Both the position numbers and the translations under genes were made by a program. Positions 1 through 64,000 of a stretch of DNA of 64,000 nucleotides are shown piece after piece; position 1 is the stretch's first letter, and each line of letters starts with the position of its first letter. Location: contig DATLIY010000009.1 in the NCBI GenBank assembly GCA_035539175.1, forward strand, positions 62,001 to 126,000, written 5' to 3'. The DNA comes from Acidisarcina sp. (GTDB lineage Bacteria; Acidobacteriota; Terriglobia; Terriglobales; Acidobacteriaceae). The notes beneath the pieces were generated by a model, which was not told the DNA's origin, made no database searches, and saw only the letters and a program-made list of their open reading frames with translations.

Positions 1-2052
1 CGCGATGGAATGAAGCGCCTCTTCCGGCAGTTCTCGTGGCCCTATGGAATCCCCAGCCACGTCGCTGCAGAGACACCTGGATCCATACACGAAGGCGGAG
101 AGCTTGGCTATTCGCTCGTGCACGCGTATGGCGCGGTCCTCGATAACCCTAACCTGGTGGTCGCCTGTATCGTCGGCGATGGAGAAGCAGAGACCGGACC
201 GCTCGCTACCTCGTGGCACTCAAACAAGTTTCTTAATCCGAAGACAGATGGCGCGGTTCTGCCAATCCTGCACCTTAACGGTTACAAAATAGCAAACCCA
301 ACCATTCTGGCGCGCATCCCGCATGCGGAGCTGGAAGAACTCTTCCGCGGATATGGCTACGAGCCTATCACCGTAGAAGGGGATGACCCGCCGGTTGTGC
401 ATCAGCAGATGGCGGCCGCACTGGACACCATCATGGATAAGATCGCCGCGATCCAGAAGAGCGCCCGTGAGGACAACAATCTGGAGCGGCCGCGCTGGCC
501 TCTGCTCATCCTCAAGACGCCCAAGGGATGGACGGGCCCCAAGATGGTCGATGGCAAACAGGTAGAGGGCACCTGGCGCTCGCACCAGGTACCGTTCTCT
601 GAAATGCATGATAAGCCCGAGCACATCCACATTCTCGAGCAGTGGATGAAGAGCTATAAGCCGGAGGAGCTTTTCGACGAGAATGGCAAGTTTCGCGCCG
701 AGCTAGCCGATATCGCGCCCAAGGGCCGCCGGCGCATGGGTATGAATCCCAATGCCAACGGAGGACTTCTGCTGAAGCCGCTGCGGATGCCGGACTTCCG
801 CGACTTTGCCATCGAGACTCCTGGGCCGGGCCAGGTGAATGCAGAGGCAACTCGCGTCCTGGGATATTTTCTGCGCGAAATAATGCGCAACAATCTGGAG
901 ACAAAAAATTTCCGCGTTGTGGGACCCGACGAGACGGCTTCCAACCGCATTGACGCCGTAATCGAGGTCACCGGGAAGCGATGGGTGGCCGAGACGCTGC
1001 CGGTGGATGAGAATCTATCCGTTGATGGACGCACCATGGAGATTCTGAGCGAGCACATGTGCCAGGGCTGGCTGGAAGGCTATCTGCTTACAGGCCGTCA
1101 TGGCTTCTTCTCCTGCTACGAGGCGTTCATCCACATCGTCGATTCGATGGTGAACCAGCATGCAAAGTGGCTGAAAGTGACGCACTCGCTGCCGTGGCGC
1201 AAGCCGATTGCCTCACTCAATTATCTGCTGACCTCCCACGTCTGGCGTCAGGACCATAATGGCTTCTCGCATCAAGATCCAGGATTCATCGACCATCTGG
1301 CGCACAAGAAGGCCGGGGTGGTGCGCATCTACCTGCCGCCGGACGTGAATACCCTGCTCTCGGTCGCGGACCATTGCTTGAAGAGCCGCGATTACATCAA
1401 CCTCATTGTTGCCGGCAAACAACCCGCGCCAGTCTACCTGACGATGGAAGAAGCCGAGCGGCATTGCACCGTGGGCCTGGGCATCTGGAAGTGGGCAAGC
1501 ACGGACGATGGCAAGGACCCCGATGTGGTCATGGCATGCTGCGGAGACGTTCCAACGCTCGAAACACTGGCGGCGGTTGAACTGCTGCGTGAGCAGGTAC
1601 CGGACATCCGTATACGCGTCGTGAACGTAGTAGACCTGATGACCCTGCAGCCAGCCGAGGAGCATCCACACGGGCTTGCCGATGGCGACTTCGACGAAAT
1701 CTTCACCGCAGACAAGCCGGTAATCTTTGCCCATCACGGCTATCCCATGCTTATCCATCAATTCACCTATCGGCGACGCAATCACGGCAACATCCATGTC
1801 CGTGGCTATAAGGAAGAAGGCACCACAACCACGCCTTTCGATATGTGCGTTCTCAACAATATCGATCGCTTCCAGCTCACGCTCGATGCGATACACCGCA
1901 TACCTCGGTTCAAAGACAAGGTCGATCAGGCCAATCAGGCTTACTCGGAAGCAATACAGCGTCACAAACTTTATGTTTCTGCATTCGGAGAAGACCTGCC
2001 GGAAGTAAGAAATTGGAAGTGGAAAATCAGTAGAGGAACGGATGCAAAATAA
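1..2052 (+). CDS. xfp: Phosphoketolase, 5'-truncated by window edge
   Basis: Thiamine-diphosphate enzyme that splits xylulose 5-phosphate (and often fructose 6-phosphate) with phosphate into acetyl phosphate plus glyceraldehyde 3-phosphate (or erythrose 4-phosphate). The frame is open from base 1. The first visible ATG at position 10 lies inside the protein, because family members are about 790-800 residues and only about 683 are visible. Early conserved stretches [20 protein letters not shown] and [14 protein letters not shown] (the ThDP/Mg site) are intact, and the C-terminal half matches the family to the end. The stop overlaps the start of acetate kinase by 11 bases, so the two are translationally linked and acetyl phosphate goes directly to ATP and acetate. 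I cannot tell single from dual substrate specificity. Confidence 0.96.
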
Positions 2053-3226
2053 ACCAATACTTGTAATCAACAGTGGATCATCTTCAATCAAATTTTCGCT
2101 TTTTCATGCGTCGGAGCACGATAGAACTAAGCTCTTTGAAGGCGCGGTAGACGGCATCGGCACTGACCGGGGCTCATTCTGGATCAAGGACGCTTCTGGC
2201 AAGAAGCTTCGTGACGAGACCCCGGCGCTGCCTACCCGGAATGTCGCCTTTAAACTCGTTACCGATACTCTTCGCAATCCCCAATTCCCCTATCCCGCCG
2301 CCATCGGCCATCGTATGGTCGCTGGCGGCCCGAACCTGACCAGGCATCAGCGCATCACGCCGGAGGTTCTCGACGAGATGGAGCGCAACGTGTCCTTCGC
2401 ACCGTTGCACACTCCGATCGCTGCCTACATCATGCGAGAAGCGCGGGTTCTCTTCCCAGACGTGCCGAACTTCGTCTGCTTCGACACTGCCTTTCACACC
2501 ACAATCCCCGAAGTTGCACAACGCTTCGCCATCCCCGAGAAATACTGGAAGCAGGGTGTTCGCCGCTATGGGGCCCACGGCATTTCGTATGAATCGATCG
2601 TCTACCAGCTTGAGCAGCAGAAGGCCCTGCCTGAGCGCCTGATCGTTGCCCACCTGGGCAATGGAGCCAGCATCACGGCCATCAGGAAAGGCAAGTCCCT
2701 GGATACCAGCATGGGACTGACGCCGACCGGCGGTCTCATCTCCGGCACTCGCACCGGTGATATTGATCCTGGCGTATTGCTCTACATACTGCGGGATATC
2801 AACGGCAGCGCGGATGAGTTGGAGACCATTGCGGCGAAGAAGTCCGGCCTGCTGGGGGTCTCGCAAATCTCAAATGACATGCGCGAGCTGCGCGACGCCA
2901 TTGCTGCGGGGAACCAGAATGCAGCCATGGCGGTAGCTTTGTTCGCCTACTCTGTGAAGAAGTTCATCAGCAGCTATATCGGTGTCCTTGGCGGCCTCGA
3001 CATGCTGGTGTTCACGGGAGGCATTGGCGAAAACGACATCGCTGCGCGTGCTGAGATCTGCGCCGGACTCGAGCACCTCGGAATCACCCTGGATGCGAAG
3101 CGCAACAATGTTCGCGGCGAGGCTGTCATTTCGAGTGAAACCTCCCCGGTGCTCGTGCGGGTCATTCCACCAGCCGAAGACCTGCTGATCGTCAACCACG
3201 TCTATAGGATGATGCAGGAAAAATAA
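2042..3226 (+). CDS. ackA: Acetate kinase
   Basis: Cytoplasmic acetokinase-family enzyme of 394 residues, the usual family length. It transfers phosphate from acetyl phosphate to ADP. The N-terminal [12 protein letters not shown] phosphate-binding stretch, GHRMVAGG, the AHLGNGAS segment, the [10 protein letters not shown] loop and C-terminal VFTGGIGEN are all recognisable. The ATG lies inside the last codons of the phosphoketolase gene, in a different frame. This pairing makes the acetate branch of the phosphoketolase shunt. A strong hairpin follows 18 bases after the stop, so the operon probably ends here. Confidence 0.97.
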
Positions 3227-3244
3227 GCCGATAAAGGCGTAAAG

Positions 3245-3278
3245 AGACAGCGGCGTGATGCAAATCATGCCGCTGTCT
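3245..3278 (+). terminator. Hairpin terminator after ackA
   Basis: Two 15-base arms (3245-3259 and 3264-3278) pair fully, with one G-U wobble, around a GCAA loop and are followed by a T-rich stretch. It closes the xfp-ackA unit. It also argues that the next gene does not start at the in-frame ATG at 3255, which lies within the stem. Confidence 0.75.
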
Positions 3279-3344
3279 TGCTTTGCTATGGCGGCGTCAA
3301 CTTCCAGCCTGGGCATAAAATACTACCTGTCAGGTTCTCTTTCG

Positions 3345-3373
3345 TTGTCAGACGCTTTCCCTGATGTAATAAT
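3345..3373 (+). promoter_or_regulatory. Candidate sigma-70 promoter of ctaA
   Basis: TTGTCA at 3345-3350, a 17-base spacer and AATAAT at 3368-3373 each match the -35 and -10 consensus at five of six positions. Transcription would begin near 3380, leaving a leader of about 20 bases with the GCAGGAG ribosome-binding site at 3386-3392. Assigned by eye. Confidence 0.5.
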
Positions 3374-3398
3374 CCGCTGTTTACCGCAGGAGCACTGG

Positions 3399-4376
3399 AT
3401 GAACGCGCACGCCGTCGAAGTACCTGTCCCCGCTCAGAACCCCGCAAGCGGCAAACTTGCGAGCTTCGCCTGGGGGATCCTGGGCTATAACATCGCCGTC
3501 ATTCTATGGGGAGGACTGGTACGTGCCACCGGCTCCGGCGCCGGCTGCGGAGAGCACTGGCCGCTCTGCAATGGCACGGTGGTGCAGCACTCACCCAGCG
3601 TCCAGACCATGATCGAAATGACGCATCGCATGACCAGCGGCATCACTTTGCTGGCTACGATCGCGCTCGTCGTCTGGACCTTCCGCGGAACAGTGCGCAG
3701 GCACATCGCGCGCATCACAGTCGTTGCTGCCGCGATCCTCATGCTGAATGAAGCATTTCTGGGTGCCCTGATTGTGGTCCTGGGCAAAGTTGCCCGCGAC
3801 CAGTCCCCTTCTCGCGGAGCCTACCTCTCCCTGCACCTGGCAAATACCTTGCTGCTGGTTGCGGCTCTCACGCTGACGGCACACTTTCTTTCCCGCCGTG
3901 CCGGCTTCCTGCGCGGCGACGTAAGATACCGCTCCATCGCACTGGCTGCGCTCGGACTGGTGGCCACGCTCTTTGTCGGGGTCAGCGGTTCGCTGGCCGC
4001 GCTGGGTGATTCCCTGTTTCCCTCGACGTCGCTCCAGACCGCCCTGCGCCAGGACTTTGCCACGACCGGAACACTGTTATTGCGACTGCGCTGGCTGCAT
4101 CCGGTGCTCGGCTTTACCGCTGGATTTTTCATTTGCTGGCTCGTCTACCGCAGCGTGTTTCAGCGTAGCTATTGGGACAATAAAAAGCTGGCGCTGAGCG
4201 TGATCGGATTGCTGCTGCTGCAATACGCTCTTGGCGTGGCAGATGTCATGTTGCTGGCGCCTGTGTGGATGCAAATCGTGCATCTTCTTGGTGCGGATCT
4301 CTTGTGGATCACGCTGGTAGTGCTTGCCGCCCGACTCTGCGTACAGCCGGCAACCGTTATCAAGGCCCACGCTTGA
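3399..4376 (+). CDS. ctaA: COX15/CtaA-type heme A synthase
   Basis: Integral membrane heme O to heme A oxygenase, needed for aa3-type cytochrome oxidases; 325 residues. It has about eight hydrophobic segments in two related halves. The family hallmark is seen in WGGLVRATGSGAGCGEHWP near the N terminus, with putative heme-ligand histidines in EMTHRMTSG, SLHLANTLLL, WLHPVLGF and QIVHLLGADLLW. The ATG at 3399 is preferred over an upstream in-frame ATG because GCAGGAG precedes it with good spacing and the upstream segment overlaps a terminator stem. No cytochrome oxidase or ctaB gene is next to it; the gene is convergent with purU. Confidence 0.88.
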   Translation: MNAHAVEVPVPAQNPASGKLASFAWGILGYNIAVILWGGLVRATGSGAGCGEHWPLCNGTVVQHSPSVQTMIEMTHRMTSGITLLATIALVVWTFRGTVRRHIARITVVAAAILMLNEAFLGALIVVLGKVARDQSPSRGAYLSLHLANTLLLVAALTLTAHFLSRRAGFLRGDVRYRSIALAALGLVATLFVGVSGSLAALGDSLFPSTSLQTALRQDFATTGTLLLRLRWLHPVLGFTAGFFICWLVYRSVFQRSYWDNKKLALSVIGLLLLQYALGVADVMLLAPVWMQIVHLLGADLLWITLVVLAARLCVQPATVIKAHA

Positions 4377-4405
4377 CTTCATCCATTGTCGTCCGGCCGC
4401 CACAC

Positions 4406-4473
4406 TTGTCATCCTGAGCGAAGGATCGGCTCCTACATAACCATTGTCATCCTGAGCGAAGCGAAGGATCGGC
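4406..4473. repeat. Two copies of a GTCATCCTGAGCGAAG-type intergenic repeat
   Basis: Copy 1 (4406-4430) and copy 2 (4444-4473) both begin TTGTCATCCTGAGCGAAG and end AAGGATCGGC. Copy 1 lacks a CGAAG pentamer present in copy 2. They sit between the convergent ctaA and purU genes and contain no gene. From memory, this motif recurs in intergenic regions of acidobacterial genomes; copy number cannot be judged from this window. Confidence 0.7.
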
Positions 4474-4477
4474 AGAC

Positions 4478-5332
4478 TCAGTCAAAGATCACGGTCTTGT
4501 TGCCATAGCACAAGATGCGGCGCTCCAGATGCCAGCGCACCGCCCGCGATAACACCACGCGCTCCAGATCGCGTCCCTTGCCAACCAGATCTTCCAACCG
4601 GTCGCGATGGGAGATTCGCATGACGTCCTGCTCGATGATTGGTCCCTCGTCCAGCACCTCTGTCACGTAGTGGCTGGTGGCACCGATAAGCTTTACTCCG
4701 CGCTGGAAGGCTGCATGGTACGGTTTCGCTCCCACAAAAGCGGGCAAAAAGGAGTGGTGCACGTTGATGATCTTTCTGGGATATCTGGCGACAAACTCCT
4801 GCGAAAGAACTTGCATGTATCGCGCAAGCACGACCAGTTCTATGCCGTTCTCCGCCAATAGATCCAGCTGCTTCCGCTCGGCAGCTAACTTGTTGCCGGA
4901 AAGAACCGGAATGAAATGGAACGGTATGTTGTGGAAACTCGCCAGGTCGCGCGCATCTTCGTGATTGCTGATGATGAGAGCGATCCTGCAGGGAAACTCG
5001 CCAATCTGGTGGCGATAGAGCAGGTCTACCAGGCAATGCTGATAATGCGAGACAAAAATTGCGACTGCGGGACGGCATTGTCCAAAAGTCACCTGCCACT
5101 TAAAGCCATACTCCTCCGCAACCGGAGTAAACGCCGCGGCAAATCCCCGCTCGTCGAGATCGAACTCAGCGAGGGACCACTCAATCCGCATGAAGAACAG
5201 GCCCAGATCCGCGTCCTGGTGCTGATCGGCATGCAGGATGTTTCCTCCATGCTCCAGCAGAAACTGCGCAATGCCGAAGACCAACCCCTTTCGGTCGGCG
5301 CAATAGAGCAACAGGATGGCACTAGAATCCAT
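4478..5332 (-). CDS. purU: Formyltetrahydrofolate deformylase
   Basis: Hydrolyses 10-formyl-tetrahydrofolate to formate and tetrahydrofolate, balancing one-carbon pools. The roughly 284-residue protein has an N-terminal ACT-like domain (SSAILLLYCADRKGLVFGIA onward, about residues 1-85) and a C-terminal formyltransferase fold. Catalytic-type residues are seen in INVHHSFLPAF and GATSHYVTEVLDEGPII, the N-H-D triad arrangement of PurU/PurN. The ATG at 5332 is chosen because GGGAG stands six bases upstream; an ATG four codons earlier (5344) lacks a ribosome-binding site. It is convergent with ctaA and separated from the sugar operon by a hairpin. Confidence 0.93.
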   Translation of the reverse strand: MDSSAILLLYCADRKGLVFGIAQFLLEHGGNILHADQHQDADLGLFFMRIEWSLAEFDLDERGFAAAFTPVAEEYGFKWQVTFGQCRPAVAIFVSHYQHCLVDLLYRHQIGEFPCRIALIISNHEDARDLASFHNIPFHFIPVLSGNKLAAERKQLDLLAENGIELVVLARYMQVLSQEFVARYPRKIINVHHSFLPAFVGAKPYHAAFQRGVKLIGATSHYVTEVLDEGPIIEQDVMRISHRDRLEDLVGKGRDLERVVLSRAVRWHLERRILCYGNKTVIFD

Positions 5333-5385
5333 GACGACTCCCATGACAAAAGATCTCTACAGATGGAGACAATGTTTCAGAGATA

Positions 5386-5412
5386 AAGGGCGAGCCGCTG
5401 AGAGTCGCCCTT
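5386..5412 (-). terminator. Hairpin at end of arabinose operon
   Basis: AAGGGCGA (5386-5393) and TCGCCCTT (5405-5412) form an eight-base-pair stem. Reading leftward it lies just after the M24-like gene and before purU, with a TATCTC tail. It probably terminates the arabinose operon transcript. Confidence 0.5.
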
Positions 5413-5430
5413 GTTCAGAATGATGGCCCT

Positions 5431-6585
5431 CTAGCGGATCAGTACCCCGGTGGCCGAATATACCGAATCATCTACCGGCGCTTCGATTCGCGGCAGGCTA
5501 GGAGTGGGCGTCAGCAACTCCCAAGCCCCACCTTGCAGCAGCAACGTATCTTCTACCTTGCCACCGCGAATGCTCGGGTTCCAGGCAAATGCCTGGGCAT
5601 CGACGACGGTGTCCGATCCTGCGGGGGTTGCTACCCATTCGCGCTCCAGGTATCCGGTGGGGCCACCCTGGTGGTGACGCTCCTCTTCACCCGCAAAACC
5701 GACCTCCTGATAAGCCTTTTGCGCCACGGCAAACAGATCGGCGCCAGTCGCGCCAACCCGCGTGGCATCCAGCAATGCAGCATTCACCTTTGACGCAGCT
5801 ACAAAGCGAACGGCCAGTTCCGATGGCAGAGGACCAAAGTGAACGAAGCGCGTCATCGAGACAGAGAGGCCCCACTTCCGGCTGCAGAGGTTCAGCATGC
5901 CGAACTCCTCAAGAACCGCCCCGCGAGCCACGGCGTGTTTGTACCGCAGCACACGATCATCGGCAGCCATCAAGAGTACCGACGGCAGAATCCCGCGGCG
6001 CAGCAACGCATGGCCAATGCGGCCCTCCATCTCATACTCGGTAATGCCTGGCTCAAGCGACTCCAGCACCTCAACGGTTGCGTCGGCAGTCTGCCGGCCA
6101 AGCCATCGATAACGCGCGATCTCCGGCTCAGTCAGGCTGGCGCGAAGAGGATAGAAATTGACTGGCGTAAAGTCCGCCGTAGGATAATCGCAGCCCAGGG
6201 GGCCGCCAGCAAGCTTGCGCGCCTGGGACAACAGTTTGTCCTCGTACCAGGGATAGGTGACGGCCTCGAAGTCGAGGTCCTCGAACTCCTCCTCCGCCTG
6301 CCGCCGTGATTCATTCTCAGTGGTCAGATAGAAGCGGCGGCCCTGTGCGGTGATGAGCAGCGCGCCCACTGCGGTCTCCTGCGGGATGCAGACGCGCATC
6401 TCCACCGCTCCGCCTGTAGCCCACGCGATGTTTTCACTTCGGCGAATCAACACCGCGGCAAGCCCCTGGGCTCGCAGGAAAGCACTTAATCTGGCGTGTT
6501 TGCCTTCAATTTCCGCATTCCAAGCTGACTCCGCGACCAGCGTCTCGCCGCCAATAATCAATTCTCTGCTGATGATCTTCGTCAT
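5431..6585 (-). CDS. M24 (aminopeptidase P/creatinase-fold) protein, metal site degenerate
   Basis: 384 residues with an N-terminal creatinase-like domain (about 20-150) and a C-terminal pita-bread domain (about 160-350). M24 peptidases bind two metals through D, D, H, E, E. Where PepP-type enzymes have DxG...D-I-T-R, this protein reads NLCSRKWGLSVSMTR, so both Asp are replaced. The His region is HHQGGPTGY and the first Glu position reads WNPSIRGG; only the last Glu (KVEDTLLL) is clear. It therefore may not be a dimetal peptidase, in the way creatinase is metal-free. It is the last gene of the arabinose operon, 43 bases after araB, with a GGAGAGGG ribosome-binding site. Substrate unknown. Confidence 0.72.
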   Translation of the reverse strand: MTKIISRELIIGGETLVAESAWNAEIEGKHARLSAFLRAQGLAAVLIRRSENIAWATGGAVEMRVCIPQETAVGALLITAQGRRFYLTTENESRRQAEEEFEDLDFEAVTYPWYEDKLLSQARKLAGGPLGCDYPTADFTPVNFYPLRASLTEPEIARYRWLGRQTADATVEVLESLEPGITEYEMEGRIGHALLRRGILPSVLLMAADDRVLRYKHAVARGAVLEEFGMLNLCSRKWGLSVSMTRFVHFGPLPSELAVRFVAASKVNAALLDATRVGATGADLFAVAQKAYQEVGFAGEEERHHQGGPTGYLEREWVATPAGSDTVVDAQAFAWNPSIRGGKVEDTLLLQGGAWELLTPTPSLPRIEAPVDDSVYSATGVLIR

Positions 6586-6628
6586 CCCTCTCCTATTTCG
6601 TCCTGGCCGCTACGGATCCTGACCAGGC

Positions 6629-8215
6629 TCAGTTGATCCTTGTTCTGGCCTCGGCGGCTATAAGGCGCAGCTCCGGCAGCACATCTCCAAGACTACAGGA
6701 CTCTGACGAACGTGTTCCCAGGGCAAAGTAAGCTTTGCGGTAGAGGCGATACAGACGTTGATAGACCAGGACCGCAGCCGGATCCGGCTCAAAGGTCGTG
6801 TGCGAGAGGCACATCGCCTGCTGCGCCTCTTCGATGGTGCTGAATGCATCTGCCGCGCACATGGCGATGATGCCCGATCCAAGGCTGGTTGGCAAACCCG
6901 ACGGCACCAGCACCGGCTTCCCCAGTACATTGGCATATACCTGGTTCAGAACGCGATTGTGCTGCGGTATTCCGCCTGCGTTGATCACCCGGTCGACAGG
7001 AACTCCATGCTCCGCCATTCGCTCCAGAATAATGCGCGTGTGAAAGGCGGTTCCCTCGATGGCGGCAAACAATTCGTCCTGTGCAGTCGAGAGCAGATTC
7101 CAGCCGAAAGTCACGCCGCCAAGCTCCGGGTTCACCAGCACGGTGCGGTCGCCATTGTCCCAGGTAAGCCTCAGGAGGCCCGTCTGCCCGGGCTCATAGG
7201 ATTCGAGGCCCTTCGACAGCTCCGCTACTTTGACGCCCGCCCGCCGGGCAATGGCTTCAAAAATATCTCCTGTAGCCGAGAGGCCCGCCTCAATACCGGT
7301 ATATTTCGGGTGCACACTGCCGGGAACGACGCCGCAGACACCAGGAACCAGTTGCGGGGCCTTCGCCATGGCAATGATGCAAGTAGAGGTGCCGACGACG
7401 TTGACCACATCTCCCTCGCGGCAGCCCGCGCCCAGGGCGTCCCAGTGAGCATCGAAGGCTCCAACGGGAACGGGTATTGCGGAGCGCAGGCCGAGTTCGC
7501 CGGCCCAGTACTGGCTAAGATGCCCGGCAAGGAAATCAGAGGTGTGATACTCGCCAGCAAGCTTGTCAACCACGCCGTCGAGTAGAGGATCGACACCGCT
7601 GAAAAAAGCCTGCGGCGGGAATCCGCCCCAACGCGGGTTCCATAACCATTTGTGGCCCATGGCGCAGACGCTGCGCATGACTTTTGCAGGCTCGGTGATG
7701 CCGCAGAGCGTGGCCGCGACCATATCGCAATGCTCCAGCGCCGTGCCGAGCTGCTCGCGCTTTTCAGGATTGTGCCGCAGCCAATGCAGCAGCTTGGCGA
7801 ATCCCCACTCATGCGAATAGACGCCGCCGCACCAGTCAATCGCCTCAAGATGCTCCCGATGCGCCGCCTCGGTTATCTCCTGAGCTTCCTTCTTCGCGCG
7901 ATGATCGCACCATAGATAGTAATCATCGAGTGGCTGAAGCCGGGCATCGACGGGGATAACGCTCGATCCCGTCGTATCCAGCGCAATGGCCTCCACCTGG
8001 TCTCCCTGGATGCCGGCGTTTGCAACCGCCTCGCGCGTGGCCTGGGTCAAGGCCCGCATGTGATCTGCATGAGACTGGGTCGCATAGTCCGGATCGTCTC
8101 GCCGGCGATGCAGCGGATACTCCACCGTTGCCGCACCCAGCCTGCCTCGTTTGCTGTCCAGGATCGATACGCGAACACTCAGAGTTCCAAAGTCAACACC
8201 CGCTACGATCGCCAT
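6629..8215 (-). CDS. araB: L-ribulokinase
   Basis: FGGY-family carbohydrate kinase of 528 residues that phosphorylates L-ribulose to L-ribulose 5-phosphate. It starts with the actin-like ATPase motif GVDFGTLSVRV and carries DTTGSSVIPV, DDYYLWCDHRAK and the C-terminal FGGY-type NAGGIPQHNRVLNQVYANVL segment. Length and order match AraB rather than glycerol kinase. It lies in a leftward operon with araD and a fucose-isomerase-type enzyme, which fits arabinose catabolism. A GGAG ribosome-binding site precedes the ATG. The 110-base gap on its 5' side holds an unusually strong stem-loop. Confidence 0.93.
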   Translation of the reverse strand: MAIVAGVDFGTLSVRVSILDSKRGRLGAATVEYPLHRRRDDPDYATQSHADHMRALTQATREAVANAGIQGDQVEAIALDTTGSSVIPVDARLQPLDDYYLWCDHRAKKEAQEITEAAHREHLEAIDWCGGVYSHEWGFAKLLHWLRHNPEKREQLGTALEHCDMVAATLCGITEPAKVMRSVCAMGHKWLWNPRWGGFPPQAFFSGVDPLLDGVVDKLAGEYHTSDFLAGHLSQYWAGELGLRSAIPVPVGAFDAHWDALGAGCREGDVVNVVGTSTCIIAMAKAPQLVPGVCGVVPGSVHPKYTGIEAGLSATGDIFEAIARRAGVKVAELSKGLESYEPGQTGLLRLTWDNGDRTVLVNPELGGVTFGWNLLSTAQDELFAAIEGTAFHTRIILERMAEHGVPVDRVINAGGIPQHNRVLNQVYANVLGKPVLVPSGLPTSLGSGIIAMCAADAFSTIEEAQQAMCLSHTTFEPDPAAVLVYQRLYRLYRKAYFALGTRSSESCSLGDVLPELRLIAAEARTRIN

Positions 8216-8263
8216 CTCCAGCCCTTCTCCTCAAAAAACTGCATGTCCCCTGATCGGGGGCTA

Positions 8264-8301
8264 ATGGATGGGGGCACGGTCTCTCCCGTGCCCCCATCCA
8301 T
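8264..8301 (-). promoter_or_regulatory. 16-bp perfect stem-loop between isomerase and araB
   Basis: Arms 8264-8279 and 8286-8301 are perfect 16-base complements around a six-base loop. A second short CCCC/GGGG palindrome sits at 8247-8260. There is no T-run on the leftward strand, so it is more likely an intra-operon processing, stability or attenuation hairpin than a full terminator. Confidence 0.7.
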
Positions 8302-8325
8302 AGCTTGTCGGCTGCTGCCAGGAAA

Positions 8326-9756
8326 TTAGTCGTTGAATTCAGGATGGAAGTGGCTCTCCCACCCAAGGTAACGGACCGCTGCCTCATGCACCGCGGATGC
8401 GGTCTCCGAGAAGTTCGCCGCAACGTGATGCTCGAAGCCCTCACGGCAGATGTAGCGCAGGAGCTTTTGCATCTGCGGAATCTCCACCACGCCCGCACCG
8501 CCAAAGGTGGCCAATGGATCGTCGGTAAACCGGCCGTTGCCAGTGTAGCCACGAATTACGCCGCGACGATCGTCGGTAGAGTAGCGTGCGAAGCTCATCG
8601 CTCCAGCCTTCACGGTGCCGACGCAGGTTCCAAAGGTATTTTCCTTGCCGACCGTGCCCGCGATGATGGCCTGGTAGTCCATCTTCACCACATCCTTAAA
8701 GAAGTGCTTGGGCAGGTTGGAGCAATGGAAACAGACCGCCTTATCCGGGTTATCGCCATAGTTGTTGTTCCAATCCAGCAACGCCGAAGGAGTACCGGAG
8801 GCCAGCGCCAGCATATACATACTGAGTGTTCCTGGGACATCCACTTCACAGGCACTCGGGATAAGCTCGTTCGACATCATGCTCATGATGGTGCACGGCA
8901 CAACGCCAAAGAACTCTTCCATCGACGTCCAGCACTGCACCGCGCTGATGGTGACGTTGGTCTTCTTCATCCACCTATCGATCACCGCGCCAAGCTTGGC
9001 CATCTTCAGCAACGCATCTTCCGGAATGCCGCTCGTTGTGACATAGGACTTGATCGCAGCCAGCTTAGCCTGTGCCGCATCGTCGTTATCCTGCATGCGG
9101 TTGATACCGCCAAATACCTCGGAGAGGTCCAGCGGTTCAACCGAGATACCGCTCGACTCAAGAATCCGCTCACTGTAGCGAACCGTGTTGAATGCAGCCG
9201 GACGCGCGCCAATGGAGCCAATACGCAGGTTCTTGAGGCCACTGACGACCCGGCAGACCGAAGCAAACCACTTCAGATCCTTCTGAAAAAGCTCCGATGC
9301 CGGATCTTCCGTATGCAGAGTGGTCAGCGAATAAGGGATCTTGTACTGCATCATGTTATTGCAGGCCGACATTTTGCCGCAGAAGCTATCGCGGCGAAAA
9401 GCGATCGTCATCTTCTCGGTTTTGTCGGGGGTAGCCTGCACCAGTACAGGAACGTTAAGGCCAGCGAGACGAATTGCATCGACGATGCCGCGCTCTTCTC
9501 CAAAGTTCGGCAGCGTGACGATAATGCCTTCAATCTCATCGCGATGTTTCTTGAAGAGATCGGCGCATCGGCGCGACTCTTCATAGGTTTCTACCGCGCC
9601 ATGCTCGCTGTCTTCCGGGCCAAGCACAATGGGCTTGATGCCGGCAAGTTGCAGCGCAGCAATAATCTCGTCGCGGCCAGTTTTAGCTAGATGACTCGGA
9701 AAAAATCCGCGATTTCCTACAATAACTCCCATCGACATTGGCTTTGGTGTCGCCAT
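8326..9756 (-). CDS. L-fucose-isomerase-type sugar isomerase, probable L-arabinose isomerase
   Basis: 476 residues of the L-fucose/L-arabinose isomerase superfamily (Mn-dependent aldose-ketose isomerases). It lacks the AraA-type N terminus and resembles the broad fucose-isomerase-like group, with a Rossmann-like first half (GVIVGNRGFFPSHL, GIIVTLPNFGEERG) and a C-terminal domain with SACEVDVPG and FHCSNLP. Since it stands between araB and a sugar symporter in an operon with araD and no other isomerase, I infer it converts L-arabinose to L-ribulose. The symbol araA is avoided because it is not recognisably orthologous to classical AraA. GGAGAA precedes the ATG. Confidence 0.82.
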   Translation of the reverse strand: MATPKPMSMGVIVGNRGFFPSHLAKTGRDEIIAALQLAGIKPIVLGPEDSEHGAVETYEESRRCADLFKKHRDEIEGIIVTLPNFGEERGIVDAIRLAGLNVPVLVQATPDKTEKMTIAFRRDSFCGKMSACNNMMQYKIPYSLTTLHTEDPASELFQKDLKWFASVCRVVSGLKNLRIGSIGARPAAFNTVRYSERILESSGISVEPLDLSEVFGGINRMQDNDDAAQAKLAAIKSYVTTSGIPEDALLKMAKLGAVIDRWMKKTNVTISAVQCWTSMEEFFGVVPCTIMSMMSNELIPSACEVDVPGTLSMYMLALASGTPSALLDWNNNYGDNPDKAVCFHCSNLPKHFFKDVVKMDYQAIIAGTVGKENTFGTCVGTVKAGAMSFARYSTDDRRGVIRGYTGNGRFTDDPLATFGGAGVVEIPQMQKLLRYICREGFEHHVAANFSETASAVHEAAVRYLGWESHFHPEFND

Positions 9757-9779
9757 TTGTATTCTCCTAAGAAAACTGT

Positions 9780-9992
9780 TTATTTATGGCCCGGCTTGAA
9801 CCTGAGGTCATAGAACAGGCCGAGCCCAAGCAGGACTGCTCCCCACCATATCGGCGCGTGATATTGCGCCAGTTGAACATTTGCATAGTGTCCGGTGACC
9901 CACTCAGACACGCCATAGCCCAAAATAAGCGCACCGTAAATAGTCAGCAGCACGCCAATGAAGAACCAGATTGAAAGACCGGAAGAATGCAT
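9780..9992 (-). CDS. Small two-helix membrane protein in arabinose operon
   Basis: 70 residues with two hydrophobic helices (about residues 5-27 and 48-62) separated by a short aromatic-rich loop and a basic C terminus (RFKPGHK). A GGAG ribosome-binding site precedes the ATG, and it sits 23 bases from the isomerase and 32 bases from the symporter gene. I do not recognise a named family. The position suggests an accessory subunit of the symporter or a small envelope protein. Confidence 0.75.
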   Translation of the reverse strand: MHSSGLSIWFFIGVLLTIYGALILGYGVSEWVTGHYANVQLAQYHAPIWWGAVLLGLGLFYDLRFKPGHK

Positions 9993-10024
9993 CGTACGAC
10001 TCCAATTCCTGATTCAGCGTTGGA

Positions 10025-11788
10025 CTACCAGAAGATCAGGTTCAAGATAAAGAACACCACTATGACGACTGAAGCCCAGAACCAGTGATTCTTATAGAGC
10101 GGCACGGGACCCTCGGAGGGAATCGCCGTCTCTCCATAGACGAGTCCCGAGAGCTCCTCCAGCGACTTCGGCTTGGTAAACATGCTGACGACGAAGGTCA
10201 CGGTTACGCAAACGACAAAGGACCACAAGGCACGATAGAGGTTTTCCGCCATGTCCTTCGCATCGGAGGAAAAGGCAACGATCGACAGCGCACTGTGATC
10301 GACCTTGACCCAGGTGTAGAGACCGATGGAGGTGACTGTGCCCGCAAGCAGGCCCCAGAAGCCCCCGGGGGCCGTGGCTCTCTTCCAGAACATGCCGGCC
10401 AGAATCGTACCCAGCAAGGGCGCGATGAAGAAGCTGAAGAGCGCCTGCACATAATCCATAATGCCCTGCGCGTGCATCACGAGATAGGCGGTTCCAATGG
10501 AGACCAGCACCCCGAGGATTGTTGCCCAGCGGCCCACCATAACGTAATGCTTATCCGGTGCATTCTTTTTAAGGTGTGGCTGATAGATATCGTAGGTCCA
10601 CACCGCCGAGAAGGCACTGACGTTCCCCGCCATCCCGGACATGAAGCCCGCAATCAAAGCGGTAATCCCCAACCCCAGCAGTCCAGGCCCGCAGTAGCGC
10701 ACCATCAGCAGCGGAAGCACCTCGTTATAGCTGTGGGGATTCGCGGCGCTCAACGCGTTCTCACCAACCAGGTGCATCAGGCTGCCATCCGGATTCTGCA
10801 GCAGAACCAGCCCCAGCAGGCCAGGAAGAATCACGATGAACGGAACCGCCATCTTGAAGACTGAAGCTATGATTGGCGCCATCTGCGCCGAGCGCAGGCT
10901 ATTTGCAGCCAATACCCTCTGCACCACCAGAAAATCGGTCGTCCAGTATCCGAACGAGATCACAAAGCCGAGACCGAAGACAATCCCCGTCCAGTGCACT
11001 CCCATGGGATTACTGGAAAAGTGAGCCAGGCCGCGCCACATGTGCGTATAGTCCTGATTCTGGTAGTTCATTAAAATCTTCGCCTGCAGGTTATGCCATC
11101 CGCCCGCCTGGATGAGCCCCAGAATCGGGACCAGCAACGCGCCAGCCCAGATCAACACAAATTGCAGCACTTCATTGAAGATCGCGGAGCGCAACCCGCC
11201 CAGCGTCACGTAAACCGCTACGGCGATTGACGATACAAAGATGCTGAAGGTTATATTCCAGCCGAGCACAACCTTCATCACCACGGCCATGGCAAACATA
11301 TTCACGCCGCTCATCAGGATCGTCATGAAGGCGAAAGAAACCGCCGCCAGCACACGGCTGGACTCACCAAAACGAAGCTTCAGATATCCCGGCACCGAGT
11401 GCGTCTTCGATACGTAGTAGAACGGCATCATGACCAGGCCGAGAAACAGCATGGCGGGAATGGCGCCAATCCAATACCAGTGCGCGGCCAAGATGCCGTA
11501 TTGATAGGCTGATCCGGCCCAGCCCATCAATTCGAGAGATCCCAGATTCGCCGAGACGAAGCTCAAACCCGCGATCCACGCGGTCATCTCGCGACCGGCC
11601 ATAAAGAATTCTTCGCTCGTGTTGGCTTGCTGCTTCAGATGAAAGCCAATAAAGAGCACCATCGCGAAGTAAACCGCGATCACGATCACATCCAGCGCCG
11701 TAAGATGCGCCAAAGATTTGCCAGGCTGGAAAAACATCGCCAGGGAGGAGACGCTAAGGCCAGCTGTTGTAGTCAGGAGTGGAACCAT
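10025..11788 (-). CDS. Sodium:solute symporter (SSS/SGLT family), probable arabinose importer
   Basis: About 587 residues with 13-14 predicted membrane helices in the LeuT-like SSS arrangement. The family stretch EEFFMAGREMTAWIAGLSFV and the Na-site region SANLGSLELMGWAGSAYQYG are clear, and the length with a long C-terminal extension matches SGLT-like sugar carriers. It would import a pentose or related sugar with Na+ across the inner membrane. The ATG at 11788 has GAGGG ten bases upstream; an earlier in-frame ATG at 11830 is possible. It lies between araD and the small membrane protein. The exact sugar is inferred from context. Confidence 0.88.
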   Translation of the reverse strand: MVPLLTTTAGLSVSSLAMFFQPGKSLAHLTALDVIVIAVYFAMVLFIGFHLKQQANTSEEFFMAGREMTAWIAGLSFVSANLGSLELMGWAGSAYQYGILAAHWYWIGAIPAMLFLGLVMMPFYYVSKTHSVPGYLKLRFGESSRVLAAVSFAFMTILMSGVNMFAMAVVMKVVLGWNITFSIFVSSIAVAVYVTLGGLRSAIFNEVLQFVLIWAGALLVPILGLIQAGGWHNLQAKILMNYQNQDYTHMWRGLAHFSSNPMGVHWTGIVFGLGFVISFGYWTTDFLVVQRVLAANSLRSAQMAPIIASVFKMAVPFIVILPGLLGLVLLQNPDGSLMHLVGENALSAANPHSYNEVLPLLMVRYCGPGLLGLGITALIAGFMSGMAGNVSAFSAVWTYDIYQPHLKKNAPDKHYVMVGRWATILGVLVSIGTAYLVMHAQGIMDYVQALFSFFIAPLLGTILAGMFWKRATAPGGFWGLLAGTVTSIGLYTWVKVDHSALSIVAFSSDAKDMAENLYRALWSFVVCVTVTFVVSMFTKPKSLEELSGLVYGETAIPSEGPVPLYKNHWFWASVVIVVFFILNLIFW

Positions 11789-11877
11789 TCTGTCGAAGCC
11801 CTCATTCCCGTCGCTCTCCGCGAAGGGCATTCCGTCGATCTATCCTCTTCATGCAACGCTGCAGAAGTTGGTGCGTA

Positions 11878-12588
11878 TCAATGCTTCTCTTCAGGAGTGC
11901 GCTGTCCGTAGGTAGCATTCGCACCGTGCTTGCGCTCATAGTGACGGCGCAATAATGCGGGCGAAACCGGCCCAAGTTCTGGCCGGAGCAGGTTCGCGCG
12001 GAATGCCAGCTTTGCCAGATACTCCAGGATGACCGCGGTATGGGCAGCGGCTTCCGGAGACTTGCCCCATGTAAAGGGTGCGTGTCCCGCCACGAGGACT
12101 CCAGGCACGGCTTCCGGATCGAGGCCTTTGAAGCGATGTACGATCACGGCGCCTGTGTTTTTCTCGTACTCTCCCTCGATCTGCTCATCGGTCAGCGGCT
12201 CTGTCACGGGAACCTCCCCGTTGAAATAATCCGCATGGGTCGTGCCGAAGCAAGGTATCGGCATCTGCGCCTGTGCCCAGGAGGTGGCGAACTCCGAATG
12301 CGTATGGACCACTCCTCCGATCGTCGGAAATTCGCGATAAAGGAGCACGTGCGTATCGAGATCGGAGGAGGGATTGAGCGTTCCCTCGACGATCCGGCCC
12401 TCCAGATCGGTGATCACCAGATCCTCAGCCTTCAAGCGTTCATAGGGGACGCCGCTGGGCTTGATTGCGATGAGTCCTGCCGAGCGATCGATACCGCTCG
12501 CATTCCCGAAGGTGTAGAGCACCAATCCCTGTCGCTGAAGCTCCAGATTGGCGTCTAATACGCGCTTTCTCAAATCGGGGAGTAGCAT
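11878..12588 (-). CDS. araD: L-ribulose-5-phosphate 4-epimerase
   Basis: Class II aldolase-family zinc enzyme of 236 residues producing D-xylulose 5-phosphate, a substrate of the phosphoketolase at the window start. GNASGIDR, IKPSGVPYERL, NPSSDLDTHVLLYREF, the metal-binding VVHTHSEFATSWAQ and GHAPFTWGKSPEAA are diagnostic of AraD. The ATG at 12588 follows AAAGGAA with correct spacing, so it is preferred to a start 12 codons upstream. It is the first gene of the leftward arabinose operon, with a palindromic candidate operator about 90 bases upstream. Confidence 0.95.
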   Translation of the reverse strand: MLLPDLRKRVLDANLELQRQGLVLYTFGNASGIDRSAGLIAIKPSGVPYERLKAEDLVITDLEGRIVEGTLNPSSDLDTHVLLYREFPTIGGVVHTHSEFATSWAQAQMPIPCFGTTHADYFNGEVPVTEPLTDEQIEGEYEKNTGAVIVHRFKGLDPEAVPGVLVAGHAPFTWGKSPEAAAHTAVILEYLAKLAFRANLLRPELGPVSPALLRRHYERKHGANATYGQRTPEEKH

Positions 12589-12676
12589 TGGTTCCTTTGC
12601 AGGCTCCGTCCGCCGCAAGACCAAAATTCAGGGCAAGCGGTTCGCGGATTGCGATTGTCATGGGACGCATCCCAGG

Positions 12677-12690
12677 GTAAATTGATTTAC
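12677..12690. promoter_or_regulatory. Candidate operator upstream of araD
   Basis: GTAAATTGATTTAC has perfect six-base inverted arms around TG. It is followed at once by a second inverted repeat, GCTTG-N6-CAAGC (12691-12706). Both lie in the divergent gap between araD and the GH42 gene, which suits a sugar-responsive repressor. No regulator gene is adjacent, so the binding protein is unknown. Confidence 0.5.
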
Positions 12691-12810
12691 GCTTGAAAAT
12701 CCAAGCAAAGATTGTCGGAGAATCGTCCACTTATGAAGACTCGGGACGCCAGGATTTTCGCAGGCGACGGGAATCAACGAAAAGACGACTCCGCAATACA
12801 ATACAACTTC

Positions 12811-12828
12811 TCAGGAAACGTTTACAAC
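12811..12828. promoter_or_regulatory. LacI-type operator-like palindrome before GH42 gene
   Basis: The core AAACGTTT (12816-12823) with flanking TTTACA on the right resembles the CG-centred LacI-family consensus TGTAAACGTTTACA; the left arm has mismatches. It lies 18 bases before the GH42 start codon, a position suitable for repression. A LacI-family gene exists in this window at 23993-25003, but a link is speculative. Confidence 0.4.
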
Positions 12829-12841
12829 GGGGTATTCTCGC

Positions 12842-14954
12842 ATGCGACGCTTTTTTATTATTTCCCGGTTGAGATCCCAGGCAGCGAGGCATCTTTCCGC
12901 ACTTGTGCTGGGCATCGCTCTGCTCCTCCACTTCCCTGCCAGGATGGTATTTGCCCAGGCGACGGGGTTTCCGAATGTTCCGCCGCTCCTGGTCGGGGCC
13001 GCCTGGTACCCGGAACAATGGAGCGAAGCCACCTGGGACCACGATCTGGCCCTGATGGAGGCTGGAAATATCCACCTCGTGCGCGTGGGAGAGTTCGCCT
13101 GGAGCAGCATCGAACCCTCCGAAGGCCAATACAAGCTGGATTGGCTGGAGCGCGGTTGCCAAAGCCGCTGCACATCACATTGTTGTGGTTATGGGAACGC
13201 CCTCTGCCGCGCCCCCGGCCTGGCTTACGACTCAGTATCCTGAGACCTTGCGCATCGACGAGAACGGCCGTCGGGACGAGCATGGCAACCGCACCCAGTT
13301 CTCCTTCGCCAGCGCCCGCTATCGCCAGTTGGCCCGCCAGGTCGCCGAACAGATGGCCATCCGCTTCGGCAAGAATCCGAATGTAGTCGGCTGGCAGTTA
13401 GACAATGAATATGGCAACACATCGTTCGATCCGGAGACACGGCAGCAGTTCCACGCCTGGCTCAAGGCTAAATATGGAACCATCGACAACCTGAATGACC
13501 ACTGGACGACCACCTATTGGTCGCAAACCTATGACACCTTCGATGAGATTCCGGTTCGTCCGACCGGCGAGAACCCCGGTCTGCTGCTCGACTGGAGACA
13601 CTTCGTCAGCGAAACCTGGAAGAGCTATTCGCAGAACCAGATCGACGTAATCCGTGCGCATGCTGATCCGCGCCAGTTCATCACGACGAACACGATGGGT
13701 TGGTTCGATGGCTTTGATCACTACATCGTTCACTCCAACCTTGATATCGCCGCCTGGGACGACTACGTGGGCGCAGGGCCGTATGACTTCCTCACGAATG
13801 GCATGACGCACGACCTGGTCCGCGGGTTCAAGAACAAGAACTTCTGGGTCATGGAGACGCAGCCGGCATTCGTGAACTGGGCGTCGAACAATGCGGCACT
13901 CCATCGTGGCGAGGTTCGGGATATGGCGTGGCAGGCCGTGGGCCACGGAGCGGAGGCGGTCGAGTATTGGCAGTGGCGTAGTGCCTTGAATGGCCAGGAA
14001 CAGTACCATGGCGTGCTGGTTGGAGCCGATGGAACGCCCGTTCCCGTCTATGACGAAATCAAGCAGGTGGGAGCGGAATTCGCCAAAACAGGGACAGCCA
14101 TTGCCGGTACGACTCCGGACTCTCAGGTCGCTATTCTGCATACCTATGACAGCGTCTGGGCGATCGACTTTCAGCGGCACAACAGGGAATATCAGCCCAT
14201 CGCCGCGATTGCGCAGTACTACCGGCCATTGCGCCAGATGGCCCAGTCCGTCGATGTGATTTCACCCGACTCCCCGTTGAACAAATACAAGCTGATTGAA
14301 GCTCCGGGCCTGAACGTTCTCTCGCAGCAGACTGCAAACCGCCTGATGGACTATGTCAAGCAAGGCGGCAACCTGGTTCTGGGAGCGCGTACGGGGATGA
14401 AGGATGAGTACAACGCTCTCTATCCGCAGCGGCAACCCGGCCCTCTGGTGGATTTCCTCGGTGGGCGAGTGGAGCAATTCTACTCGCTGAAAGAGACGAT
14501 TCCTGTCTCAGGAGAAGCAGGAAGTGGCACAGCAAGCATCTGGGCGGAGCAACTGAGCACCAAGGACCCTTCGACCAAAGTCTTGCTGCGTTACGGAGCC
14601 AGCAATGGATGGCTGGATAACCAGCCGGCGATGATTACCCGCGCAGTCGGCAAGGGGACCATTACCTATGTTGGCGCGTGGCTGGACGACGTATTGATCC
14701 GGAAGCTAACCGCCGACCTTGTGAAGCAGAGCGGAGTTACGCCTGTCCTGCCAGGCACGCCAGACGGAGTTGAGGTCTGTCAGCGGTCGAATGCCCAGCG
14801 CCGGGTCCTCATCCTGATTAACCACACCACGAAGGCTGAGCGCATCGATTTGCATGGCTCTCTGCGTGACCTGCTCGCCGACGGCACACCGCAACGCTCC
14901 AGCATCGAACTGGAACCGTATGGCGTCGCCGTGCTCGAACAGTCAAACCGCTAG
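12842..14954 (+). pseudogene. Secreted GH42 beta-galactosidase, reading frame broken
   Basis: The first part (from the ATG at 12842) encodes a signal peptide with an Ala-rich core ending near VFAQA, then the GH42 N terminus (GAAWYPEQW, VRVGEFAWSSIEPSEG) up to DWLER. The reading frame then shifts at about 13148-13155 (GAGCGCGG). Restoring two bases (GC) there gives an uninterrupted family sequence DWLE-R-AVAKAAAHH continuing to the stop at 14954. The catalytic acid/base in QLDNEYG and the nucleophile in VMETQPAFVNW lie after the break, followed by a trimerisation-like domain and a C-terminal beta domain; total about 700 residues. It is either a real recent inactivation, a slippage-corrected gene or a sequencing error in a GC run. 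The enzyme would release galactose or arabinose units from plant glycans. Confidence 0.85.
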
Positions 14955-14977
14955 GCGCCGCACGCCTGCAAAGCACA

Positions 14978-15004
14978 AGAAGGGTGCCCGGAAGGCACCC
15001 TTCT
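14978..15004. terminator. Hairpin between convergent GH42 and response-regulator genes
   Basis: AGAAGGGTGCC and GGCACCCTTCT form an 11-base-pair stem (14978-14988 and 14994-15004) with a five-base loop, followed by a short T-rich tail on the plus strand. It is placed to stop transcription from either side. Confidence 0.7.
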
Positions 15005-15039
15005 GCATTTTCAAGAAGATTTCATCAACCCGGTTAGAC

Positions 15040-15411
15040 CTAACTGCGCAGTCGCGCCAGCAAATCCTGTGGGTGAACAGGCTTGGCAAGAATCTCAAAC
15101 TCGTGTCCCTGGCTGCGGGCACGATCGAGGAGATCCGCCGTCGCCGCCTGGCCGGAAAAGAGAAGAATCTTGCACGATGGGAGCATCGCGCGGATCTGGA
15201 TCGCCGCATCGATACCGTTCAGGTCCGTCATGATGACGTCGCTGATCACCATATCCGGCTGAAGGACCTTCGCGGTCTCTACCGCCTTTTCGCCGCTATA
15301 TACCGCTGTTGCGCTGAATCCGCTCTGGTTGAGAATGATGGCCAGCGTATCTGCAATCACTCGCTCATCATCGGCTACCAGAACCTTGGGTTTCACTTGG
15401 TTGTCTGACAT
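15040..15411 (-). CDS. Stand-alone response regulator receiver
   Basis: About 123 residues, consisting only of a CheY-like receiver with no output domain. The acidic pocket (VLVADDERVIADTL), the phosphorylatable Asp in DMVISDVIMTDLNG, the Ser/Thr position LLFSGQ and the Lys in ILAKPVHPQDLL are all present. The ATG at 15411 is preferred because AAGGGAG stands seven bases upstream. No histidine kinase is adjacent on this strand. It could act by protein contact or in a phosphorelay; target unknown. Confidence 0.88.
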   Translation of the reverse strand: MSDNQVKPKVLVADDERVIADTLAIILNQSGFSATAVYSGEKAVETAKVLQPDMVISDVIMTDLNGIDAAIQIRAMLPSCKILLFSGQAATADLLDRARSQGHEFEILAKPVHPQDLLARLRS

Positions 15412-15524
15412 TCGCTCCCTTTTGAACTGGTGCAAGTAACGCGGGTTTCAGAGCAATTGAAGATGCCTCGGTGAGTATGCTCCCTCAAGCAGTGTATCGC
15501 TTGATGAAACGCTCCGAATCATAC

Positions 15525-15589
15525 GTTTAAGATGATACGCTTGGCGCAATAGGATGCCTTACTTCGCACCTCACCTTGTCATCTTAAAC
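15525..15589. promoter_or_regulatory. Long-range inverted repeat upstream of ABC operon
   Basis: GTTTAAGATGA (15525-15535) and TCATCTTAAAC (15579-15589) are perfect 11-base complements separated by 43 bases, starting about 120 bases before the ABC ATPase gene. They could be a leader stem-loop or paired operator half-sites. No regulator is assigned. Confidence 0.45.
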
Positions 15590-15647
15590 TAGACATATAT
15601 CCGGACGGTATTTCCGCCTCCACTTTCGAACTTAGGTAGATTTTGCT

Positions 15648-16994
15648 ATGGCCGTTACGATTATTCGCGCACAGCAGGTAGAAAAATACTACGCGCAACC
15701 CAGCGAGAACCGTATCCAGGTAATCTCGCCCACCGATCTATCCATTGTACCGGGAGAGATCGTTGCCTTACTGGGGCCATCAGGCTCCGGCAAGTCCACG
15801 TTACTGCGCATGCTGGCCGGGCTATCCAAACCCTCGGCGGGCGAAGTCTTCTGGCATGAGAAGCCGATTGCATCTGCTGCGATCAACGTCTCGATCGTCT
15901 TCCAAAGCTTTGCCCTCTTTCCGTGGCTAACAGTACTGGACAACGTGGAGGCTCCGTTGAAGGCGCGCGGGATGAGTGCGGGAGAGCGCCGCAAACGAAG
16001 TGAAAAGATCCTCGACACCGTCGGGCTCGATGGATTCCAGGCAGCCTTTCCCAAAGAACTCTCCGGCGGAATGCGGCAGCGAGTTGGTTTCGCAAGAGCT
16101 CTGGTTGTTGAGCCTGAGGTGCTCTTCATGGACGAGCCCTTCTCCGCGCTGGACGTATTGACTGCGGAGAATCTGCGCAGCGAACTGCTCGAACTCTGGG
16201 CCAAGAAGACCATCCCCACACAATCCATCTTTCTGGTAACTCACAACATTGAAGAAGCCGTACTTCTTGCCGATCGCATCATTGTTCTGGGGCGAAACCC
16301 GGGCCACGTCCGCACGGATTTCAAGGTCACGCTTCCTCACCCCCGCGACCGCAAGGCTGCACCGTTCACGCAGTTAGTTGACTACATCTACAAAGTCCTG
16401 ACGCGGCCTGATGTTGTACCGGCCGAGGTCCCTGCAACCGTCGGCGGAAAGGCGGTTCGCGACCAGCGCCAGATGCATTATCAGATGCTGCCCCATGCGC
16501 GGCCGGGCGGCATTGCCGGACTCCTCGAACTCCTGATCGATCATGGTGGCAGAGACGATATCTATCGCCTGGCCGACGACCTCGCCTTTGAGATCGACGA
16601 TCTGCTGCCAATCGTCGATGCCGCGCAGTTACTCGGCTTCCTGACCGTCGAAGAGGGCGATGCCGTCATTACAGCGGAAGGGCGCGAGTACGCAGACTCC
16701 GAAATCCTCCAGCAGAAGACGCTCTTCCGCAAGGCAGCGTTGGAACACGTTCTGCTACTGCGACAAATCAGCCGCGCTCTGGATACCAAGTCGGACCACA
16801 CGATCCAGGAAGAATTCTTTCTCGACATGCTGGATGAGCAATTCAGCCAGGAGGAGACGCAGCGGCAGTTGGAGACAGCAATCAACTGGGGCCGATACGC
16901 AGAGCTGTTTGACTTCGACGCATCGCGCCGGCGCTTCATCCTGCCGGAAAACGATGAGAGTCCCGAGCCTGTAACGGAAGGGCCTGCCGAGTGA
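15648..16994 (+). CDS. Anion-type ABC transporter ATPase with C-terminal AAA-associated domain
   Basis: 448 residues. The first ~250 are an ABC ATPase of the nitrate/sulfonate/taurine group: Walker A GPSGSGKST, Q-loop VFQSFALFPW, signature LSGGMRQRVGFARAL, Walker B VLFMDEPFSALD and the switch His in LVTHNIEEA. The last ~170 form the AAA-associated C-terminal domain found with duplicated permease subunits, a winged-helix-like region starting near PHARPGGIAGLLELL. It powers import through the next gene, which its stop codon overlaps (GTGA). No periplasmic binding protein gene is nearby, so the substrate is unknown. Confidence 0.88.
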   Translation: MAVTIIRAQQVEKYYAQPSENRIQVISPTDLSIVPGEIVALLGPSGSGKSTLLRMLAGLSKPSAGEVFWHEKPIASAAINVSIVFQSFALFPWLTVLDNVEAPLKARGMSAGERRKRSEKILDTVGLDGFQAAFPKELSGGMRQRVGFARALVVEPEVLFMDEPFSALDVLTAENLRSELLELWAKKTIPTQSIFLVTHNIEEAVLLADRIIVLGRNPGHVRTDFKVTLPHPRDRKAAPFTQLVDYIYKVLTRPDVVPAEVPATVGGKAVRDQRQMHYQMLPHARPGGIAGLLELLIDHGGRDDIYRLADDLAFEIDDLLPIVDAAQLLGFLTVEEGDAVITAEGREYADSEILQQKTLFRKAALEHVLLLRQISRALDTKSDHTIQEEFFLDMLDEQFSQEETQRQLETAINWGRYAELFDFDASRRRFILPENDESPEPVTEGPAE

Positions 16995-18733
16995 AGAATC
17001 GATATGCGCTCTCGCGGCCCCTCGTGCTGGATCGCACATGGCCGATATTCATTGATTTGAGCGTTACGTTGGCCGCACTCGCCGGCTTCTTTGCGCTCGT
17101 CAAGATCGCCAGCTACTGGATGGGGAAACCAATCCCGGCAGTCGAAATTTCACAATCTGTAAGCGCACTGCCCCTGTATGCCTTCTACTCGCTGGTACGC
17201 ATTGGAGCGGCATATCTTCTAAGCCTGATCTTCGCCGTGGGTTATGGCTATATCGCAGCCTACAACCCCCGCGCAGAAGGCCTGATGATCGCGATTCTCG
17301 ACATCCTGCAATCCATTCCCGTCCTCAGCTTCCTTCCAGGCGTCATGTTGGCGATGGTGGCGCTCATCCCTACACGCCAGTTGGGCATTGAGATGGGTGC
17401 GATCCTGCTCATCTTCACGGGTCAGGTGTGGAACATGGCCTTCAGCTTCTATTCTTCGCTGAAGAGCATTCCGCGGGAGTTGCGCGAGGCAGCCAATATC
17501 TACCGCTTCTCAGCCTGGCAGCGATTCTGGCAACTTGAGCTTCCCTACTCTGCCATCGGCCTGGTATGGAACTCGATGGTATCCGTCGCCGGCGGCTGGT
17601 TCTTCCTGATCGCCTGCGAGATGTTCGTATTGGGCGACCGCGATTTTCGCCTGCCCGGATTGGGATCGTACCTGCAGACCGCGGCGAACTCCGGCAACAG
17701 CCGGGCTATAGTGTGGGGACTTGCGACGATGGTCCTGATCATCGTCGCCATGGACCAGTTGATATGGCGCCCGGTGATCGCATGGTCAGACCGCTTTAAG
17801 TTCGAGATGTCCGAGAGCAGTGATCGTGTCAGCTCGCCAATCCTTCATCTCCTGCAGAGATCCAGCTTCCTCACTCTATTGCGGGAAAAGACCATCGATC
17901 CCTGGGGCGAGAGTATCTATCGACACCTGGCCCAACACTCCGCGCAACGCAGGATCGAACCGCTGGAGGATCAAGGAAAGAGAAAGATTCCACCGTTAGC
18001 GATCGTTCTGGCGATTGTCGCCGCACTCGTCGTCTTGTATGCCGCAACGCAGGCTCTCGCAATGCTGCGGCATATTCAGATCAGCGAAGTAAAGCTGCTC
18101 CTTATGGGTGCGGGCTCTACCTTTCTCCGCGTGAATGCTTCCCTTCTCATCGCCTCTCTCTGGACAATTCCAGTTGGAGTCATGATTGGCTTTAACCCCA
18201 GGCTGGCACGCTTTACGCAGCCAATCACGCAGATCGCAGCCGCATTCCCGGCGCCCTTCCTGTTCCCTATTATCATCGTGGGACTGCAACACCTCGGCCT
18301 CGGCCTGGGAGTCGGCTCCATCGTTCTGATGCTGCTCGGCACGCAGTGGTACATCCTCTTCAATGTGATTGCCGGGGCGATGGCCATCCCCTCCGACCTG
18401 CGTGAGGTTGCCGACCTCTTCCATTTCAGCAACCTGCAGCGATGGACTACCGTCATCCTCCCAGGAATCTTTCCTTATCTCCTAACCGGTCTGGTGACTG
18501 CATCGGGAGGCGCATGGAATGCAAGCATCATCGCGGAGTACTACAACCTGAGGGGGCATACCCTGCAGACTCTGGGTCTTGGCGCACAGATCAGTGCCGC
18601 CTCCGACAAGGGACAATTCCCGATTCTGTTGCTGGCCACCATGATTATGGCTACGATGGTCGTCACCATCAATCGCCTGGTATGGAGGAGGCTCTATCGC
18701 CTGGCGGAGACAAGATACAAGCTGGAAGGATAA
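16991..18733 (+). CDS. Duplicated ABC permease subunit (anion-transport type)
   Basis: 580 residues formed of two binding-protein-dependent permease domains in tandem. Each carries an EAA-type coupling loop: SLKSIPRELREAANIYRFSA in the first half and AIPSDLREVADLFHFSN in the second. About 12 membrane helices in total, so one chain can replace the usual permease dimer. It starts with GTG overlapping the TGA of the ATPase gene, as expected for an equimolar complex. A soluble linker of about 60 residues joins the halves. Substrate probably a small anion; not determinable here. Confidence 0.87.
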   Translation: MKNRYALSRPLVLDRTWPIFIDLSVTLAALAGFFALVKIASYWMGKPIPAVEISQSVSALPLYAFYSLVRIGAAYLLSLIFAVGYGYIAAYNPRAEGLMIAILDILQSIPVLSFLPGVMLAMVALIPTRQLGIEMGAILLIFTGQVWNMAFSFYSSLKSIPRELREAANIYRFSAWQRFWQLELPYSAIGLVWNSMVSVAGGWFFLIACEMFVLGDRDFRLPGLGSYLQTAANSGNSRAIVWGLATMVLIIVAMDQLIWRPVIAWSDRFKFEMSESSDRVSSPILHLLQRSSFLTLLREKTIDPWGESIYRHLAQHSAQRRIEPLEDQGKRKIPPLAIVLAIVAALVVLYAATQALAMLRHIQISEVKLLLMGAGSTFLRVNASLLIASLWTIPVGVMIGFNPRLARFTQPITQIAAAFPAPFLFPIIIVGLQHLGLGLGVGSIVLMLLGTQWYILFNVIAGAMAIPSDLREVADLFHFSNLQRWTTVILPGIFPYLLTGLVTASGGAWNASIIAEYYNLRGHTLQTLGLGAQISAASDKGQFPILLLATMIMATMVVTINRLVWRRLYRLAETRYKLEG

Positions 18734-18751
18734 GTTCACTATAGTGCGATC

Positions 18752-20647
18752 ATGAAATCCAGAACTACGGGGCCAATCGTAATTGCCACTCTTGTCGCCA
18801 CAACTTTCATTGTGGCCGGCAATGCATGGCTTTCGCTTCGCTCTATCAAGGAGCTGGACCAGAGCCAGAACCTCGTGACCCATACCTGGCAGGTGATCAC
18901 AGCGGTCGAGCGAATCACCAATAGCTTCAAAGATGCCGAGACAGGCACCCGTGGCTATATGCTCACCGGCGATCCTCTCTATCTCGGTCCTTACCAGCTC
19001 GCTCAACATGATCTCCCCATAGAGCTGGAAACGGTAAAGAAACTCACCGCTGACAATCCTGACCAGCAGGAGCGGATACGAAGGCTCAGCGAAATCACTC
19101 TGCAGCGCATGCAGATGCTCGACAAGGGAATTCAGGAGTATCGCCGGCACTCGGTAGATCCCGCACACCACGCGACGGAGCAGAGCATCGCAGGAAAGGC
19201 GGCGATGGATCAGGTTCGCTCCATCGTTGCTGAAGTTCAATATGACGAACAGGTTCTACTGAATCATCGTGTTGCCAGCTCTCGTAACAGTGCGGATCGC
19301 GCCCGGGAGACCAGCCTCCTTGCAAGCTTCATAGACCTTCTCCTCATCCTCCTTATGATCCGCTACATCCTTCGCGAGCGGCAGGTGAGGATCGAGACCG
19401 ACCTTCTGAACGACAACCTGCATAGGCTGCAAATCATCAGTGATACAGCCTTAAGCCAGCTTAGCCTGGACAATCTCACCGCGGAATTGTTGGATCGTCT
19501 ACGAAACGTACTGGCTGCGGACTGCACCGTACTGTGCCTGTGGAGCGATGGCGAGCTGAGAATCCAGGCGGCAAGCGGCGCCTCAATCCGCCAGGGACAG
19601 ATTGTCCCAATCACCTCCGACAGTCCACTCTACCGAGTCATTCACCGCGGGCAAGTTGCGTCGATCAGTGAAGCCTCGTCTGCGATTCCCATTGAGGAAT
19701 TGCGCGGCAAAATGGCAGCGTTTCTCATGCTTCCACTGGTTATTTCTGGAAGGGTTCAAGCTACTCTTATCGCGGGAAGACAGGAAGCGCGCGCTTTCTC
19801 TGAGCAGGAACGGGACCTGCTCTTCCTTGCCGCGGATCGAATTGGCATTTCGCTGGACCGAGCCAATGCCTATGAAGCAGAGCGCGCCGCACGGCGACTC
19901 GCAGAGAGCCACTCCAATGCAGTACGAATACTCAACAGCGAACTCGAAGCCAGGGTGAAGCTCAGAACTACGGAACTCGAAGTTGCGAATCAGGAGTTGG
20001 AGGCCTTCAGCTACTCGGTTTCCCACGATCTTCGCGCCCCGCTGCGCACAGTGGATGGCTTCAGTCTTGCCCTGGAAGAAGACTATGCAGCCCGCCTGGA
20101 TGATACAGCGCGCAATTACCTTGGCAGAATTCGCTCCAGCGTCCAGCGCATGGGTCAATTGATCGATGCCCTGCTGCAGCTTTCACGTATCACCCGTGCT
20201 GAACTCGTACGCGAACCAATTGACGTGACCCGAATGGCGTCAGAAGTTATGCACGAGTTGGAGCAGCTAAACCCGGATCGGGAGATTGAATTCAACGTCG
20301 AGCCGGGACTCCAAACGACAGCCGATCCAAAACTATTGCGTGTCGCGCTCGAGAACCTTCTCGGGAACGCCGTGAAATTCACAGCGAAAACCGCACATGC
20401 GCAGATCAGCATGGGTAAAGAAGCAGGCTCCGGCGAATTCTTTCTCCGCGACAATGGAGCAGGGTTTGACATGAACTATGTCAACAAGTTATTCAATGCC
20501 TTTCAGCGTCTCCATGGGGACAAAGACTTTAAGGGATCAGGGATTGGGCTGGCAACGGTTGCCCGCGTTATCCGCCGGCATCACGGGGAAATCCGTGCCG
20601 AAGGCAAAGTAGGGGAAGGCGCAACCTTTCGGTTCACGCTAGGATGA
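18752..20647 (+). CDS. Membrane sensor histidine kinase with CHASE3 and GAF domains
   Basis: 631 residues: helix 1 (about 7-30), an extracytoplasmic CHASE3-like helical domain (about 40-180, including FKDAETGTRGYMLTGDPLYL), helix 2 (about 190-212), a GAF-like domain (about 230-375), a coiled linker, HisKA with His425 in SVSHDLRAPLRTV, and HATPase (ENLLGNAVKFT, RDNGAGFD, GSGIGLATVARVI). The kinase core is of the phytochrome-like type, and these often pair with small receivers. It begins 18 bases after the permease gene and its stop lies near the start of a response regulator, so the three signalling genes and perhaps the transporter form one transcript. Signal unknown. Confidence 0.9.
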   Translation: MKSRTTGPIVIATLVATTFIVAGNAWLSLRSIKELDQSQNLVTHTWQVITAVERITNSFKDAETGTRGYMLTGDPLYLGPYQLAQHDLPIELETVKKLTADNPDQQERIRRLSEITLQRMQMLDKGIQEYRRHSVDPAHHATEQSIAGKAAMDQVRSIVAEVQYDEQVLLNHRVASSRNSADRARETSLLASFIDLLLILLMIRYILRERQVRIETDLLNDNLHRLQIISDTALSQLSLDNLTAELLDRLRNVLAADCTVLCLWSDGELRIQAASGASIRQGQIVPITSDSPLYRVIHRGQVASISEASSAIPIEELRGKMAAFLMLPLVISGRVQATLIAGRQEARAFSEQERDLLFLAADRIGISLDRANAYEAERAARRLAESHSNAVRILNSELEARVKLRTTELEVANQELEAFSYSVSHDLRAPLRTVDGFSLALEEDYAARLDDTARNYLGRIRSSVQRMGQLIDALLQLSRITRAELVREPIDVTRMASEVMHELEQLNPDREIEFNVEPGLQTTADPKLLRVALENLLGNAVKFTAKTAHAQISMGKEAGSGEFFLRDNGAGFDMNYVNKLFNAFQRLHGDKDFKGSGIGLATVARVIRRHHGEIRAEGKVGEGATFRFTLG

Positions 20648-20679
20648 TTGGAGAGCTCTTTTGGTTAGGACGGGTTCCC

Positions 20680-21120
20680 ATGATTGATAAAGCACGCGTC
20701 ATTCTGCTGGTGGAAGATGACCCGGATCACGAAGCACTTACGAAGCGTGCTTTGAAGAAGTCCAACGTGGCAAATGACATTGTCGTAGCACACGATGGCG
20801 AAGAGGCGCTGCATCTGCTCTTCGATCCTCCGCCTGCCGGTTTGCATACGCTTCCTCAGGTTGTGCTGCTCGACCTGAAGTTACCGAAGATAGATGGATT
20901 GGAAGTACTGCGCGCAATCCGCACGAAGGAGATCACGCGCCTGCTGCCTGTGGTCATCCTTACATCTTCCGACGAAGAGAGCGATATGGTCCGCAGCTAT
21001 AGCCTTGGCGTGAACAGCTACATTCGCAAACCAGTAAACTTCAGTGAATTCGCCGAAGCAGCACGACAACTGGGAATGTACTGGCTGGTATTAAACGAAT
21101 GCCCACCTACGAACAAGTAA
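20680..21120 (+). CDS. Rcp1-type single-domain response regulator
   Basis: 146 residues, only a receiver. VILLVEDDPDHEALTKRALKK gives the acidic pocket, Asp65 lies in VVLLDLKLPKIDG and the Lys in YIRKPVNFSEF. The sequence style (long alpha1 with xxRALKK, extended loop before Asp) is that of Rcp1-like partners of phytochrome-type kinases, matching the gene upstream. The ATG at 20680 is preferred to one at 20644 that overlaps the kinase stop, because AGGA precedes it and the receiver begins directly after. Its 3' end overlaps the next kinase by 22 bases. Confidence 0.88.
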   Translation: MIDKARVILLVEDDPDHEALTKRALKKSNVANDIVVAHDGEEALHLLFDPPPAGLHTLPQVVLLDLKLPKIDGLEVLRAIRTKEITRLLPVVILTSSDEESDMVRSYSLGVNSYIRKPVNFSEFAEAARQLGMYWLVLNECPPTNK

Positions 21121-22631
21121 CCCGACGGCATTTGGAGATCCTGCTGGTCGAGGACAGCGAGGATGACGCTGCCCTGCTGGAGTTGTACCTCAAACGGTCG
21201 GGCTACGCACCTGTAATCACTCGGGTGGAAACCGCGGCAGAGATGTCCCAGGCTTTGGCGGATCCTGCCCATCCATGGGACGTTATTCTCGCGGATTACA
21301 ACTTACCTTCCTTTAGCGCACCGCAGGCGTTAAGGCTCCTGAAGTCCACCACACTTGACCTGCCATTCATCGTAATGTCTGGAGCTGTAACCGAAGAAAC
21401 CGCCGTAGCCTCCATGCGAGCCGGCGCCCACGACTATGTTTCCAAGCAGAATCTTGCCCGGCTGATTCCCGCGATCGAACGCGAAATCGGCGAAGCCAAA
21501 GACCGCCGCGACAGGCTTGCCGCCGAACGTGCTCTGCGCCTGAGTGAAGAACGGTTTCGCCAATTGGTAGAAGCCATGCCCCTGGGATTGCTGCTCAGCG
21601 ATCGCGCTGGACGAATCCTCTATGGCAACGCCGCTCTGCTGAAGCTTCTCGGATACAGCAAGCAGGAAATTGAAAGTGGCACCATCACCTTCGCGCAACT
21701 CTTCGCCCCGAAAACAGGCCACAGCGGCGCATCGCACGATGCATGGGAAGGCCACGGGGAGCCGGTTGAGACTTCTTTGATAACCCGGGAGGGAGCAGTT
21801 GTGCCAACGCTGATGGGAACCGCCCTGCTCAACCCTCAGTCCCCACCCTATGAACAGCAGATTGCGGCTTTTCTCGCCGATCTTACCGACCAGAAGCGCG
21901 GGCAGGATGTTCTGCGCCGAACGGAAAAGCTCGCGGCAGCCGGACGCATGGCGGCTTCTATTGCTCACGAAATCAATAACCCGCTCGAGGCTGTCACCAA
22001 TTGCCTCTATCTCATCGCTCAAACGGACTTAACTGAGGATGGCCAAAAATATGTCAACCTGGCGCAGACAGAATTGGAACGAGTCATCCACATTACCACC
22101 CAGACACTGCGCTTTTATCGCCAGAACTCGCAACCGGTAAAGACCGACGTCCACGATCTAATCGAGACCGTTCTCGCTCTCTGGGACAAGAAATTGCACA
22201 GCTACGGTATCAGAATCGACCGCCGCCTGGAACAGATACCGAGGATCGTCGCGTACGATGGCGAAGTGCGTCAGGTGATCGCGAACCTTATCTGCAATGC
22301 CATGGATGCAATGCAGAACAGCGGCGGCAAACTGGTGGTGCACACAGCTCCTGCAACCGATTGGAAGCAACTCACCCCAGGCATCGCCATCACCATAGCC
22401 GATACGGGCTCGGGCATGGATCGAAAAACACTGGAGCGGATCTTCGAACCATTCTTTTCGACTAAAGGCCTCACCGGAACGGGCCTTGGTCTCTGGGTAA
22501 GCCATGAACTGATCGAAAAACACTACGGATCGATCTCGGTGCGAAGCTGGGCGGCGCAACCAAGCGGCACGGTCTTTCGTTTGTTTCTGCCGCTGGAGCC
22601 GCCCGCAGCATACAGCCTCGATACTCTCTAG
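21099..22631 (+). CDS. Receiver-PAS-histidine kinase
   Basis: 510 residues with an N-terminal receiver (about 12-130; Asp66 in VILADYNLPSF, Lys in YVSKQNL), a PAS domain (about 150-265), HisKA with His290 in AASIAHEINNPLEAV and a HATPase (NLICNAMDAM, DTGSGMD, GTGLGLWVSHELI). It has no transmembrane helix, so it acts in the cytoplasm and may take phosphate from the upstream kinase through its own receiver. The start overlaps the preceding response regulator gene, showing co-translation. Output not visible in the window. Confidence 0.9.
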   Translation: MPTYEQVTRRHLEILLVEDSEDDAALLELYLKRSGYAPVITRVETAAEMSQALADPAHPWDVILADYNLPSFSAPQALRLLKSTTLDLPFIVMSGAVTEETAVASMRAGAHDYVSKQNLARLIPAIEREIGEAKDRRDRLAAERALRLSEERFRQLVEAMPLGLLLSDRAGRILYGNAALLKLLGYSKQEIESGTITFAQLFAPKTGHSGASHDAWEGHGEPVETSLITREGAVVPTLMGTALLNPQSPPYEQQIAAFLADLTDQKRGQDVLRRTEKLAAAGRMAASIAHEINNPLEAVTNCLYLIAQTDLTEDGQKYVNLAQTELERVIHITTQTLRFYRQNSQPVKTDVHDLIETVLALWDKKLHSYGIRIDRRLEQIPRIVAYDGEVRQVIANLICNAMDAMQNSGGKLVVHTAPATDWKQLTPGIAITIADTGSGMDRKTLERIFEPFFSTKGLTGTGLGLWVSHELIEKHYGSISVRSWAAQPSGTVFRLFLPLEPPAAYSLDTL

Positions 22632-22753
22632 GTCATCGCAACAGCCTGAAAAGAAATACATCCCGAGTAACACTTCCCTTTTGATCGAGCCTCCCAAGGA
22701 TTTATTTCGTCTGGCAAGGCAAGTCCAATGGCAAGCTTTTACGAATGGAAAGG

Positions 22754-22783
22754 CTGACGCGGACCCCAAGTCTGCAGCATAAT
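22754..22783 (+). promoter_or_regulatory. Possible promoter of the Gfo/Idh gene
   Basis: CTGACG (22754-22759) and CATAAT (22778-22783) with an 18-base spacer resemble -35 and -10 elements, about 33 bases before the GTG start. By eye only; low certainty. Confidence 0.3.
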
Positions 22784-22815
22784 AGAGCTACTCCCATCCT
22801 CGAGGACATGTAACC

Positions 22816-23883
22816 GTGACGGATACAATTCGCACTTGTGTTATCGGCTTTGGCCAGGCAGGACGTTTTTTTCACACAGCCGTCGTCCATGCTGTTCCCG
22901 GACTTGAACTCACTGGCATTGTGCAGCGCCATGGGAATGAGGCGGCACAGGAGTATCCCTCAGCCACCATTTACCGGGAGGCGCAGGATGCCATCGATGA
23001 CCCCAGGCTCCAGCTCATTGTGGTTGCAACGCCGAACGAAAGCCACTTCGATCTCGCGCGGCGTGCGCTGGAAGCAGGAAAGCACGTCGTCGTCGACAAG
23101 CCTTTTACGCTCAGCTCCAGCGATGCCGCAAAACTTGTAGAGCTAAGCCGCGCTAAGAACCTTGTTCTCTCGGCCTACCAGAACCGGCGCTGGGACGGTG
23201 ATTTCCTGACATTAAAGGACCTTGTCGATGCGCACAAGGTGGGTTCGCTCGTTAGCTACGAATCCCACTTCGACCGCTGGCGTCCGCAGCGCAAACCGGA
23301 AGTCTGGCGCGAGAGTGGCGCAGCCGGCGGCGGTCTGACATGGGATATCGGTCCCCATCTTATCGATCAGGCATTAGTGCTCTTCGGCCCTCCGAAGGCA
23401 GTGTTTGCGGATATACGCACGGAGCGCGAAGGCGCCATCACGGATGACGCATTCGACATCCGTCTCTACTATCCCAAGCTCTCGGTTCTGCTGCGCGTCA
23501 CCAGCCTGGCGCTCGTTCCCGGACCGCGCTTCGCCATCTATGGCAACAAAGGATGTTACATCAAGTATGGACTCGACCCGCAGGAAGAGGCCCTCAAACG
23601 CGGAGAGCGCTTCGAGTCTCCCGCATGGGGAACGGAGCCTCCACAGAACTGGGGCATCCTCACTCTTGAGGAAGAGGGCGCTCACGTCGCCATGCCGGTT
23701 GAGACGCGCACCGGGGACTACCGAGGCTATTATGCGAATGTGCGGGATGCGATCCTGGGCCGCGCTCCCCTGGCCGTTACCGGCAGTCAGGCGTGGCGCG
23801 TCATCCGCATGGTGGAGCTCGTCCTCGAAAGCCACCGCAAGCGCGCTGTACTCGATTGCGATCTGCAACAGTTTCCTGACTGA
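22816..23883 (+). CDS. Gfo/Idh/MocA oxidoreductase, YdgJ/YvaA-like
   Basis: 355 residues. The Rossmann NAD(P) site is IGFGQAGRFFHTAVV, followed by VVATPNESHFDLARRALEAG and the DKPFTL motif carrying the conserved Lys. The C-terminal domain has YQNRRWDGDFLTLKDL and GGGLTWDIGPHLIDQAL with the catalytic-type D/H pair. The NRRWDxDFLT stretch resembles the E. coli YdgJ and B. subtilis YvaA (scyllo-inositol dehydrogenase) branch, so an inositol- or hexose-type dehydrogenase is likely. It starts with GTG after GAGGA with somewhat long spacing. Single gene, convergent with a LacI regulator. Confidence 0.87.
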   Translation: MTDTIRTCVIGFGQAGRFFHTAVVHAVPGLELTGIVQRHGNEAAQEYPSATIYREAQDAIDDPRLQLIVVATPNESHFDLARRALEAGKHVVVDKPFTLSSSDAAKLVELSRAKNLVLSAYQNRRWDGDFLTLKDLVDAHKVGSLVSYESHFDRWRPQRKPEVWRESGAAGGGLTWDIGPHLIDQALVLFGPPKAVFADIRTEREGAITDDAFDIRLYYPKLSVLLRVTSLALVPGPRFAIYGNKGCYIKYGLDPQEEALKRGERFESPAWGTEPPQNWGILTLEEEGAHVAMPVETRTGDYRGYYANVRDAILGRAPLAVTGSQAWRVIRMVELVLESHRKRAVLDCDLQQFPD

Positions 23884-23899
23884 TGTTGAGTCAAACAAT

Positions 23900-23932
23900 G
23901 ATGCAGCTTCTTTCTTGAAAAGAAGCTGCATC
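23900..23932. terminator. Strong hairpin between convergent genes
   Basis: Perfect 14-base arms (23900-23913 and 23919-23932) around a five-base loop, 17 bases after the oxidoreductase stop. No T-run follows, but the stem and its site between convergent genes suit bidirectional termination. Confidence 0.6.
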
Positions 23933-23992
23933 GGAAACGCCCGGTGAGTAAGCCCATCCTTCGCGTCGGAATTCTAAGACTCCCCCGCAGAA

Positions 23993-25003
23993 CTACCGTT
24001 CTGGATTGGCTCCCGTACTATTGCGAACGATCAGTTGAGGCTCAATCCGGTACTCTACTCCGGGCCGTTCTTCCTTCGGATTCTCGGTGTAGAGTGCATG
24101 GAAAGCGCGTTCGGCGATCTCCGACCGCGAAAGCCGAACCGTGGTCATCGTCGGATGCATAAAGGAGCACAGCTCAATGTCATCGAAGCCTGCGACGGAA
24201 ATATCCTCCGGCACGCGCAGGTTCCTTTGGTGAATCGCGCCTATGGCTCCAATAGCCGTCAGGTCATTGGACGACACCACCGCTGTTGGCCAGGGTTTGC
24301 GATCCAGCAGACGCTCCATTGCGAGGCGGCCTCCATCCGGGCGATGGTTGGCCAACTCCATCAGCTCGTCCTTCAGCGGAATTCCATACTCTTCCGCGGC
24401 TGCGAGAAATGCATCGCGACGCGCACGCGCGGAGGCCAGATTCATCGGCCCGGAGATGAATGCGATGCGCTCATGGCCTAACTCCACCAGATGTGCCAGA
24501 GCCGCCCGGATTCCCTTCCCATAGTCGACGACGATGTTGCTGATGCCCATGCCCAGTCGGCCGGTATCCAGAAACACGATGGGAATATGACGGCTGCTCA
24601 GGCGATCGATGAGGTGAGCATCCATCTCGGAAGTCATGATGGCGACTCCGTCTACCTTGCGCTCCAGCATGCGCTGTACGCAAAGTTCTGTGCGCTCCGA
24701 ACTGTAGCCAGTGTTCGCGATGATCACGTCCTGGCCATGGGTTACCGCCACATCCTCAAAGCTCTTAACCAAATCCGGAAAGAATGGATTCGTGATGTCC
24801 GAGATGATCAAACCATACAATCGGCTGCGTCCCGAACCGAGGGCTCGAGCGTTGGTATTCGGATAATAGTTCAGTGCCAGTATGGCGGTACGCACCCGCT
24901 CGGCGGTCTCCGGAGAAACTTTGTCTGAGCCGTTGATCGTACGCGATACTGTCGCGGTCGAGACGTTAGCCTTCCTGGCTACCTCTCGAATATTCATGGA
25001 CAT
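23993..25003 (-). CDS. LacI-family transcriptional regulator
   Basis: 336 residues: an N-terminal helix-turn-helix (IREVARKANVSTATVSRTIN), hinge helix (NARALGSGRS) and a periplasmic-binding-like effector domain (LYGLIISDITNPFFPDL onward, with VSSNDLTAIGAIGAI and SVAGFDDIEL). A sugar or sugar phosphate is the usual ligand. The start could be 25003 or two codons later; both follow a GGGG stretch. The gene faces the Gfo/Idh dehydrogenase and is not next to the sugar operons, so its targets are unknown. A LacI-like operator at 12811-12828 is one candidate. Confidence 0.9.
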   Translation of the reverse strand: MSMNIREVARKANVSTATVSRTINGSDKVSPETAERVRTAILALNYYPNTNARALGSGRSRLYGLIISDITNPFFPDLVKSFEDVAVTHGQDVIIANTGYSSERTELCVQRMLERKVDGVAIMTSEMDAHLIDRLSSRHIPIVFLDTGRLGMGISNIVVDYGKGIRAALAHLVELGHERIAFISGPMNLASARARRDAFLAAAEEYGIPLKDELMELANHRPDGGRLAMERLLDRKPWPTAVVSSNDLTAIGAIGAIHQRNLRVPEDISVAGFDDIELCSFMHPTMTTVRLSRSEIAERAFHALYTENPKEERPGVEYRIEPQLIVRNSTGANPER

Positions 25004-25372
25004 CCCCGAGGAGAAACAGAATTTGCTGTGTCAGTCTATGCAATAAATGCAAGAGAAACAACAGCTTTCACAAAATTGCCGAATGTCGCCCTTAACATGC
25101 ATCCAGTATGGACCCATCGACATACCGATGAATTTATAGTTTGCCTGGTCCGCGTAAGACAGCGGCAGACCGCCGTTCCCTCCTGAGTCGCATCGACCGG
25201 TCCTTTTTTGTCCCCCTAACTTTCCCACCGCCGACAACTCTGCCACTTGACAGTCGCATGTTTCGGGGACCACCATTATGACCGTGAGTCATATATGGTC
25301 GTTGGTCGCAATATAGAATCTCCCGGCCTCGCAAATACTCTTGATTCCCAGGGGCTCCCGCATCTCCAAAGC
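25004..25372. other. Divergent control region between LacI and TetR genes
   Basis: About 370 bases with no convincing gene. It holds the promoter of the leftward LacI gene and, at 25277-25293, a palindrome that fits a TetR-type operator. Two in-frame ATG codons upstream of the chosen TetR start (25247 and 25295) overlap or touch that palindrome and lack ribosome-binding sites. The middle (about 25090-25240) shows nothing I can interpret. Confidence 0.6.
25277..25293. promoter_or_regulatory. Candidate TetR operator
   Basis: TATGAC-N5-GTCATA, perfect six-base arms over 17 bases, a typical size for TetR-family sites. It lies 80 bases before the probable regulator start in the only promoter-sized gap of the export operon, so autoregulation is likely. 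Confidence 0.5.
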
Positions 25373-25972
25373 ATGGGACGTCGCGAGCGTCGCGCCGCAG
25401 AGACACGCCTTCGCCTGTTTCGCAGCGCGCTCCAGTTGATCGCAGAGCGTGGACTTTCCCATGTTACGGTCGAAGACATTACGAAAGCGGCGGATGTCGG
25501 CAAGGGGACATTTTTCAATTACTTCCCTACGAAAGACCATGTCCTCGGCGTGATGGCCGAAATTCAGCTCGGCAAAGTGCACGAGGCCCTCGATCAGGCC
25601 ACGAGCGGCAAACGCACCATTCAGTATGTGCTCCGCCATCTCATGGCTCGCATTGGGGAGGAGCCTGGGCGCAGCCCCGATCTTGCCCGCGCCTTTATAT
25701 CATCCTTTGCAGCCAGCGCAGTGGTTCGAGAGCAGATCGATCGCAACATGCTCGATGGGCGGGGTATGGTCGCGAAGATCATTGAGATCGGCCAGCAACG
25801 TGGCGAGATCGATTCACGCCTGAAGAAAGAAAAGCTGGCATGGCTGCTCCAGCAAACATTCTTCGGAACTCTTCTGGTGTGGTCTTTGCATGGCGAGCCA
25901 CCGCTGCAGGATTTAGTTCATGAAAACTTTAAATATTTCTGGAGAGCGATAGCCGCTCCCCGCCGAAGGTGA
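25373..25972 (+). CDS. TetR-family repressor of export operon
   Basis: 199 residues from the ATG at 25373. The N-terminal helix-turn-helix reads SHVTVEDITKAADVGKGTFF followed by NYFPTKDHVL, classic TetR. The C-terminal ligand domain is divergent. Upstream in-frame ATGs exist at 25247 and 25295, but the likely operator touches the latter, so the shorter form is chosen; no good ribosome-binding site marks any of the three. It sits directly before the TolC/HlyD/ABC-2 genes, as CecR does before ybhGFSR in E. coli, and probably derepresses them on binding a toxic compound. Confidence 0.82.
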   Translation: MGRRERRAAETRLRLFRSALQLIAERGLSHVTVEDITKAADVGKGTFFNYFPTKDHVLGVMAEIQLGKVHEALDQATSGKRTIQYVLRHLMARIGEEPGRSPDLARAFISSFAASAVVREQIDRNMLDGRGMVAKIIEIGQQRGEIDSRLKKEKLAWLLQQTFFGTLLVWSLHGEPPLQDLVHENFKYFWRAIAAPRRR

Positions 25973-25977
25973 AGGCG

Positions 25978-27315
25978 ATGAAGCGAAACTTTGTCAGTCT
26001 TATCCTCTGCCTGCTGATTGTTGTCAATTGTCGGTCCGGGCGGACCCAGGAAGCAACGATCTACCGCCTGACAATGCGCGACGCCATAGAGAAGGGCCTG
26101 CGGGAAAACCTCTCCGTCCTTGTTGCAAACACTCGTATCGACGAGGCCAGCGGAACGAGGGTACGGCGCATGTCTGCTGCTCTTCTTCCACGTGTTCAGG
26201 CAGAGAGCTATGCCAGCCTGCAAAACAGGAATCTGCGCGCATTTGGTATTGCGTTCCCCGGCGTCCCATCGGTCGTGGGCCCATTTTCCAACTATGACTT
26301 CCGCGTCTCCGCAACACAGAATGTTCTCGACCTTCAGGCCTATCGAAGCTGGAAGGCAAGCGAGCATGCCGTCGATGCCAACAGAATGGACTATCAGGAC
26401 GCTCGCGATCTCATCATACGAGCCATCGCCGGTCTATATCTCAATGCGGAGTCTGCCGCCGCGCGAGTGGATGCAGCGCAATCCCGCGTAACCGAATCCA
26501 GTGCTCTGTATCAGCTTGCCAAAAACAAACACGATGCGGGAACTGCCACTGGTGTCGATGTCCTTCGCTCCCAGGTACAACTCGCCAATGACAAACAGGC
26601 ATTGCTGGCAACACAGAATCAGCACAAACAAGCATTGCTTATTCTGGCGCGCAATCTCGGCATCGAGCCCGCTGCTCCATTGGAACTAGCCGAATCGCTT
26701 CGCTATCAACCGCTCGATCATCCAGCGGCTGAAAGCATCTTGTCATCGGCACTGCTCGCGCGGCCCGATTACCTCTCCCTGGCAAGCCAGAGAAAGGGAC
26801 TAATCGACCAGCAGCGAGCCAATCATGCACGCTATCTTCCCCGGCTCAGCATCAATGGTAACTATGGCGGGTTGGGACGCACCATCGGCAGCGTTCAAGG
26901 TACAGGCCTCCTTCAGGGCCAGGTCGATATCACTCTCTTCGACCGGGATCGCAATGGTGAAGAACAAGAGCTTGCCAGCCGTCTCAAGCGCATCGACGAA
27001 CAGATTGCTGACCTGCGTCGCGGTATCGATCAGGATATTCGCGAGGCGCTGCTGAACCTTGAGTCTGCTTCCGCGCAGGTGGCCGTGGCCAGCGAGGGCC
27101 AGGGTCTTGCGCAGCGGGAGCTTCAGCTCGCGCAGGATCGATTCCGGTCAGGCGTCACGAATAATGTTGAGGTCGTTACTGCGCAGGACGAGCTGGCCCG
27201 CGCACAGGAGAACTACATTCTTGCTGTTTCCAGCTACGCGGATGCGAACTTCGCTTTGGGGCGTGCTGCAGGCGGCACGGAGAAGAACATCGGCGAATAT
27301 CTGGGTAATCCCTGA
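25978..27315 (+). CDS. TolC-family outer-membrane efflux protein
   Basis: About 445 residues: an N-terminal signal sequence (MKRNFVSLILCLLIVVNC; possibly a lipoprotein-like Cys) and two repeats of the OEP fold, with long helical segments (about 140-220 and 340-425) and intervening strands. It would form the trimeric outer-membrane channel of the exporter. Start ATG 25978 follows GAAGGTGAAGG; a GTG at 25969 overlapping the TetR stop is an alternative. It leads the export genes, 55 bases before the HlyD gene. Confidence 0.85.
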   Translation: MKRNFVSLILCLLIVVNCRSGRTQEATIYRLTMRDAIEKGLRENLSVLVANTRIDEASGTRVRRMSAALLPRVQAESYASLQNRNLRAFGIAFPGVPSVVGPFSNYDFRVSATQNVLDLQAYRSWKASEHAVDANRMDYQDARDLIIRAIAGLYLNAESAAARVDAAQSRVTESSALYQLAKNKHDAGTATGVDVLRSQVQLANDKQALLATQNQHKQALLILARNLGIEPAAPLELAESLRYQPLDHPAAESILSSALLARPDYLSLASQRKGLIDQQRANHARYLPRLSINGNYGGLGRTIGSVQGTGLLQGQVDITLFDRDRNGEEQELASRLKRIDEQIADLRRGIDQDIREALLNLESASAQVAVASEGQGLAQRELQLAQDRFRSGVTNNVEVVTAQDELARAQENYILAVSSYADANFALGRAAGGTEKNIGEYLGNP

Positions 27316-27370
27316 ACCACCGGGATGCTGCGTGTGTATCAGAGAAACCCAGCCTGCGAGGTTTGAATCT

Positions 27371-28405
27371 ATGAAACGTCGTCTTATTGTTCTGGTTGTA
27401 TTGGCGGCCCTGGTTGCCGCCGGAGTGTATCTCTATCCGCGCTTCAAGCGGAAAGCTCCGCCCGCCAACCAGCTCACGCTCTCCGGTAATATTGAAGCGC
27501 ACGAGAGCCTGGTCGGCTTCAAGGTGCCAGGACGCATCGTCGAACTTCCCATCGAAGAAGGCCAGTGGATCGAACGCGGCACCCTGATTGCACGCCTGGA
27601 TCAGGCCGACTACCAGCAGAAGGTGCACATCGATCAAGCTAACGTTGGCGTGCGCCAGTCCAATCTCAATCTCGTTCTCGCCGGTACTCGCGAGCAGGAC
27701 ATCAAGGCCGCGCAGCAGACTATGCTCGATGCGCAAGCCGACCTGCAGCAGAAGAAGCTGGATGCGCAACGCGCCGAGCGGCTCTACAGCGAAGACGCCA
27801 TCTCGGCGCAGGATCGCGATCTTGCCGAGACTGCGCTCAAGCGTGCCCAGGCATCCTTTGAAGCCAACGAGCAGCGCTACAACAAAGCCCAGGAAGGCAA
27901 CCGCAAAGAGGACGTAGCCATCGCGCGCGCCGACCTCAACGCGGCACGCGCCAACCTCGGTATGTCGCACGTCAATCTGAGCTACTCAACTTTGTATGCT
28001 CCAACATCCGGCGTCATCACCGTGCGCCAGGCGGAACAAGGAGAGGTGGTTGTTCCGGGCACACCCGTAGTTACCCTCGCCGATCTTGATCACATCTGGC
28101 TACGCGCCTATCTTGCTGAGACCGATCTTGGCCGCGTTCGCTGGGGACAGGATGCTGTCATCACCACAGACACCTACCCCGGCAAGCAATACCACGGACG
28201 AATCTCGTTTATTGCCTCGAATGCCGAGTTCACTCCGAAGAGTGTGCAAACGTATCAGGAGCGCGTAACGCTGGTCTACCGGATCAAGATTGATATCGAC
28301 AACACGAATCACGAATTGAAGCCCGGCATGCCAGCAGATGCCCACGTCACGATTGCAGGGAGCAGCAACTCCGCGCCGCAACAAAAGAACGTGCAGGAGA
28401 AGTGA
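27371..28405 (+). CDS. HlyD/YbhG-family membrane fusion protein
   Basis: 344 residues: one N-terminal membrane helix (about 4-22), split lipoyl domain (SGNIEAHESLVGFKVPGRIV and APTSGVITVRQAEQGEVV), a long coiled-coil hairpin between them (about 85-205) and a beta-barrel domain. It links the inner-membrane ABC transporter to the TolC protein. The real start is the ATG at 27371 with GAGG nine bases upstream, not an earlier in-frame ATG that lies within the TolC gene. Its stop shares one base with the next ATG (TGATG). Confidence 0.9.
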   Translation: MKRRLIVLVVLAALVAAGVYLYPRFKRKAPPANQLTLSGNIEAHESLVGFKVPGRIVELPIEEGQWIERGTLIARLDQADYQQKVHIDQANVGVRQSNLNLVLAGTREQDIKAAQQTMLDAQADLQQKKLDAQRAERLYSEDAISAQDRDLAETALKRAQASFEANEQRYNKAQEGNRKEDVAIARADLNAARANLGMSHVNLSYSTLYAPTSGVITVRQAEQGEVVVPGTPVVTLADLDHIWLRAYLAETDLGRVRWGQDAVITTDTYPGKQYHGRISFIASNAEFTPKSVQTYQERVTLVYRIKIDIDNTNHELKPGMPADAHVTIAGSSNSAPQQKNVQEK

Positions 28406-29358
28406 TGGCAGCTCCTTCGTCATCCGCGATCACGGTTCGCGATCTCACAAAGAGCTTCGCTGGAGTCTGCGCCGTCGATCATCTCTCGTTCGATGTGCAG
28501 CCCGGAGAGATCTTCGGCCTGGTCGGACCGGATGGCGCAGGCAAAACAACAACTCTGCGCATGCTCGCCGGCATCATGCTGCCAGACGAAGGCGGAGCCA
28601 CTGTCGCCGGCGTTGATGTGGTGCGCACTCCGGAGGCTGCCAAACACGACCTTAGCTACATGCCGCAGCGGTTCGGCTTATACGAGGACCTCACCGTCAC
28701 CGAAAACATTCGCTTCTATGCCGATCTCTTTGGCGTAAAAAGAGCAGAACGAGACACGCGTGCTGCGCAACTGCTTCAGGCCGCGGGGATGAGCGAGTTC
28801 CCCAAGCGCCTTGCTGGAAATCTTTCCGGCGGAATGAAACAGAAACTGGGACTCGTCTGCGCCCTGATTCATCGGCCCAGGATTGTTCTTCTCGACGAGC
28901 CTACAACCGGCGTCGATCCGGTTTCACGCAGGGATTTCTGGCGCATTCTCTATGAGCTCATCTCCGAAGGTATCGCCATCCTCACATCGACTGCTTACCT
29001 GGATGAGGCAGAGCGCTGCCATCGTGTCGCATTGTTGCATCAAGGCAAGCTGCTCTTCTGCGACACTCCAGACAATCTAAAGATGAAGTTTGGAAAAGAC
29101 GTGCTGTCGATTCCATCCTCGGATGCACGCCGCGCCCATCAAGAACTAGAACATGCGGAGGGAATCTCGAGTCTGATCCTGACTGGCGATGGCGTGCACG
29201 TAGTCGTAGACAATGCTGGCCGTCGCATCCCGGAATTCGAGAATCGGCTGCGCAACTCTGGCATTCCTTACGATGCAATCCGTCAGGTTACGCCAACCAT
29301 CGAAGACCTCTTCGTGGATGCTGTAACGAGTGGGCAAGGAGTATCGCCCCATGACTGA
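28405..29358 (+). CDS. ABC-2 exporter ATPase, first of pair
   Basis: 317 residues. Walker A GPDGAGKTTTLRMLAG, Q-loop YMPQRFGLYEDL, signature LSGGMKQKLGLVCALIH, Walker B IVLLDEPTTGVDP; the C-terminal ~90 residues are a divergent extension. The switch His is replaced: the segment after ILTSTAYLDEAERC has Ala where a His is usual. Together with the next gene it corresponds to the two fused halves of E. coli YbhF. It could be a catalytically weaker, degenerate site in a heterodimer. Energises drug or lipid export with the downstream permeases. Confidence 0.87.
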   Translation: MAAPSSSAITVRDLTKSFAGVCAVDHLSFDVQPGEIFGLVGPDGAGKTTTLRMLAGIMLPDEGGATVAGVDVVRTPEAAKHDLSYMPQRFGLYEDLTVTENIRFYADLFGVKRAERDTRAAQLLQAAGMSEFPKRLAGNLSGGMKQKLGLVCALIHRPRIVLLDEPTTGVDPVSRRDFWRILYELISEGIAILTSTAYLDEAERCHRVALLHQGKLLFCDTPDNLKMKFGKDVLSIPSSDARRAHQELEHAEGISSLILTGDGVHVVVDNAGRRIPEFENRLRNSGIPYDAIRQVTPTIEDLFVDAVTSGQGVSPHD

Positions 29359-30292
29359 GAACGGCAACTCCGTCGTGGTCGACAATCTCGTGAAGAAATT
29401 TGGAGATTTCGTGGCTGTCGATCACATCAGCCTGGAAACACGGAAAGGCGAAATCTTTGGCTTTCTCGGCCCGAATGGCGCAGGCAAGTCCACGACGATT
29501 CGAATGCTCTGCGGCCTGCTTCGGCCCACCTCTGGCCGAGCCGTGGTTGCAGGCTTTGATGTCAGCCGCGCTCCTGAGATGGTTCGACAGAACATCGGCT
29601 ACATGTCGCAAAAGTTTTCGCTCTATAACGATCTTAAGGTCATCGAAAACCTTCGCCTCTTTGCCGGTCTCTATGAAGTTCGTTCCAGCGAACTCAAAGC
29701 ACGCATCGATTGGGCTCTCGAGATGGCGAATCTGAAGGGCCGGGAGGATTCCCTCGTAAGCACGCTTCCCGGCGGTTGGAAGCAACGTCTTGCCCTCGGA
29801 TGCGCCGTCTTGCATAAGCCACCTGTCCTATTTCTTGACGAGCCTACCTCCGGTGTCGATCCTATCTCGCGCCGCCAGTTCTGGGATCTGATCCACCAGA
29901 TGTCGGGAGAAGGTGTGACGGTCTTCGTCACCACCCACTACATGGAAGAGGCAGAATACTGCAACCGGCTCGCACTGATTTTTCGCGGCAAAATGGTCGC
30001 GCTCGGCACTCCTTCAGAACTCAAGCAGAAATCGATGACAGGAGATTTGCTGTTGGTCGAATGCGAGCCGCTCGGTCCGGCGGTGGAAGCATTGCAATCC
30101 GCTCCAGATGTCCTCGATGCAGCTGTCTTTGGAAATGCGCTGCACCTGGTTGTGAAGCATGCCGATGCCGCAATACCCGCAGTGAAAGGCTATCTGCGAA
30201 ACCATGGTGTGACCGTAAGACGCGTCGAGACGATTCGTCCCAGCCTGGAGGACGTCTTCGTCGCTCTCACCGCGGAGTCAAAACCGTCATGA
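29351..30292 (+). CDS. ABC-2 exporter ATPase, second of pair
   Basis: 313 residues with Walker A GPNGAGKSTTIRMLCG, Q-loop YMSQKFSLYNDL, modified signature LPGGWKQRLALGCAVLH, Walker B VLFLDEPTSGVDP and the switch His in FVTTHYMEEAEYC. The start ATG at 29351 has AAGGAG eight bases upstream and overlaps the preceding gene by eight bases. It retains the switch His that the partner lacks, so a heterodimer with one consensus and one degenerate site is plausible. Its TGA overlaps the next start (ATGA). Confidence 0.88.
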   Translation: MTENGNSVVVDNLVKKFGDFVAVDHISLETRKGEIFGFLGPNGAGKSTTIRMLCGLLRPTSGRAVVAGFDVSRAPEMVRQNIGYMSQKFSLYNDLKVIENLRLFAGLYEVRSSELKARIDWALEMANLKGREDSLVSTLPGGWKQRLALGCAVLHKPPVLFLDEPTSGVDPISRRQFWDLIHQMSGEGVTVFVTTHYMEEAEYCNRLALIFRGKMVALGTPSELKQKSMTGDLLLVECEPLGPAVEALQSAPDVLDAAVFGNALHLVVKHADAAIPAVKGYLRNHGVTVRRVETIRPSLEDVFVALTAESKPS

Positions 30293-31422
30293 GCATCACC
30301 CGTTTTTTTGCCGTCGCGCGGAAGGAGTTTATCCAGATTCGCCGCGACTCGCGCAGCTTGATCATCGTCCTGCTCATGCCCGTGATCCTCATGCTGCTGT
30401 TCGGCTATGGCGTGAATCTCGACCTGAAACACCTGCCGGTCTATGTGTATGATCGCGACGGCAGTCAGCAAAGCCAGGATCTCCTCAAACGCTTCCAGGC
30501 GAGTGAGTATTTCAACATCGTCATGGTCGCAAGGAATTATCCGGAGCTCGTTCGAGCCATGGATAGCGGCCGTGCCAGGATGGGGATCGTGATTCCCTGG
30601 GATTTCTCGCAGCGGCTCCAGGATGGGCGTTCCACACAACTGCAAGCAATTGTCGATGCGACCGATGACAACACTGCCAACATACTCATTGGCTATACCA
30701 GGGCTGTGGTCCAAAGCTACTCGTCGGACATTCAACTCAACTGGCTTCGCAGTCAGGGGCTACAAGCCCAGACCGCTTCGGTTAGCGTCGAAACCCGTAC
30801 CTGGTACAACGAGAATCTCGATAGTAGCGCCTTTATCGTTCCCGGCGTGCTTGCGCTGGTGATGTCGGTAATCGGAGCGTTCCTCACCTCCCTTACTATC
30901 GCGCGGGAATGGGAACGCGGCACGATGGAGCAGTTGATCTCCACTCCGGTAACATCGCTCGAAATCATGCTGGGCAAGCTGGTTCCCTACTTCATCATAG
31001 GAATGGTCGATGTCGTGATCTGCACTTTGCTCGCAGTGGAGTGGTTTCACGTCCCCTTCCGCGGATCAGTACTTACGCTCCTCATCAGCTCCGCGATGTT
31101 CCTGGTGGTGGTGCTCTCCCTCGGATTCTTTATCTCCGTCGTCGCAAAGAGCCAACTGGCAGCGAGTCAAATCGCTCTCCTCGTTACATTCCTTCCAGCA
31201 TTTCTGCTTTCCGGTTTTCTCTATTCGATTGAACAGATGCCTGTGGTGCTGCAATGGATCACGCACATTCTACCGGCGCGTTACTACGTCTCCATACTGA
31301 AGAAGATCTTTCTCAAGGGCACCCCCATAAGTTTGCTTGCGGCGGATCTGCTTCCCCTGGCTGTCTTTTCTCTGCTGCTGGCGCTGCTCGCTACGCGAAC
31401 CTTTCACAAGAAGCTGGTTTAG
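30289..31422 (+). CDS. ABC-2 type permease (YbhS/YbhR-like), first
   Basis: 377 residues with one N-terminal helix (about 25-45), a large extracytoplasmic loop (about 50-175) and five C-terminal helices, the ABC2_membrane_3 layout. The motif REWERGTMEQLISTPVTSLEIMLGKL is the usual coupling region. It overlaps the ATPase gene by four bases. Forms a heteromeric permease with the next, equally long protein. Confidence 0.9.
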   Translation: MSITRFFAVARKEFIQIRRDSRSLIIVLLMPVILMLLFGYGVNLDLKHLPVYVYDRDGSQQSQDLLKRFQASEYFNIVMVARNYPELVRAMDSGRARMGIVIPWDFSQRLQDGRSTQLQAIVDATDDNTANILIGYTRAVVQSYSSDIQLNWLRSQGLQAQTASVSVETRTWYNENLDSSAFIVPGVLALVMSVIGAFLTSLTIAREWERGTMEQLISTPVTSLEIMLGKLVPYFIIGMVDVVICTLLAVEWFHVPFRGSVLTLLISSAMFLVVVLSLGFFISVVAKSQLAASQIALLVTFLPAFLLSGFLYSIEQMPVVLQWITHILPARYYVSILKKIFLKGTPISLLAADLLPLAVFSLLLALLATRTFHKKLV

Positions 31423-31431
31423 GAGACTGAT

Positions 31432-32565
31432 ATGTTTGCGCGTCTCAAGCAGTTGCTCATTAAGGAATTCATCCAGGTCTTCCGGGACAAGCGCACGCGC
31501 CTTCTGCTCATCGGCCCCCCTATCATCCAGATGCTCGTCTTCGGCTATGCCGCGACCTACGAGATTCATCACGTGCCCACCGTCGTGCTCGATCTCGATC
31601 ACAGCCAGGAGAGCCGCGATCTCATCTCAAGGTTTACGTCGAGCCCCTACTTCACCGTCGAAAGGCAGCTCACCGATTCTCGCGAGTTAGGCAATCTCGT
31701 CGATCGCGGCAAGGCAACAGTCGGGTTACAGATCAACCCCGGATTCGCGCAGAATCTGAGAAAAGGCCAGACCGCCTCTCTGCAAGTCCTTGTCGATGCG
31801 ACGAACTCGAATACAGCTCTCATCGCGTCGGGCTACATCAATCAGATCGCGCTCGGCTTTGCGCACGATTACCAGCAGGACCGGCTCTATCGCATCTCGC
31901 CTCAGATCACGGAGAGGATTCCCTCAGTCGAACTCGAACAGCGCCCCTGGTACAACCCCGATCTGAGGAGCCGTTGGTTTTTTGTACCCGGAATCATTGG
32001 CAGCCTGACGCTTGTGCTTGTGGTCAGCCTGACAGCCTTTGCCGTCGTGCGCGAACGCGAGATCGGCACACTGGAACAAATCATGGTCACGCCCATCAGC
32101 CCCCTGGAGTTCATGCTGGGCAAGACGCTGCCGTTCTTCCTCATTGGGTTGTTCGATGTCTCTTTGATTGGCATCCTGGGAACGCTCTGGTTCCAGGTGC
32201 CATTCCGCGGCCACGTTCTGGTTCTGTTGCTGGGCACAGTTCTGTTCCTGCTTTGCATGCTGGGTATGGGGCTGTTGATCTCGACTATCTCATCAACGCA
32301 GCAACAGGCTCTGGTAACGGCTTTCTTTTTCATTATGCCGGCGATAACCTTCTCCGGCTTCGGATTCCCCATCAGCACCATGCCCCAATGGATGCAGAAC
32401 CTTACCTATCTCATTCCACTGCGCTACTTCCTCGTGGTGCTTCGCGGAACATTCTTGAAGGGCTCCGGTTTAGACCTGCTGTGGCCGCAGATGCTGGCTA
32501 TGGCCATCCTGGGAGTCAGCCTCCTCACGATGGCGGTGCTTCGCTTCCACAAGGCGCTCGATTAA
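31432..32565 (+). CDS. ABC-2 type permease (YbhS/YbhR-like), second
   Basis: 377 residues and a paralogue of the preceding permease, with the same layout and coupling region (RERETGTLEQIM-like: REREIGTLEQIMVTPISPLE). TAGGAG precedes the ATG. It is the last gene of the exporter operon: TetR, TolC, HlyD, two ATPases and two permeases. A G+C-rich hairpin region follows. Confidence 0.9.
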   Translation: MFARLKQLLIKEFIQVFRDKRTRLLLIGPPIIQMLVFGYAATYEIHHVPTVVLDLDHSQESRDLISRFTSSPYFTVERQLTDSRELGNLVDRGKATVGLQINPGFAQNLRKGQTASLQVLVDATNSNTALIASGYINQIALGFAHDYQQDRLYRISPQITERIPSVELEQRPWYNPDLRSRWFFVPGIIGSLTLVLVVSLTAFAVVREREIGTLEQIMVTPISPLEFMLGKTLPFFLIGLFDVSLIGILGTLWFQVPFRGHVLVLLLGTVLFLLCMLGMGLLISTISSTQQQALVTAFFFIMPAITFSGFGFPISTMPQWMQNLTYLIPLRYFLVVLRGTFLKGSGLDLLWPQMLAMAILGVSLLTMAVLRFHKALD

Positions 32566-32580
32566 ACGGACGCCCCGGCA

Positions 32581-32641
32581 GCAGATACCCCTTCGCATCT
32601 GCCTCCGGAGGGGTTCCCAGCCCATCCCCCTGAGGGGCTTT
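32581..32641 (+). terminator. Hairpins after exporter operon
   Basis: Three short palindromes occur in sequence: GCAGAT/ATCTGC (32581-32602), CCTCCGGAGG (about 32602-32612) and CCCC-TGA-GGGG followed by CTTTC (32627-32642). The last resembles a weak intrinsic terminator. Confidence 0.45.
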
Positions 32642-32778
32642 CATTCCCGGCTCTTTGGTCGTAGAGTAGAGCCGTCAGAGGCTTCCCGTACGAAGCAGTT
32701 GTCACAACCGCCAGTGCCCGGGAACACATCCAATGCATGGCGGGAAGTGGAAAGCTTCTTCCCGGCAGGAGATCCAAC

Positions 32779-33735
32779 ATGTTGGAACCTGGCAGCCATC
32801 GCTGGAGCAAGCCGGCATCGATCCTCGTCGCAACAGATCTGGGGGACGTTGACCGGCTTTTTCCGTTTGCCCTCCAACAGGCCAAACAATCTGGTGCCCG
32901 CCTCTTCCTCCTGCACGTTTTGACAGCAACCAATTCCATCGCCGTCGATCCCGGCGGACTCCCCTATTACAGCCCATCTGAAGCCATCCACTATGCCGAG
33001 AAGTTCCTTGCGTCTTATTGCGCCGAGGCGCGGCAGGCCAATATCGATTGCGAAGTGCTGGTCCGCGAGGGCACGCCAACGCAACAGATTCTGGCTGCGG
33101 TCCGGCAGCTCCATATAGACCGGGTACTGCTCGGCACGCGGAGCCGAAGCAAGTGGGGGAAACTGCTTCTGGGCTCCGTTGCAGAGCAAGTGCTGCGCTC
33201 GGTGTCGGTCCCTGTATTTACCGTGGGGCCAGAGGCTCACCAGGGTGAAGCTGCAGTCGATGGTCAGGAGACCATCCTGCACGCAACGTCACTCAGTAAA
33301 GCCTCCCGCGCCAGCGCAGCACTTGCGTGCGAAGTAGCGCGTGCCTCTCGCTCGCAACTCATTCTGCTGCATGTGCTTACGCCGGGCGGTTCAAATCACG
33401 ACCTCGCTCCTGGCGCAGAGGGGTATGCCACAGAAGGGTGGGCCAAGGATCAACTGGTGTCTCTGATCCCCAGCGATCTCGCCTGCCAGTGCGCATGCTC
33501 CACACGAGTTGTCACCGGACATATCGCCATTGAGATTCTTGCGCATGCCTCCGCCGTACATGCCAGCCTCATCGTGCTGGGAGCGGTCCATAGCTCTGCC
33601 ATGGGGGCGATCGCTCGCGAAGGAACTGTCTATCGCGTGCTGGCGCACGCGCGCTGCCCCGTCCTAACCCTTAGGGAGCCAGACCAGGTGGAGGAAACTT
33701 CACTGAATCAACAGGGTTTTGTGTTACATGAATAA
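32779..33735 (+). CDS. Tandem universal stress protein
   Basis: 318 residues made of two UspA domains (about 10-150 and 160-300). Domain 1 has a near-canonical ATP loop, GTRSRSKWGKLLLGS, in which the second Gly is replaced by Ser; domain 2 has GAVHSSAMGAIAREGT. CAGGAG precedes the ATG at 32779. It is convergent with the FNR/CRP-like regulator, 15 bases away. Together with a second tandem USP at 35.7 kb it frames a stress or low-oxygen gene cluster. Confidence 0.88.
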   Translation: MLEPGSHRWSKPASILVATDLGDVDRLFPFALQQAKQSGARLFLLHVLTATNSIAVDPGGLPYYSPSEAIHYAEKFLASYCAEARQANIDCEVLVREGTPTQQILAAVRQLHIDRVLLGTRSRSKWGKLLLGSVAEQVLRSVSVPVFTVGPEAHQGEAAVDGQETILHATSLSKASRASAALACEVARASRSQLILLHVLTPGGSNHDLAPGAEGYATEGWAKDQLVSLIPSDLACQCACSTRVVTGHIAIEILAHASAVHASLIVLGAVHSSAMGAIAREGTVYRVLAHARCPVLTLREPDQVEETSLNQQGFVLHE

Positions 33736-33750
33736 GCTGGAGAGCGGAGC

Positions 33751-34464
33751 CTAAGCGGTTAGCTTTTCCAGCTCTTCCGGCTTGAGAATCGTAAGTGCAG
33801 TTCCCTTGATGCTGATAAATTGATTGCGTCGGAACTGATTCAGCAGGCGGGTGACCGTCTCCCGGGAAGTGCCCGCCATATTGGCGATCTCTTCGTGGGT
33901 CAGGGCAAGGGTAAAACGCATCTCCGGCTTGCCGCAGGAGACAGAGCCACCCCAATCCAGCAAAAGACGCGCCAGTCTGCCGGCAGCGGAGCCGGAAAGC
34001 GCAAGCCGCTTGGCATCGTGGAAGACGGTAAGGTATTCGCTGGAAAGCGACTGTGCCGCGTGCATGCTGGCGATGCCGTGTTTCGCCAGAAAATCGACAA
34101 ACTCCTGCTTGCGGATCGCCTTGACCTGGCAAGGTTCAATCGCCTCGGATGTCACTTCATAAGGAACATTCGCCAACACCGCGCTCAGTCCCAGAACATC
34201 CCCAGGGCCGGCGATCTTGAGGATCATCGTCTTGCCATCGCGTGATGTAGAAGAAATCTTCACCTGGCCACTGCACATGATGAAGACATTCCGTGCCGCA
34301 TCGCCCTCGGCAAAGAGCTTGGCTCCGCGGGCATGGCTCATCTGGATACCAATGCCGTCAAAGTCCTTCAACGCCTCTGGAGTCAGGTTGCAAAACATCC
34401 GCAATGTGCGGTGCTCGCAATTCATGCAGTCTTCTGTTGCGTGATGACCTTGAGGGGAAGACAT
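33751..34464 (-). CDS. FNR/CRP-family regulator with four FNR-like cysteines
   Basis: 237 residues from the ATG at 34464. N-terminal cysteines C13, C16 and C25 and a central C112 recall the four [4Fe-4S] ligands of FNR (spacing between the second and third is longer than in E. coli). The effector domain lacks the Glu/Arg pair used for cAMP. The helix-turn-helix LTHEEIANMAGTSRETVTRL has the CRP-type recognition order R-E-T-V-x-R, expected to read TGTGA half-sites. A GTG at 34581 could extend the protein by 39 residues; neither start has a strong ribosome-binding site. Likely a redox or oxygen sensor controlling the adjacent stress genes. Confidence 0.88.
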   Translation of the reverse strand: MSSPQGHHATEDCMNCEHRTLRMFCNLTPEALKDFDGIGIQMSHARGAKLFAEGDAARNVFIMCSGQVKISSTSRDGKTMILKIAGPGDVLGLSAVLANVPYEVTSEAIEPCQVKAIRKQEFVDFLAKHGIASMHAAQSLSSEYLTVFHDAKRLALSGSAAGRLARLLLDWGGSVSCGKPEMRFTLALTHEEIANMAGTSRETVTRLLNQFRRNQFISIKGTALTILKPEELEKLTA

Positions 34465-34623
34465 AGTTGTCGCGTCAAAGATTTCTCTCTCAGTATAGCG
34501 CAACTCTCCTCGCTGCCAATACCTTGAAAAATCTTCCTCTTCCAGCTCTGCCGGAAACGCCACAGATTCCCCTTTTTCCACGTCTAAAGGAACTCCTGCC
34601 GCACAGATTTAGCTCCCATGGGT

Positions 34624-35112
34624 CTAGCGCCCGCCTCCGGGGTGACGTATCCTCGTCTTCCGCGGCAGGTAAACCAGCCCATACGCCCGCGAAACCTCGC
34701 GGCCCAGCTCCTCAAGAAGATGCATGCGCAGCGGCGGATACTCCTGAAACGCGGCCTGGAGCACGCTCATCGGGAAGACGAGGGCCGCAGCGTCCGTGGA
34801 CGCAGCCAGCGTGTAGTTGTGCCGGTGGTCACCGAGTACGGCTGCCAGTTCTACCAGATCTCCCGCATGCAAGGTCCCCAGGGTCAGGCGTTTCTCCCGC
34901 CGTTGGGCCGACCGGGCAAACTCACCAGTCAGCAGCAGGTAAAGCCCGTCGCACTCAGTGCCCTGGGCAAACAGCAACTCTCCGGCAGCGTAGTGTCGCC
35001 GCTGTGCGGCAGCGCCTAGCTGTTGCTCAAGCTGGCCCGGACATGCGAGCAGTTCCGTCAGCGGCCTGGGTGTCAGGGCGCTCAGGTTGTCTTGTCGATC
35101 ATAGCTCAGCAT
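34624..35112 (-). CDS. Cyclic-nucleotide-binding-fold protein without DNA-binding domain
   Basis: 162 residues forming one Crp-type beta-roll (GELLFAQGTECDGLYLLLTG and TLGTLHAGDLVELAAVLGDH) and a C helix, then a short basic tail; no helix-turn-helix. The phosphate cassette lacks the usual Arg, so cAMP binding is unlikely. ATG 35112 is chosen because AAGGAAAGG stands just upstream. It is in a leftward run with the DUF308 and USP genes. It could be a sensor partner of the FNR-like regulator; function unknown. Confidence 0.75.
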   Translation of the reverse strand: MLSYDRQDNLSALTPRPLTELLACPGQLEQQLGAAAQRRHYAAGELLFAQGTECDGLYLLLTGEFARSAQRREKRLTLGTLHAGDLVELAAVLGDHRHNYTLAASTDAAALVFPMSVLQAAFQEYPPLRMHLLEELGREVSRAYGLVYLPRKTRIRHPGGGR

Positions 35113-35129
35113 GAAATTCCTTTCCTTCA

Positions 35130-35720
35130 TCAGGAAACGGCGACCGCCGCGTGATGCCCGGTCGCCAATTGGCTCCCCATAAACATCAGGCGAAGCCCAA
35201 AATACAGTGCATAAAATCCAACAGCGCGGATCGCCATAGCCTCCGTTCCCAGCGCGCCCACCACCAGCAGCACTCCAAAAGTGATGCAAAGGAAAGCCGA
35301 AACCAGCAGCAGGTTCCGCGGCAGCGGATGGCGGCTGAAGCTGGGAAGCATGGCCAGGTCCAGAGCCGTCACTAGAAGCGCATGAAACGCCGCAACCACG
35401 GCCAGCAATCGCATGGTAATGGAAGGAGCCAACAGTACCGTCAGCCCCACCCCCAGGCCAATCAAGCCCGGCAGCCACCACACCAAAACCGTATGCATTC
35501 TTCTTTGCCGAGCCGTAACCTCGACGGCAACTACCAGGTCAAGCAACCCTGCCGCTACCAGCACAAAACCGGTACTTAACAACACGACTACTGTTACGAA
35601 CGTCCCCATCAACCGGTCTTCAATCAAGGGACGCAAGCTAATCAACCCGATGCTCAGCAACAAAGTCAGCCCGCCCTGCACAAAGCAGATCCAACGGTGC
35701 TGGATCAGTTGCTTCAGCAT
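35130..35720 (-). CDS. DUF308/HdeD-like membrane protein
   Basis: 196 residues with about six hydrophobic helices in pairs, starting at MLKQLIQHRWICFVQGGLTL, resembling the HdeD (DUF308) family implicated in acid stress in enterobacteria. It overlaps the 3' end of the USP gene by seven bases and is followed after 17 bases by the cNMP-fold gene, indicating one leftward operon. Family assignment rests on hydrophobic pattern and length rather than a diagnostic motif. Confidence 0.65.
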   Translation of the reverse strand: MLKQLIQHRWICFVQGGLTLLLSIGLISLRPLIEDRLMGTFVTVVVLLSTGFVLVAAGLLDLVVAVEVTARQRRMHTVLVWWLPGLIGLGVGLTVLLAPSITMRLLAVVAAFHALLVTALDLAMLPSFSRHPLPRNLLLVSAFLCITFGVLLVVGALGTEAMAIRAVGFYALYFGLRLMFMGSQLATGHHAAVAVS

Positions 35721-36622
35721 CGCACTACCATTCCTTCCGGGGGAGCTGGATCCGCCGCAACCGCCACCGCAGGAGGAATAAAAAATACCGGCGTCCTCGC
35801 TCGCGTAATGACCTCGTATGCCGTGCCGTGCGCACTCTTGCTGCGACTCTCCCGCTTGACGGGCACCACAATCATGGAGACTCGATACTCCGCAGCGACC
35901 GAGGCAATCACATCCGCTGGCGTCCCATCCTTTACCAGGCAGCGCACAGGAACCCCAGCCGTCCCTTGGGCAGCATTCACGCTGGCTGCGGTCGCAGCGC
36001 AGGGATCGGTCTTGGCCAATGCCTCTGCCTGCGTCCGCGCATGCACCAGGATGATGCCACCATGAATATGCTTCGCAAGCGACTGAGCTACGGAAATCGC
36101 CTTTCCCGCTGCTGCGTCGCTCTCAATCGGCACCAGAATTTCACCCCCGGTAAGCTCTGCCTCGCTTGTACTGACAACATCCGCGGCCACTGCCATTACC
36201 GGGCAAGGCGCCAAGCGAACAAGCTGCTCCGCAACCGTTCCCACCACTACCGGGCCAATCCCCTTCGCGCCGCGCGTACCCAAAATCACCAGATCGGCCT
36301 TGTACTGTTCGATCACCTGCAGCAACAGGTGAGTCACCACGCCCTGCCGTACCTCGGAGTTGCTCGGAATGCCCGCACTCAGAAACTCATCGGCCAGGCG
36401 ATCCATCTCTTCCCGCGCCGCGTCCGTCATCTCCTCCAGTACCTGCCGCGGCACGTCGGAGAGATTCGCATAGGAAACCGGGTCGATCACGTGAGCCAGA
36501 ATGACGCGCGCGCCATAGACGCTCGCCAGCAACCGCGCATAATGCAGCGCCGCCGCAGAAGTTTGGGATAAGTCCGTCGCTACAACAATGGTTTTGATCT
36601 CAGGAGACGCCGTGTACGGCAT
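35714..36622 (-). CDS. Tandem universal stress protein, first gene of stress operon
   Basis: 302 residues with two UspA domains. Domain 1 has the full ATP-binding pattern GTRGAKGIGPVVVGT (G-2x-G-9x-G-T); domain 2 lacks it (VKRESRSKSAHGT), so the pair is probably one ATP-binding and one regulatory domain. The ATG at 36622 follows AGAGGTGAC. It heads the leftward operon usp, DUF308 and cNMP-fold gene. The upstream gap contains two TGTGA-N6-TCACA-type palindromes that suit the FNR/CRP-like protein encoded 2 kb away. Confidence 0.9.
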   Translation of the reverse strand: MPYTASPEIKTIVVATDLSQTSAAALHYARLLASVYGARVILAHVIDPVSYANLSDVPRQVLEEMTDAAREEMDRLADEFLSAGIPSNSEVRQGVVTHLLLQVIEQYKADLVILGTRGAKGIGPVVVGTVAEQLVRLAPCPVMAVAADVVSTSEAELTGGEILVPIESDAAAGKAISVAQSLAKHIHGGIILVHARTQAEALAKTDPCAATAASVNAAQGTAGVPVRCLVKDGTPADVIASVAAEYRVSMIVVPVKRESRSKSAHGTAYEVITRARTPVFFIPPAVAVAADPAPPEGMVVRC

Positions 36623-36672
36623 GAAGTCACCTCTACAGATCTTCGAGTTTGGCTCCATGTAGCAACAGAAAC

Positions 36673-36688
36673 AGTGACGGAATTCACG
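36673..36688. promoter_or_regulatory. Second, weaker CRP/FNR-type box
   Basis: GTGA-N6-TCAC at 36674-36687, with the outer bases off consensus. Its centre (36680.5) is exactly 22 bases, two helical turns, from the centre of the stronger box, so two dimers could bind on one face of the helix. Confidence 0.5.
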
Positions 36689-36692
36689 TCTG

Positions 36693-36712
36693 CCTGTGAC
36701 TTACATCACAGG
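36693..36712. promoter_or_regulatory. CRP-type palindrome TGTGA-N6-TCACA
   Basis: Perfect seven-base arms CCTGTGA and TCACAGG around six bases. It lies about 70 bases upstream of the leftward usp start and about 100 bases upstream of the rightward GH3 gene, so it could control either. The match to the recognition helix of the local FNR/CRP-like regulator is the best support. Confidence 0.65.
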
Positions 36713-36814
36713 ATCGACGGCATTCGCGTGTAATGACAGGCCGTGCCCCGGAAATCCCTTTGCAAAAAGAAACCTGCTTCTGTAGGCTGGACGCGATTCC
36801 GGAGCGCTCAAAAG

Positions 36815-39301
36815 ATGCGTAATCAATCGTTTGCTTTAGCCATTTTTCTGTCTGCTTCCCTGTGTACATCCGTGGTTCGCGCGCAAGCACCTGTGCCAAT
36901 GAGTCCGGCCATCGAACAACGGGCTCATGCCATGCTCGGCAAGATGACGCTCGAGGAGAAGATCGATCTCATCGGCGGCGAGAATGACATGTTCATCCGC
37001 GCGATGCCTGACGCGGGCTTTCCTCAACTGAAGATGTCCGACGGCCCAATGGGTGTTCGCACCTGGGGCCCCTCCACGGCGTACGCAGCCGGAATCGGAC
37101 TGGCTGCCGCGTGGGATCCTGAACTTGCGGAAAAGGTCGGCGTTTCGCTGGGAAGAGATGCCCGTGCCCGCGGAGTCAACTTCCTGCTCGGCCCCGGCGT
37201 GAACATCTACCGCGCCCCGATGAATGGGCGCAATTTCGAGTATCTCGGCGAGGATCCTTACCTCTCGGCCCGCAACGCTGTCCGCTACATCGACGGCGTG
37301 CAAAGCCAGGGCGTGATTGCAACCGTCAAACACTACGCCGCCAATAACCAGGAGTTTGATCGCCACAATGTCAGCTCCGATGTGGACGAGCGTACCTTGC
37401 GCGAGATCTATTTCCCCGCCTTTGAAGCTGCGGTTCGCGAGGCTCATGTTGGAGCCGTGATGAACTCCTATAACCTCGTCAACGGCGTGCATGCTACTCA
37501 GAATCCGTTCCTCAATCTTCAGGTTCTGCGCAAGGATTGGGGATTTCAAGGCATCGTCATGTCGGACTGGGATGCGACCTATGACGCGGTGGGCGCCGCG
37601 AACAATGGACTCGATCTCGAGATGCCCTATGGCAAGTTCATGAACCGCAAGAACCTGCTGCCTGCCGTCCACGATGGCAAGGTAACCACGGCAGCGATCG
37701 ATGAGAAAGTACAGCGCATCTTCGCGACCTCTCTCCGCTTTCACTTTCTCGATCGTCCGCAACTGGATCTGAGTCTCCCCCTCTATAGCCAGGAGGGACG
37801 TCGAGTGGCCCTTCAGTGTGCCCGCGAGGGGATCACGCTCTTGAAGAATGAAGGCGGAGTGCTTCCCCTGAGCGCAGATACCATCAAGACAATTGCCGTG
37901 CTTGGCCCGGATGCGTGGCCGGCTGTCAGTGGTGGAGGCGGCAGTTCCGAAGTGACGCCATTTGAGTCGGAAGGCATCATGACGGGACTCAGCAACTTTG
38001 GCCACGACAAGGTGAGAGTGCTCTACGCCCGTGGCCTGCCAACCTTCCGCGAGATTCTAAAGCAGACAAAGTTCGACAGCGGCGTACGGGTGGAGTTCTT
38101 CGACAATGACCAGTTCACCGGCACGCCAAGGATAAGTACGGAACAGCGCATCGGCCCCTCGAAAAACGCCGAATCGACTCCGCGGCCAACCGCCATCCGC
38201 TACACCGCAAGCTATACTCCGGCCAAAAGCGGTAACTATTTCTTCCTGGTCTCCGGGTCGAACTCTGACACCTACAAATTGACCGTCAATGACAAGATGT
38301 GGCTGGAGCAGCACCATAGGGAGGGCCAGGCCCCGCGATGGGTCGAGATACCGCTCCAGGCCGGCAAGCCCACTTCCATCCGGCTGGACTATATCGGCAA
38401 CTCCGCCGGTCGCAACCTCAACCTCGGCATACGCTCCGCCGACGAGATGATTTCGCCCGAGAGCAGGAAGATCGCGGCTCTCGCCGATGCTGCGGTCGTT
38501 GCCGTGGGTTTTGACACCGCAACTGAAAGCGAAGGCTCCGATCGTACCTTCCAACTGCCCTGGGGACAGGACGCATTGATCCAGGCCGTTGCGTCGGAGA
38601 ACAAGAAGACGATCGTCGCCATCACCGCCGGCGGAGGGGTAGACATACGGACATGGATCGACAAGGTTCCCGTCCTCCTCCAAAACTGGTATCCCGGAGA
38701 GGAGGGCGGAAGGGCCATAGCGGAGATTCTCTTTGGCGCGCACAATCCTGAAGGCAAGCTGCCCGCCACCTTCGACGGCTCCTGGGAGGAGAGTCCGGTC
38801 CACGACAGCTACTACGCCACAACCGGCGCGGACGGAATCCCTCACGTGAAGTACAGCGAAGGCCTCTTCTATGGCTACCGTTACTACACGTCCGCCAGCA
38901 GGAAGCCCCTCTTTCCCTTCGGGTTTGGCCTCTCTTACACGACCTTCAGCTTCTCCGGTCTTGAAGTCACTCCTGCCAGCGTCAAGGCCGGCGACGAAGT
39001 GACCGTCTCCTTCGACGTCACGAATACCGGCCGTCGCGAGGGGGCGGAGGTAGCGCAACTCTATGTGAGCGATCCCTCGGCAACTGTCAAGCGTCCGGTC
39101 ATGGAGTTGAAGGGATTCGAGAAGGTTCGCCTGGCGCCCGGTGCGAAGCAGCGCGTCACGCTGAAGCTGAACGACCGCTCTTTCTCGTACTACGATGTTG
39201 CCTCCCATCAGTGGAAGATCGATCCGGGCAAGTTCACCATCCTGGTTGGCGACTCTTCCGAAAACACTCCGCTTAAGGGCGATCTCACCATCGGCAAATA
39301 A
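36815..39301 (+). CDS. bglX: Secreted GH3 beta-glucosidase with PA14 domain
   Basis: 828 residues with a signal peptide (MRNQSFALAIFLSASLCTSV up to about VRAQA). The GH3 N-terminal barrel contains the nucleophile Asp251 in IVMSDWDATYDA and substrate-binding KHYAANNQE. The C-terminal alpha/beta domain is interrupted by a PA14-like carbohydrate-binding insertion (about 425-565) and followed by a fibronectin-III-like domain (about 715-820). The pattern matches beta-glucosidases/beta-xylosidases acting on plant oligosaccharides in the periplasm or outside. GGAG lies 10 bases before the ATG at 36815. Ends in a strong terminator. Exact glycoside unknown, so the symbol is tentative. Confidence 0.87.
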   Translation: MRNQSFALAIFLSASLCTSVVRAQAPVPMSPAIEQRAHAMLGKMTLEEKIDLIGGENDMFIRAMPDAGFPQLKMSDGPMGVRTWGPSTAYAAGIGLAAAWDPELAEKVGVSLGRDARARGVNFLLGPGVNIYRAPMNGRNFEYLGEDPYLSARNAVRYIDGVQSQGVIATVKHYAANNQEFDRHNVSSDVDERTLREIYFPAFEAAVREAHVGAVMNSYNLVNGVHATQNPFLNLQVLRKDWGFQGIVMSDWDATYDAVGAANNGLDLEMPYGKFMNRKNLLPAVHDGKVTTAAIDEKVQRIFATSLRFHFLDRPQLDLSLPLYSQEGRRVALQCAREGITLLKNEGGVLPLSADTIKTIAVLGPDAWPAVSGGGGSSEVTPFESEGIMTGLSNFGHDKVRVLYARGLPTFREILKQTKFDSGVRVEFFDNDQFTGTPRISTEQRIGPSKNAESTPRPTAIRYTASYTPAKSGNYFFLVSGSNSDTYKLTVNDKMWLEQHHREGQAPRWVEIPLQAGKPTSIRLDYIGNSAGRNLNLGIRSADEMISPESRKIAALADAAVVAVGFDTATESEGSDRTFQLPWGQDALIQAVASENKKTIVAITAGGGVDIRTWIDKVPVLLQNWYPGEEGGRAIAEILFGAHNPEGKLPATFDGSWEESPVHDSYYATTGADGIPHVKYSEGLFYGYRYYTSASRKPLFPFGFGLSYTTFSFSGLEVTPASVKAGDEVTVSFDVTNTGRREGAEVAQLYVSDPSATVKRPVMELKGFEKVRLAPGAKQRVTLKLNDRSFSYYDVASHQWKIDPGKFTILVGDSSENTPLKGDLTIGK

Positions 39302-39321
39302 GCAAAGGCACCTTAGCTCAT

Positions 39322-39357
39322 GCCCGGCTGCATCTTCCTATGCAGCCGGGCTTTTTT
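39322..39357 (+). terminator. Intrinsic terminator after GH3 gene
   Basis: GCCCGGCTGCAT (39322-39333) pairs perfectly with ATGCAGCCGGGC (39340-39351) around CTTCCT, followed by six T residues (39352-39357). The clearest intrinsic terminator in the window. Confidence 0.92.
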
Positions 39358-39422
39358 GGGCGCACGCTCATCATCGGATTTCAATGCCGTATATTGAATG
39401 GGCATCAGGGTGGAGGATTTTC

Positions 39423-40346
39423 ATGTCGACATCGCAATCGCCACAACAGAAATGGCCCTCTCTTCGCTGGGATGAGTGGAAGGACACCGCTGACACACTC
39501 CATATGTGGACACAGATCGTCGGAAAGGTTCGGCTGGCGCTCAACCCGCTCCGCAATCATTGGTGGAATGTTCCCTTTTACGTCAGCGCAAGAGGCCTGA
39601 CCACCGGGGGCATTCCCTACAATGGCTCCGTGTTCGATGTCGAGTTCGACTTTGTTGCACACGAGCTCGTCACCCGCATGGGCGATGGCCAGGTGATTGC
39701 CCGTCCACTGCGGGCGCAGTCTGTCGCGGCGTTCTATGCCGAGTTTCTGGAGACATTGAAGGTGCTCGGAATCGAGGTATCCATCTATGAAAAGCCGGTG
39801 GAGATCAGCAACCCGATTCCCTTCCCGCAAGACGTCCAGCACGCAAGCTATGATCCCGAATACGCTCACCGCTTCTGGCAGATCCTCGTGCGATCCCAGG
39901 CGATCTTCTCGAAGTTCGAGACTGCGTTTCTGGGCAAGGCAAGCCCGGTCCATTTCTTCTGGGGCAGCTTCGATCTGGCGGTGACGCGCTTCTCCGGCAG
40001 GCCAGCACCGCCCCGCAAGGACGCGGACAGCATCACCCGTGAAGCCTACTCCCACGAAGTGATAAGTGTAGGATTCTGGCCGGGCAACGGAGGTTATGGA
40101 GCCGCGGCTTTTTATGCCTATGCCGCTCCGGAACCCGCCGGACTCAGCCAGCACGCCATCCAGCCGGCAAAGGCCTTCTATGATAACAACCTGAAAGAAT
40201 TCATCCTCAAGTACGACGACGTATGCTCCTCCTCCACGCCAGATGAGGATGTCATGCAGTTTATTGAGAGCGTCTACGATGCCGCATCAACACTCGCAGG
40301 ATGGGATCGCCACTCGCTGGAGAGGGCTCCGGCCGCTGCAGTCTAG
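39423..40346 (+). CDS. DUF5996-family protein
   Basis: 307 residues, cytoplasmic by sequence. It resembles the DUF5996 family: the N-terminal block LRWDEWKDTADTLHMWTQIV, then RNHWWNVPFYVSARGLTT and a C-terminal SVGFWPGNGGYGAAAFYAYA. No catalytic motif I can name. Start ATG 39423 has GGAGG seven bases upstream. Single gene between two hairpins; function unknown. Confidence 0.8.
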   Translation: MSTSQSPQQKWPSLRWDEWKDTADTLHMWTQIVGKVRLALNPLRNHWWNVPFYVSARGLTTGGIPYNGSVFDVEFDFVAHELVTRMGDGQVIARPLRAQSVAAFYAEFLETLKVLGIEVSIYEKPVEISNPIPFPQDVQHASYDPEYAHRFWQILVRSQAIFSKFETAFLGKASPVHFFWGSFDLAVTRFSGRPAPPRKDADSITREAYSHEVISVGFWPGNGGYGAAAFYAYAAPEPAGLSQHAIQPAKAFYDNNLKEFILKYDDVCSSSTPDEDVMQFIESVYDAASTLAGWDRHSLERAPAAAV

Positions 40347-40379
40347 ATCGGGAGCCATCCCGCGGTGCCACTAAAGAAG

Positions 40380-40412
40380 ATGGCCGCGAGTTGCAAGCAA
40401 CTCACGGCCATA
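40380..40412. terminator. Hairpin between DUF5996 and ku
   Basis: ATGGCCG-C-GAGTTGC and GCAACTC-A-CGGCCAT form a 14-pair stem with one mismatch around AAG-like loop bases. It lies between convergent genes and probably terminates both. Confidence 0.6.
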
Positions 40413-40454
40413 CCTTCGTATCTTTAGCCAATCGAAGCCGAAGCAAATCAAACT

Positions 40455-41336
40455 TCAGCCTGCCTTGCGTTTCCGCTGCGGAGCGGACTTCCGCTCGGCG
40501 CGGGATTCCTCGACCGCCACTTTCTTCGGCGGCTTCTTCTCTCCCTGCACCTTCGGCTCTTCCATCTGGCGAGCCTCGATGCTCTTCTTCAGAGCATCCA
40601 TCAGGTTGATCACCGGAGCCAGCCGGCGATGCTGCGTCTGCGCAGGTGCGGCCAACTGGCCGGCTCCCTTGCTCTCCACCAGCTTCTCTACGCGGGATTC
40701 ATACTCGTCCTTGAATTGCTCCGGCTGAAAGTGGCCTGTGAGCTGCTTCATGAACTGCTCCGCCAGTTGTACCTCCTGCGGCTGCAGATTAAGGTCTTCA
40801 TCCTTTCCGAATTCGCTCACCTCTCGTACTTCAGAGGCATAGTAGAGCGTGTGCAGGACGAGCCCCTTGTGGTAAGGACGGATCAACACCACCTGCTCGC
40901 GCTGGTGCATCGTCAGCTTGGCAATGGCAGCCACCTGGAGCCGCTCCATGCCCTGCATCAACAGGGCATAGGCACGGCGTCCCGGTTCTTCCGCAACGCT
41001 GTAGTAAGAGGTTTCGAAATAGATGGGGTCGATATCGTCCAGCTTGACGAATTGCAGGATCTCCATCGCCTCGGACGACTCTGCCTGGAGCCCCTTCAGC
41101 TCCTCGTCGGAGACGAGAACATAGGTGTCCTTGTCTACCGGGTAGCCCTTGGCCAGCTCGCTCCGCTCCACAACCCGCTCGCAGTGGGGACAATAAAGCT
41201 GCTGCTTGATGCGCGTCCCGCAGACTTCGTGGATCTGATTGAAGCTGATATGCGTCTCCCGCGCCGCTGCAAACAGGCGCACAGGGACGGAAATCAGGCC
41301 AAACGTAATATATCCCTTCCACACAGTCGATGCCAT
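40455..41336 (-). CDS. ku: Ku DNA-end-binding protein (NHEJ)
   Basis: 293 residues. The bacterial Ku core is clear: VWKGYITFGLISVPVRLFAA at the N terminus, CPHCERVVERSEL, GYPVDKDTYVLVSDEEL and the RPYHKGLVLHTLYYASEVRE region. The last ~60 residues are a basic, lysine- and arginine-rich tail that may bind DNA or a ligase. A homodimer would ring DNA ends and recruit LigD, which is not in this window. GAGGGAG precedes the ATG. It lies after the lar genes on the same strand, 106 bases apart, so it may be separate. Confidence 0.95.
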   Translation of the reverse strand: MASTVWKGYITFGLISVPVRLFAAARETHISFNQIHEVCGTRIKQQLYCPHCERVVERSELAKGYPVDKDTYVLVSDEELKGLQAESSEAMEILQFVKLDDIDPIYFETSYYSVAEEPGRRAYALLMQGMERLQVAAIAKLTMHQREQVVLIRPYHKGLVLHTLYYASEVREVSEFGKDEDLNLQPQEVQLAEQFMKQLTGHFQPEQFKDEYESRVEKLVESKGAGQLAAPAQTQHRRLAPVINLMDALKKSIEARQMEEPKVQGEKKPPKKVAVEESRAERKSAPQRKRKAG

Positions 41337-41442
41337 GGATCTCCCTCAACGCGGAAGCGTGCCGCGCATGTGGGATGTGACCAGGCGCGCGTGAGGTTTT
41401 CTCGCAGCCTTGAAAAATTCTCCGGATTCGGACCTACCCGGC

Positions 41443-42258
41443 TTATTTGGCCAGCTCGGATTGAACTCCGCGGCCCTCGGAGTTGCTCGGATCATCGGCG
41501 GCAACGGCGCTCTGGCGCAGAATCATGCTCGCAACATACGCAGCGCCAAAGCCATTGTCGATATTCACCACAGTCACATTCGGAGCGCAGGAATTCAACA
41601 TGCCAAGCAGCGCGGCCACCCCGCCAAATGCGGCGCCATAGCCAACGCTCGTCGGCACAGCAATCACCGGTGCGCCAACCAGGCCACCTACGACGCTCGG
41701 CAGCGCGCCCTCCATACCGGCACAGACGATCACCGCCTTGGCGCGGCCCAACACCTCATGCTGCGACAGCAATCGATGCAGCCCCGCGACTCCGACGTCA
41801 TAGACGCGATCGACCGAGGCGCCCATCGCCTCCGCCGTGATCGCAGCCTCCTCCGCTACGGGAAGATCGCTGGTACCCGCACAGAGAACGGCGATGTTTC
41901 CGGGCAGTTGTCGCACCGATTGCTGACGCAACGTGATGATGCGTGGAACCTCGTGATACTTTGCCCCAGGCACCAGCTCGCGCACCGCATCGAAGGCCGC
42001 AGCATCCGCGCGTGTCGCCAGCACATCTCCGCCCTTGCGCGCCATGCGGAAGAAGATCTCCGCCACCTGCTCCGCCGTCTTGCCCGCGGCGTAGATCACC
42101 TCCGGCAGGCCAATGCGCAGGCTGCGATGGTGATCGATCTTCGCAAATCCCACGTCCTCAAAAGGGAGATGCGAGAGTTGCCCCAATGCTTCGCTCGGAT
42201 CGACGATTCCGCTGCGTACCTCTTGCAGCAACGCCAGCAATGTCTCCCGCGTCGTCAT
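41443..42258 (-). CDS. larB: LarB, pyridinium-3,5-biscarboxylate synthase
   Basis: 271 residues. First enzyme of nickel-pincer nucleotide cofactor synthesis; carboxylates and hydrolyses nicotinic acid adenine dinucleotide. Homologous to PurE: the C-terminal half has CAGTSDLPVAEEAAITAE, CAGMEGALPSVVGGLVGAPV and TSVGYGAAFGGVAALLGMLN. The N-terminal ~100 residues are the LarB-specific part (DHHRSLRIGLPEVIYAAGKT). Its ATG overlaps the larC stop by four bases (ATGA), so it is last of larE-larC-larB. Confidence 0.95.
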   Translation of the reverse strand: MTTRETLLALLQEVRSGIVDPSEALGQLSHLPFEDVGFAKIDHHRSLRIGLPEVIYAAGKTAEQVAEIFFRMARKGGDVLATRADAAAFDAVRELVPGAKYHEVPRIITLRQQSVRQLPGNIAVLCAGTSDLPVAEEAAITAEAMGASVDRVYDVGVAGLHRLLSQHEVLGRAKAVIVCAGMEGALPSVVGGLVGAPVIAVPTSVGYGAAFGGVAALLGMLNSCAPNVTVVNIDNGFGAAYVASMILRQSAVAADDPSNSEGRGVQSELAK

Positions 42259-43628
42259 CGGATGGCTCCTGCCTCTGTCGAAGGCGCCGCTTGCAGAGCA
42301 GCCGCTGCTATAGCGGCCTGCAACACCACCTTCACCGGCACGCCGCGCTCTTCGGCCAGCAGACGGCAGTCTTCATACTCCGGTGCAAAGTTATAGTCCA
42401 CGCCCGCAAAGGCTCCTCTCTTGATACGAACGCGCCCGTAGGCTGTCTCCACCTCGGTCCAGGCACGGTCCAGGCATACCCGCGATTCTTCGCGCACGCG
42501 ATAGCCAAGGGTGCTGGTCTCGCGCAGCAACAGCTCGCCAAACTCCGCGCTCCGCTCCGGGGCCACCAACAGCGTGAGCAGCGTTCCCAGGCGCCCCTTC
42601 TTCATCGTCACCGGGGTGGACATCACATCCAGCGCGCCACGCTCCAGCGCAAGCTGCATGCAATGCGCCAGCACCTGCGGACTCTGGTCGTCGATGGCGC
42701 ACTCCAGCACGGCCACCGTCTCACGGGGCATCAACACAGGAGCATCCTGCGACTGCCCGATGCTGAGGCGCACGACGTTGGGAAATCGTTCAGGATTGCG
42801 ATGGCCCGCTCCGTACCCGATCGACTCCGTTCGCATGCGGGGCTGCTCCGCGAAATCGCAGCCCAGCGCTCGCAGCAAAGCCGCTCCGGTGGGGGTCACC
42901 AGTTCCATCGGGATGCCGGAGGAGTAGGTCGGAGCGCCTCGCAGCAACTCCGCCGTCGCCGGCGCGGGAACAGGAAAACGCCCATGCGCGCAATCGACCC
43001 AGCCACTACCCACATTGAGGGGAGAACAAATCCATCGCTCAACGCCCAGCGCATCCAACCCAACCGCATTGCAGACGATGTCCACAATCGCATCCACCGC
43101 GCCAACCTCGTGGAAGTGAATCTTCTCCACAGGCACGCCGTGAATCCGCGCCTCTGCCTCACCCAGGAGGCGAAAGGCATCGCTGGCCAGTAGCCGCGCC
43201 TTCGAAGAGATCTCCGCTTTTTCGATGATCTTCAGAATCTCCGGAAGATTGCGGCTGTGCTCATGCGAATGGGCATTTCCAGCCTCTGGATCGGCAAGCT
43301 CGTGCGGGTGATCCGCATGTTCGTGGTCATGGCTATGTTGGTGGTCGTGCGCATGCTCGTGCCCGTGCTCATGCGCGTGGTCATGCAGGCGCTTCTGAGA
43401 ATGCTCATGTGAGCCTGCATCTTCCGCCAGCTCCCCGCCCACCAGCACGTCCACCTTCGTGGCCTGGATGCCGCTGCGGTTGACACGCGCAACGCGAAGC
43501 GTCGCACCCAATCCCAGCGCCGCTGCAGTCTGCTCCAGCATCGCGGGAGAAACCCCTGCATCCACCAGCGCGCCCAGCAGCATATCGCCACTTATTCCCG
43601 CAAAACATTCGATATACGCAGTCTTCAT
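42255..43628 (-). CDS. larC: LarC, nickel-insertion enzyme, single full-length frame
   Basis: 457 residues; inserts Ni into the pincer cofactor in a CTP-dependent manner. The N-terminal block (AYIECFAGISGDMLLGALVD) and FHEVGAVDAIVDIVCNAVGL, PMELVTPTGAALL and CAIDDQSPQVLAHCM are diagnostic. In Lactobacillus the protein is made by frameshift from larC1/larC2, but here it is one open frame. Residues 74-124 form a variable loop with 19 histidines in HDHEH-like runs, likely a nickel-binding or storage segment. Overlaps larE and larB by four bases each. Confidence 0.95.
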   Translation of the reverse strand: MKTAYIECFAGISGDMLLGALVDAGVSPAMLEQTAAALGLGATLRVARVNRSGIQATKVDVLVGGELAEDAGSHEHSQKRLHDHAHEHGHEHAHDHQHSHDHEHADHPHELADPEAGNAHSHEHSRNLPEILKIIEKAEISSKARLLASDAFRLLGEAEARIHGVPVEKIHFHEVGAVDAIVDIVCNAVGLDALGVERWICSPLNVGSGWVDCAHGRFPVPAPATAELLRGAPTYSSGIPMELVTPTGAALLRALGCDFAEQPRMRTESIGYGAGHRNPERFPNVVRLSIGQSQDAPVLMPRETVAVLECAIDDQSPQVLAHCMQLALERGALDVMSTPVTMKKGRLGTLLTLLVAPERSAEFGELLLRETSTLGYRVREESRVCLDRAWTEVETAYGRVRIKRGAFAGVDYNFAPEYEDCRLLAEERGVPVKVVLQAAIAAAALQAAPSTEAGAIR

Positions 43629-44512
43629 GCGCTCGTCTTATCTTCCTTCACTCTGTCTAAGCTTGCAGGTGCATGCCCACCGGCACCACTTAAGACTTCC
43701 ACCGGCAGAATCTCGTTCATCGATCCCGAGCGATAGCCCTCGCAATCGATAGCTACATAGCGAAACCCAGCGGCCTTGACTGCCTTGGAGATCACCTTCA
43801 TCGTTGCTACATCGAGCGCCGCAGCCATCTCCTCAACGGCAATCTCTATGCGCGCAATGTCGCCATGGTGCCGTACCCGAAAGCGGCGAAAGCCCAGCCG
43901 CCGCATCGCCTCTTCGGCATCCTCGATGGTCCGCAGCACCTCTGGCGTTACCCGCCTCCCATATTCCACTCGCGAGGAAAGGCAGGCGGATGCGGGTTTG
44001 TCCCACAGCCGCAACCCCGCTTCGTGGGCCAGGGCGCGCACATCTTCCTTGGTCAATCCTGCCTCGGCCAGCGGCGCAAGAATCCCATGCTCGCGCGCGG
44101 CCTTCTGGCCAGGTCGAAAATCCTGATTGTCATCGAGGTTCAGCCCATAGGCGATTGCGGCAAACTCGCCCGACCCCATCTCGTGCTCCATCACGTCGAA
44201 CAACTCGTTCTTGCAGTGGAAGCAGCGATCCGCGCCGTTCCTTGCGTACTCGTCCTTCTCCAGTTCATGGGTCGTCACGATCCGCAATGGGATGCTGTGT
44301 TCCGCGGCAAAATGTTGCGCCTCCTCGCGTTCCCTTCGCGGCAGGCTTGCCGAATCCGCCAGCACCGCAAGCATCCGGTCCCCGAGAATGCGGCTGGCAG
44401 CGTAGGCGAGATAGGCGGAATCGATTCCGCCGGAATAAGCAACCATCACGCTGCCAATTTCTCGCAGGCGCTCCTCCAGCCGCCGCTTCTTCGTTTCCAG
44501 AATCAAGCTCAT
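43625..44512 (-). CDS. larE: LarE, sacrificial sulfur transferase
   Basis: 295 residues. Adenylates the pincer precursor and donates sulfur. PP-loop ATP site VAYSGGIDSAYLAYAASR; CFHCKNELFD; the sacrificial Cys sits in KPASACLSSRVEYGRRVT, so it appears to be the single-Cys type rather than the [4Fe-4S] three-Cys form. The ATG at 44512 follows GTAGAAGGT; an upstream in-frame start at 44572 would overlap the aldo/keto reductase gene and is rejected. Its stop overlaps the larC start (ATGA). Confidence 0.95.
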   Translation of the reverse strand: MSLILETKKRRLEERLREIGSVMVAYSGGIDSAYLAYAASRILGDRMLAVLADSASLPRREREEAQHFAAEHSIPLRIVTTHELEKDEYARNGADRCFHCKNELFDVMEHEMGSGEFAAIAYGLNLDDNQDFRPGQKAAREHGILAPLAEAGLTKEDVRALAHEAGLRLWDKPASACLSSRVEYGRRVTPEVLRTIEDAEEAMRRLGFRRFRVRHHGDIARIEIAVEEMAAALDVATMKVISKAVKAAGFRYVAIDCEGYRSGSMNEILPVEVLSGAGGHAPASLDRVKEDKTSA

Positions 44513-44534
44513 ACCTTCTACCCCGCGATGCCGC

Positions 44535-45527
44535 TCAACCCAGCCATTGCGGATTCCTGCCCGTCCCGTCAAAGTTCTGGGTGTTCTTGTACTTCTCCAA
44601 CTCGCCAGTCACCGCTTCGCTCGAAGCACGCGCCCGCAAAGCCTTCATCGCCGCCTCATCCATCGGGCGGAAGTTCCGCGCCAGATCAAGCGCCTGGTTC
44701 AGGATCTGCATGGAATCGCAGCCGGTAATCTGGCAGTGCACCTTCTGGCTTATCGAATAGTGCAGGCACTCCACCGGCTTGACGGTCTTGCTCTGCAGGA
44801 AGATGCCGCCGCCCAGCCCCTTCATGCCCAGGATCCCCATCCCCAGTTTGGACGCTACCGGGATCACCTGGTTGGCAAAGCTGTTGAATTGCGCGTCCAT
44901 CACATTCACCGGCATCTGCACCGTGTCGAAGGTATAGTGGTGCTGGCTGGCCGTGTCAATCATGTGCAGGTGCATTGCGGGACTCTTATGACCGGTAAAT
45001 CCGATGAATCGGACCTTACCCGCCTTCCGAGCTTTTTCCAGTGTCTCCAATGCGCCACCGGCAGCGAAAACCCGCTCCGGGTCCTCCATGCGGATCACTT
45101 CGTGGATCTGGATCAGGTCAATATGGTCGGTCTGCAGGCGGGAGAGCGATTCGTCCAACTGCTTCTGCGCCGCAACCGCGGTGCGCCCGTCGATTTTTGT
45201 CATCAGGAAGGCCTTCTGACGGTAGCCATCGCGCAGAGCCTTCCCCATGCGCCGCTCGCTCTCTCCACCGTTATAATCCCAGCAATTATCCAGAAAATTA
45301 ATACCCGAATCCAAAGCAGTGCGGATAATGCGGATGCCCACTTCCTCCGGTACGGAAGAAGCCCCGATGTGATAGCCGCCTACCCCTACGATGGAGACCG
45401 GAACACCTGTGCGGCCGAGCACGCGCCGGGGAATCTCTCCCCCAGACGCGAAAGCATTGGCCGAGGAACCCAGGCCGGTGATCAACGCCGCACCAGCCGC
45501 CGACTTCAAAAACTCTCGACGTTCCAT
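44535..45527 (-). CDS. Tat-exported aldo/keto reductase linked to lar genes
   Basis: 330 residues. The N terminus MERREFLKSAAGAALITGLG is a twin-arginine signal, so the enzyme is probably folded with NADP or another cofactor before export. The AKR barrel has Asp and Tyr of the catalytic tetrad in NFLDNCWDYNGGESE, Lys in LMTKIDGR and His in IDLIQIHEV. GCAGGAG precedes the ATG. It lies 22 bases upstream of larE on the same strand and appears to be the first gene of the larECB operon. No larA is visible in the window. Confidence 0.87.
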   Translation of the reverse strand: MERREFLKSAAGAALITGLGSSANAFASGGEIPRRVLGRTGVPVSIVGVGGYHIGASSVPEEVGIRIIRTALDSGINFLDNCWDYNGGESERRMGKALRDGYRQKAFLMTKIDGRTAVAAQKQLDESLSRLQTDHIDLIQIHEVIRMEDPERVFAAGGALETLEKARKAGKVRFIGFTGHKSPAMHLHMIDTASQHHYTFDTVQMPVNVMDAQFNSFANQVIPVASKLGMGILGMKGLGGGIFLQSKTVKPVECLHYSISQKVHCQITGCDSMQILNQALDLARNFRPMDEAAMKALRARASSEAVTGELEKYKNTQNFDGTGRNPQWLG

Positions 45528-45916
45528 GTGTCACTCCTGCAACTTTCGCGTTAGATTTCAGGGCCTGGACTTCGAAGTTCTCTTGACGGTCAAAAATATT
45601 GATGGAAACCACCGTGACTTTTTTGTCCCTGGATGGTCTGATTAAGTGGTTCCACTCCATGCTTGCTTCTTACGACGTCGTGCCTTCTGGCGCCATAAGG
45701 CTGGGCTTTATTTTAACGCCACAGCGCCCATGAAGATTCTGAGGGCCTCAGGTATGCACGGGGAAGATACCTGTTTATCTAAAAGTAACGAGAAAAGATG
45801 CAACGCTGCTATAAAATCCCGACTGGTGCTTCAAGCGTTGTTCAGACTGCGTTCTCCGGACGGGGTGCATCTCACGAAAGGTACAGCACTCGCCGTAATG
45901 GACCTGTGACCCAAGC
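45528..45916. other. Divergent intergenic region, no gene seen
   Basis: About 390 bases between the leftward reductase-lar operon and the rightward glycosyltransferase genes. It contains TTGACGGTCAA (about 45582-45592), a ten-base palindrome ACGACGTCGT (45672-45681), a bulged hairpin GCCTT...AAGGC followed by a T-rich run (45682-45713), and CAGGTAT/ATACCTG (45749-45773). TATAAAAT near 45810 could be a -10 for the glycosyltransferase. I see no convincing coding frame. Confidence 0.5.
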
Positions 45917-46711
45917 ATGATCAATGGAAAACGAATCGTAGTTGTCCTGCCAGCATATAATGCGGAGTCCACGCTTGAGGCCACGGTACGCGAGATACCG
46001 GACGTGGTGGATGAAATCATCCTCGTCGATGATTCCAGCACCGACGAGACGGTAAAGCTCGCCCATGAACTCGGCCTGACGGTTGCCGTACATGAGCAGA
46101 ACCAGGGGTACGGCGGAAACCAGAAGACCTGTTACTCCAAGGCGCTCGCCTGGGGAGCCGACGTTGTGGTGATGATTCACCCCGACTACCAATACTCTCC
46201 CCTGCTTCTCACTGCGATGGCCAGCATGGTGGCCTACAACGCCTACGACCTGGTGCTCGGCTCCAGGATGCTTGGAGGGGGCGCTCTTCGAGGTGGCATG
46301 CCTCTCTATAAGTATGTGGCCAACCGCGCACTGACCGGCTTCCAGAACCTCTTGCTGGGCGCTCATCTGTCGGAGTATCACACCGGATATCGCGCCTACA
46401 GCAGCGAACTGCTTCGCTCCTTACCCCTTGCCCACAACTCGGACGACTTCGTTTTCGATAATCAGGTGATCGCTCAATGCATCCTGCTGAAGGCACGCAT
46501 TGGCGAGCTATCCTGCCCGACGCGGTATTTTCCCGAAGCGTCATCCATCAACTTTCAGCGCAGCGTGAGGTATGGCCTTGGCGTGCTGGCGACAACGCTG
46601 CAGTGCCTGTTCACCAAGATTGGCTTCGTAACTCCAGATAAATTCAGATTTCCCGAGCCCTTTCTACCCCAGGACGAGCAGGTCTTCGCGCTTGAGGATA
46701 CGCACCGGTGA
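45917..46711 (+). CDS. GT2 glycosyltransferase, dolichol-phosphate-mannose-synthase-like
   Basis: 264 residues. A GT-A fold begins VVVLPAYNAESTLEATVREI, with nucleotide/metal residues in EIILVDDSSTDETVK and the MIHPDYQYSP motif equivalent to DxD. GSRMLGGGALRGGMP and YHTGYRAYSSELL match polyprenyl-phosphate sugar transferases, though there is no C-terminal membrane segment. It would make a lipid-linked sugar for envelope glycans. Overlaps the next membrane gene by four bases (GTGA), so the two act together. Confidence 0.85.
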   Translation: MINGKRIVVVLPAYNAESTLEATVREIPDVVDEIILVDDSSTDETVKLAHELGLTVAVHEQNQGYGGNQKTCYSKALAWGADVVVMIHPDYQYSPLLLTAMASMVAYNAYDLVLGSRMLGGGALRGGMPLYKYVANRALTGFQNLLLGAHLSEYHTGYRAYSSELLRSLPLAHNSDDFVFDNQVIAQCILLKARIGELSCPTRYFPEASSINFQRSVRYGLGVLATTLQCLFTKIGFVTPDKFRFPEPFLPQDEQVFALEDTHR

Positions 46712-48195
46712 ATTCCGATCGTCCGCGCGAACCATTTCTGAAGCTTCTGCTGGTTGCCCTGGGAGCCGTCCTCGTCCACGGATATCACCTGGGTGCGGAC
46801 GATGCCGCCATCTATGTTCCGGCAGTCAAGAAGGCATTCGACCCGGCGCTGTATCCCTTCGGAGCCGAGTTCTTTGAGCACCACGGTCGTCTGTCCATCT
46901 TCTCCTGGCTGGTCGCGCAGACCGCGAAATTAGGCCACATGCCTCCGGATCTCGCCATTTTTCTCTGGCATATCCTCGGCATCTTCCTCATGATGATCGC
47001 CGTCTGGCGGCTCGCGACACTCTGCTTCGAAGGCGCCTCCGCTCGTTGGGGTGCGGTGCTCCTGGTGGCAGCCGTGCTGACGGTTCCCGTCGCCGGAACC
47101 GCGCTGGTCATCATGGATCCATACCTGACGGCCCGTTCCCTGTCGACACCCACCACCATGCTCGCCGTGGCAAGCTTCCTCGCCAGTCACAGGAAGGAAG
47201 CCTTTCTCTGGCTGTTGCTCACCGCGCTGGTGCATCCCCAGAATGCCGCCTACGGCTTCGCCCTGTGTGCGATTCTGGCCCTTCCTCTAGGTTGGTTCGC
47301 AGTGCCGGAGCCCGCGCCGGCCTATGCCTTTGTCGCAGATCGGCTGCCTACCGGCTTTGAGTTTCAGCCCACGCACGGCGCCTACCACGATGTTCTGTAC
47401 ATGCGCACCTTCTTCTTCGCGCAGCTTTGGCAGTGGTATGAGTGGCTAGGCGTGATTGCCCCCATGCTGATTTTGGCGTGGTTCTCCCGCCTTTCTCCAA
47501 AAGGAACGCTCCCGGGCTTTCGTCAGTTGAGCCGTGCGCTCCTGCCCTTTGGACTGCTGACCACCATCGCTTTCCTCATACTCAGTTCTACCCGGCGCTT
47601 TGAACCCTTTGTCCGGCTGCAGCCCATGCGGGGATTCCTGCTGGTCTACATCATCTTCTTCGTGCTGCTCGGCGGGCTCGTCGGCCAGTACGTTCTCAAA
47701 GCCCGCGCATGGCGCTGGCTCGCGCTCTTTCTGCCCCTCGCCAGTGGAATGTGCCTGGCACAGAGAAGCGCATACGCCCACAGCCGCCATATTGAGTGGC
47801 CGTGGGTAGAGCCGAAGAATCAGTGGGGCGAGGCCTTCCGCTGGATCCGCTCCAACACGCCGAAGGACGCGGTCTTTGCCCTGGAACCGAAATACGTAAC
47901 CATGCCTGATGTCGATCAGCACGGCTTCCGCGCCATCGCCGAACGCAGCGTCCTCTCCGACTACTACAAGGACAGCGGTGCCGTATCGCTCTTTCCGCAG
48001 TTGGCCGACGAATGGGCCGCAGAACAGAAAGCGCAGCAGGGATGGGAGACGTTCACCGTCACCGATTTTGAGCGCCTGGCAAAGGAGTACCCTGTAAGTT
48101 GGGTGGTTGTAAGGCATCCTGCACCAGCAGGATTGCCCTGCCCCTACAGCAACCCGACCGTAAGTGTTTGCCAGATTCCTGCGCCTTCGCATTAG
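46708..48195 (+). CDS. Polytopic membrane protein paired with glycosyltransferase
   Basis: 495 residues with about nine to ten hydrophobic helices (residues 10-370) and a soluble C-terminal domain of about 120 residues (GEAFRWIRSNTPKDAVFALE onward). The layout resembles integral-membrane GT-C-like transferases and the DUF6798-type proteins: an early acidic loop GYHLGADDAAIYVPAVKKAF, then helices and a terminal periplasmic segment. It starts with GTG overlapping the upstream stop. Donor and acceptor are unknown; a polyprenyl-linked sugar made by the partner is a natural guess. Confidence 0.72.
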   Translation: MNSDRPREPFLKLLLVALGAVLVHGYHLGADDAAIYVPAVKKAFDPALYPFGAEFFEHHGRLSIFSWLVAQTAKLGHMPPDLAIFLWHILGIFLMMIAVWRLATLCFEGASARWGAVLLVAAVLTVPVAGTALVIMDPYLTARSLSTPTTMLAVASFLASHRKEAFLWLLLTALVHPQNAAYGFALCAILALPLGWFAVPEPAPAYAFVADRLPTGFEFQPTHGAYHDVLYMRTFFFAQLWQWYEWLGVIAPMLILAWFSRLSPKGTLPGFRQLSRALLPFGLLTTIAFLILSSTRRFEPFVRLQPMRGFLLVYIIFFVLLGGLVGQYVLKARAWRWLALFLPLASGMCLAQRSAYAHSRHIEWPWVEPKNQWGEAFRWIRSNTPKDAVFALEPKYVTMPDVDQHGFRAIAERSVLSDYYKDSGAVSLFPQLADEWAAEQKAQQGWETFTVTDFERLAKEYPVSWVVVRHPAPAGLPCPYSNPTVSVCQIPAPSH

Positions 48196-48289
48196 CAACG
48201 GCTCCGCAGGCTTCGCTCGCAATTCCGCTCATCTTGAAGGAGAACCGCGGCGGCAAACTCCGGTATGCTGCTTTTGAGACTTCTTTGCG

Positions 48290-50050
48290 ATGCTGACGAT
48301 TCTTCAGAGACTGATCCTCGGCTGTTCTCTGCTCCTGGCGATCCTGCTGGGCCTCGGTCTCTCCTATCGCAATACGACCCGGCATCTCGTGTCGGCCAAC
48401 GATCAGGTGCAATCGGCCGATCGCGCTGTGGCCGCTCTCGCAGAGCTTCGGTCCTCCATGCGCAGGGAAGAGAGTCTCGACCTCCGCATCGCAGCAGGAG
48501 ACGCGAACCTGCAGAGGGATCGCGAAATCCAGCACAACCAGACACAGCGGCTGATGAAGATGGCCGCAGAGACCCTGCGAGCCCTCGACCCCAGTGGAGC
48601 TGCCACCCTTGGAGCGATAGCCCAGGATCGCGTGCTGTCCTCCGCCGGACGCACTCTCGATAATCTGATCGCGGCTGAGGCTGCGAAGCAGCGCGTCATA
48701 ACGGAGTCCGGGCTGGCGCGGCGTCAGACTCTCGAACTGCGAGCCGCCCTTTGGCCGCTGCTCGCCATGCTGGGGGCCATCCTGGTAATGGCCTTCCTGG
48801 TTCTGTCCATATTGCGTCCCCTTCACCTCGTGGCAGAGAGCGCACGGCGCATGGCTCAGGGAGATCTGCAGCAGCGCGTTGAGTGGCGGCCACAGGACGA
48901 CCTGGGTGTCATCGGTAATGAGTTGAACCGGATGGCGGTTCGTCTTCGCGATCTGCGGGATACAGAATCAGGACGCCGCCAGATGGAATTCCAACTGAGC
49001 AACGCGGTGCTGCAATCCATCTTTGAGCCTGTCATCGTAACCGACGCAAAGGGCCACGTGCTCAAACTGAATCAGGCGTCAAGCGACCTGATGGGCGTGA
49101 CTTCGATCGACCGATTGGCGCTCTCCAGCACTCCGGGGGGCCAGAAGATTCTCGACTCCGTACGCGAAGCCGTCTCCATGCAGCGCGCCATCGCAAATGA
49201 GGGAGAGGCGGCAATGCTGCCCATGCGAATCGGCAAGGCGCAGCGCAGCTATCGTCTGCGCACCACCCCCATACGAGACTCGGAGGCGCGGTTGCTGGGC
49301 GCGGTCACTGTGCTCGAAGACGTTACAGAAATGCAGGACACCGACCGCTTCAAGACTCGCTTTCTCGAGGTAGCCTCGCGCAAGCTCAGGAGTCCGCTGG
49401 AGAAGCTGCGGCTCAGCCTCTACACGCTTTCCCATGGCTTCAGTGGACCATTGCGCCCCCTGCAGGCCGACCTGATCGCCGGTGCAACAGAGGAGGTCGA
49501 GAGACTCAACGACCTGATGGCCGATTTGATCGACGTCGCCGAACTCGACATGGGCCATCGCAAGCTCACCCTGCAGAAGCTCCGCCCCATCCAGCTTCTG
49601 CAGGACGCCTTCGACCGCACGTCCGATGAAGCAAAGAAGAAGAACATCGAGATAGAAATCGTCTGCTTCGCCGATCTCCCACTCGTCATTGCCGATCGCC
49701 GGGCTGTGCGCAGCATCCTGGATAATCTGCTCAGCAATGCCGTTCGCTATACGCCAGAGGGCGGCACGATCCGCCTGGAAGCGGAAGAGAGCGGTACGGA
49801 CAAGATTCAGTTCCTCGTACGCGACTCCGGTCGAGGCATCGAAGCGGAGCGTCTTCCAACGATCTTCGGGCGCTTCAACGCCTCCGCCGAGGAGGGTACC
49901 GGACTGGGCCTTGCACTGGTCCGGCGATTGGTGGAGTCGCTCGGCGGCCAGGTATCCGTGGAAAGCCGCCTAGGTCACGGCACCTCGTTCCGCTTTACCC
50001 TTCCGGTCGCAGCTGTGACCGCCAGCCGCCATCCTGTGGAGAATGGGTAA
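48290..50050 (+). CDS. HAMP-PAS sensor kinase with Arg in place of the phospho-accepting His
   Basis: 586 residues: membrane helix 1 (about 8-27), periplasmic helices, helix 2 (about 155-178), HAMP, PAS (about 235-340), HisKA-like region and HATPase. The H-box reads VASRKLRSPLEKLRL where related kinases have VASHKLRTPL: residue 364 is Arg (codon CGC, one transition from CAC). The ATP-binding N, G1 and G2 boxes (DNLLSNAVRYT, RDSGRGIEA, GTGLGLALVRRLV) look intact. It would thus bind ATP but not autophosphorylate, and may be a pseudokinase scaffold. It lies seven bases before a KdpD sensor-half gene. Confidence 0.88.
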   Translation: MLTILQRLILGCSLLLAILLGLGLSYRNTTRHLVSANDQVQSADRAVAALAELRSSMRREESLDLRIAAGDANLQRDREIQHNQTQRLMKMAAETLRALDPSGAATLGAIAQDRVLSSAGRTLDNLIAAEAAKQRVITESGLARRQTLELRAALWPLLAMLGAILVMAFLVLSILRPLHLVAESARRMAQGDLQQRVEWRPQDDLGVIGNELNRMAVRLRDLRDTESGRRQMEFQLSNAVLQSIFEPVIVTDAKGHVLKLNQASSDLMGVTSIDRLALSSTPGGQKILDSVREAVSMQRAIANEGEAAMLPMRIGKAQRSYRLRTTPIRDSEARLLGAVTVLEDVTEMQDTDRFKTRFLEVASRKLRSPLEKLRLSLYTLSHGFSGPLRPLQADLIAGATEEVERLNDLMADLIDVAELDMGHRKLTLQKLRPIQLLQDAFDRTSDEAKKKNIEIEIVCFADLPLVIADRRAVRSILDNLLSNAVRYTPEGGTIRLEAEESGTDKIQFLVRDSGRGIEAERLPTIFGRFNASAEEGTGLGLALVRRLVESLGGQVSVESRLGHGTSFRFTLPVAAVTASRHPVENG

Positions 50051-50056
50051 CGATTG

Positions 50057-51274
50057 ATGCCAGAGCTGCCAGCAGGAAAAGAGAGACAATCGCCCCAACC
50101 CGCCGACCCCTCAGTGGACCCATCGGTCGAGCCGGCTCTTCCGCTTGTTCCCGAGCCACGCGAGAGCCCCGAGCCAGGCAAGCTGCGCGTCTACCTGGGA
50201 GCAGCGCCGGGGGTGGGCAAAACATATCGCATGCTGCAGGATGCGAACCTGCTGCGCGATCAGGGTGCGGATATCGTCATCGGCCTGGTAGAGCCGCACG
50301 GACGTTCAGAGACCCGGGAACAGATCGGAAACCTCGAAATCATTCCTGAACGCGAGATCGCGTACCGCTCCGTCATACTGCACGAGATGGACCTCGATGC
50401 CATTCTGGCACGCAAGCCGGAGATCTGCCTTGTCGACGAGCTGGCGCATACCAATGTTCCCGGATCGACCAACCGCAAACGGTACGAGGACGTACTGGAT
50501 CTGCTCGAAGCAGGCATCCATGTCTTCGCAACCGTCAATATCCAGCACCTGGAGACGCTGAACGACGCAGTCTCCCGCTCCGCAAACACCACCATCCGCG
50601 AAACGATTCCCGACAGCTTTCTGGCCCGCGCCAACGAGGTCATCAACGTGGACGTGACCGTGGAGGAGCTTCGAGCGAGACTGCGGCAGGGAAAAATCTA
50701 TCCCGCGGATCGGGTGGAGCAATCGCTCTCCAACTTCTTCCGCAAGGGCAACTTGAATACGCTGCGGGAGCTCTCCCTGCGGACCACAGCCGAGCAGGTG
50801 GGAACACGCGCATCGGAGTATCGCCGGGTTCAGGGACTGGAGCAGGCCCCGATTCCAGAGAAGGTCATGGTGTGCCTCTCTACCCGGCCTGGCACGGAGC
50901 GCCTGCTGCGCGTCGGATCTCGGATCGCAGGCCGTCTGGCCACCAACTGGTACGCGGTATATGTGGAGTCCGACAGGCGCCCCAAGGACCCGGCGGCCCC
51001 TCAGCGGCTGGAAGAGATCCAGCGAATGGCGCGCGATCTGGGCGCGAATGTCATAACGCTGAAAAGCAGAAATGTCTCCGACGCGCTGATCCAATTTGCG
51101 CAGCGGGAGAACATCTCGCACGTCGTCTTTGGCCAGTCGGCGCGATCGCGCCTCGATATCCTGCTGCGCGGCTCGGTGCTCAACCGTTTTCTCGCAGAGG
51201 TTCGAGACATCACCGTCCAGGTCGTCCCGATGAGCAAGGTGGTCCCGGCGAGCAAGCAGAGCAAGCCCAGATAA
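50057..51274 (+). CDS. KdpD N-terminal half (sensor plus USP domain), kinase-less
   Basis: 405 residues: a Pro-rich N terminus (about 1-40), then the KdpD N-terminal domain with Walker A GAAPGVGKTYRML and CLVDELAHTNVPGSTNRKRY, and a universal-stress-like domain (about 250-375; PEKVMVCLSTRPGTERLLR and VFGQSARSRLDILLRGS). It stops where KdpD normally continues into its membrane, GAF and kinase parts. ATG 50057 is used; an adjacent TTG is unlikely. With the preceding membrane kinase it may be a split KdpD-like sensor. No kdpE or kdpFABC is visible. Confidence 0.88.
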   Translation: MPELPAGKERQSPQPADPSVDPSVEPALPLVPEPRESPEPGKLRVYLGAAPGVGKTYRMLQDANLLRDQGADIVIGLVEPHGRSETREQIGNLEIIPEREIAYRSVILHEMDLDAILARKPEICLVDELAHTNVPGSTNRKRYEDVLDLLEAGIHVFATVNIQHLETLNDAVSRSANTTIRETIPDSFLARANEVINVDVTVEELRARLRQGKIYPADRVEQSLSNFFRKGNLNTLRELSLRTTAEQVGTRASEYRRVQGLEQAPIPEKVMVCLSTRPGTERLLRVGSRIAGRLATNWYAVYVESDRRPKDPAAPQRLEEIQRMARDLGANVITLKSRNVSDALIQFAQRENISHVVFGQSARSRLDILLRGSVLNRFLAEVRDITVQVVPMSKVVPASKQSKPR

Positions 51275-51306
51275 TCGTTGCTCCCCCCGTGGTGGCCTCG
51301 ATCAGA

Positions 51307-52563
51307 TTATCTTTCGCTCCAGCGCACGCCGCGAAATCCGGTCGCTGCCGGCGCGGTCGTGCTGCGCACCCAATTCGCCAGCGCCAGGAAGTCCTCTGCT
51401 ACCGGAGAATTCGGAGCGTAATCCACAACCGTCATACCTTCCGCCAGAGCCTCGCTGACCGCCGCGCTGCGCCGCAGCACAAACGGCAGCAGACGATCCC
51501 CCAGTTCTTCCCGCAACACTTCGCGAACGTCCAGGTGCAGCGGCAGAGACGCATCAAAGTGGCTCAACAGGAAAAAAGGCTGCACCGGAGGCGCGTCTCC
51601 ATCCGCGTAACGACGGAAGAAGGCATCCAGCACGCTCAGACTCACCACCGAATTCATATCCGGCGTGATCGGCACCACAAGCGTAGGCGCCAGATGCAGA
51701 AAGCTGCGAAGCAGCGGTCCGGACGCCGTCGCCAGATCGACCAGGACACGGTTGCTCCCCCGCCCGAAGCGGCGAAGATCGGCCACCAGGCTGTCCTCCG
51801 CCGGCCCTTCCCCAGTGCTGCCCTGATGCTCCACCAAATGGATGGGTACATCGGTGCTGCCCCCTGGCGGCGAAAAAGTACGCACCTGTCCCGGGTGTAA
51901 CTCCCGCGCGCCAAAGTAAAACGGCAACGGGCTATAGGAGGCGGCATCCACAAGCAGCACGCGCTCCCCATACCCGGAGAGGGCCCGGCCCAGAGTCGCA
52001 ACGATGCTGGTCTTGCCAACTCCCCCGGCCAGAGAAAAGACGCCGAGGTAAGGAACGTGAGCTTCTCTTTCCGGGACGGGAGTACTCGCCGCCTCATCGC
52101 CGCCCGCATTCAAGACGCCCTTCAGCGCAAACCATCGCGACGCCACGCGTTCCCGCGATTGTTGCAGCGGCTCCGTGGAAGCCGCCGAGCCACTCATGGC
52201 CACGGAGCCATTCACTGGCATCGAAGCATTCCCTGATCCAGACACATTTGTCAGTCCGGCACGGCTGCCATGCACCCAGGCTGGCTCTTCCAGCGGGATC
52301 TCACTCTCCCCATCGCGGATATCGTTCCCGTGAAATGCCGAGGCCCGGGCCTGCAACCCCGAAGAGAGTGATTCGGGATTCATCGCTTCCAGCCGCACAG
52401 CTTCCTGCGGCGAGCCTCGCTGCTCCGTCCCCGCACGATCGCCAATGTACCTTTCGTCGCGCTCATAGAGGCTGCGATACTTCCCCGGCTCAAGATTGGC
52501 CCACGGGAGTCCGGTTGCATGCTCGGGTTTGGTGTGTGCGCCGTTGCTCTTGTCATCCGTCAT
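51307..52563 (-). CDS. BcsQ-like ParA-family ATPase with long disordered N terminus
   Basis: 418 residues. The first ~160 residues are low in hydrophobics and rich in Ser, Gly, Glu and Ala, with no fold I recognise. The ATPase then has a deviant Walker A FSLAGGVGKTSIVATLGRAL, LLVDAASYSPLPFYFGA and VLVDLATASGPLLR, and resembles BcsQ/YhjQ, the cellulose-secretion ATPase. No bcsA, bcsB or other cellulose gene is near, so localisation of another envelope system is equally possible. GGAGAA precedes the ATG. Convergent with the KdpD-like gene. Confidence 0.75.
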   Translation of the reverse strand: MTDDKSNGAHTKPEHATGLPWANLEPGKYRSLYERDERYIGDRAGTEQRGSPQEAVRLEAMNPESLSSGLQARASAFHGNDIRDGESEIPLEEPAWVHGSRAGLTNVSGSGNASMPVNGSVAMSGSAASTEPLQQSRERVASRWFALKGVLNAGGDEAASTPVPEREAHVPYLGVFSLAGGVGKTSIVATLGRALSGYGERVLLVDAASYSPLPFYFGARELHPGQVRTFSPPGGSTDVPIHLVEHQGSTGEGPAEDSLVADLRRFGRGSNRVLVDLATASGPLLRSFLHLAPTLVVPITPDMNSVVSLSVLDAFFRRYADGDAPPVQPFFLLSHFDASLPLHLDVREVLREELGDRLLPFVLRRSAAVSEALAEGMTVVDYAPNSPVAEDFLALANWVRSTTAPAATGFRGVRWSER

Positions 52564-52804
52564 GCAGATTCTCCAGCACGTGGCGTTCCACTCCCGAAGC
52601 CAAGCCTCCGGTATCCCTCATAAATAAAACGTAAAAATCAACTTAGCCCTCCCAATCGTGCGACGCAATGATACCGCTGCGTTCTCCTCTGTGGCACTTT
52701 CGGGGTATGCCGCCCTTCTCCTCTCCCCGCGACAGGCTGCCGCCCCTATTCCGGGGACGGAGCGGTCCACCCTGTGTTAATTTGGAATTGGAAGTCCATG
52801 GTGA

Positions 52805-52880
52805 GAGCTCGTAGCTCAGCTGGTAGAGCATCGCCCTTTTAAGGCGCTGGTCCTGGGTTCGAATCCCAGCGAGCTCACCA
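52805..52880 (+). tRNA. tRNA-Lys (UUU)
   Basis: A 76-base cloverleaf with acceptor arms GAGCTCG (52805-52811) and CGAGCTC (52870-52876), D-arm GCTCAGCTGGTAGAGC, anticodon loop CTTTTAA closed by CGCC/GGCG, T-arm GGTTCGAATCC and an encoded CCA end. Anticodon TTT. Confidence 0.95.
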
Positions 52881-52978
52881 CAAACTTCCAAGTCCCTCCT
52901 TCTAAACCCCTCGCCGCCATCCTCCCGGATCGCGTTCCAGGCTCCATTCCCTGGGTCACTCCATCAAGCTCGTACCGC

Positions 52979-54025
52979 CTACCTCAGCGTGAAATGCAGG
53001 TCCGGCAGCACCCTCAACCTCTCTGCGGCTCCCTCCGGCGTGATGTCCCGCTGCGGCATACCCAGCATCTCAAAGCCGACCATGAACTTCTTCACTGTCG
53101 CCGATCGTAGAAGCGGCGGATAAAAGTGTCCGTGGAAGTGCCACTCCGCATGCTCCTTGCCATCGGTGGGTGTCTGGTGAAAGCCCATGGTGTAAGGAAA
53201 GCTGGTCTCAAAGAGGTTGTCATAGCGCGTCGTCAACTGCTTCAGGATGGCGGCCAGCGAGCTGCGCTGACGGTCACTGAAGTCCGCCAGGGACCCCACG
53301 TGCTGCTTTGCCAGCAGAAGCGTCTCAAACGGCCACACCGCCCACCACGGAACCACTGCCAGAAAGTCGTCATTCTCACAGACAATCCGCGAAGCCTCGG
53401 ATTTTTCAACCGCGAGGTAGTCGCATAGCATGCAGCTTCCGTGGCTCCTCTGGTACTCGATTAGAGAGTCGGTTTCCGTCGCCGGCTCGTCGGGAATATG
53501 CTCCGTAGCCCAGATCTGGCAGTGGGGATGAGGGTTGCTGGCGCCCATCATCGCGCCGCGATTCTCAAATATCTGGACATGGCTGATGGCTGGATTGCTG
53601 CCCAGCTCCTGATATTGCTCGGTCCAGGCGTCTACTACCCGGCGGATATCTCCCAGCTCCATGCGGGCCAGCGTGAGTCCATGATCCGGGTGGAAGCACA
53701 GCACCCGGCAGCGCCCCCGCTCGCTCTCGGCCAGCAGCAGCTCAGGCCGCGTGGACACACCGGGATCCGGGGAATCCGGCAGCAAAGCCGCGTAGTCGTT
53801 ATCGAAGGAAAAGACACCCTGGTAGGCCGGATTCTTCTTGCCTCCTGCGCGCTCGTTTCCGGGGCAAAGGTAGCATTTGGGGTCGTAATGGATGTCAGGA
53901 AAGCCGGACGACGGATTTACTTCTCCCTGCCACGGGCGTTGGGTGCGATGCGGCGAGACCAGCACCCACTGGCGGCGAAGAGGGTTGTAGCGTCGATGCG
54001 GAAATTGCCAGGTGGAATCAGACAT
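52979..54025 (-). CDS. galT: Galactose-1-phosphate uridylyltransferase
   Basis: 348 residues. HIT-superfamily transferase of the Leloir pathway, exchanging UMP between UDP-glucose and galactose 1-phosphate. The active-site motif NPHPHCQIWA is present, with the zinc-site CYLCPGNERAGG and the second-half EHAEWHFHGHFYPPLLRS. Length equals the family standard. It is 48 bases downstream of the ATP-grasp gene on the same strand. galK and galE are not in the window. Confidence 0.95.
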   Translation of the reverse strand: MSDSTWQFPHRRYNPLRRQWVLVSPHRTQRPWQGEVNPSSGFPDIHYDPKCYLCPGNERAGGKKNPAYQGVFSFDNDYAALLPDSPDPGVSTRPELLLAESERGRCRVLCFHPDHGLTLARMELGDIRRVVDAWTEQYQELGSNPAISHVQIFENRGAMMGASNPHPHCQIWATEHIPDEPATETDSLIEYQRSHGSCMLCDYLAVEKSEASRIVCENDDFLAVVPWWAVWPFETLLLAKQHVGSLADFSDRQRSSLAAILKQLTTRYDNLFETSFPYTMGFHQTPTDGKEHAEWHFHGHFYPPLLRSATVKKFMVGFEMLGMPQRDITPEGAAERLRVLPDLHFTLR

Positions 54026-54073
54026 GGATACAGTTTTTCTCTTTCTTTGGGCAGGAGCCCTGTCAGGCGGCTG

Positions 54074-55246
54074 TTACACCGCGCAAAAGTTTTCCAGAAA
54101 TTGACGGCCGTAGTCTTCGAGCAGGCCCCGGACACGCTCCGGGTCGGGCGACTGAACAATCAGGCCGGCATGGTGATGTTTTTCCACCCGGTAGACAATC
54201 TCCGGAGCCGTGAAGGCGGAAGTATCCGGCTCATCGGTTCGTGCCAGGCACAGGATGCTGCCGGCATAATCGCCATGAAGCCGCGGCGGCCGGTAGATCT
54301 CTCCGCGCAGGTGGGCGATCTCGATGCGAGCCCACTCCCTCCACAGATTAACTCCCGTCGCGTACTGCACCAGGTCAGCCGCAAACGAGCCACCCACGCG
54401 AGCCGCAGCCTCCAGAAAGTAGTATCGGCCATCCTGCTCGGAACGAATGTATTCGGCATGCGTGACCCCGCGAACCATGTTCAAGGCCGGAATCACCCTG
54501 CTGTTCAGTTCGCGCAATGCAGCCGAGTCCGGCGAGGCGCGATCGATGGTGGCCGTGGTGAATACGCCGGTTTCCTCAAGCGGTGGCCTCCCGCAGCGGT
54601 GTACCTCCGAGAAAACAACCCTTCGTTCGCTGGTTATGGACTCCACGTGAAAGATGGCGCCGGGAACAAATCGCTCCAGCAGGTAATCGCTCTGCCGGTC
54701 TCCCAGCACATCCAGCGTGCGCCAGAGCTGCTCAGATTCCTGGATCTTGCGAATTCCGATCGCCGAGGGCTCCCAGCGCGGCTTCAGCATCCAGGGCGCG
54801 GGAACAGCGGCCATGTAGGCCCGCAGGTCGTCGTAGTTGAGGATGGCTGTGAACTCCGGGACCAGGAAGCCGGACCGCTTGGCCTCCGAATGCATCGTCA
54901 GCTTGTCGCGGAAATGTCCTGTCGTAGAGATGCCCATGCCGGGAACACGCATGTGCTCCCGTAGCGCGGCGACGTTCTGCAGGTTGAACTCGTCCAGCGA
55001 GATGATGCGGTCGAATCGGCGGCTCCGGGCCAGATAGGTGACCGTGTTCTTCAACTGCTCGTAGGTCAGGCCCTCCGGCATGGTCAGGAGCTCGTCGAGG
55101 ATCTCCCGCGGCCAATCGCCATGAGCCAGCTTATCCAGGGTGAGCAGCGTTACTCCGCAACCGAGACGGGCTGCCTCCCGCAGGAAGTCCCCGCCCTTCT
55201 CGCAGCTCGCGATACAAAGAATCAGTTCCTTACGATCCATAGCCAT
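54074..55246 (-). CDS. ATP-grasp enzyme upstream of galT
   Basis: 390 residues. An ATP-grasp fold with PAPWMLKPRWEPSAIGIRKI as the ATP lid and metal-binding YYFLEAAARVGGSFAADLVQ. The N-terminal Rossmann-like part (LILCIASCEKGGDFLREAAR) is that of carbamoyl-phosphate-synthase-like ligases. It should ligate an amine or amino acid to a carboxylate; substrate unknown. A second start three codons later (MDRKEL) is possible. It forms a likely operon with galT. Confidence 0.78.
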   Translation of the reverse strand: MAMDRKELILCIASCEKGGDFLREAARLGCGVTLLTLDKLAHGDWPREILDELLTMPEGLTYEQLKNTVTYLARSRRFDRIISLDEFNLQNVAALREHMRVPGMGISTTGHFRDKLTMHSEAKRSGFLVPEFTAILNYDDLRAYMAAVPAPWMLKPRWEPSAIGIRKIQESEQLWRTLDVLGDRQSDYLLERFVPGAIFHVESITSERRVVFSEVHRCGRPPLEETGVFTTATIDRASPDSAALRELNSRVIPALNMVRGVTHAEYIRSEQDGRYYFLEAAARVGGSFAADLVQYATGVNLWREWARIEIAHLRGEIYRPPRLHGDYAGSILCLARTDEPDTSAFTAPEIVYRVEKHHHAGLIVQSPDPERVRGLLEDYGRQFLENFCAV

Positions 55247-55318
55247 CGGACGCTCTCATGCTGAAGTCCACAACAGGCTGCTAGCTTTCCCTCTGTGCCG
55301 TTGCGATAGTTCTACCAT

Positions 55319-55369
55319 AAGATCGCTGGGTAGCTTGAGAATCAAGATCGCTGGGTAGCTTTGAGAATC
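55319..55369. repeat. Tandem 25/26-base direct repeat
   Basis: AAGATCGCTGGGTAGCTT plus GAGAATC occurs at 55319-55343 and again directly after, with one extra T, at 55344-55369. It lies in the gap before DUF4254 and after the start of the ATP-grasp gene. Looks like recent replication slippage. Confidence 0.75.
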
Positions 55370-55424
55370 CCGGCATAGCCGGCGGCACGAATCCGTGCAG
55401 GTGGAGAAAGGGTTTAGGGGAAGC

Positions 55425-56021
55425 ATGCTCTCGGCATGGAACATTACAGAATTGCAGGACGAGTACACACGCCTGTGGCACCAGCACACTGAGGCTCTGC
55501 CAGCCGAGTCGCGGGATGAGTTTTTGCAGGTGGTGGCGGCGCAGCATCTTGCCAATTTTGAGTTATGGCATGAGGAAGACAAGGCCCGTGCCCCGGGGGC
55601 GAGCGATCATGAGGTGGCCGAGGTCAAGCGATCGATTGACCGCCTCAACCAGCGCCGCAACGATCTGGCCGAGCGTTGTGACACCATGCTGATGGACTGG
55701 CTCTCCTCCCGCGGACTTCCCGCTCCCGAGGCCGAGCTGCACTCGGAGACCCCAGGATTGATCATCGATCGACTCTCCATCCTTGCGCTCAAGCTGTTTC
55801 ACACCCAGGAGGAGATCGTGCGGCAGGAAGCGCCCCCTGGACACGCGGCGCGCAACCGCCAACGCCTGCATATTCTGTCGGACCAGCGAAGCGATCTGGC
55901 CGAATGTCTCGATCGGCTGTGGCAGCAGGTGCTGGCCGGTCAGCGCCGCATCAAGCTTTACCGTCAGATGAAGATGTACAACGACCCAACGCTGAACCCT
56001 GTACTCTATGGCAGGAAGTGA
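55425..56021 (+). CDS. DUF4254 protein
   Basis: 198 residues of mostly helical, charged sequence ([40 protein letters not shown]), matching the DUF4254 family, often located near LPS and glycan genes; this function is not proven. The ATG at 55425 follows AGGGGAAG. Cytoplasmic, no signal. Followed by a short hairpin and the TPR gene promoter. Confidence 0.8.
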
Positions 56022-56039
56022 ACGCGGCCTCACCGCGTT
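56021..56039 (+). terminator. Short hairpin after DUF4254
   Basis: AACGCGG and CCGCGTT (56021-56027 and 56033-56039) flank a five-base loop right at the stop codon. A weak terminator or processing stem; no T-run. Confidence 0.35.
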
Positions 56040-56109
56040 GAACCACTGTAAATTCAGGCGGAATCAACGGCTTCATGCCCTCACATCCGTTGCGGGAAAT
56101 TGCGAGTGG

Positions 56110-56138
56110 TTGACGACAGACGCGGTTCTGCGTATAAA
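56110..56138 (+). promoter_or_regulatory. Sigma-70 promoter of the TPR gene
   Basis: TTGACG (56110-56115), exactly 17 bases, then TATAAA (56133-56138), both five of six to consensus. Transcription near 56145 leaves a leader of about 118 bases, in which ACGGGAA (56149-56155) can pair with TTCCCGT (56191-56197). Confidence 0.65.
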
Positions 56139-56262
56139 AACGATTTCAACGGGAAAGCAATTTTCAGGCGGCACTCGGAATCGCATTAGCTTCCCGTGCT
56201 TTGCTCAAGAGAATGGCCAGGGGCCTGGCTCCGGGCGCTTTACGGACAAGGAAATTTTCGTT

Positions 56263-56835
56263 ATGCAAGAAGCACGTCATGGGAATGGCACTCGTCGCAC
56301 ACCCCGCCCAGCAGCGGGAAAGCCTCAAGCCGAAGGCAGCCCTGTCCATCACCCGCTGCCGCAAAAGGCCATGCATGACTACCAGTCGGGTCTGCAGTGG
56401 ATGCAACAAGGCAAGTTCGAGAAGGCCAGAGTTCTCTTTCAAAAGCTTGTGGACTCTGGCCCGCCGGAACTTGGGGAAAGGGCGCGCGTGTATTTAGTCG
56501 CCTGTGAGCGAAACGCTCGCGAATCCAAACTCACCTTTGGGAATACGGGCGAGCAGTACGACTACGCGATCTCCTTGCTCAACACGGGGTACTATGAAGA
56601 GGCGCGGGAGCAGTTCGAGGATATTCTCCGCACCGACTCTGCGGCCGACTATGCGCACTACGGGCTGGCGATACTTCACAGCATGACTGGACAGGGCGAG
56701 GGTTGTCTCGATCATCTGGCGAAAGCAATTGAGTTGAACTCCCAGAACCGCATCCAGGCCCGCAGCGACTCTGATTTTCAGGACATGGCGGATGACCCTC
56801 GATTCACCGAGCTCCTCTACCCCGAGATCTCCTGA
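56263..56835 (+). CDS. TPR-containing protein
   Basis: 190 residues. After a Pro/His-rich N terminus (about 1-35) come TPR-like helices (MHDYQSGLQWMQQGKFEKAR and YDYAISLLNTGYYEEAREQF). The last part, ADYAHYGLAILHSMTGQGEG and SDFQDMADDPRFTELLYPEI, resembles C-terminal TPR repeats of acidobacterial hypotheticals. AAGGA lies about 10 bases before the ATG at 56263. The 3' end is near or within the start of yvcK. Probable scaffold; partner unknown. Confidence 0.75.
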   Translation: MQEARHGNGTRRTPRPAAGKPQAEGSPVHHPLPQKAMHDYQSGLQWMQQGKFEKARVLFQKLVDSGPPELGERARVYLVACERNARESKLTFGNTGEQYDYAISLLNTGYYEEAREQFEDILRTDSAADYAHYGLAILHSMTGQGEGCLDHLAKAIELNSQNRIQARSDSDFQDMADDPRFTELLYPEIS

Positions 56836-56878
56836 CCAAACTTCGCCGGGAGCTGGCTCCCTGCAGAATGCTGGATCC

Positions 56879-58015
56879 ATGACCGTCAATACAGCCATAC
56901 AATGCGGCTCCGGGAAGCTTTCTACCTCGGGGACAGCCGATCTGACTTTGGAAACGCTCGCGGAGAGCGCGCATACATCCGCGCTACGGGTGGTCGCCAT
57001 GGGCGGCGGAACCGGCCTTTCGACCTTGCTGCGCGGCCTGAAGTGGTACGTAGCCTCTCCTTCGCCGGCTACGGCTGGCTCACCGGCGGCTCAGCCGCAC
57101 GGCGACTGCCCTCCTCTGATCAGCGATCTGGCGGCTGTCGTGACGGTTACCGACGACGGCGGTTCCAGCGGGCGCCTGCGCAAGGACTTCAACATCCTGC
57201 CCCCCGGCGACCTGCGCAATTGCATGGTGGCGCTCTCGGAAGATGAAACCCTCCTCACCCGGCTCTTCTGCCACCGTTTCCGCAGCGGCGAGGGGCTGGA
57301 GGGGCATAGTTTTGGCAATCTCTTCGTTGCCGCTCTGGCTGAGATTACGGGCGACTTCGCACAGGCGATCAAGCTCTCCTCGCAGGTGCTGGCCACACGC
57401 GGGCACATCTATCCGGCGACCATCTCGAACGTCAGCCTGAGCGCACGCATGGACGATGGCTCGGTGGTGCATGGAGAGACCAACATTACCGCCAGCAAAC
57501 ACCGCATCGCGCAGCTCATTCTGGAACCGGCAGACGCCGTGCCGCTGCCCGAGACGCTGGACGCCCTTGCGCGAGCGGACCTCATCACCATCGGTCCCGG
57601 ATCTCTCTACACCAGCCTGATCACCAATCTTCTGGTCAAGGGCATTCCGGAGGCTCTGGCGGCTGCTCGCGGAACCCGCGTCTACGTCTGCAATCTGATG
57701 ACACAGGCCAACGAGAGCCTGAATCTGACCGCCTCCCAGCACATCGAGCGCATCTACGAGCACACGGGTGGTCCCATCTTCGACTACGTTCTGGTGAATA
57801 CGGCTCCCGTATCCGAAGAGCTGCGGACCCGCTACGCCAGCGAAGGTGCAGCCCCGATTGAGGCCGACATCGATCGCATCGAAGCCCTGGGAGTACGCGT
57901 AATCGTGGGCGACTTTGCCGCCGAGGGAAGCGTTCTTCGCCATGACGCCGACTGCGTCGCCCGCACCCTGATGCAGATTGGAATTGCGAGTCAGGCCCGC
58001 AGGAGTGCTGACTAG
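56879..58015 (+). CDS. YvcK/CofD-family protein (gluconeogenesis/morphology factor)
   Basis: About 378 residues. MGGGTGLSTLLRGLKW, VTVTDDGGSSGRLRKDFNIL, PPGDLRNCMVALSEDE and the long C-terminal ADLITIGPGSLYTSLITNLL define the family, which binds UDP-sugars and sets cell-wall precursor flow in other bacteria. The start is uncertain: ATG 56879 (used) or 56792, which would overlap the TPR gene by 44 bases; neither has a strong ribosome-binding site. Convergent with rlmN. Confidence 0.87.
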   Translation: MTVNTAIQCGSGKLSTSGTADLTLETLAESAHTSALRVVAMGGGTGLSTLLRGLKWYVASPSPATAGSPAAQPHGDCPPLISDLAAVVTVTDDGGSSGRLRKDFNILPPGDLRNCMVALSEDETLLTRLFCHRFRSGEGLEGHSFGNLFVAALAEITGDFAQAIKLSSQVLATRGHIYPATISNVSLSARMDDGSVVHGETNITASKHRIAQLILEPADAVPLPETLDALARADLITIGPGSLYTSLITNLLVKGIPEALAAARGTRVYVCNLMTQANESLNLTASQHIERIYEHTGGPIFDYVLVNTAPVSEELRTRYASEGAAPIEADIDRIEALGVRVIVGDFAAEGSVLRHDADCVARTLMQIGIASQARRSAD

Positions 58016-58031
58016 GGTCTGCTAACTTGCC

Positions 58032-59216
58032 TTAGTTTGCTGCGCTGGCGGTTCGTTTGAGCTGTCCGCAGGCCGCATAGATGTCGCGCCCGCGTGGCCG
58101 CCGGATGAAGGCTGGAATGCCACTCTGCACCAGTTTTGCCTGGAACTGCTCCACGTCTTCCGGTTTCGGCATGTGAAATTCAACTCCCGGCCCCGGATTC
58201 CAGACGATCAGATTCACTTTCGCAGGGAGATTGGCGCGACGCAGCAGCGATACCACCTCGGCCGCATGCTCGCGCGTATCGTTGATGCCTCCCAGCAGCA
58301 CATACTCGAAGGTCACCTTCTCCCGGGCCCGCAGCGGAACCCGGCGAACCGCGTCGAAAACATTGTCAATACTCCACTTACGAGTCACCGGCATAATGTG
58401 CTCGCGCACCTGGTCATTCGATGCGTTGAGCGAAATGGCCAGCTTCGGGCGCACCGGCTCGGCTGCAAACCGCTCAATCCCCGGCACGATTCCCGAAGTA
58501 GAAACCGTCATTCGCGACTCGGCAATCCCCACCTCACCCACCAACAGCCTGACTGCGTCCATGAACGCGTCGTAGTTCAGGAATGGCTCGCCCATGCCCA
58601 TGAAAACAAGGTTGATGCGGTCGCGCCCTACGCGCGCCTGCTGCTGTTTGAGCACAGCTACCACCTGCCCCGCAATCTCCCCGGCGGTCAGGTTCCGCTG
58701 CAGACCAAGCCGAGCCGTCAGGCAGAACTGGCAGTTGACGGCACAACCTATCTGGCTGGAAACACAGATAGTTGCGCGATGATGGCCTTCCTCCGCCTCG
58801 TTTGCCTCCGAGCCGTCTCCCTCTTCGCCGCCATCGCCCTCGGGCATCCAAACTGTCTCGACCGTCTGCCCGTCGCCACAGGCGATCAGGTAGCGCTCCG
58901 TGCCGTCGGTCGAGCGGAAGGTCTCCTGAATTTTCGGCAGACCCACACAATACCCTGCCGCGACTAGCCCTTCACGCAGCTCTTTCGGTAAAGTAGAGAT
59001 ATCGCTCAGATCGGTGGACCACTGGCGATACAGGGCCTCGGAGAGTTGCCGCGCACGATACGCCGGTTGGCCGAGCTTCTCCATCAGAGCCGCAAGTTGC
59101 TCATTTGAAAGACCAAAAAGTGCCTGCTCCTTAGGGCTCCCCGGCGCGTCTAATAATTGAACGTATTTGTCCCTGCCCGGCGTCATTTCCGCATCCTGAG
59201 TCGTTTCGACGAGCAT
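58032..59216 (-). CDS. rlmN: Dual-specificity 23S rRNA/tRNA adenine-C2 methyltransferase
   Basis: 394 residues, radical SAM. The cluster motif is CAVNCQFC (CxxxCxxC); FMGMGEPFLN, SLNASNDQVREHIMP and the methyl-carrying Cys in ACGQL near the C terminus are all seen. Between the N-terminal accessory domain and the radical SAM core is an acidic, low-complexity insertion (EGDGGEEGDGSEANEAEEGHH-like, about 21 residues) not typical of the family. The ATG at 59216 is used; an upstream frame continues antisense through the next gene and is rejected. Divergent from the M16 peptidase. Confidence 0.93.
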   Translation of the reverse strand: MLVETTQDAEMTPGRDKYVQLLDAPGSPKEQALFGLSNEQLAALMEKLGQPAYRARQLSEALYRQWSTDLSDISTLPKELREGLVAAGYCVGLPKIQETFRSTDGTERYLIACGDGQTVETVWMPEGDGGEEGDGSEANEAEEGHHRATICVSSQIGCAVNCQFCLTARLGLQRNLTAGEIAGQVVAVLKQQQARVGRDRINLVFMGMGEPFLNYDAFMDAVRLLVGEVGIAESRMTVSTSGIVPGIERFAAEPVRPKLAISLNASNDQVREHIMPVTRKWSIDNVFDAVRRVPLRAREKVTFEYVLLGGINDTREHAAEVVSLLRRANLPAKVNLIVWNPGPGVEFHMPKPEDVEQFQAKLVQSGIPAFIRRPRGRDIYAACGQLKRTASAAN

Positions 59217-59279
59217 AGCACTGTCCCCGGCGGGTAGAGTTCTGGCCGCCGCAAGCAGCCACCAAAAAGAAAGAAGTAC

Positions 59280-60554
59280 ATGGTTCAAAATCGCAATATT
59301 CGCCAGACTGTTCTCCCCAACGGCCTTACCATCCTCACCGAGCGCATGGAACATGTGCGCTCCGTAGCCATGGGCGTCTGGATCAAAGCCGGATCGCGCC
59401 ATGAAACCGCCGAGGTCAATGGCGTCTCCCACTTTGTGGAGCACATGGTCTTCAAAGGCACCCGCTCCCGCTCCGCGCAGCGCATCGCGCGCGAGGTGGA
59501 CGCTATCGGCGGCAACCTCGATGCCTTTACGGGCAAGGAATCCATCTGCTTCAACATCAAAGTGCTGGATGAGCACGTCGCTTCGGCGCTCGATGTTTTG
59601 TCAGACATGGTCATCAACCCCGTCTTCTCCAACGACGACATCCAGCGCGAACGAGGCGTGATTCTCGAAGAGATCAAGATCGATGAGGATAATCCCGACT
59701 ACCTGGTTTCCGAGATCTTCACCCAGAACTTCTGGAAGGATCACCCGCTGGGCAAGCCGATCCTGGGCACCCGCGAAACCGTGAAGCACTTTGAGCAGCA
59801 AACCCTCTTCGGCTACTATGGCGAGCGCTTTCGCGGCGGGAACATCATTTTTTCCGCAGCGGGCAATCTGGAGCATGACGCCTTTGTCGAAAAGGTGATT
59901 CAGCGCTTCCAGGGGCTGCCCGGGGGCGTAAGCGACGGCCTGGGCGAAAAGCCAAAGACAGCCTCGCGCATCATCCTGCGCAACAAGAAGGCGCTGGAGC
60001 AGGTTCAGCTCTGCCTCGGCGTGCCCTCTCCGCCGATCGCGCACGATCAGCGTTATGTCACGCTTGTTCTGAATACGATCCTGGGCGGCGGCATGAGCTC
60101 GCGGCTCTTCCAGACGATCCGCGAGGAGCGCGGCCTCGCCTACGCCATCTACAGCGACCTGAATCCCTATCTCGATACGGGCTCGCTCTGCATCTACGCG
60201 GGAACCCCAGCTTCGAAGGCGCTTGAGGTGATCGAGCTGATCATGGTCGAGTTTCGCCGGCTGAAGCAGGAGCGGCTGCCCGCCGACGAGCTGCGCCGCG
60301 CCAAGGATCAACTCAAGGGCAATATCCTGCTGGGGCTGGAGAGCTCTACCTCGCGCATGTCGAACCTGGCGCGCCAGGAGATGTACTTCCAATACTTCTT
60401 CAGCATGCAGGAGATTCTGGACATGGTGGAGAACGTGACCGCCGAACAGGTCATGTCGATGGCGCAATCCCTCTTCCGGCCCGAGGACGTCGCCGTGACT
60501 CTCCTTGGCCGCCTGGACGGACTGAAGCTGACGCGAAACCAACTGGTCTGCTAA
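59280..60554 (+). CDS. M16 zinc protease (pitrilysin/MPP family)
   Basis: 424 residues. The inverted zinc motif HFVEHMVFKGT (HxxEH) sits in the N-terminal domain, and the downstream Glu ligand lies about 75 residues on in the EIKIDEDNPDY region. The C-terminal half is the inactive M16 domain (LGGGMSSRLFQTIREERGLA). It resembles YmxG/PqqL-type short M16 enzymes, cytoplasmic or periplasmic. Ends just before a 17-pair hairpin. Confidence 0.92.
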   Translation: MVQNRNIRQTVLPNGLTILTERMEHVRSVAMGVWIKAGSRHETAEVNGVSHFVEHMVFKGTRSRSAQRIAREVDAIGGNLDAFTGKESICFNIKVLDEHVASALDVLSDMVINPVFSNDDIQRERGVILEEIKIDEDNPDYLVSEIFTQNFWKDHPLGKPILGTRETVKHFEQQTLFGYYGERFRGGNIIFSAAGNLEHDAFVEKVIQRFQGLPGGVSDGLGEKPKTASRIILRNKKALEQVQLCLGVPSPPIAHDQRYVTLVLNTILGGGMSSRLFQTIREERGLAYAIYSDLNPYLDTGSLCIYAGTPASKALEVIELIMVEFRRLKQERLPADELRRAKDQLKGNILLGLESSTSRMSNLARQEMYFQYFFSMQEILDMVENVTAEQVMSMAQSLFRPEDVAVTLLGRLDGLKLTRNQLVC

Positions 60555-60557
60555 GAA

Positions 60558-60608
60558 AAGCAGGGGAACAGGGAGGAAGGGATCGTTCTCTTCCCTGTTT
60601 CCCTGCTT
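60558..60608 (+). terminator. Large hairpin after M16 gene
   Basis: 17-base arms (60558-60574 and 60592-60608) pair fully with one G-U wobble, four bases after the M16 stop. Followed by CTCGTTTC, so an intrinsic terminator with imperfect T tract. Confidence 0.6.
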
Positions 60609-60748
60609 CTCGTTTCCGCCGCATTTTCTGGCCTTCCCAGCCCTGCTTCGCGAGCGCAGCAGTTCACCTTTGCGTCTGGTTAGATTAGGATTGCCATCGG
60701 GCGGCTCTATCTCCAACACACCCGAGCCGCGCAAGGAAACGGAGAAAG

Positions 60749-61303
60749 ATGAAACTCAGTTTCGCTCGAATGCTTGTCAGGGATTCCATCTCTTCCCCAA
60801 CCCGGGAGAGCAGGCAGCACCGCATCAGCGGCTTCACCCTGATGGAATTGCTGATCGTCATGTCCATCATCCTCATCCTTATGCTGATCGCGATTCCGAA
60901 TTTCAGCAGCATGAAGAGCCAGGCGAACGAGACATCGGCAATCCAGTCGCTGCGCGCCATCTACCAGGCACAGATTCAGTACCAGACCACCTATCCGGCA
61001 AACGGATTTGCCTGCTCGCTGTCCACTCTGGGCGGCACGGCCGGTTCCACCGCGCCCAGTTCGCAATCGGCGCAGGTTCTACAGGGAGATCTCGCCACCG
61101 GCAACAAGAGCGGCTACACCTTTGCCATCGTCAACTGCACCAAGGTGACGGTGAACAATCAGGACATGTACACCTCCTACGAAGCCACGGCTGTTCCCCA
61201 GGCCGTCGGCAAGACCGGGCATCGCGGCTTCTGCATCGATCAGGCAGGCGAGATCAAGGCTGACCCGGCAGGTGGAACCAATTGCACCGTACCGCTGCAA
61301 TGA
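60749..61303 (+). CDS. Type IV pilin-like prepilin
   Basis: 184 residues. A 28-residue basic leader ends in ISG then FTLMELLIVMSIILILML, the class III prepilin peptidase site (cleavage after Gly, Phe1 and Glu5 after it) and hydrophobic N-terminal helix. The C-terminal domain has two Cys pairs at wide spacing (FACSLS, NCTKV, FCIDQ, NCTVP), possible disulfides of a minor pilin or pseudopilin. Strong AAGGAAACGGAG before the ATG. The pilin-assembly gene at 63.4 kb supports a pilus or T2SS role. Confidence 0.9.
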   Translation: MKLSFARMLVRDSISSPTRESRQHRISGFTLMELLIVMSIILILMLIAIPNFSSMKSQANETSAIQSLRAIYQAQIQYQTTYPANGFACSLSTLGGTAGSTAPSSQSAQVLQGDLATGNKSGYTFAIVNCTKVTVNNQDMYTSYEATAVPQAVGKTGHRGFCIDQAGEIKADPAGGTNCTVPLQ

Positions 61304-61344
61304 CGCAAGTGACACAGACACGAGGCGCTTCGACTTTGAGGGCA

Positions 61345-62046
61345 ATGCGCGAGCAGAAGCGGCGGCTCGCAGTTCTGCTGCTGTCCGGAGCGCTCGCCTT
61401 CCCGGCGACGGGGCTGGCTGGCGCGGTAAATCCCAGTGCCGCCAATCCGGTTAAAGGCACGGCCGAGGTATCCGTGCAGTCGCTCGCCGCCTCTGTCGAC
61501 CACCACTACAACTCTCTCCGCAGCCTGCGGGTGGAGTTTTCGCAGCAGTACGCCGGTATGGGCATGAATCGCCACGAGAGCGGAACCCTGCTGCTGAAGA
61601 AGCCAGGCCGCATGCGTTGGATCTACAGCCAGCCAGCCGGAAAGCTCTTTGTGCTCGACGGCAAGTACGCCTATTTCTACGGCCCCGGCGATACCCAGGT
61701 GCAGCGAGTGGCCGCCAAACAGTTGGACGACCTGCGCTCTCCCTTGCGCTTTCTGCTGGGGCATACCCAGTTGGAGAAGGAACTGATCGGCTTGACGGCA
61801 ACTCCCTCTGGCACAGGATACGTTTTGAGCGGAACTCCCAAGGGGATGGAGAAGCGCATCGAGCGGATGAGCCTGGAAGTGACTCCGGATGGAGTCATTC
61901 ACGCCATGAAGATCGAAGAAGTGGATGGCGCCCTGACTACCTTCAAGCTCAGCGGGGAGCAGACGAATCCGCCAACCTCGGATGCGGAATTTGTCTTTCA
62001 AGCACCGAAGGGTGTACCGGTAGTCGAGGGCCTGCCGCCAGTCTAA
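61345..62046 (+). CDS. LolA-like outer-membrane lipoprotein carrier
   Basis: 233 residues. A signal peptide (RRLAVLLLSGALAFPATGLA) and the LolA fold: SLRVEFSQQY, RHESGTLLLKKPGRMRW, GKLFVLDGKYAYFYGPGDTQ and LTTFKLSGEQTNPPTSDAEF. It would carry lipoproteins across the periplasm. The ATG at 61345 has GAGGG at correct distance; an ATG overlapping the pilin stop (61300) is an alternative. LolB and LolCDE are not here. Confidence 0.85.
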   Translation: MREQKRRLAVLLLSGALAFPATGLAGAVNPSAANPVKGTAEVSVQSLAASVDHHYNSLRSLRVEFSQQYAGMGMNRHESGTLLLKKPGRMRWIYSQPAGKLFVLDGKYAYFYGPGDTQVQRVAAKQLDDLRSPLRFLLGHTQLEKELIGLTATPSGTGYVLSGTPKGMEKRIERMSLEVTPDGVIHAMKIEEVDGALTTFKLSGEQTNPPTSDAEFVFQAPKGVPVVEGLPPV

Positions 62047-62186
62047 AATTTTTGGAACCGGAATTCTGGAGCCGAATTCTGGAACTCCGGAATTTGCGAG
62101 TGCAGCCAACCTGCGCGCGTCCTGTCCCCGCGACGTTTGTAGCCTCTCCTGGCTCCTTTGCGTTATGTTCTCCGAGGGCTTTTGCC

Positions 62187-63341
62187 ATGGACTGCGCCCG
62201 TATCCTGCTTGCTGCCGTTCTCGCCGCCGCTTCCCTGCCTGCCTGCGCGCAGTGGGAGATGCAGCAGTCGCACACGCAGGCGGACCTGCGCGGCATCCAC
62301 GCCGCCGGCAATGGAGTGGCCTGGGCCAGCGGCAATCATGGCACCGTCCTGCGCACCGAAGACGGCGGTTATCTGTGGCAGGTCTGCTCCGTGCCTCCCG
62401 GCGCGGAGACGCTGGATTTTCGCAGCATCGTCGCCTGGGACGCGCAGACCGCAATGGTGATGTCCTCCGGACGCGGAGAGGAATCGCGCCTCTACAAGAC
62501 CACCGACGGCTGCGTTACCTGGAAGCCGCTCTACACCAATCCCGACCCCAAGGGCTTCTGGGACGCGATTGCCTTTACCAGCAGGAAGCATGGCGTGATT
62601 CTCGGTGACCCAGTCGATGGCAGGTTCGTCATCTTCCGGACGGAAGACGGCGGGCTGCACTGGAGAAGAGTGGATGACCCCGCCCTGGCTGCGGATCCAC
62701 ACGGCGAGGGCGCCTTTGCCGCCAGCAATTCTTCCTACGTCGCCATCCCCTTCACCGGCAAGTACACCCTGGATACGCCGCTGGGAGCGGCTCTGGACTT
62801 CTTCGGTACGAGCGGACCCGGCGGCCCGCGCGTCTTTTATTTGGCAATGCGAGATAAAGAATCCCCGGCAAAAAACTTGTCAAAAAACTCGGCAAGAGGC
62901 TCAAAGACGGCCCGTGCGAAGACGGCGGAGCCGAAGGTGTCCCTGAGATGGATGAGCGCAGCGGTTCCCATGGCGAAGACTGCGCCCTCGATGGGCATCT
63001 TCTCCCTGGCCTTTCGCGACGCCTCCAGCGGCGTTGCCGTTGGAGGAGATTACCTGCAGCCCGGCGAAAGCTCTGGCACCGCAGCGTTTACCGTGGATAA
63101 TGGCCAGACATGGACGAAGGCTGCGCGGCCTCCGCATGGCTACCGCTCCTCGGTTGCATGGAGCGCCGCAGACAACGCCTGGGTCGCCGTCGGGACCAAT
63201 GGCGCAGACATAAGCCGCGACGACGGCAACACATGGCAGCCCACAGTGATCGCAGCCGATGGCGGCCCGTGGAATGCGCTGGGCCTGCCCTGGGTCGTCG
63301 GTCCCAAAGGCCGGATCGCGAAGCTGATATCGTTGAAATAA
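62187..63341 (+). CDS. Secreted YCF48/BNR-type repeat protein
   Basis: 384 residues with a signal peptide (about 1-20, MDCARILLAAVLAAASLPAC; the Cys could make it a lipoprotein). Repeated beta-propeller blades: GNHGTVLRTEDGGYLWQ, RLYKTTDGCVTWKPL, VIFRTEDGGLHWRR and AAFTVDNGQTWTKA, each a G-T-D-G-G-x-x-W element of the YCF48/sortilin type. CGAGGG precedes the ATG at 62187. Lies between LolA and the pilus assembly gene; a lysine-rich linker (about 222-248) interrupts the propeller. Function unknown. Confidence 0.78.
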   Translation: MDCARILLAAVLAAASLPACAQWEMQQSHTQADLRGIHAAGNGVAWASGNHGTVLRTEDGGYLWQVCSVPPGAETLDFRSIVAWDAQTAMVMSSGRGEESRLYKTTDGCVTWKPLYTNPDPKGFWDAIAFTSRKHGVILGDPVDGRFVIFRTEDGGLHWRRVDDPALAADPHGEGAFAASNSSYVAIPFTGKYTLDTPLGAALDFFGTSGPGGPRVFYLAMRDKESPAKNLSKNSARGSKTARAKTAEPKVSLRWMSAAVPMAKTAPSMGIFSLAFRDASSGVAVGGDYLQPGESSGTAAFTVDNGQTWTKAARPPHGYRSSVAWSAADNAWVAVGTNGADISRDDGNTWQPTVIAADGGPWNALGLPWVVGPKGRIAKLISLK

Positions 63342-63434
63342 TAAGTGCCCGAAAGCATGCCGCGCTGCAGGAGCAGGCGGCAGAACCACAACCACCAACT
63401 GGAGAATCGCTGGAAACACTTCGGCAGGGGAACG

Positions 63435-64000
63435 ATGGCGGAGTTTGTCATTAAGCTGGCGGATGAACGAGGCAGGATCTCGGAGCAGATTCAGGCTGCC
63501 TCGTCTGCGGAGGAGCTGAGGCAGCGCTTCACGCAGTCGGGCTACTTCGTCTACTCGGTGCGCCCCCATGGCTTCGCCTCCAACCTGCGGAAGAAGGTCA
63601 AGCTCGAAACCTTCCTCATCTTTAACCAGCAATTCCTCACCCTCATCCGCGCCGGAATGCCCATCCTCGGCTCCCTGGATATGCTGGCCAGCGGACAGAA
63701 GAACGCAACCTTCGCTGCCCAGCTCCACGACGTCACCACCCGCGTACGCACCGGCGAGTCGCTTTCCGGAGCCTTTACGGCGCAGGGTGGCTTTCCGCTC
63801 ATCTACACCACGACGATTCTCGCTGGCGAGCGCAGCGGCAATCTGGAAGAAGTGCTTGGCCGGTATCTCGCCTTCCAGCGCATCTCGCTGACCTTCCGCA
63901 AGAAGCTGCAGGCATCGCTCATTTATCCGGCGCTGCTTATCTGCATCGTCATCGGCCTGTTCATCTTCCTGATCAGCTTCGTGGTCCCGCGCTTCGCCAC
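63435..64000 (+). CDS. PilC/GspF inner-membrane protein, 3'-truncated
   Basis: 188 residues to the window end with no stop. The first ~60 residues are a small cytoplasmic T2SSF-N region (AEFVIKLADERGRISEQIQA), then the T2SSF domain FNQQFLTLIRAGMPILGSLD, LAGERSGNLEEVLGRYL and the first membrane helix YPALLICIVIGLFIFLISFV. A full PilC/GspF is about 400 residues. AGGGGAACG precedes the ATG at 63435. It platforms pilus or type II secretion assembly, matching the prepilin 2.7 kb upstream. Confidence 0.9.
   Translation, partial: MAEFVIKLADERGRISEQIQAASSAEELRQRFTQSGYFVYSVRPHGFASNLRKKVKLETFLIFNQQFLTLIRAGMPILGSLDMLASGQKNATFAAQLHDVTTRVRTGESLSGAFTAQGGFPLIYTTTILAGERSGNLEEVLGRYLAFQRISLTFRKKLQASLIYPALLICIVIGLFIFLISFVVPRFA

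Follow-up and report, generated by a model that had tools for sequence, protein, structure and literature searches.

Why should a gene whose product belongs to the M24 fold of metallopeptidases lie in an operon for the use of arabinose? The question arose from an initial annotation of a 64,000-nucleotide stretch of an Acidisarcina contig (DATLIY010000009.1; here called the window), which described an M24-fold protein with most of its metal ligands lost, likened it to metal-free creatinase rather than to a peptidase, and left its link to sugar use unexplained. The analysis reported here suggests that this protein, P0001, may be a metal-free aldose mutarotase that replaces GalM, a reading based on sequence comparison and a predicted structure, to which we give a probability of about one half.

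The gene and its operon

P0001 is specified on the minus strand by an open reading frame for 384 amino acids (5431..6585), which runs from 6585 to 5431, starts with ATG, ends with TAG and has a ribosome-binding-site-like sequence just before its start (AGGAGAGGG, 6586..6594, minus strand). The gene is the fifth in a row on this strand, following araD, for L-ribulose-5-phosphate 4-epimerase (11878..12624; NF006047, 337 bits against a cut-off of 257), a sodium:solute symporter gene (10025..11830; PF00474, 4e-56), the gene for a Fucose_iso_C family sugar isomerase, presumed to be the L-arabinose isomerase (8326..9756; PF02952, 4e-27), and araB, for ribulokinase (6629..8215; NF003154, 547 bits against a cut-off of 428), from which it is separated by 43 bases; purU comes next. 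The placement in an arabinose operon is thus upheld. A role tied to the downstream purU was considered and found to be unsupported, since the window's purU falls in no gene cluster of three or more loci; a COX15-like cluster gene often sits downstream of P0001 relatives instead.

Some features of the surroundings may be mentioned here. The operon's isomerase (8326-9756, minus strand) is of the Fucose_iso_C type and not a classical AraA, and its match to sulfoquinovose isomerase is weak; isomerases of the Fucose_iso_C and classical AraA types both adjoin P0001 relatives in a Chloroflexota-type sample of genomes. Close to the operon, at 10-3226 on the plus strand, is a pair of genes judged by eye to be phosphoketolase-like and acetate kinase-like, which would carry pentose phosphate to acetate, and whose clusters (23 and 6) recur in 7 and 12 of the relatives' loci, respectively. 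At 12842-14954 (plus strand) a GH42 beta-galactosidase gene is seemingly split into two overlapping open reading frames in different frames (12842-13243 and 13185-14954), the second of which covers the profile only from position 64.

Only two Pfam models match P0001 at E ≤ 0.001, each by about 10 bits over its cut-off: Creatinase_N (PF01321; 6e-8, 33.7 bits, cut-off 22) and Peptidase_M24 (PF00557; 8.4e-8, 32.7 bits, cut-off 23). At the same threshold no NCBIfam model is matched, and membership of the EutD group was rejected, as P0001 gives no match to TIGR02993 and the match in its own genome is a different gene (C13), itself below the cut-off. The window's genome has a single copy of P0001 (searched with the protein at E ≤ 0.001) and four further M24 proteins found with the Pfam M24 model, in which the ligand columns appear by eye to be kept.

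A pita-bread fold without a usable metal site

An AlphaFold2 model of P0001 made with 89 sequences (pLDDT 96.7, pTM 0.94) predicts the creatinase/prolidase 'pita-bread' fold, which together with the Creatinase_N and Peptidase_M24 matches supports the earlier view that the fold pattern is retained despite the ligand loss. The top Foldseek matches were EutD/DoeA, prolidases and creatinases, the best being the ectoine hydrolase 6twk (2.3e-20), and Spt16 was also among the fold matches. In VIA-align comparisons the Xanthomonas prolidase 5cde, which shares the two-domain fold over nearly the whole length of P0001, gave Z 32.5 (rmsd 2.6, 341 aligned), EutD (6twk) Z 30.7 (rmsd 2.7, 341 aligned) and the creatinase 1chm Z 30.0 (rmsd 2.8, 342 aligned). 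As these best rows span no more than 2.5 Z, the fold gives creatinase no preference over prolidase.

The five metallopeptidase ligands (D, D, H, E, E) were sought by aligning P0001 with prolidases from the PDB and with a metal-type M24 paralogue from its own genome (L217), in columns that we take to be the M24 metal-binding positions. P0001 lacks the set: the first Asp is replaced by N232 (codon 5890..5892, minus strand, as for all the codons given here), the second Asp by S243 (5857..5859), the His by G308 (5662..5664; glycine in 129 of 131 non-redundant relatives) and the first Glu by N336 (5578..5580; asparagine in 128/131), leaving the last Glu, E345 (5551..5553; 129/131), as the sole ligand kept. 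The initial annotation, which had given N, S and N correctly, therefore understated the loss: there are four replacements rather than three, because the column of the metal histidine coincides with the last glycine of the HHQGG signature. That signature, of which H304, H305 and Q306 (5668..5676) are found in 126, 128 and 129 of the 131, is indeed present, but it is not a remnant of the metal site, since G308 occupies the ligand column and H304 aligns with a conserved histidine of prolidases that is presumably not a ligand. H217 (5935..5937; histidine in 128/131) falls likewise in a conserved histidine column of M24 enzymes, which we also take to be non-ligand.

The same pattern runs through the relatives. 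Exactly one of the five ligands is present in 128 of the 131 and two are present in one (L184); the two members that scored zero (L133 and L100) are fragments as extracted. Aspartate occurs in none of the 131 at column 232, which is mostly N or V, and in one at column 243, which is mostly S or A. On these alignments the loss of ligands is not a matter of chance. A metal peptidase with relocated ligands was also considered and rejected, there being no conserved ligand-like substitute at columns 232 and 243, and G308 and N336 being nearly invariant.

How, then, does P0001 stand to its nearest known relatives? From prolidase and aminopeptidase P (MEROPS M24B) it differs in the replacement of four of the five ligands (by N, S/A, G and N) and in its sugar-operon context, while H304 and H217 align with conserved histidine columns and E345 with the last metal Glu. 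Creatinase and the ectoine hydrolase EutD/DoeA are metal-free members of the fold, with His232, Glu262 and Glu358 as the catalytic residues of creatinase; P0001 shares the fold, but is only 14% identical to creatinase (1chm) and 16% to EutD (6twk) in the Foldseek alignments. The likeness to creatinase is thus one of fold and of metal loss. The suggestion of a metal-free creatinase rather than a peptidase stands in so far as the fold is creatinase-like and the metal site unusable, features from which we conclude that P0001 is probably not a metallopeptidase, but it falls short in that prolidases are at least as near in fold.

A widespread and conserved family

In the window's phylum, 24 of 297 genomes gave a strong match to P0001 (E ≤ 7.5e-48), after which there was a gap to 5e-10. 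A phylum sample around an Anaerolineae genome had the family in 33 of 201 genomes, and one around an Ignavibacteria genome in 5 of 247. (The labels Acidobacteriota and Chloroflexota, as used here, rest on the titles of the relatives' records, and the Chloroflexota-type sample includes one genome titled Rubrobacter.) When genomes from 84,980 species were scanned with HHQGG and FAWNP patterns, at least 528 related stretches were confirmed, and the best 80 loci, which were retained, carry titles that include Acidobacteria, Bacteroidetes, Ignavibacteria, Calditrichota, Neomarinimicrobiota, Armatimonadetes, Chloroflexaceae and Omnitrophota. The family was also present in 37 of 72,556 plasmid records, among them ones from Pantoea, Thermus, haloarchaea and Nostoc. 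The 131 non-redundant members (< 90% identity) were drawn from 145 loci, and four of the extracted proteins (L093, L100, L107 and L133) are fragments.

Fourteen residues (W55, R95, W113, D133, H217, R246, H304, H305, Q306, G308, R315, N336, K343 and E345) are each present in 125 to 129 of the 131. As the genome scan had used sequence patterns, conservation was determined again on 54 members not selected by motif, with the same result. The near-invariance of so many polar residues (H217, R246, H304, H305, Q306, R315, N336, K343 and E345) makes it probable, as far as sequences can tell, that P0001 and its relatives are enzymes. Could they instead be pseudoenzymes that bind a free sugar, as sensors, chaperones or partners of an isomerase or kinase? 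Non-enzymatic proteins with the M24 fold exist, such as Spt16 and Ebp1, and both the loss of the metal ligands and the appearance of Spt16 among the fold matches agree with such a role, for which there is a precedent in an Ebp1 homologue described in one paper as a non-peptidase M24 pseudoenzyme (PMC3888471). This seems distinctly unlikely, however, given a conserved set that looks catalytic (three His, Lys, Glu and Arg) and the exported appearance (by eye) of some members, which would place them away from cytoplasmic partners. Lipoprotein-like signals were recognized by eye in 12 members, mostly of a clade of Bacteroidetes/Ignavibacteria/Neomarinimicrobiota type; the 31 of the 131 that a crude filter had picked out beforehand included several plain false positives.

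There is no dedicated NCBIfam model for the family: five general models find matches among the 89 members aligned, and the best of these takes in 29 of the 89 (E ≤ 1e-5). Database records name relatives 'M24 family metallopeptidase' or 'aminopeptidase P family protein', annotations that are misleading for proteins that have no metal site and are often encoded in sugar operons. Among the papers listed in searches of the open-licence PMC literature, none dealt with an M24-like protein encoded in sugar operons, most of the subscription literature lying outside the scope of those searches.

Sugar genes around the family

The association with sugar genes extends well past arabinose. In Thermus, a P0001 relative follows a xylF-ABC-ROK-xylA-xylB series; excerpted text of a paper on the xylose cluster of Thermus brockianus names xylH, xylF, xylR, xylA and xylB, but not the M24-like gene (PMC5292009). 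The laboratory strain Thermus thermophilus HB8 has a relative as well (WP_014677649.1). In Nostoc, the relative overlaps malQ; in haloarchaea, it adjoins a gene for alpha-L-arabinofuranosidase; and in Pantoea, its neighbours are ROK, MFS, GMC oxidoreductase and SDR genes. The loci listed from the Chloroflexota-type sample include four with araBAD context (L182, L190, L200 and L201; by eye and tblastn), and galK or galT lies beside relatives in L184, L207, L212 and L215, among the loci listed (by eye and tblastn, with GalT and FGGY by Pfam). A role confined to L-arabinose is ruled out by the xylose, galactose and malQ contexts.

By tblastn, 38 of the 131 family loci have a core aldose gene no more than 2.5 kb away, versus none of 20 control loci for metal-type M24 proteins, all of these controls being from Acidobacteriota. 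The window's own group accounts for 19/35 and the rest for 19/96, and when members are clustered at 50% identity the context is found in 13 of 32 clusters, two of the 13 (L093 and L107) being fragments. These counts are lower bounds where contigs are short, and some neighbours in GC-rich loci will have been wrongly called by the longest-ORF script. Adjacent genes on the same strand (98 of 170 eligible scanned) included Fucose_iso_C isomerases (11, mostly in close relatives of the window), MFS transporters (7), FGGY kinases (6) and GH42 proteins (6), whereas for genes farther off in these loci (100 scanned out of 199) each such family had at most one protein, the lone GH42 being the window's own. 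A GH42 gene lies next to the M24-like gene in 7/131 loci. On a tree of 99 members, the minimum number of changes was 5 for an arabinose label (within 4 kb), 10 for a galactose label and 24 for any sugar, the last taking in symporter and GH42 genes; the tree was made by a quick method, with sugar-context loci kept first during thinning and with incomplete labels. The arabinose and galactose figures indicate that the sugar link has been gained or lost repeatedly.

The link is frequent but not universal: in 93 of the 131 loci the nearest 2.5 kb are free of core aldose genes, examples being Ham1-like or NfeD neighbourhoods. Five of the loci (L110, L111, L124, L125 and L126) share a conserved trio in which NfeD-like and LOG/lysine-decarboxylase-like genes come after the M24-like gene, with no core aldose gene nearby. 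In four others (L187, L189, L193 and L204) a Ham1-like gene (by eye) precedes the M24-like gene, which is followed by a membrane-protein-like open reading frame; Ham1p_like was found in three of the scanned neighbours.

A widespread M24-fold family of sugar operons that has no metal site is therefore real, and the sugar link that had been called unexplained both holds and has acquired a specific candidate explanation in an aldose mutarotase. A quite different explanation would be a peptidase with another metal or none, whose substrates are peptides carrying sugars in plant cell walls, or whose link to sugar genes is due to chance. It would suit the M24 ancestry, and L-arabinose and D-galactose are present on hydroxyproline-rich plant proteins. 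We consider it highly improbable, given the retention of just one of five ligands in 128/131 members, the unfitting xylAB and malQ contexts, and the absence of all 12 probe genes within 4 kb of the 20 metal-type M24 control loci.

A candidate mutarotase in place of GalM

The factor common to these contexts is a free aldose and not any one pathway, and it is this, with the export-like signals, that led to the idea of a mutarotase. As an enzyme, P0001 would represent a metal-free branch of the M24 pita-bread fold that has as yet no name, and its former metal pocket would now be lined by H217, R246, H304, H305, Q306, R315, N336, K343 and E345 and probably completed by a loop of the N-terminal domain carrying W55 of the partner subunit. 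The pocket may bind free, unphosphorylated aldoses (a phosphorylated substrate is unlikely, as some members look exported) and, by acid-base catalysis, interconvert their anomers through the open chain. Such an aldose mutarotase, or 'openase', would supply the isomerase or kinase of its operon, in this instance giving L-arabinose to the isomerase and thence ribulokinase, and the M24-fold protein would substitute for the unrelated GalM. Somewhat short of even, in our estimate, are the chances of the wider proposition, that in a bacterial and archaeal family the pita-bread fold has become a broad-range metal-free aldose mutarotase, exported in some lineages, which displaces GalM in operons for arabinose, galactose and xylose.

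GalM and P0001 are unrelated as proteins. P0001 has no PF01263 match and its predicted fold differs, GalM being a beta-sandwich. Their occurrence is partly complementary, and they are alike in their operon slot and, by eye, in the export-like start of some members of each, signal-like stretches being seen at the start of some GalM proteins of the window's taxonomic family. Among 20 GalM loci fetched from that taxonomic family, two (G281 and G241) have the gene order araD-araB-galM, galM coming immediately behind araB in both; in G281 all three genes share a strand (galM with PF01263, 2.6e-95). In a third (G130) galM adjoins araA (PF01263, 1.2e-95); of the others, one is near galK and galT, one is three genes from an araD-symporter-isomerase run, and 15 have no probe gene. 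The slot after araB is thus taken by GalM in G281 and G241 and by P0001 in the window.

This shared slot also bears on the possibility that P0001 is a metal-free hydrolase of the creatinase/EutD kind, cleaving a sugar-linked C-N compound (a glycosylamine, sugar amide or imine) and so releasing the operon's sugar. EutD is the best Foldseek match, with creatinase close too, and H217 and E345 retain conserved M24 columns. Such an activity nevertheless appears unlikely: the companion sugars vary (arabinose, galactose, xylose and glucan), no family that handles amines or amides is among the 25 most frequent listed out of 74 found in neighbours, the one match to the EutD model in the genome is not P0001, and the slot shared with GalM points elsewhere.

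For the mutarotase reading, occurrence was compared using galactokinase (PF10509, E ≤ 1e-12) and canonical GalM (PF01263, E ≤ 1e-70, a threshold chosen once a gap in the list of matches had been seen). In the 297 genomes of the phylum, galactokinase is present in 20 of the 24 with the P0001 family versus 102 of the 273 without it. Among these galactokinase-bearing genomes, canonical GalM is found in 3/20 versus 78/102, and any PF01263 protein in 6/20 versus 84/102. Within the window's taxonomic family, the 25 galactokinase-bearing genomes comprise 22 with GalM only and three with the P0001 type only, none having both or neither, and one genus (g2) has one genome of each sort. With genera as units, canonical GalM is found in 3/13 versus 37/53 (p 0.0035). 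A control consisting of genomes with weak hits to metal-type M24 proteins was, however, also low in GalM (7/18 versus 71/84, p 1.6e-4), so the statistic is inflated by ancestry and is suggestive only. Stratified by taxonomic family, p was 1.7e-4 for the control and 1.6e-4 for the P0001 family; with genera as units the control gave 5/11 versus 36/46 (p 0.057), and a single taxonomic family (f42) supplies five of its 11 GalM-less genomes. In the Chloroflexota-type sample (201 genomes) the difference was not significant, either for canonical GalM (0/33 versus 8/168, p 0.36) or for any PF01263 protein (7/33 versus 57/168, p 0.22). Three of the 24 Acidobacteriota with the P0001 family also carry canonical GalM, and two divergent, non-canonical PF01263 proteins are encoded elsewhere in the genome of the window. 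The rarity of canonical GalM in the family's loci (1/131) is uninformative, as the control loci also have none (0/20). Better evidence than the occurrence test comes from the slot shared with GalM, the range of sugars involved and the export-like signals.

There is a parallel in YhcH (DUF386), an operon protein of unknown function that turned out to be an N-acetylneuraminate anomerase supplying the next enzyme; the authors of that work speculate that mutarotases may give isomerases the open sugar (PMC8141875). Unlike P0001, YhcH is a zinc protein, of a different family and with a different sugar. If P0001 and its relatives are mutarotases, this would explain how some lineages that use galactokinase or arabinose cope in the absence of canonical GalM; it would add an unexpected new fold for sugar anomerization, in a sugar-acting branch of M24; and it would make testable the question, raised in the YhcH paper, of whether aldose isomerases need an 'openase' (PMC8141875).

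Finally, we draw attention to loci in which an M24-like gene is accompanied by another possible epimerase gene. The M24-like gene has a weak aldose-epimerase-like/DUF5107 protein as its neighbour in 11 loci, many of them of Ignavibacteria/Bacteroidetes type, and there a mutarotase would be partly redundant. One locus (L130, 9989-11089 and 7900-8964), unique among the 131, has canonical GalM and an M24-like gene on the same strand about 1 kb apart. The DUF5107/aldose-epimerase-like neighbour is exemplified by L104 (11166-12116), with 10 similar loci, in which the M24-like protein often has an export-like signal, and galK is near some of these DUF5107-adjoined genes.
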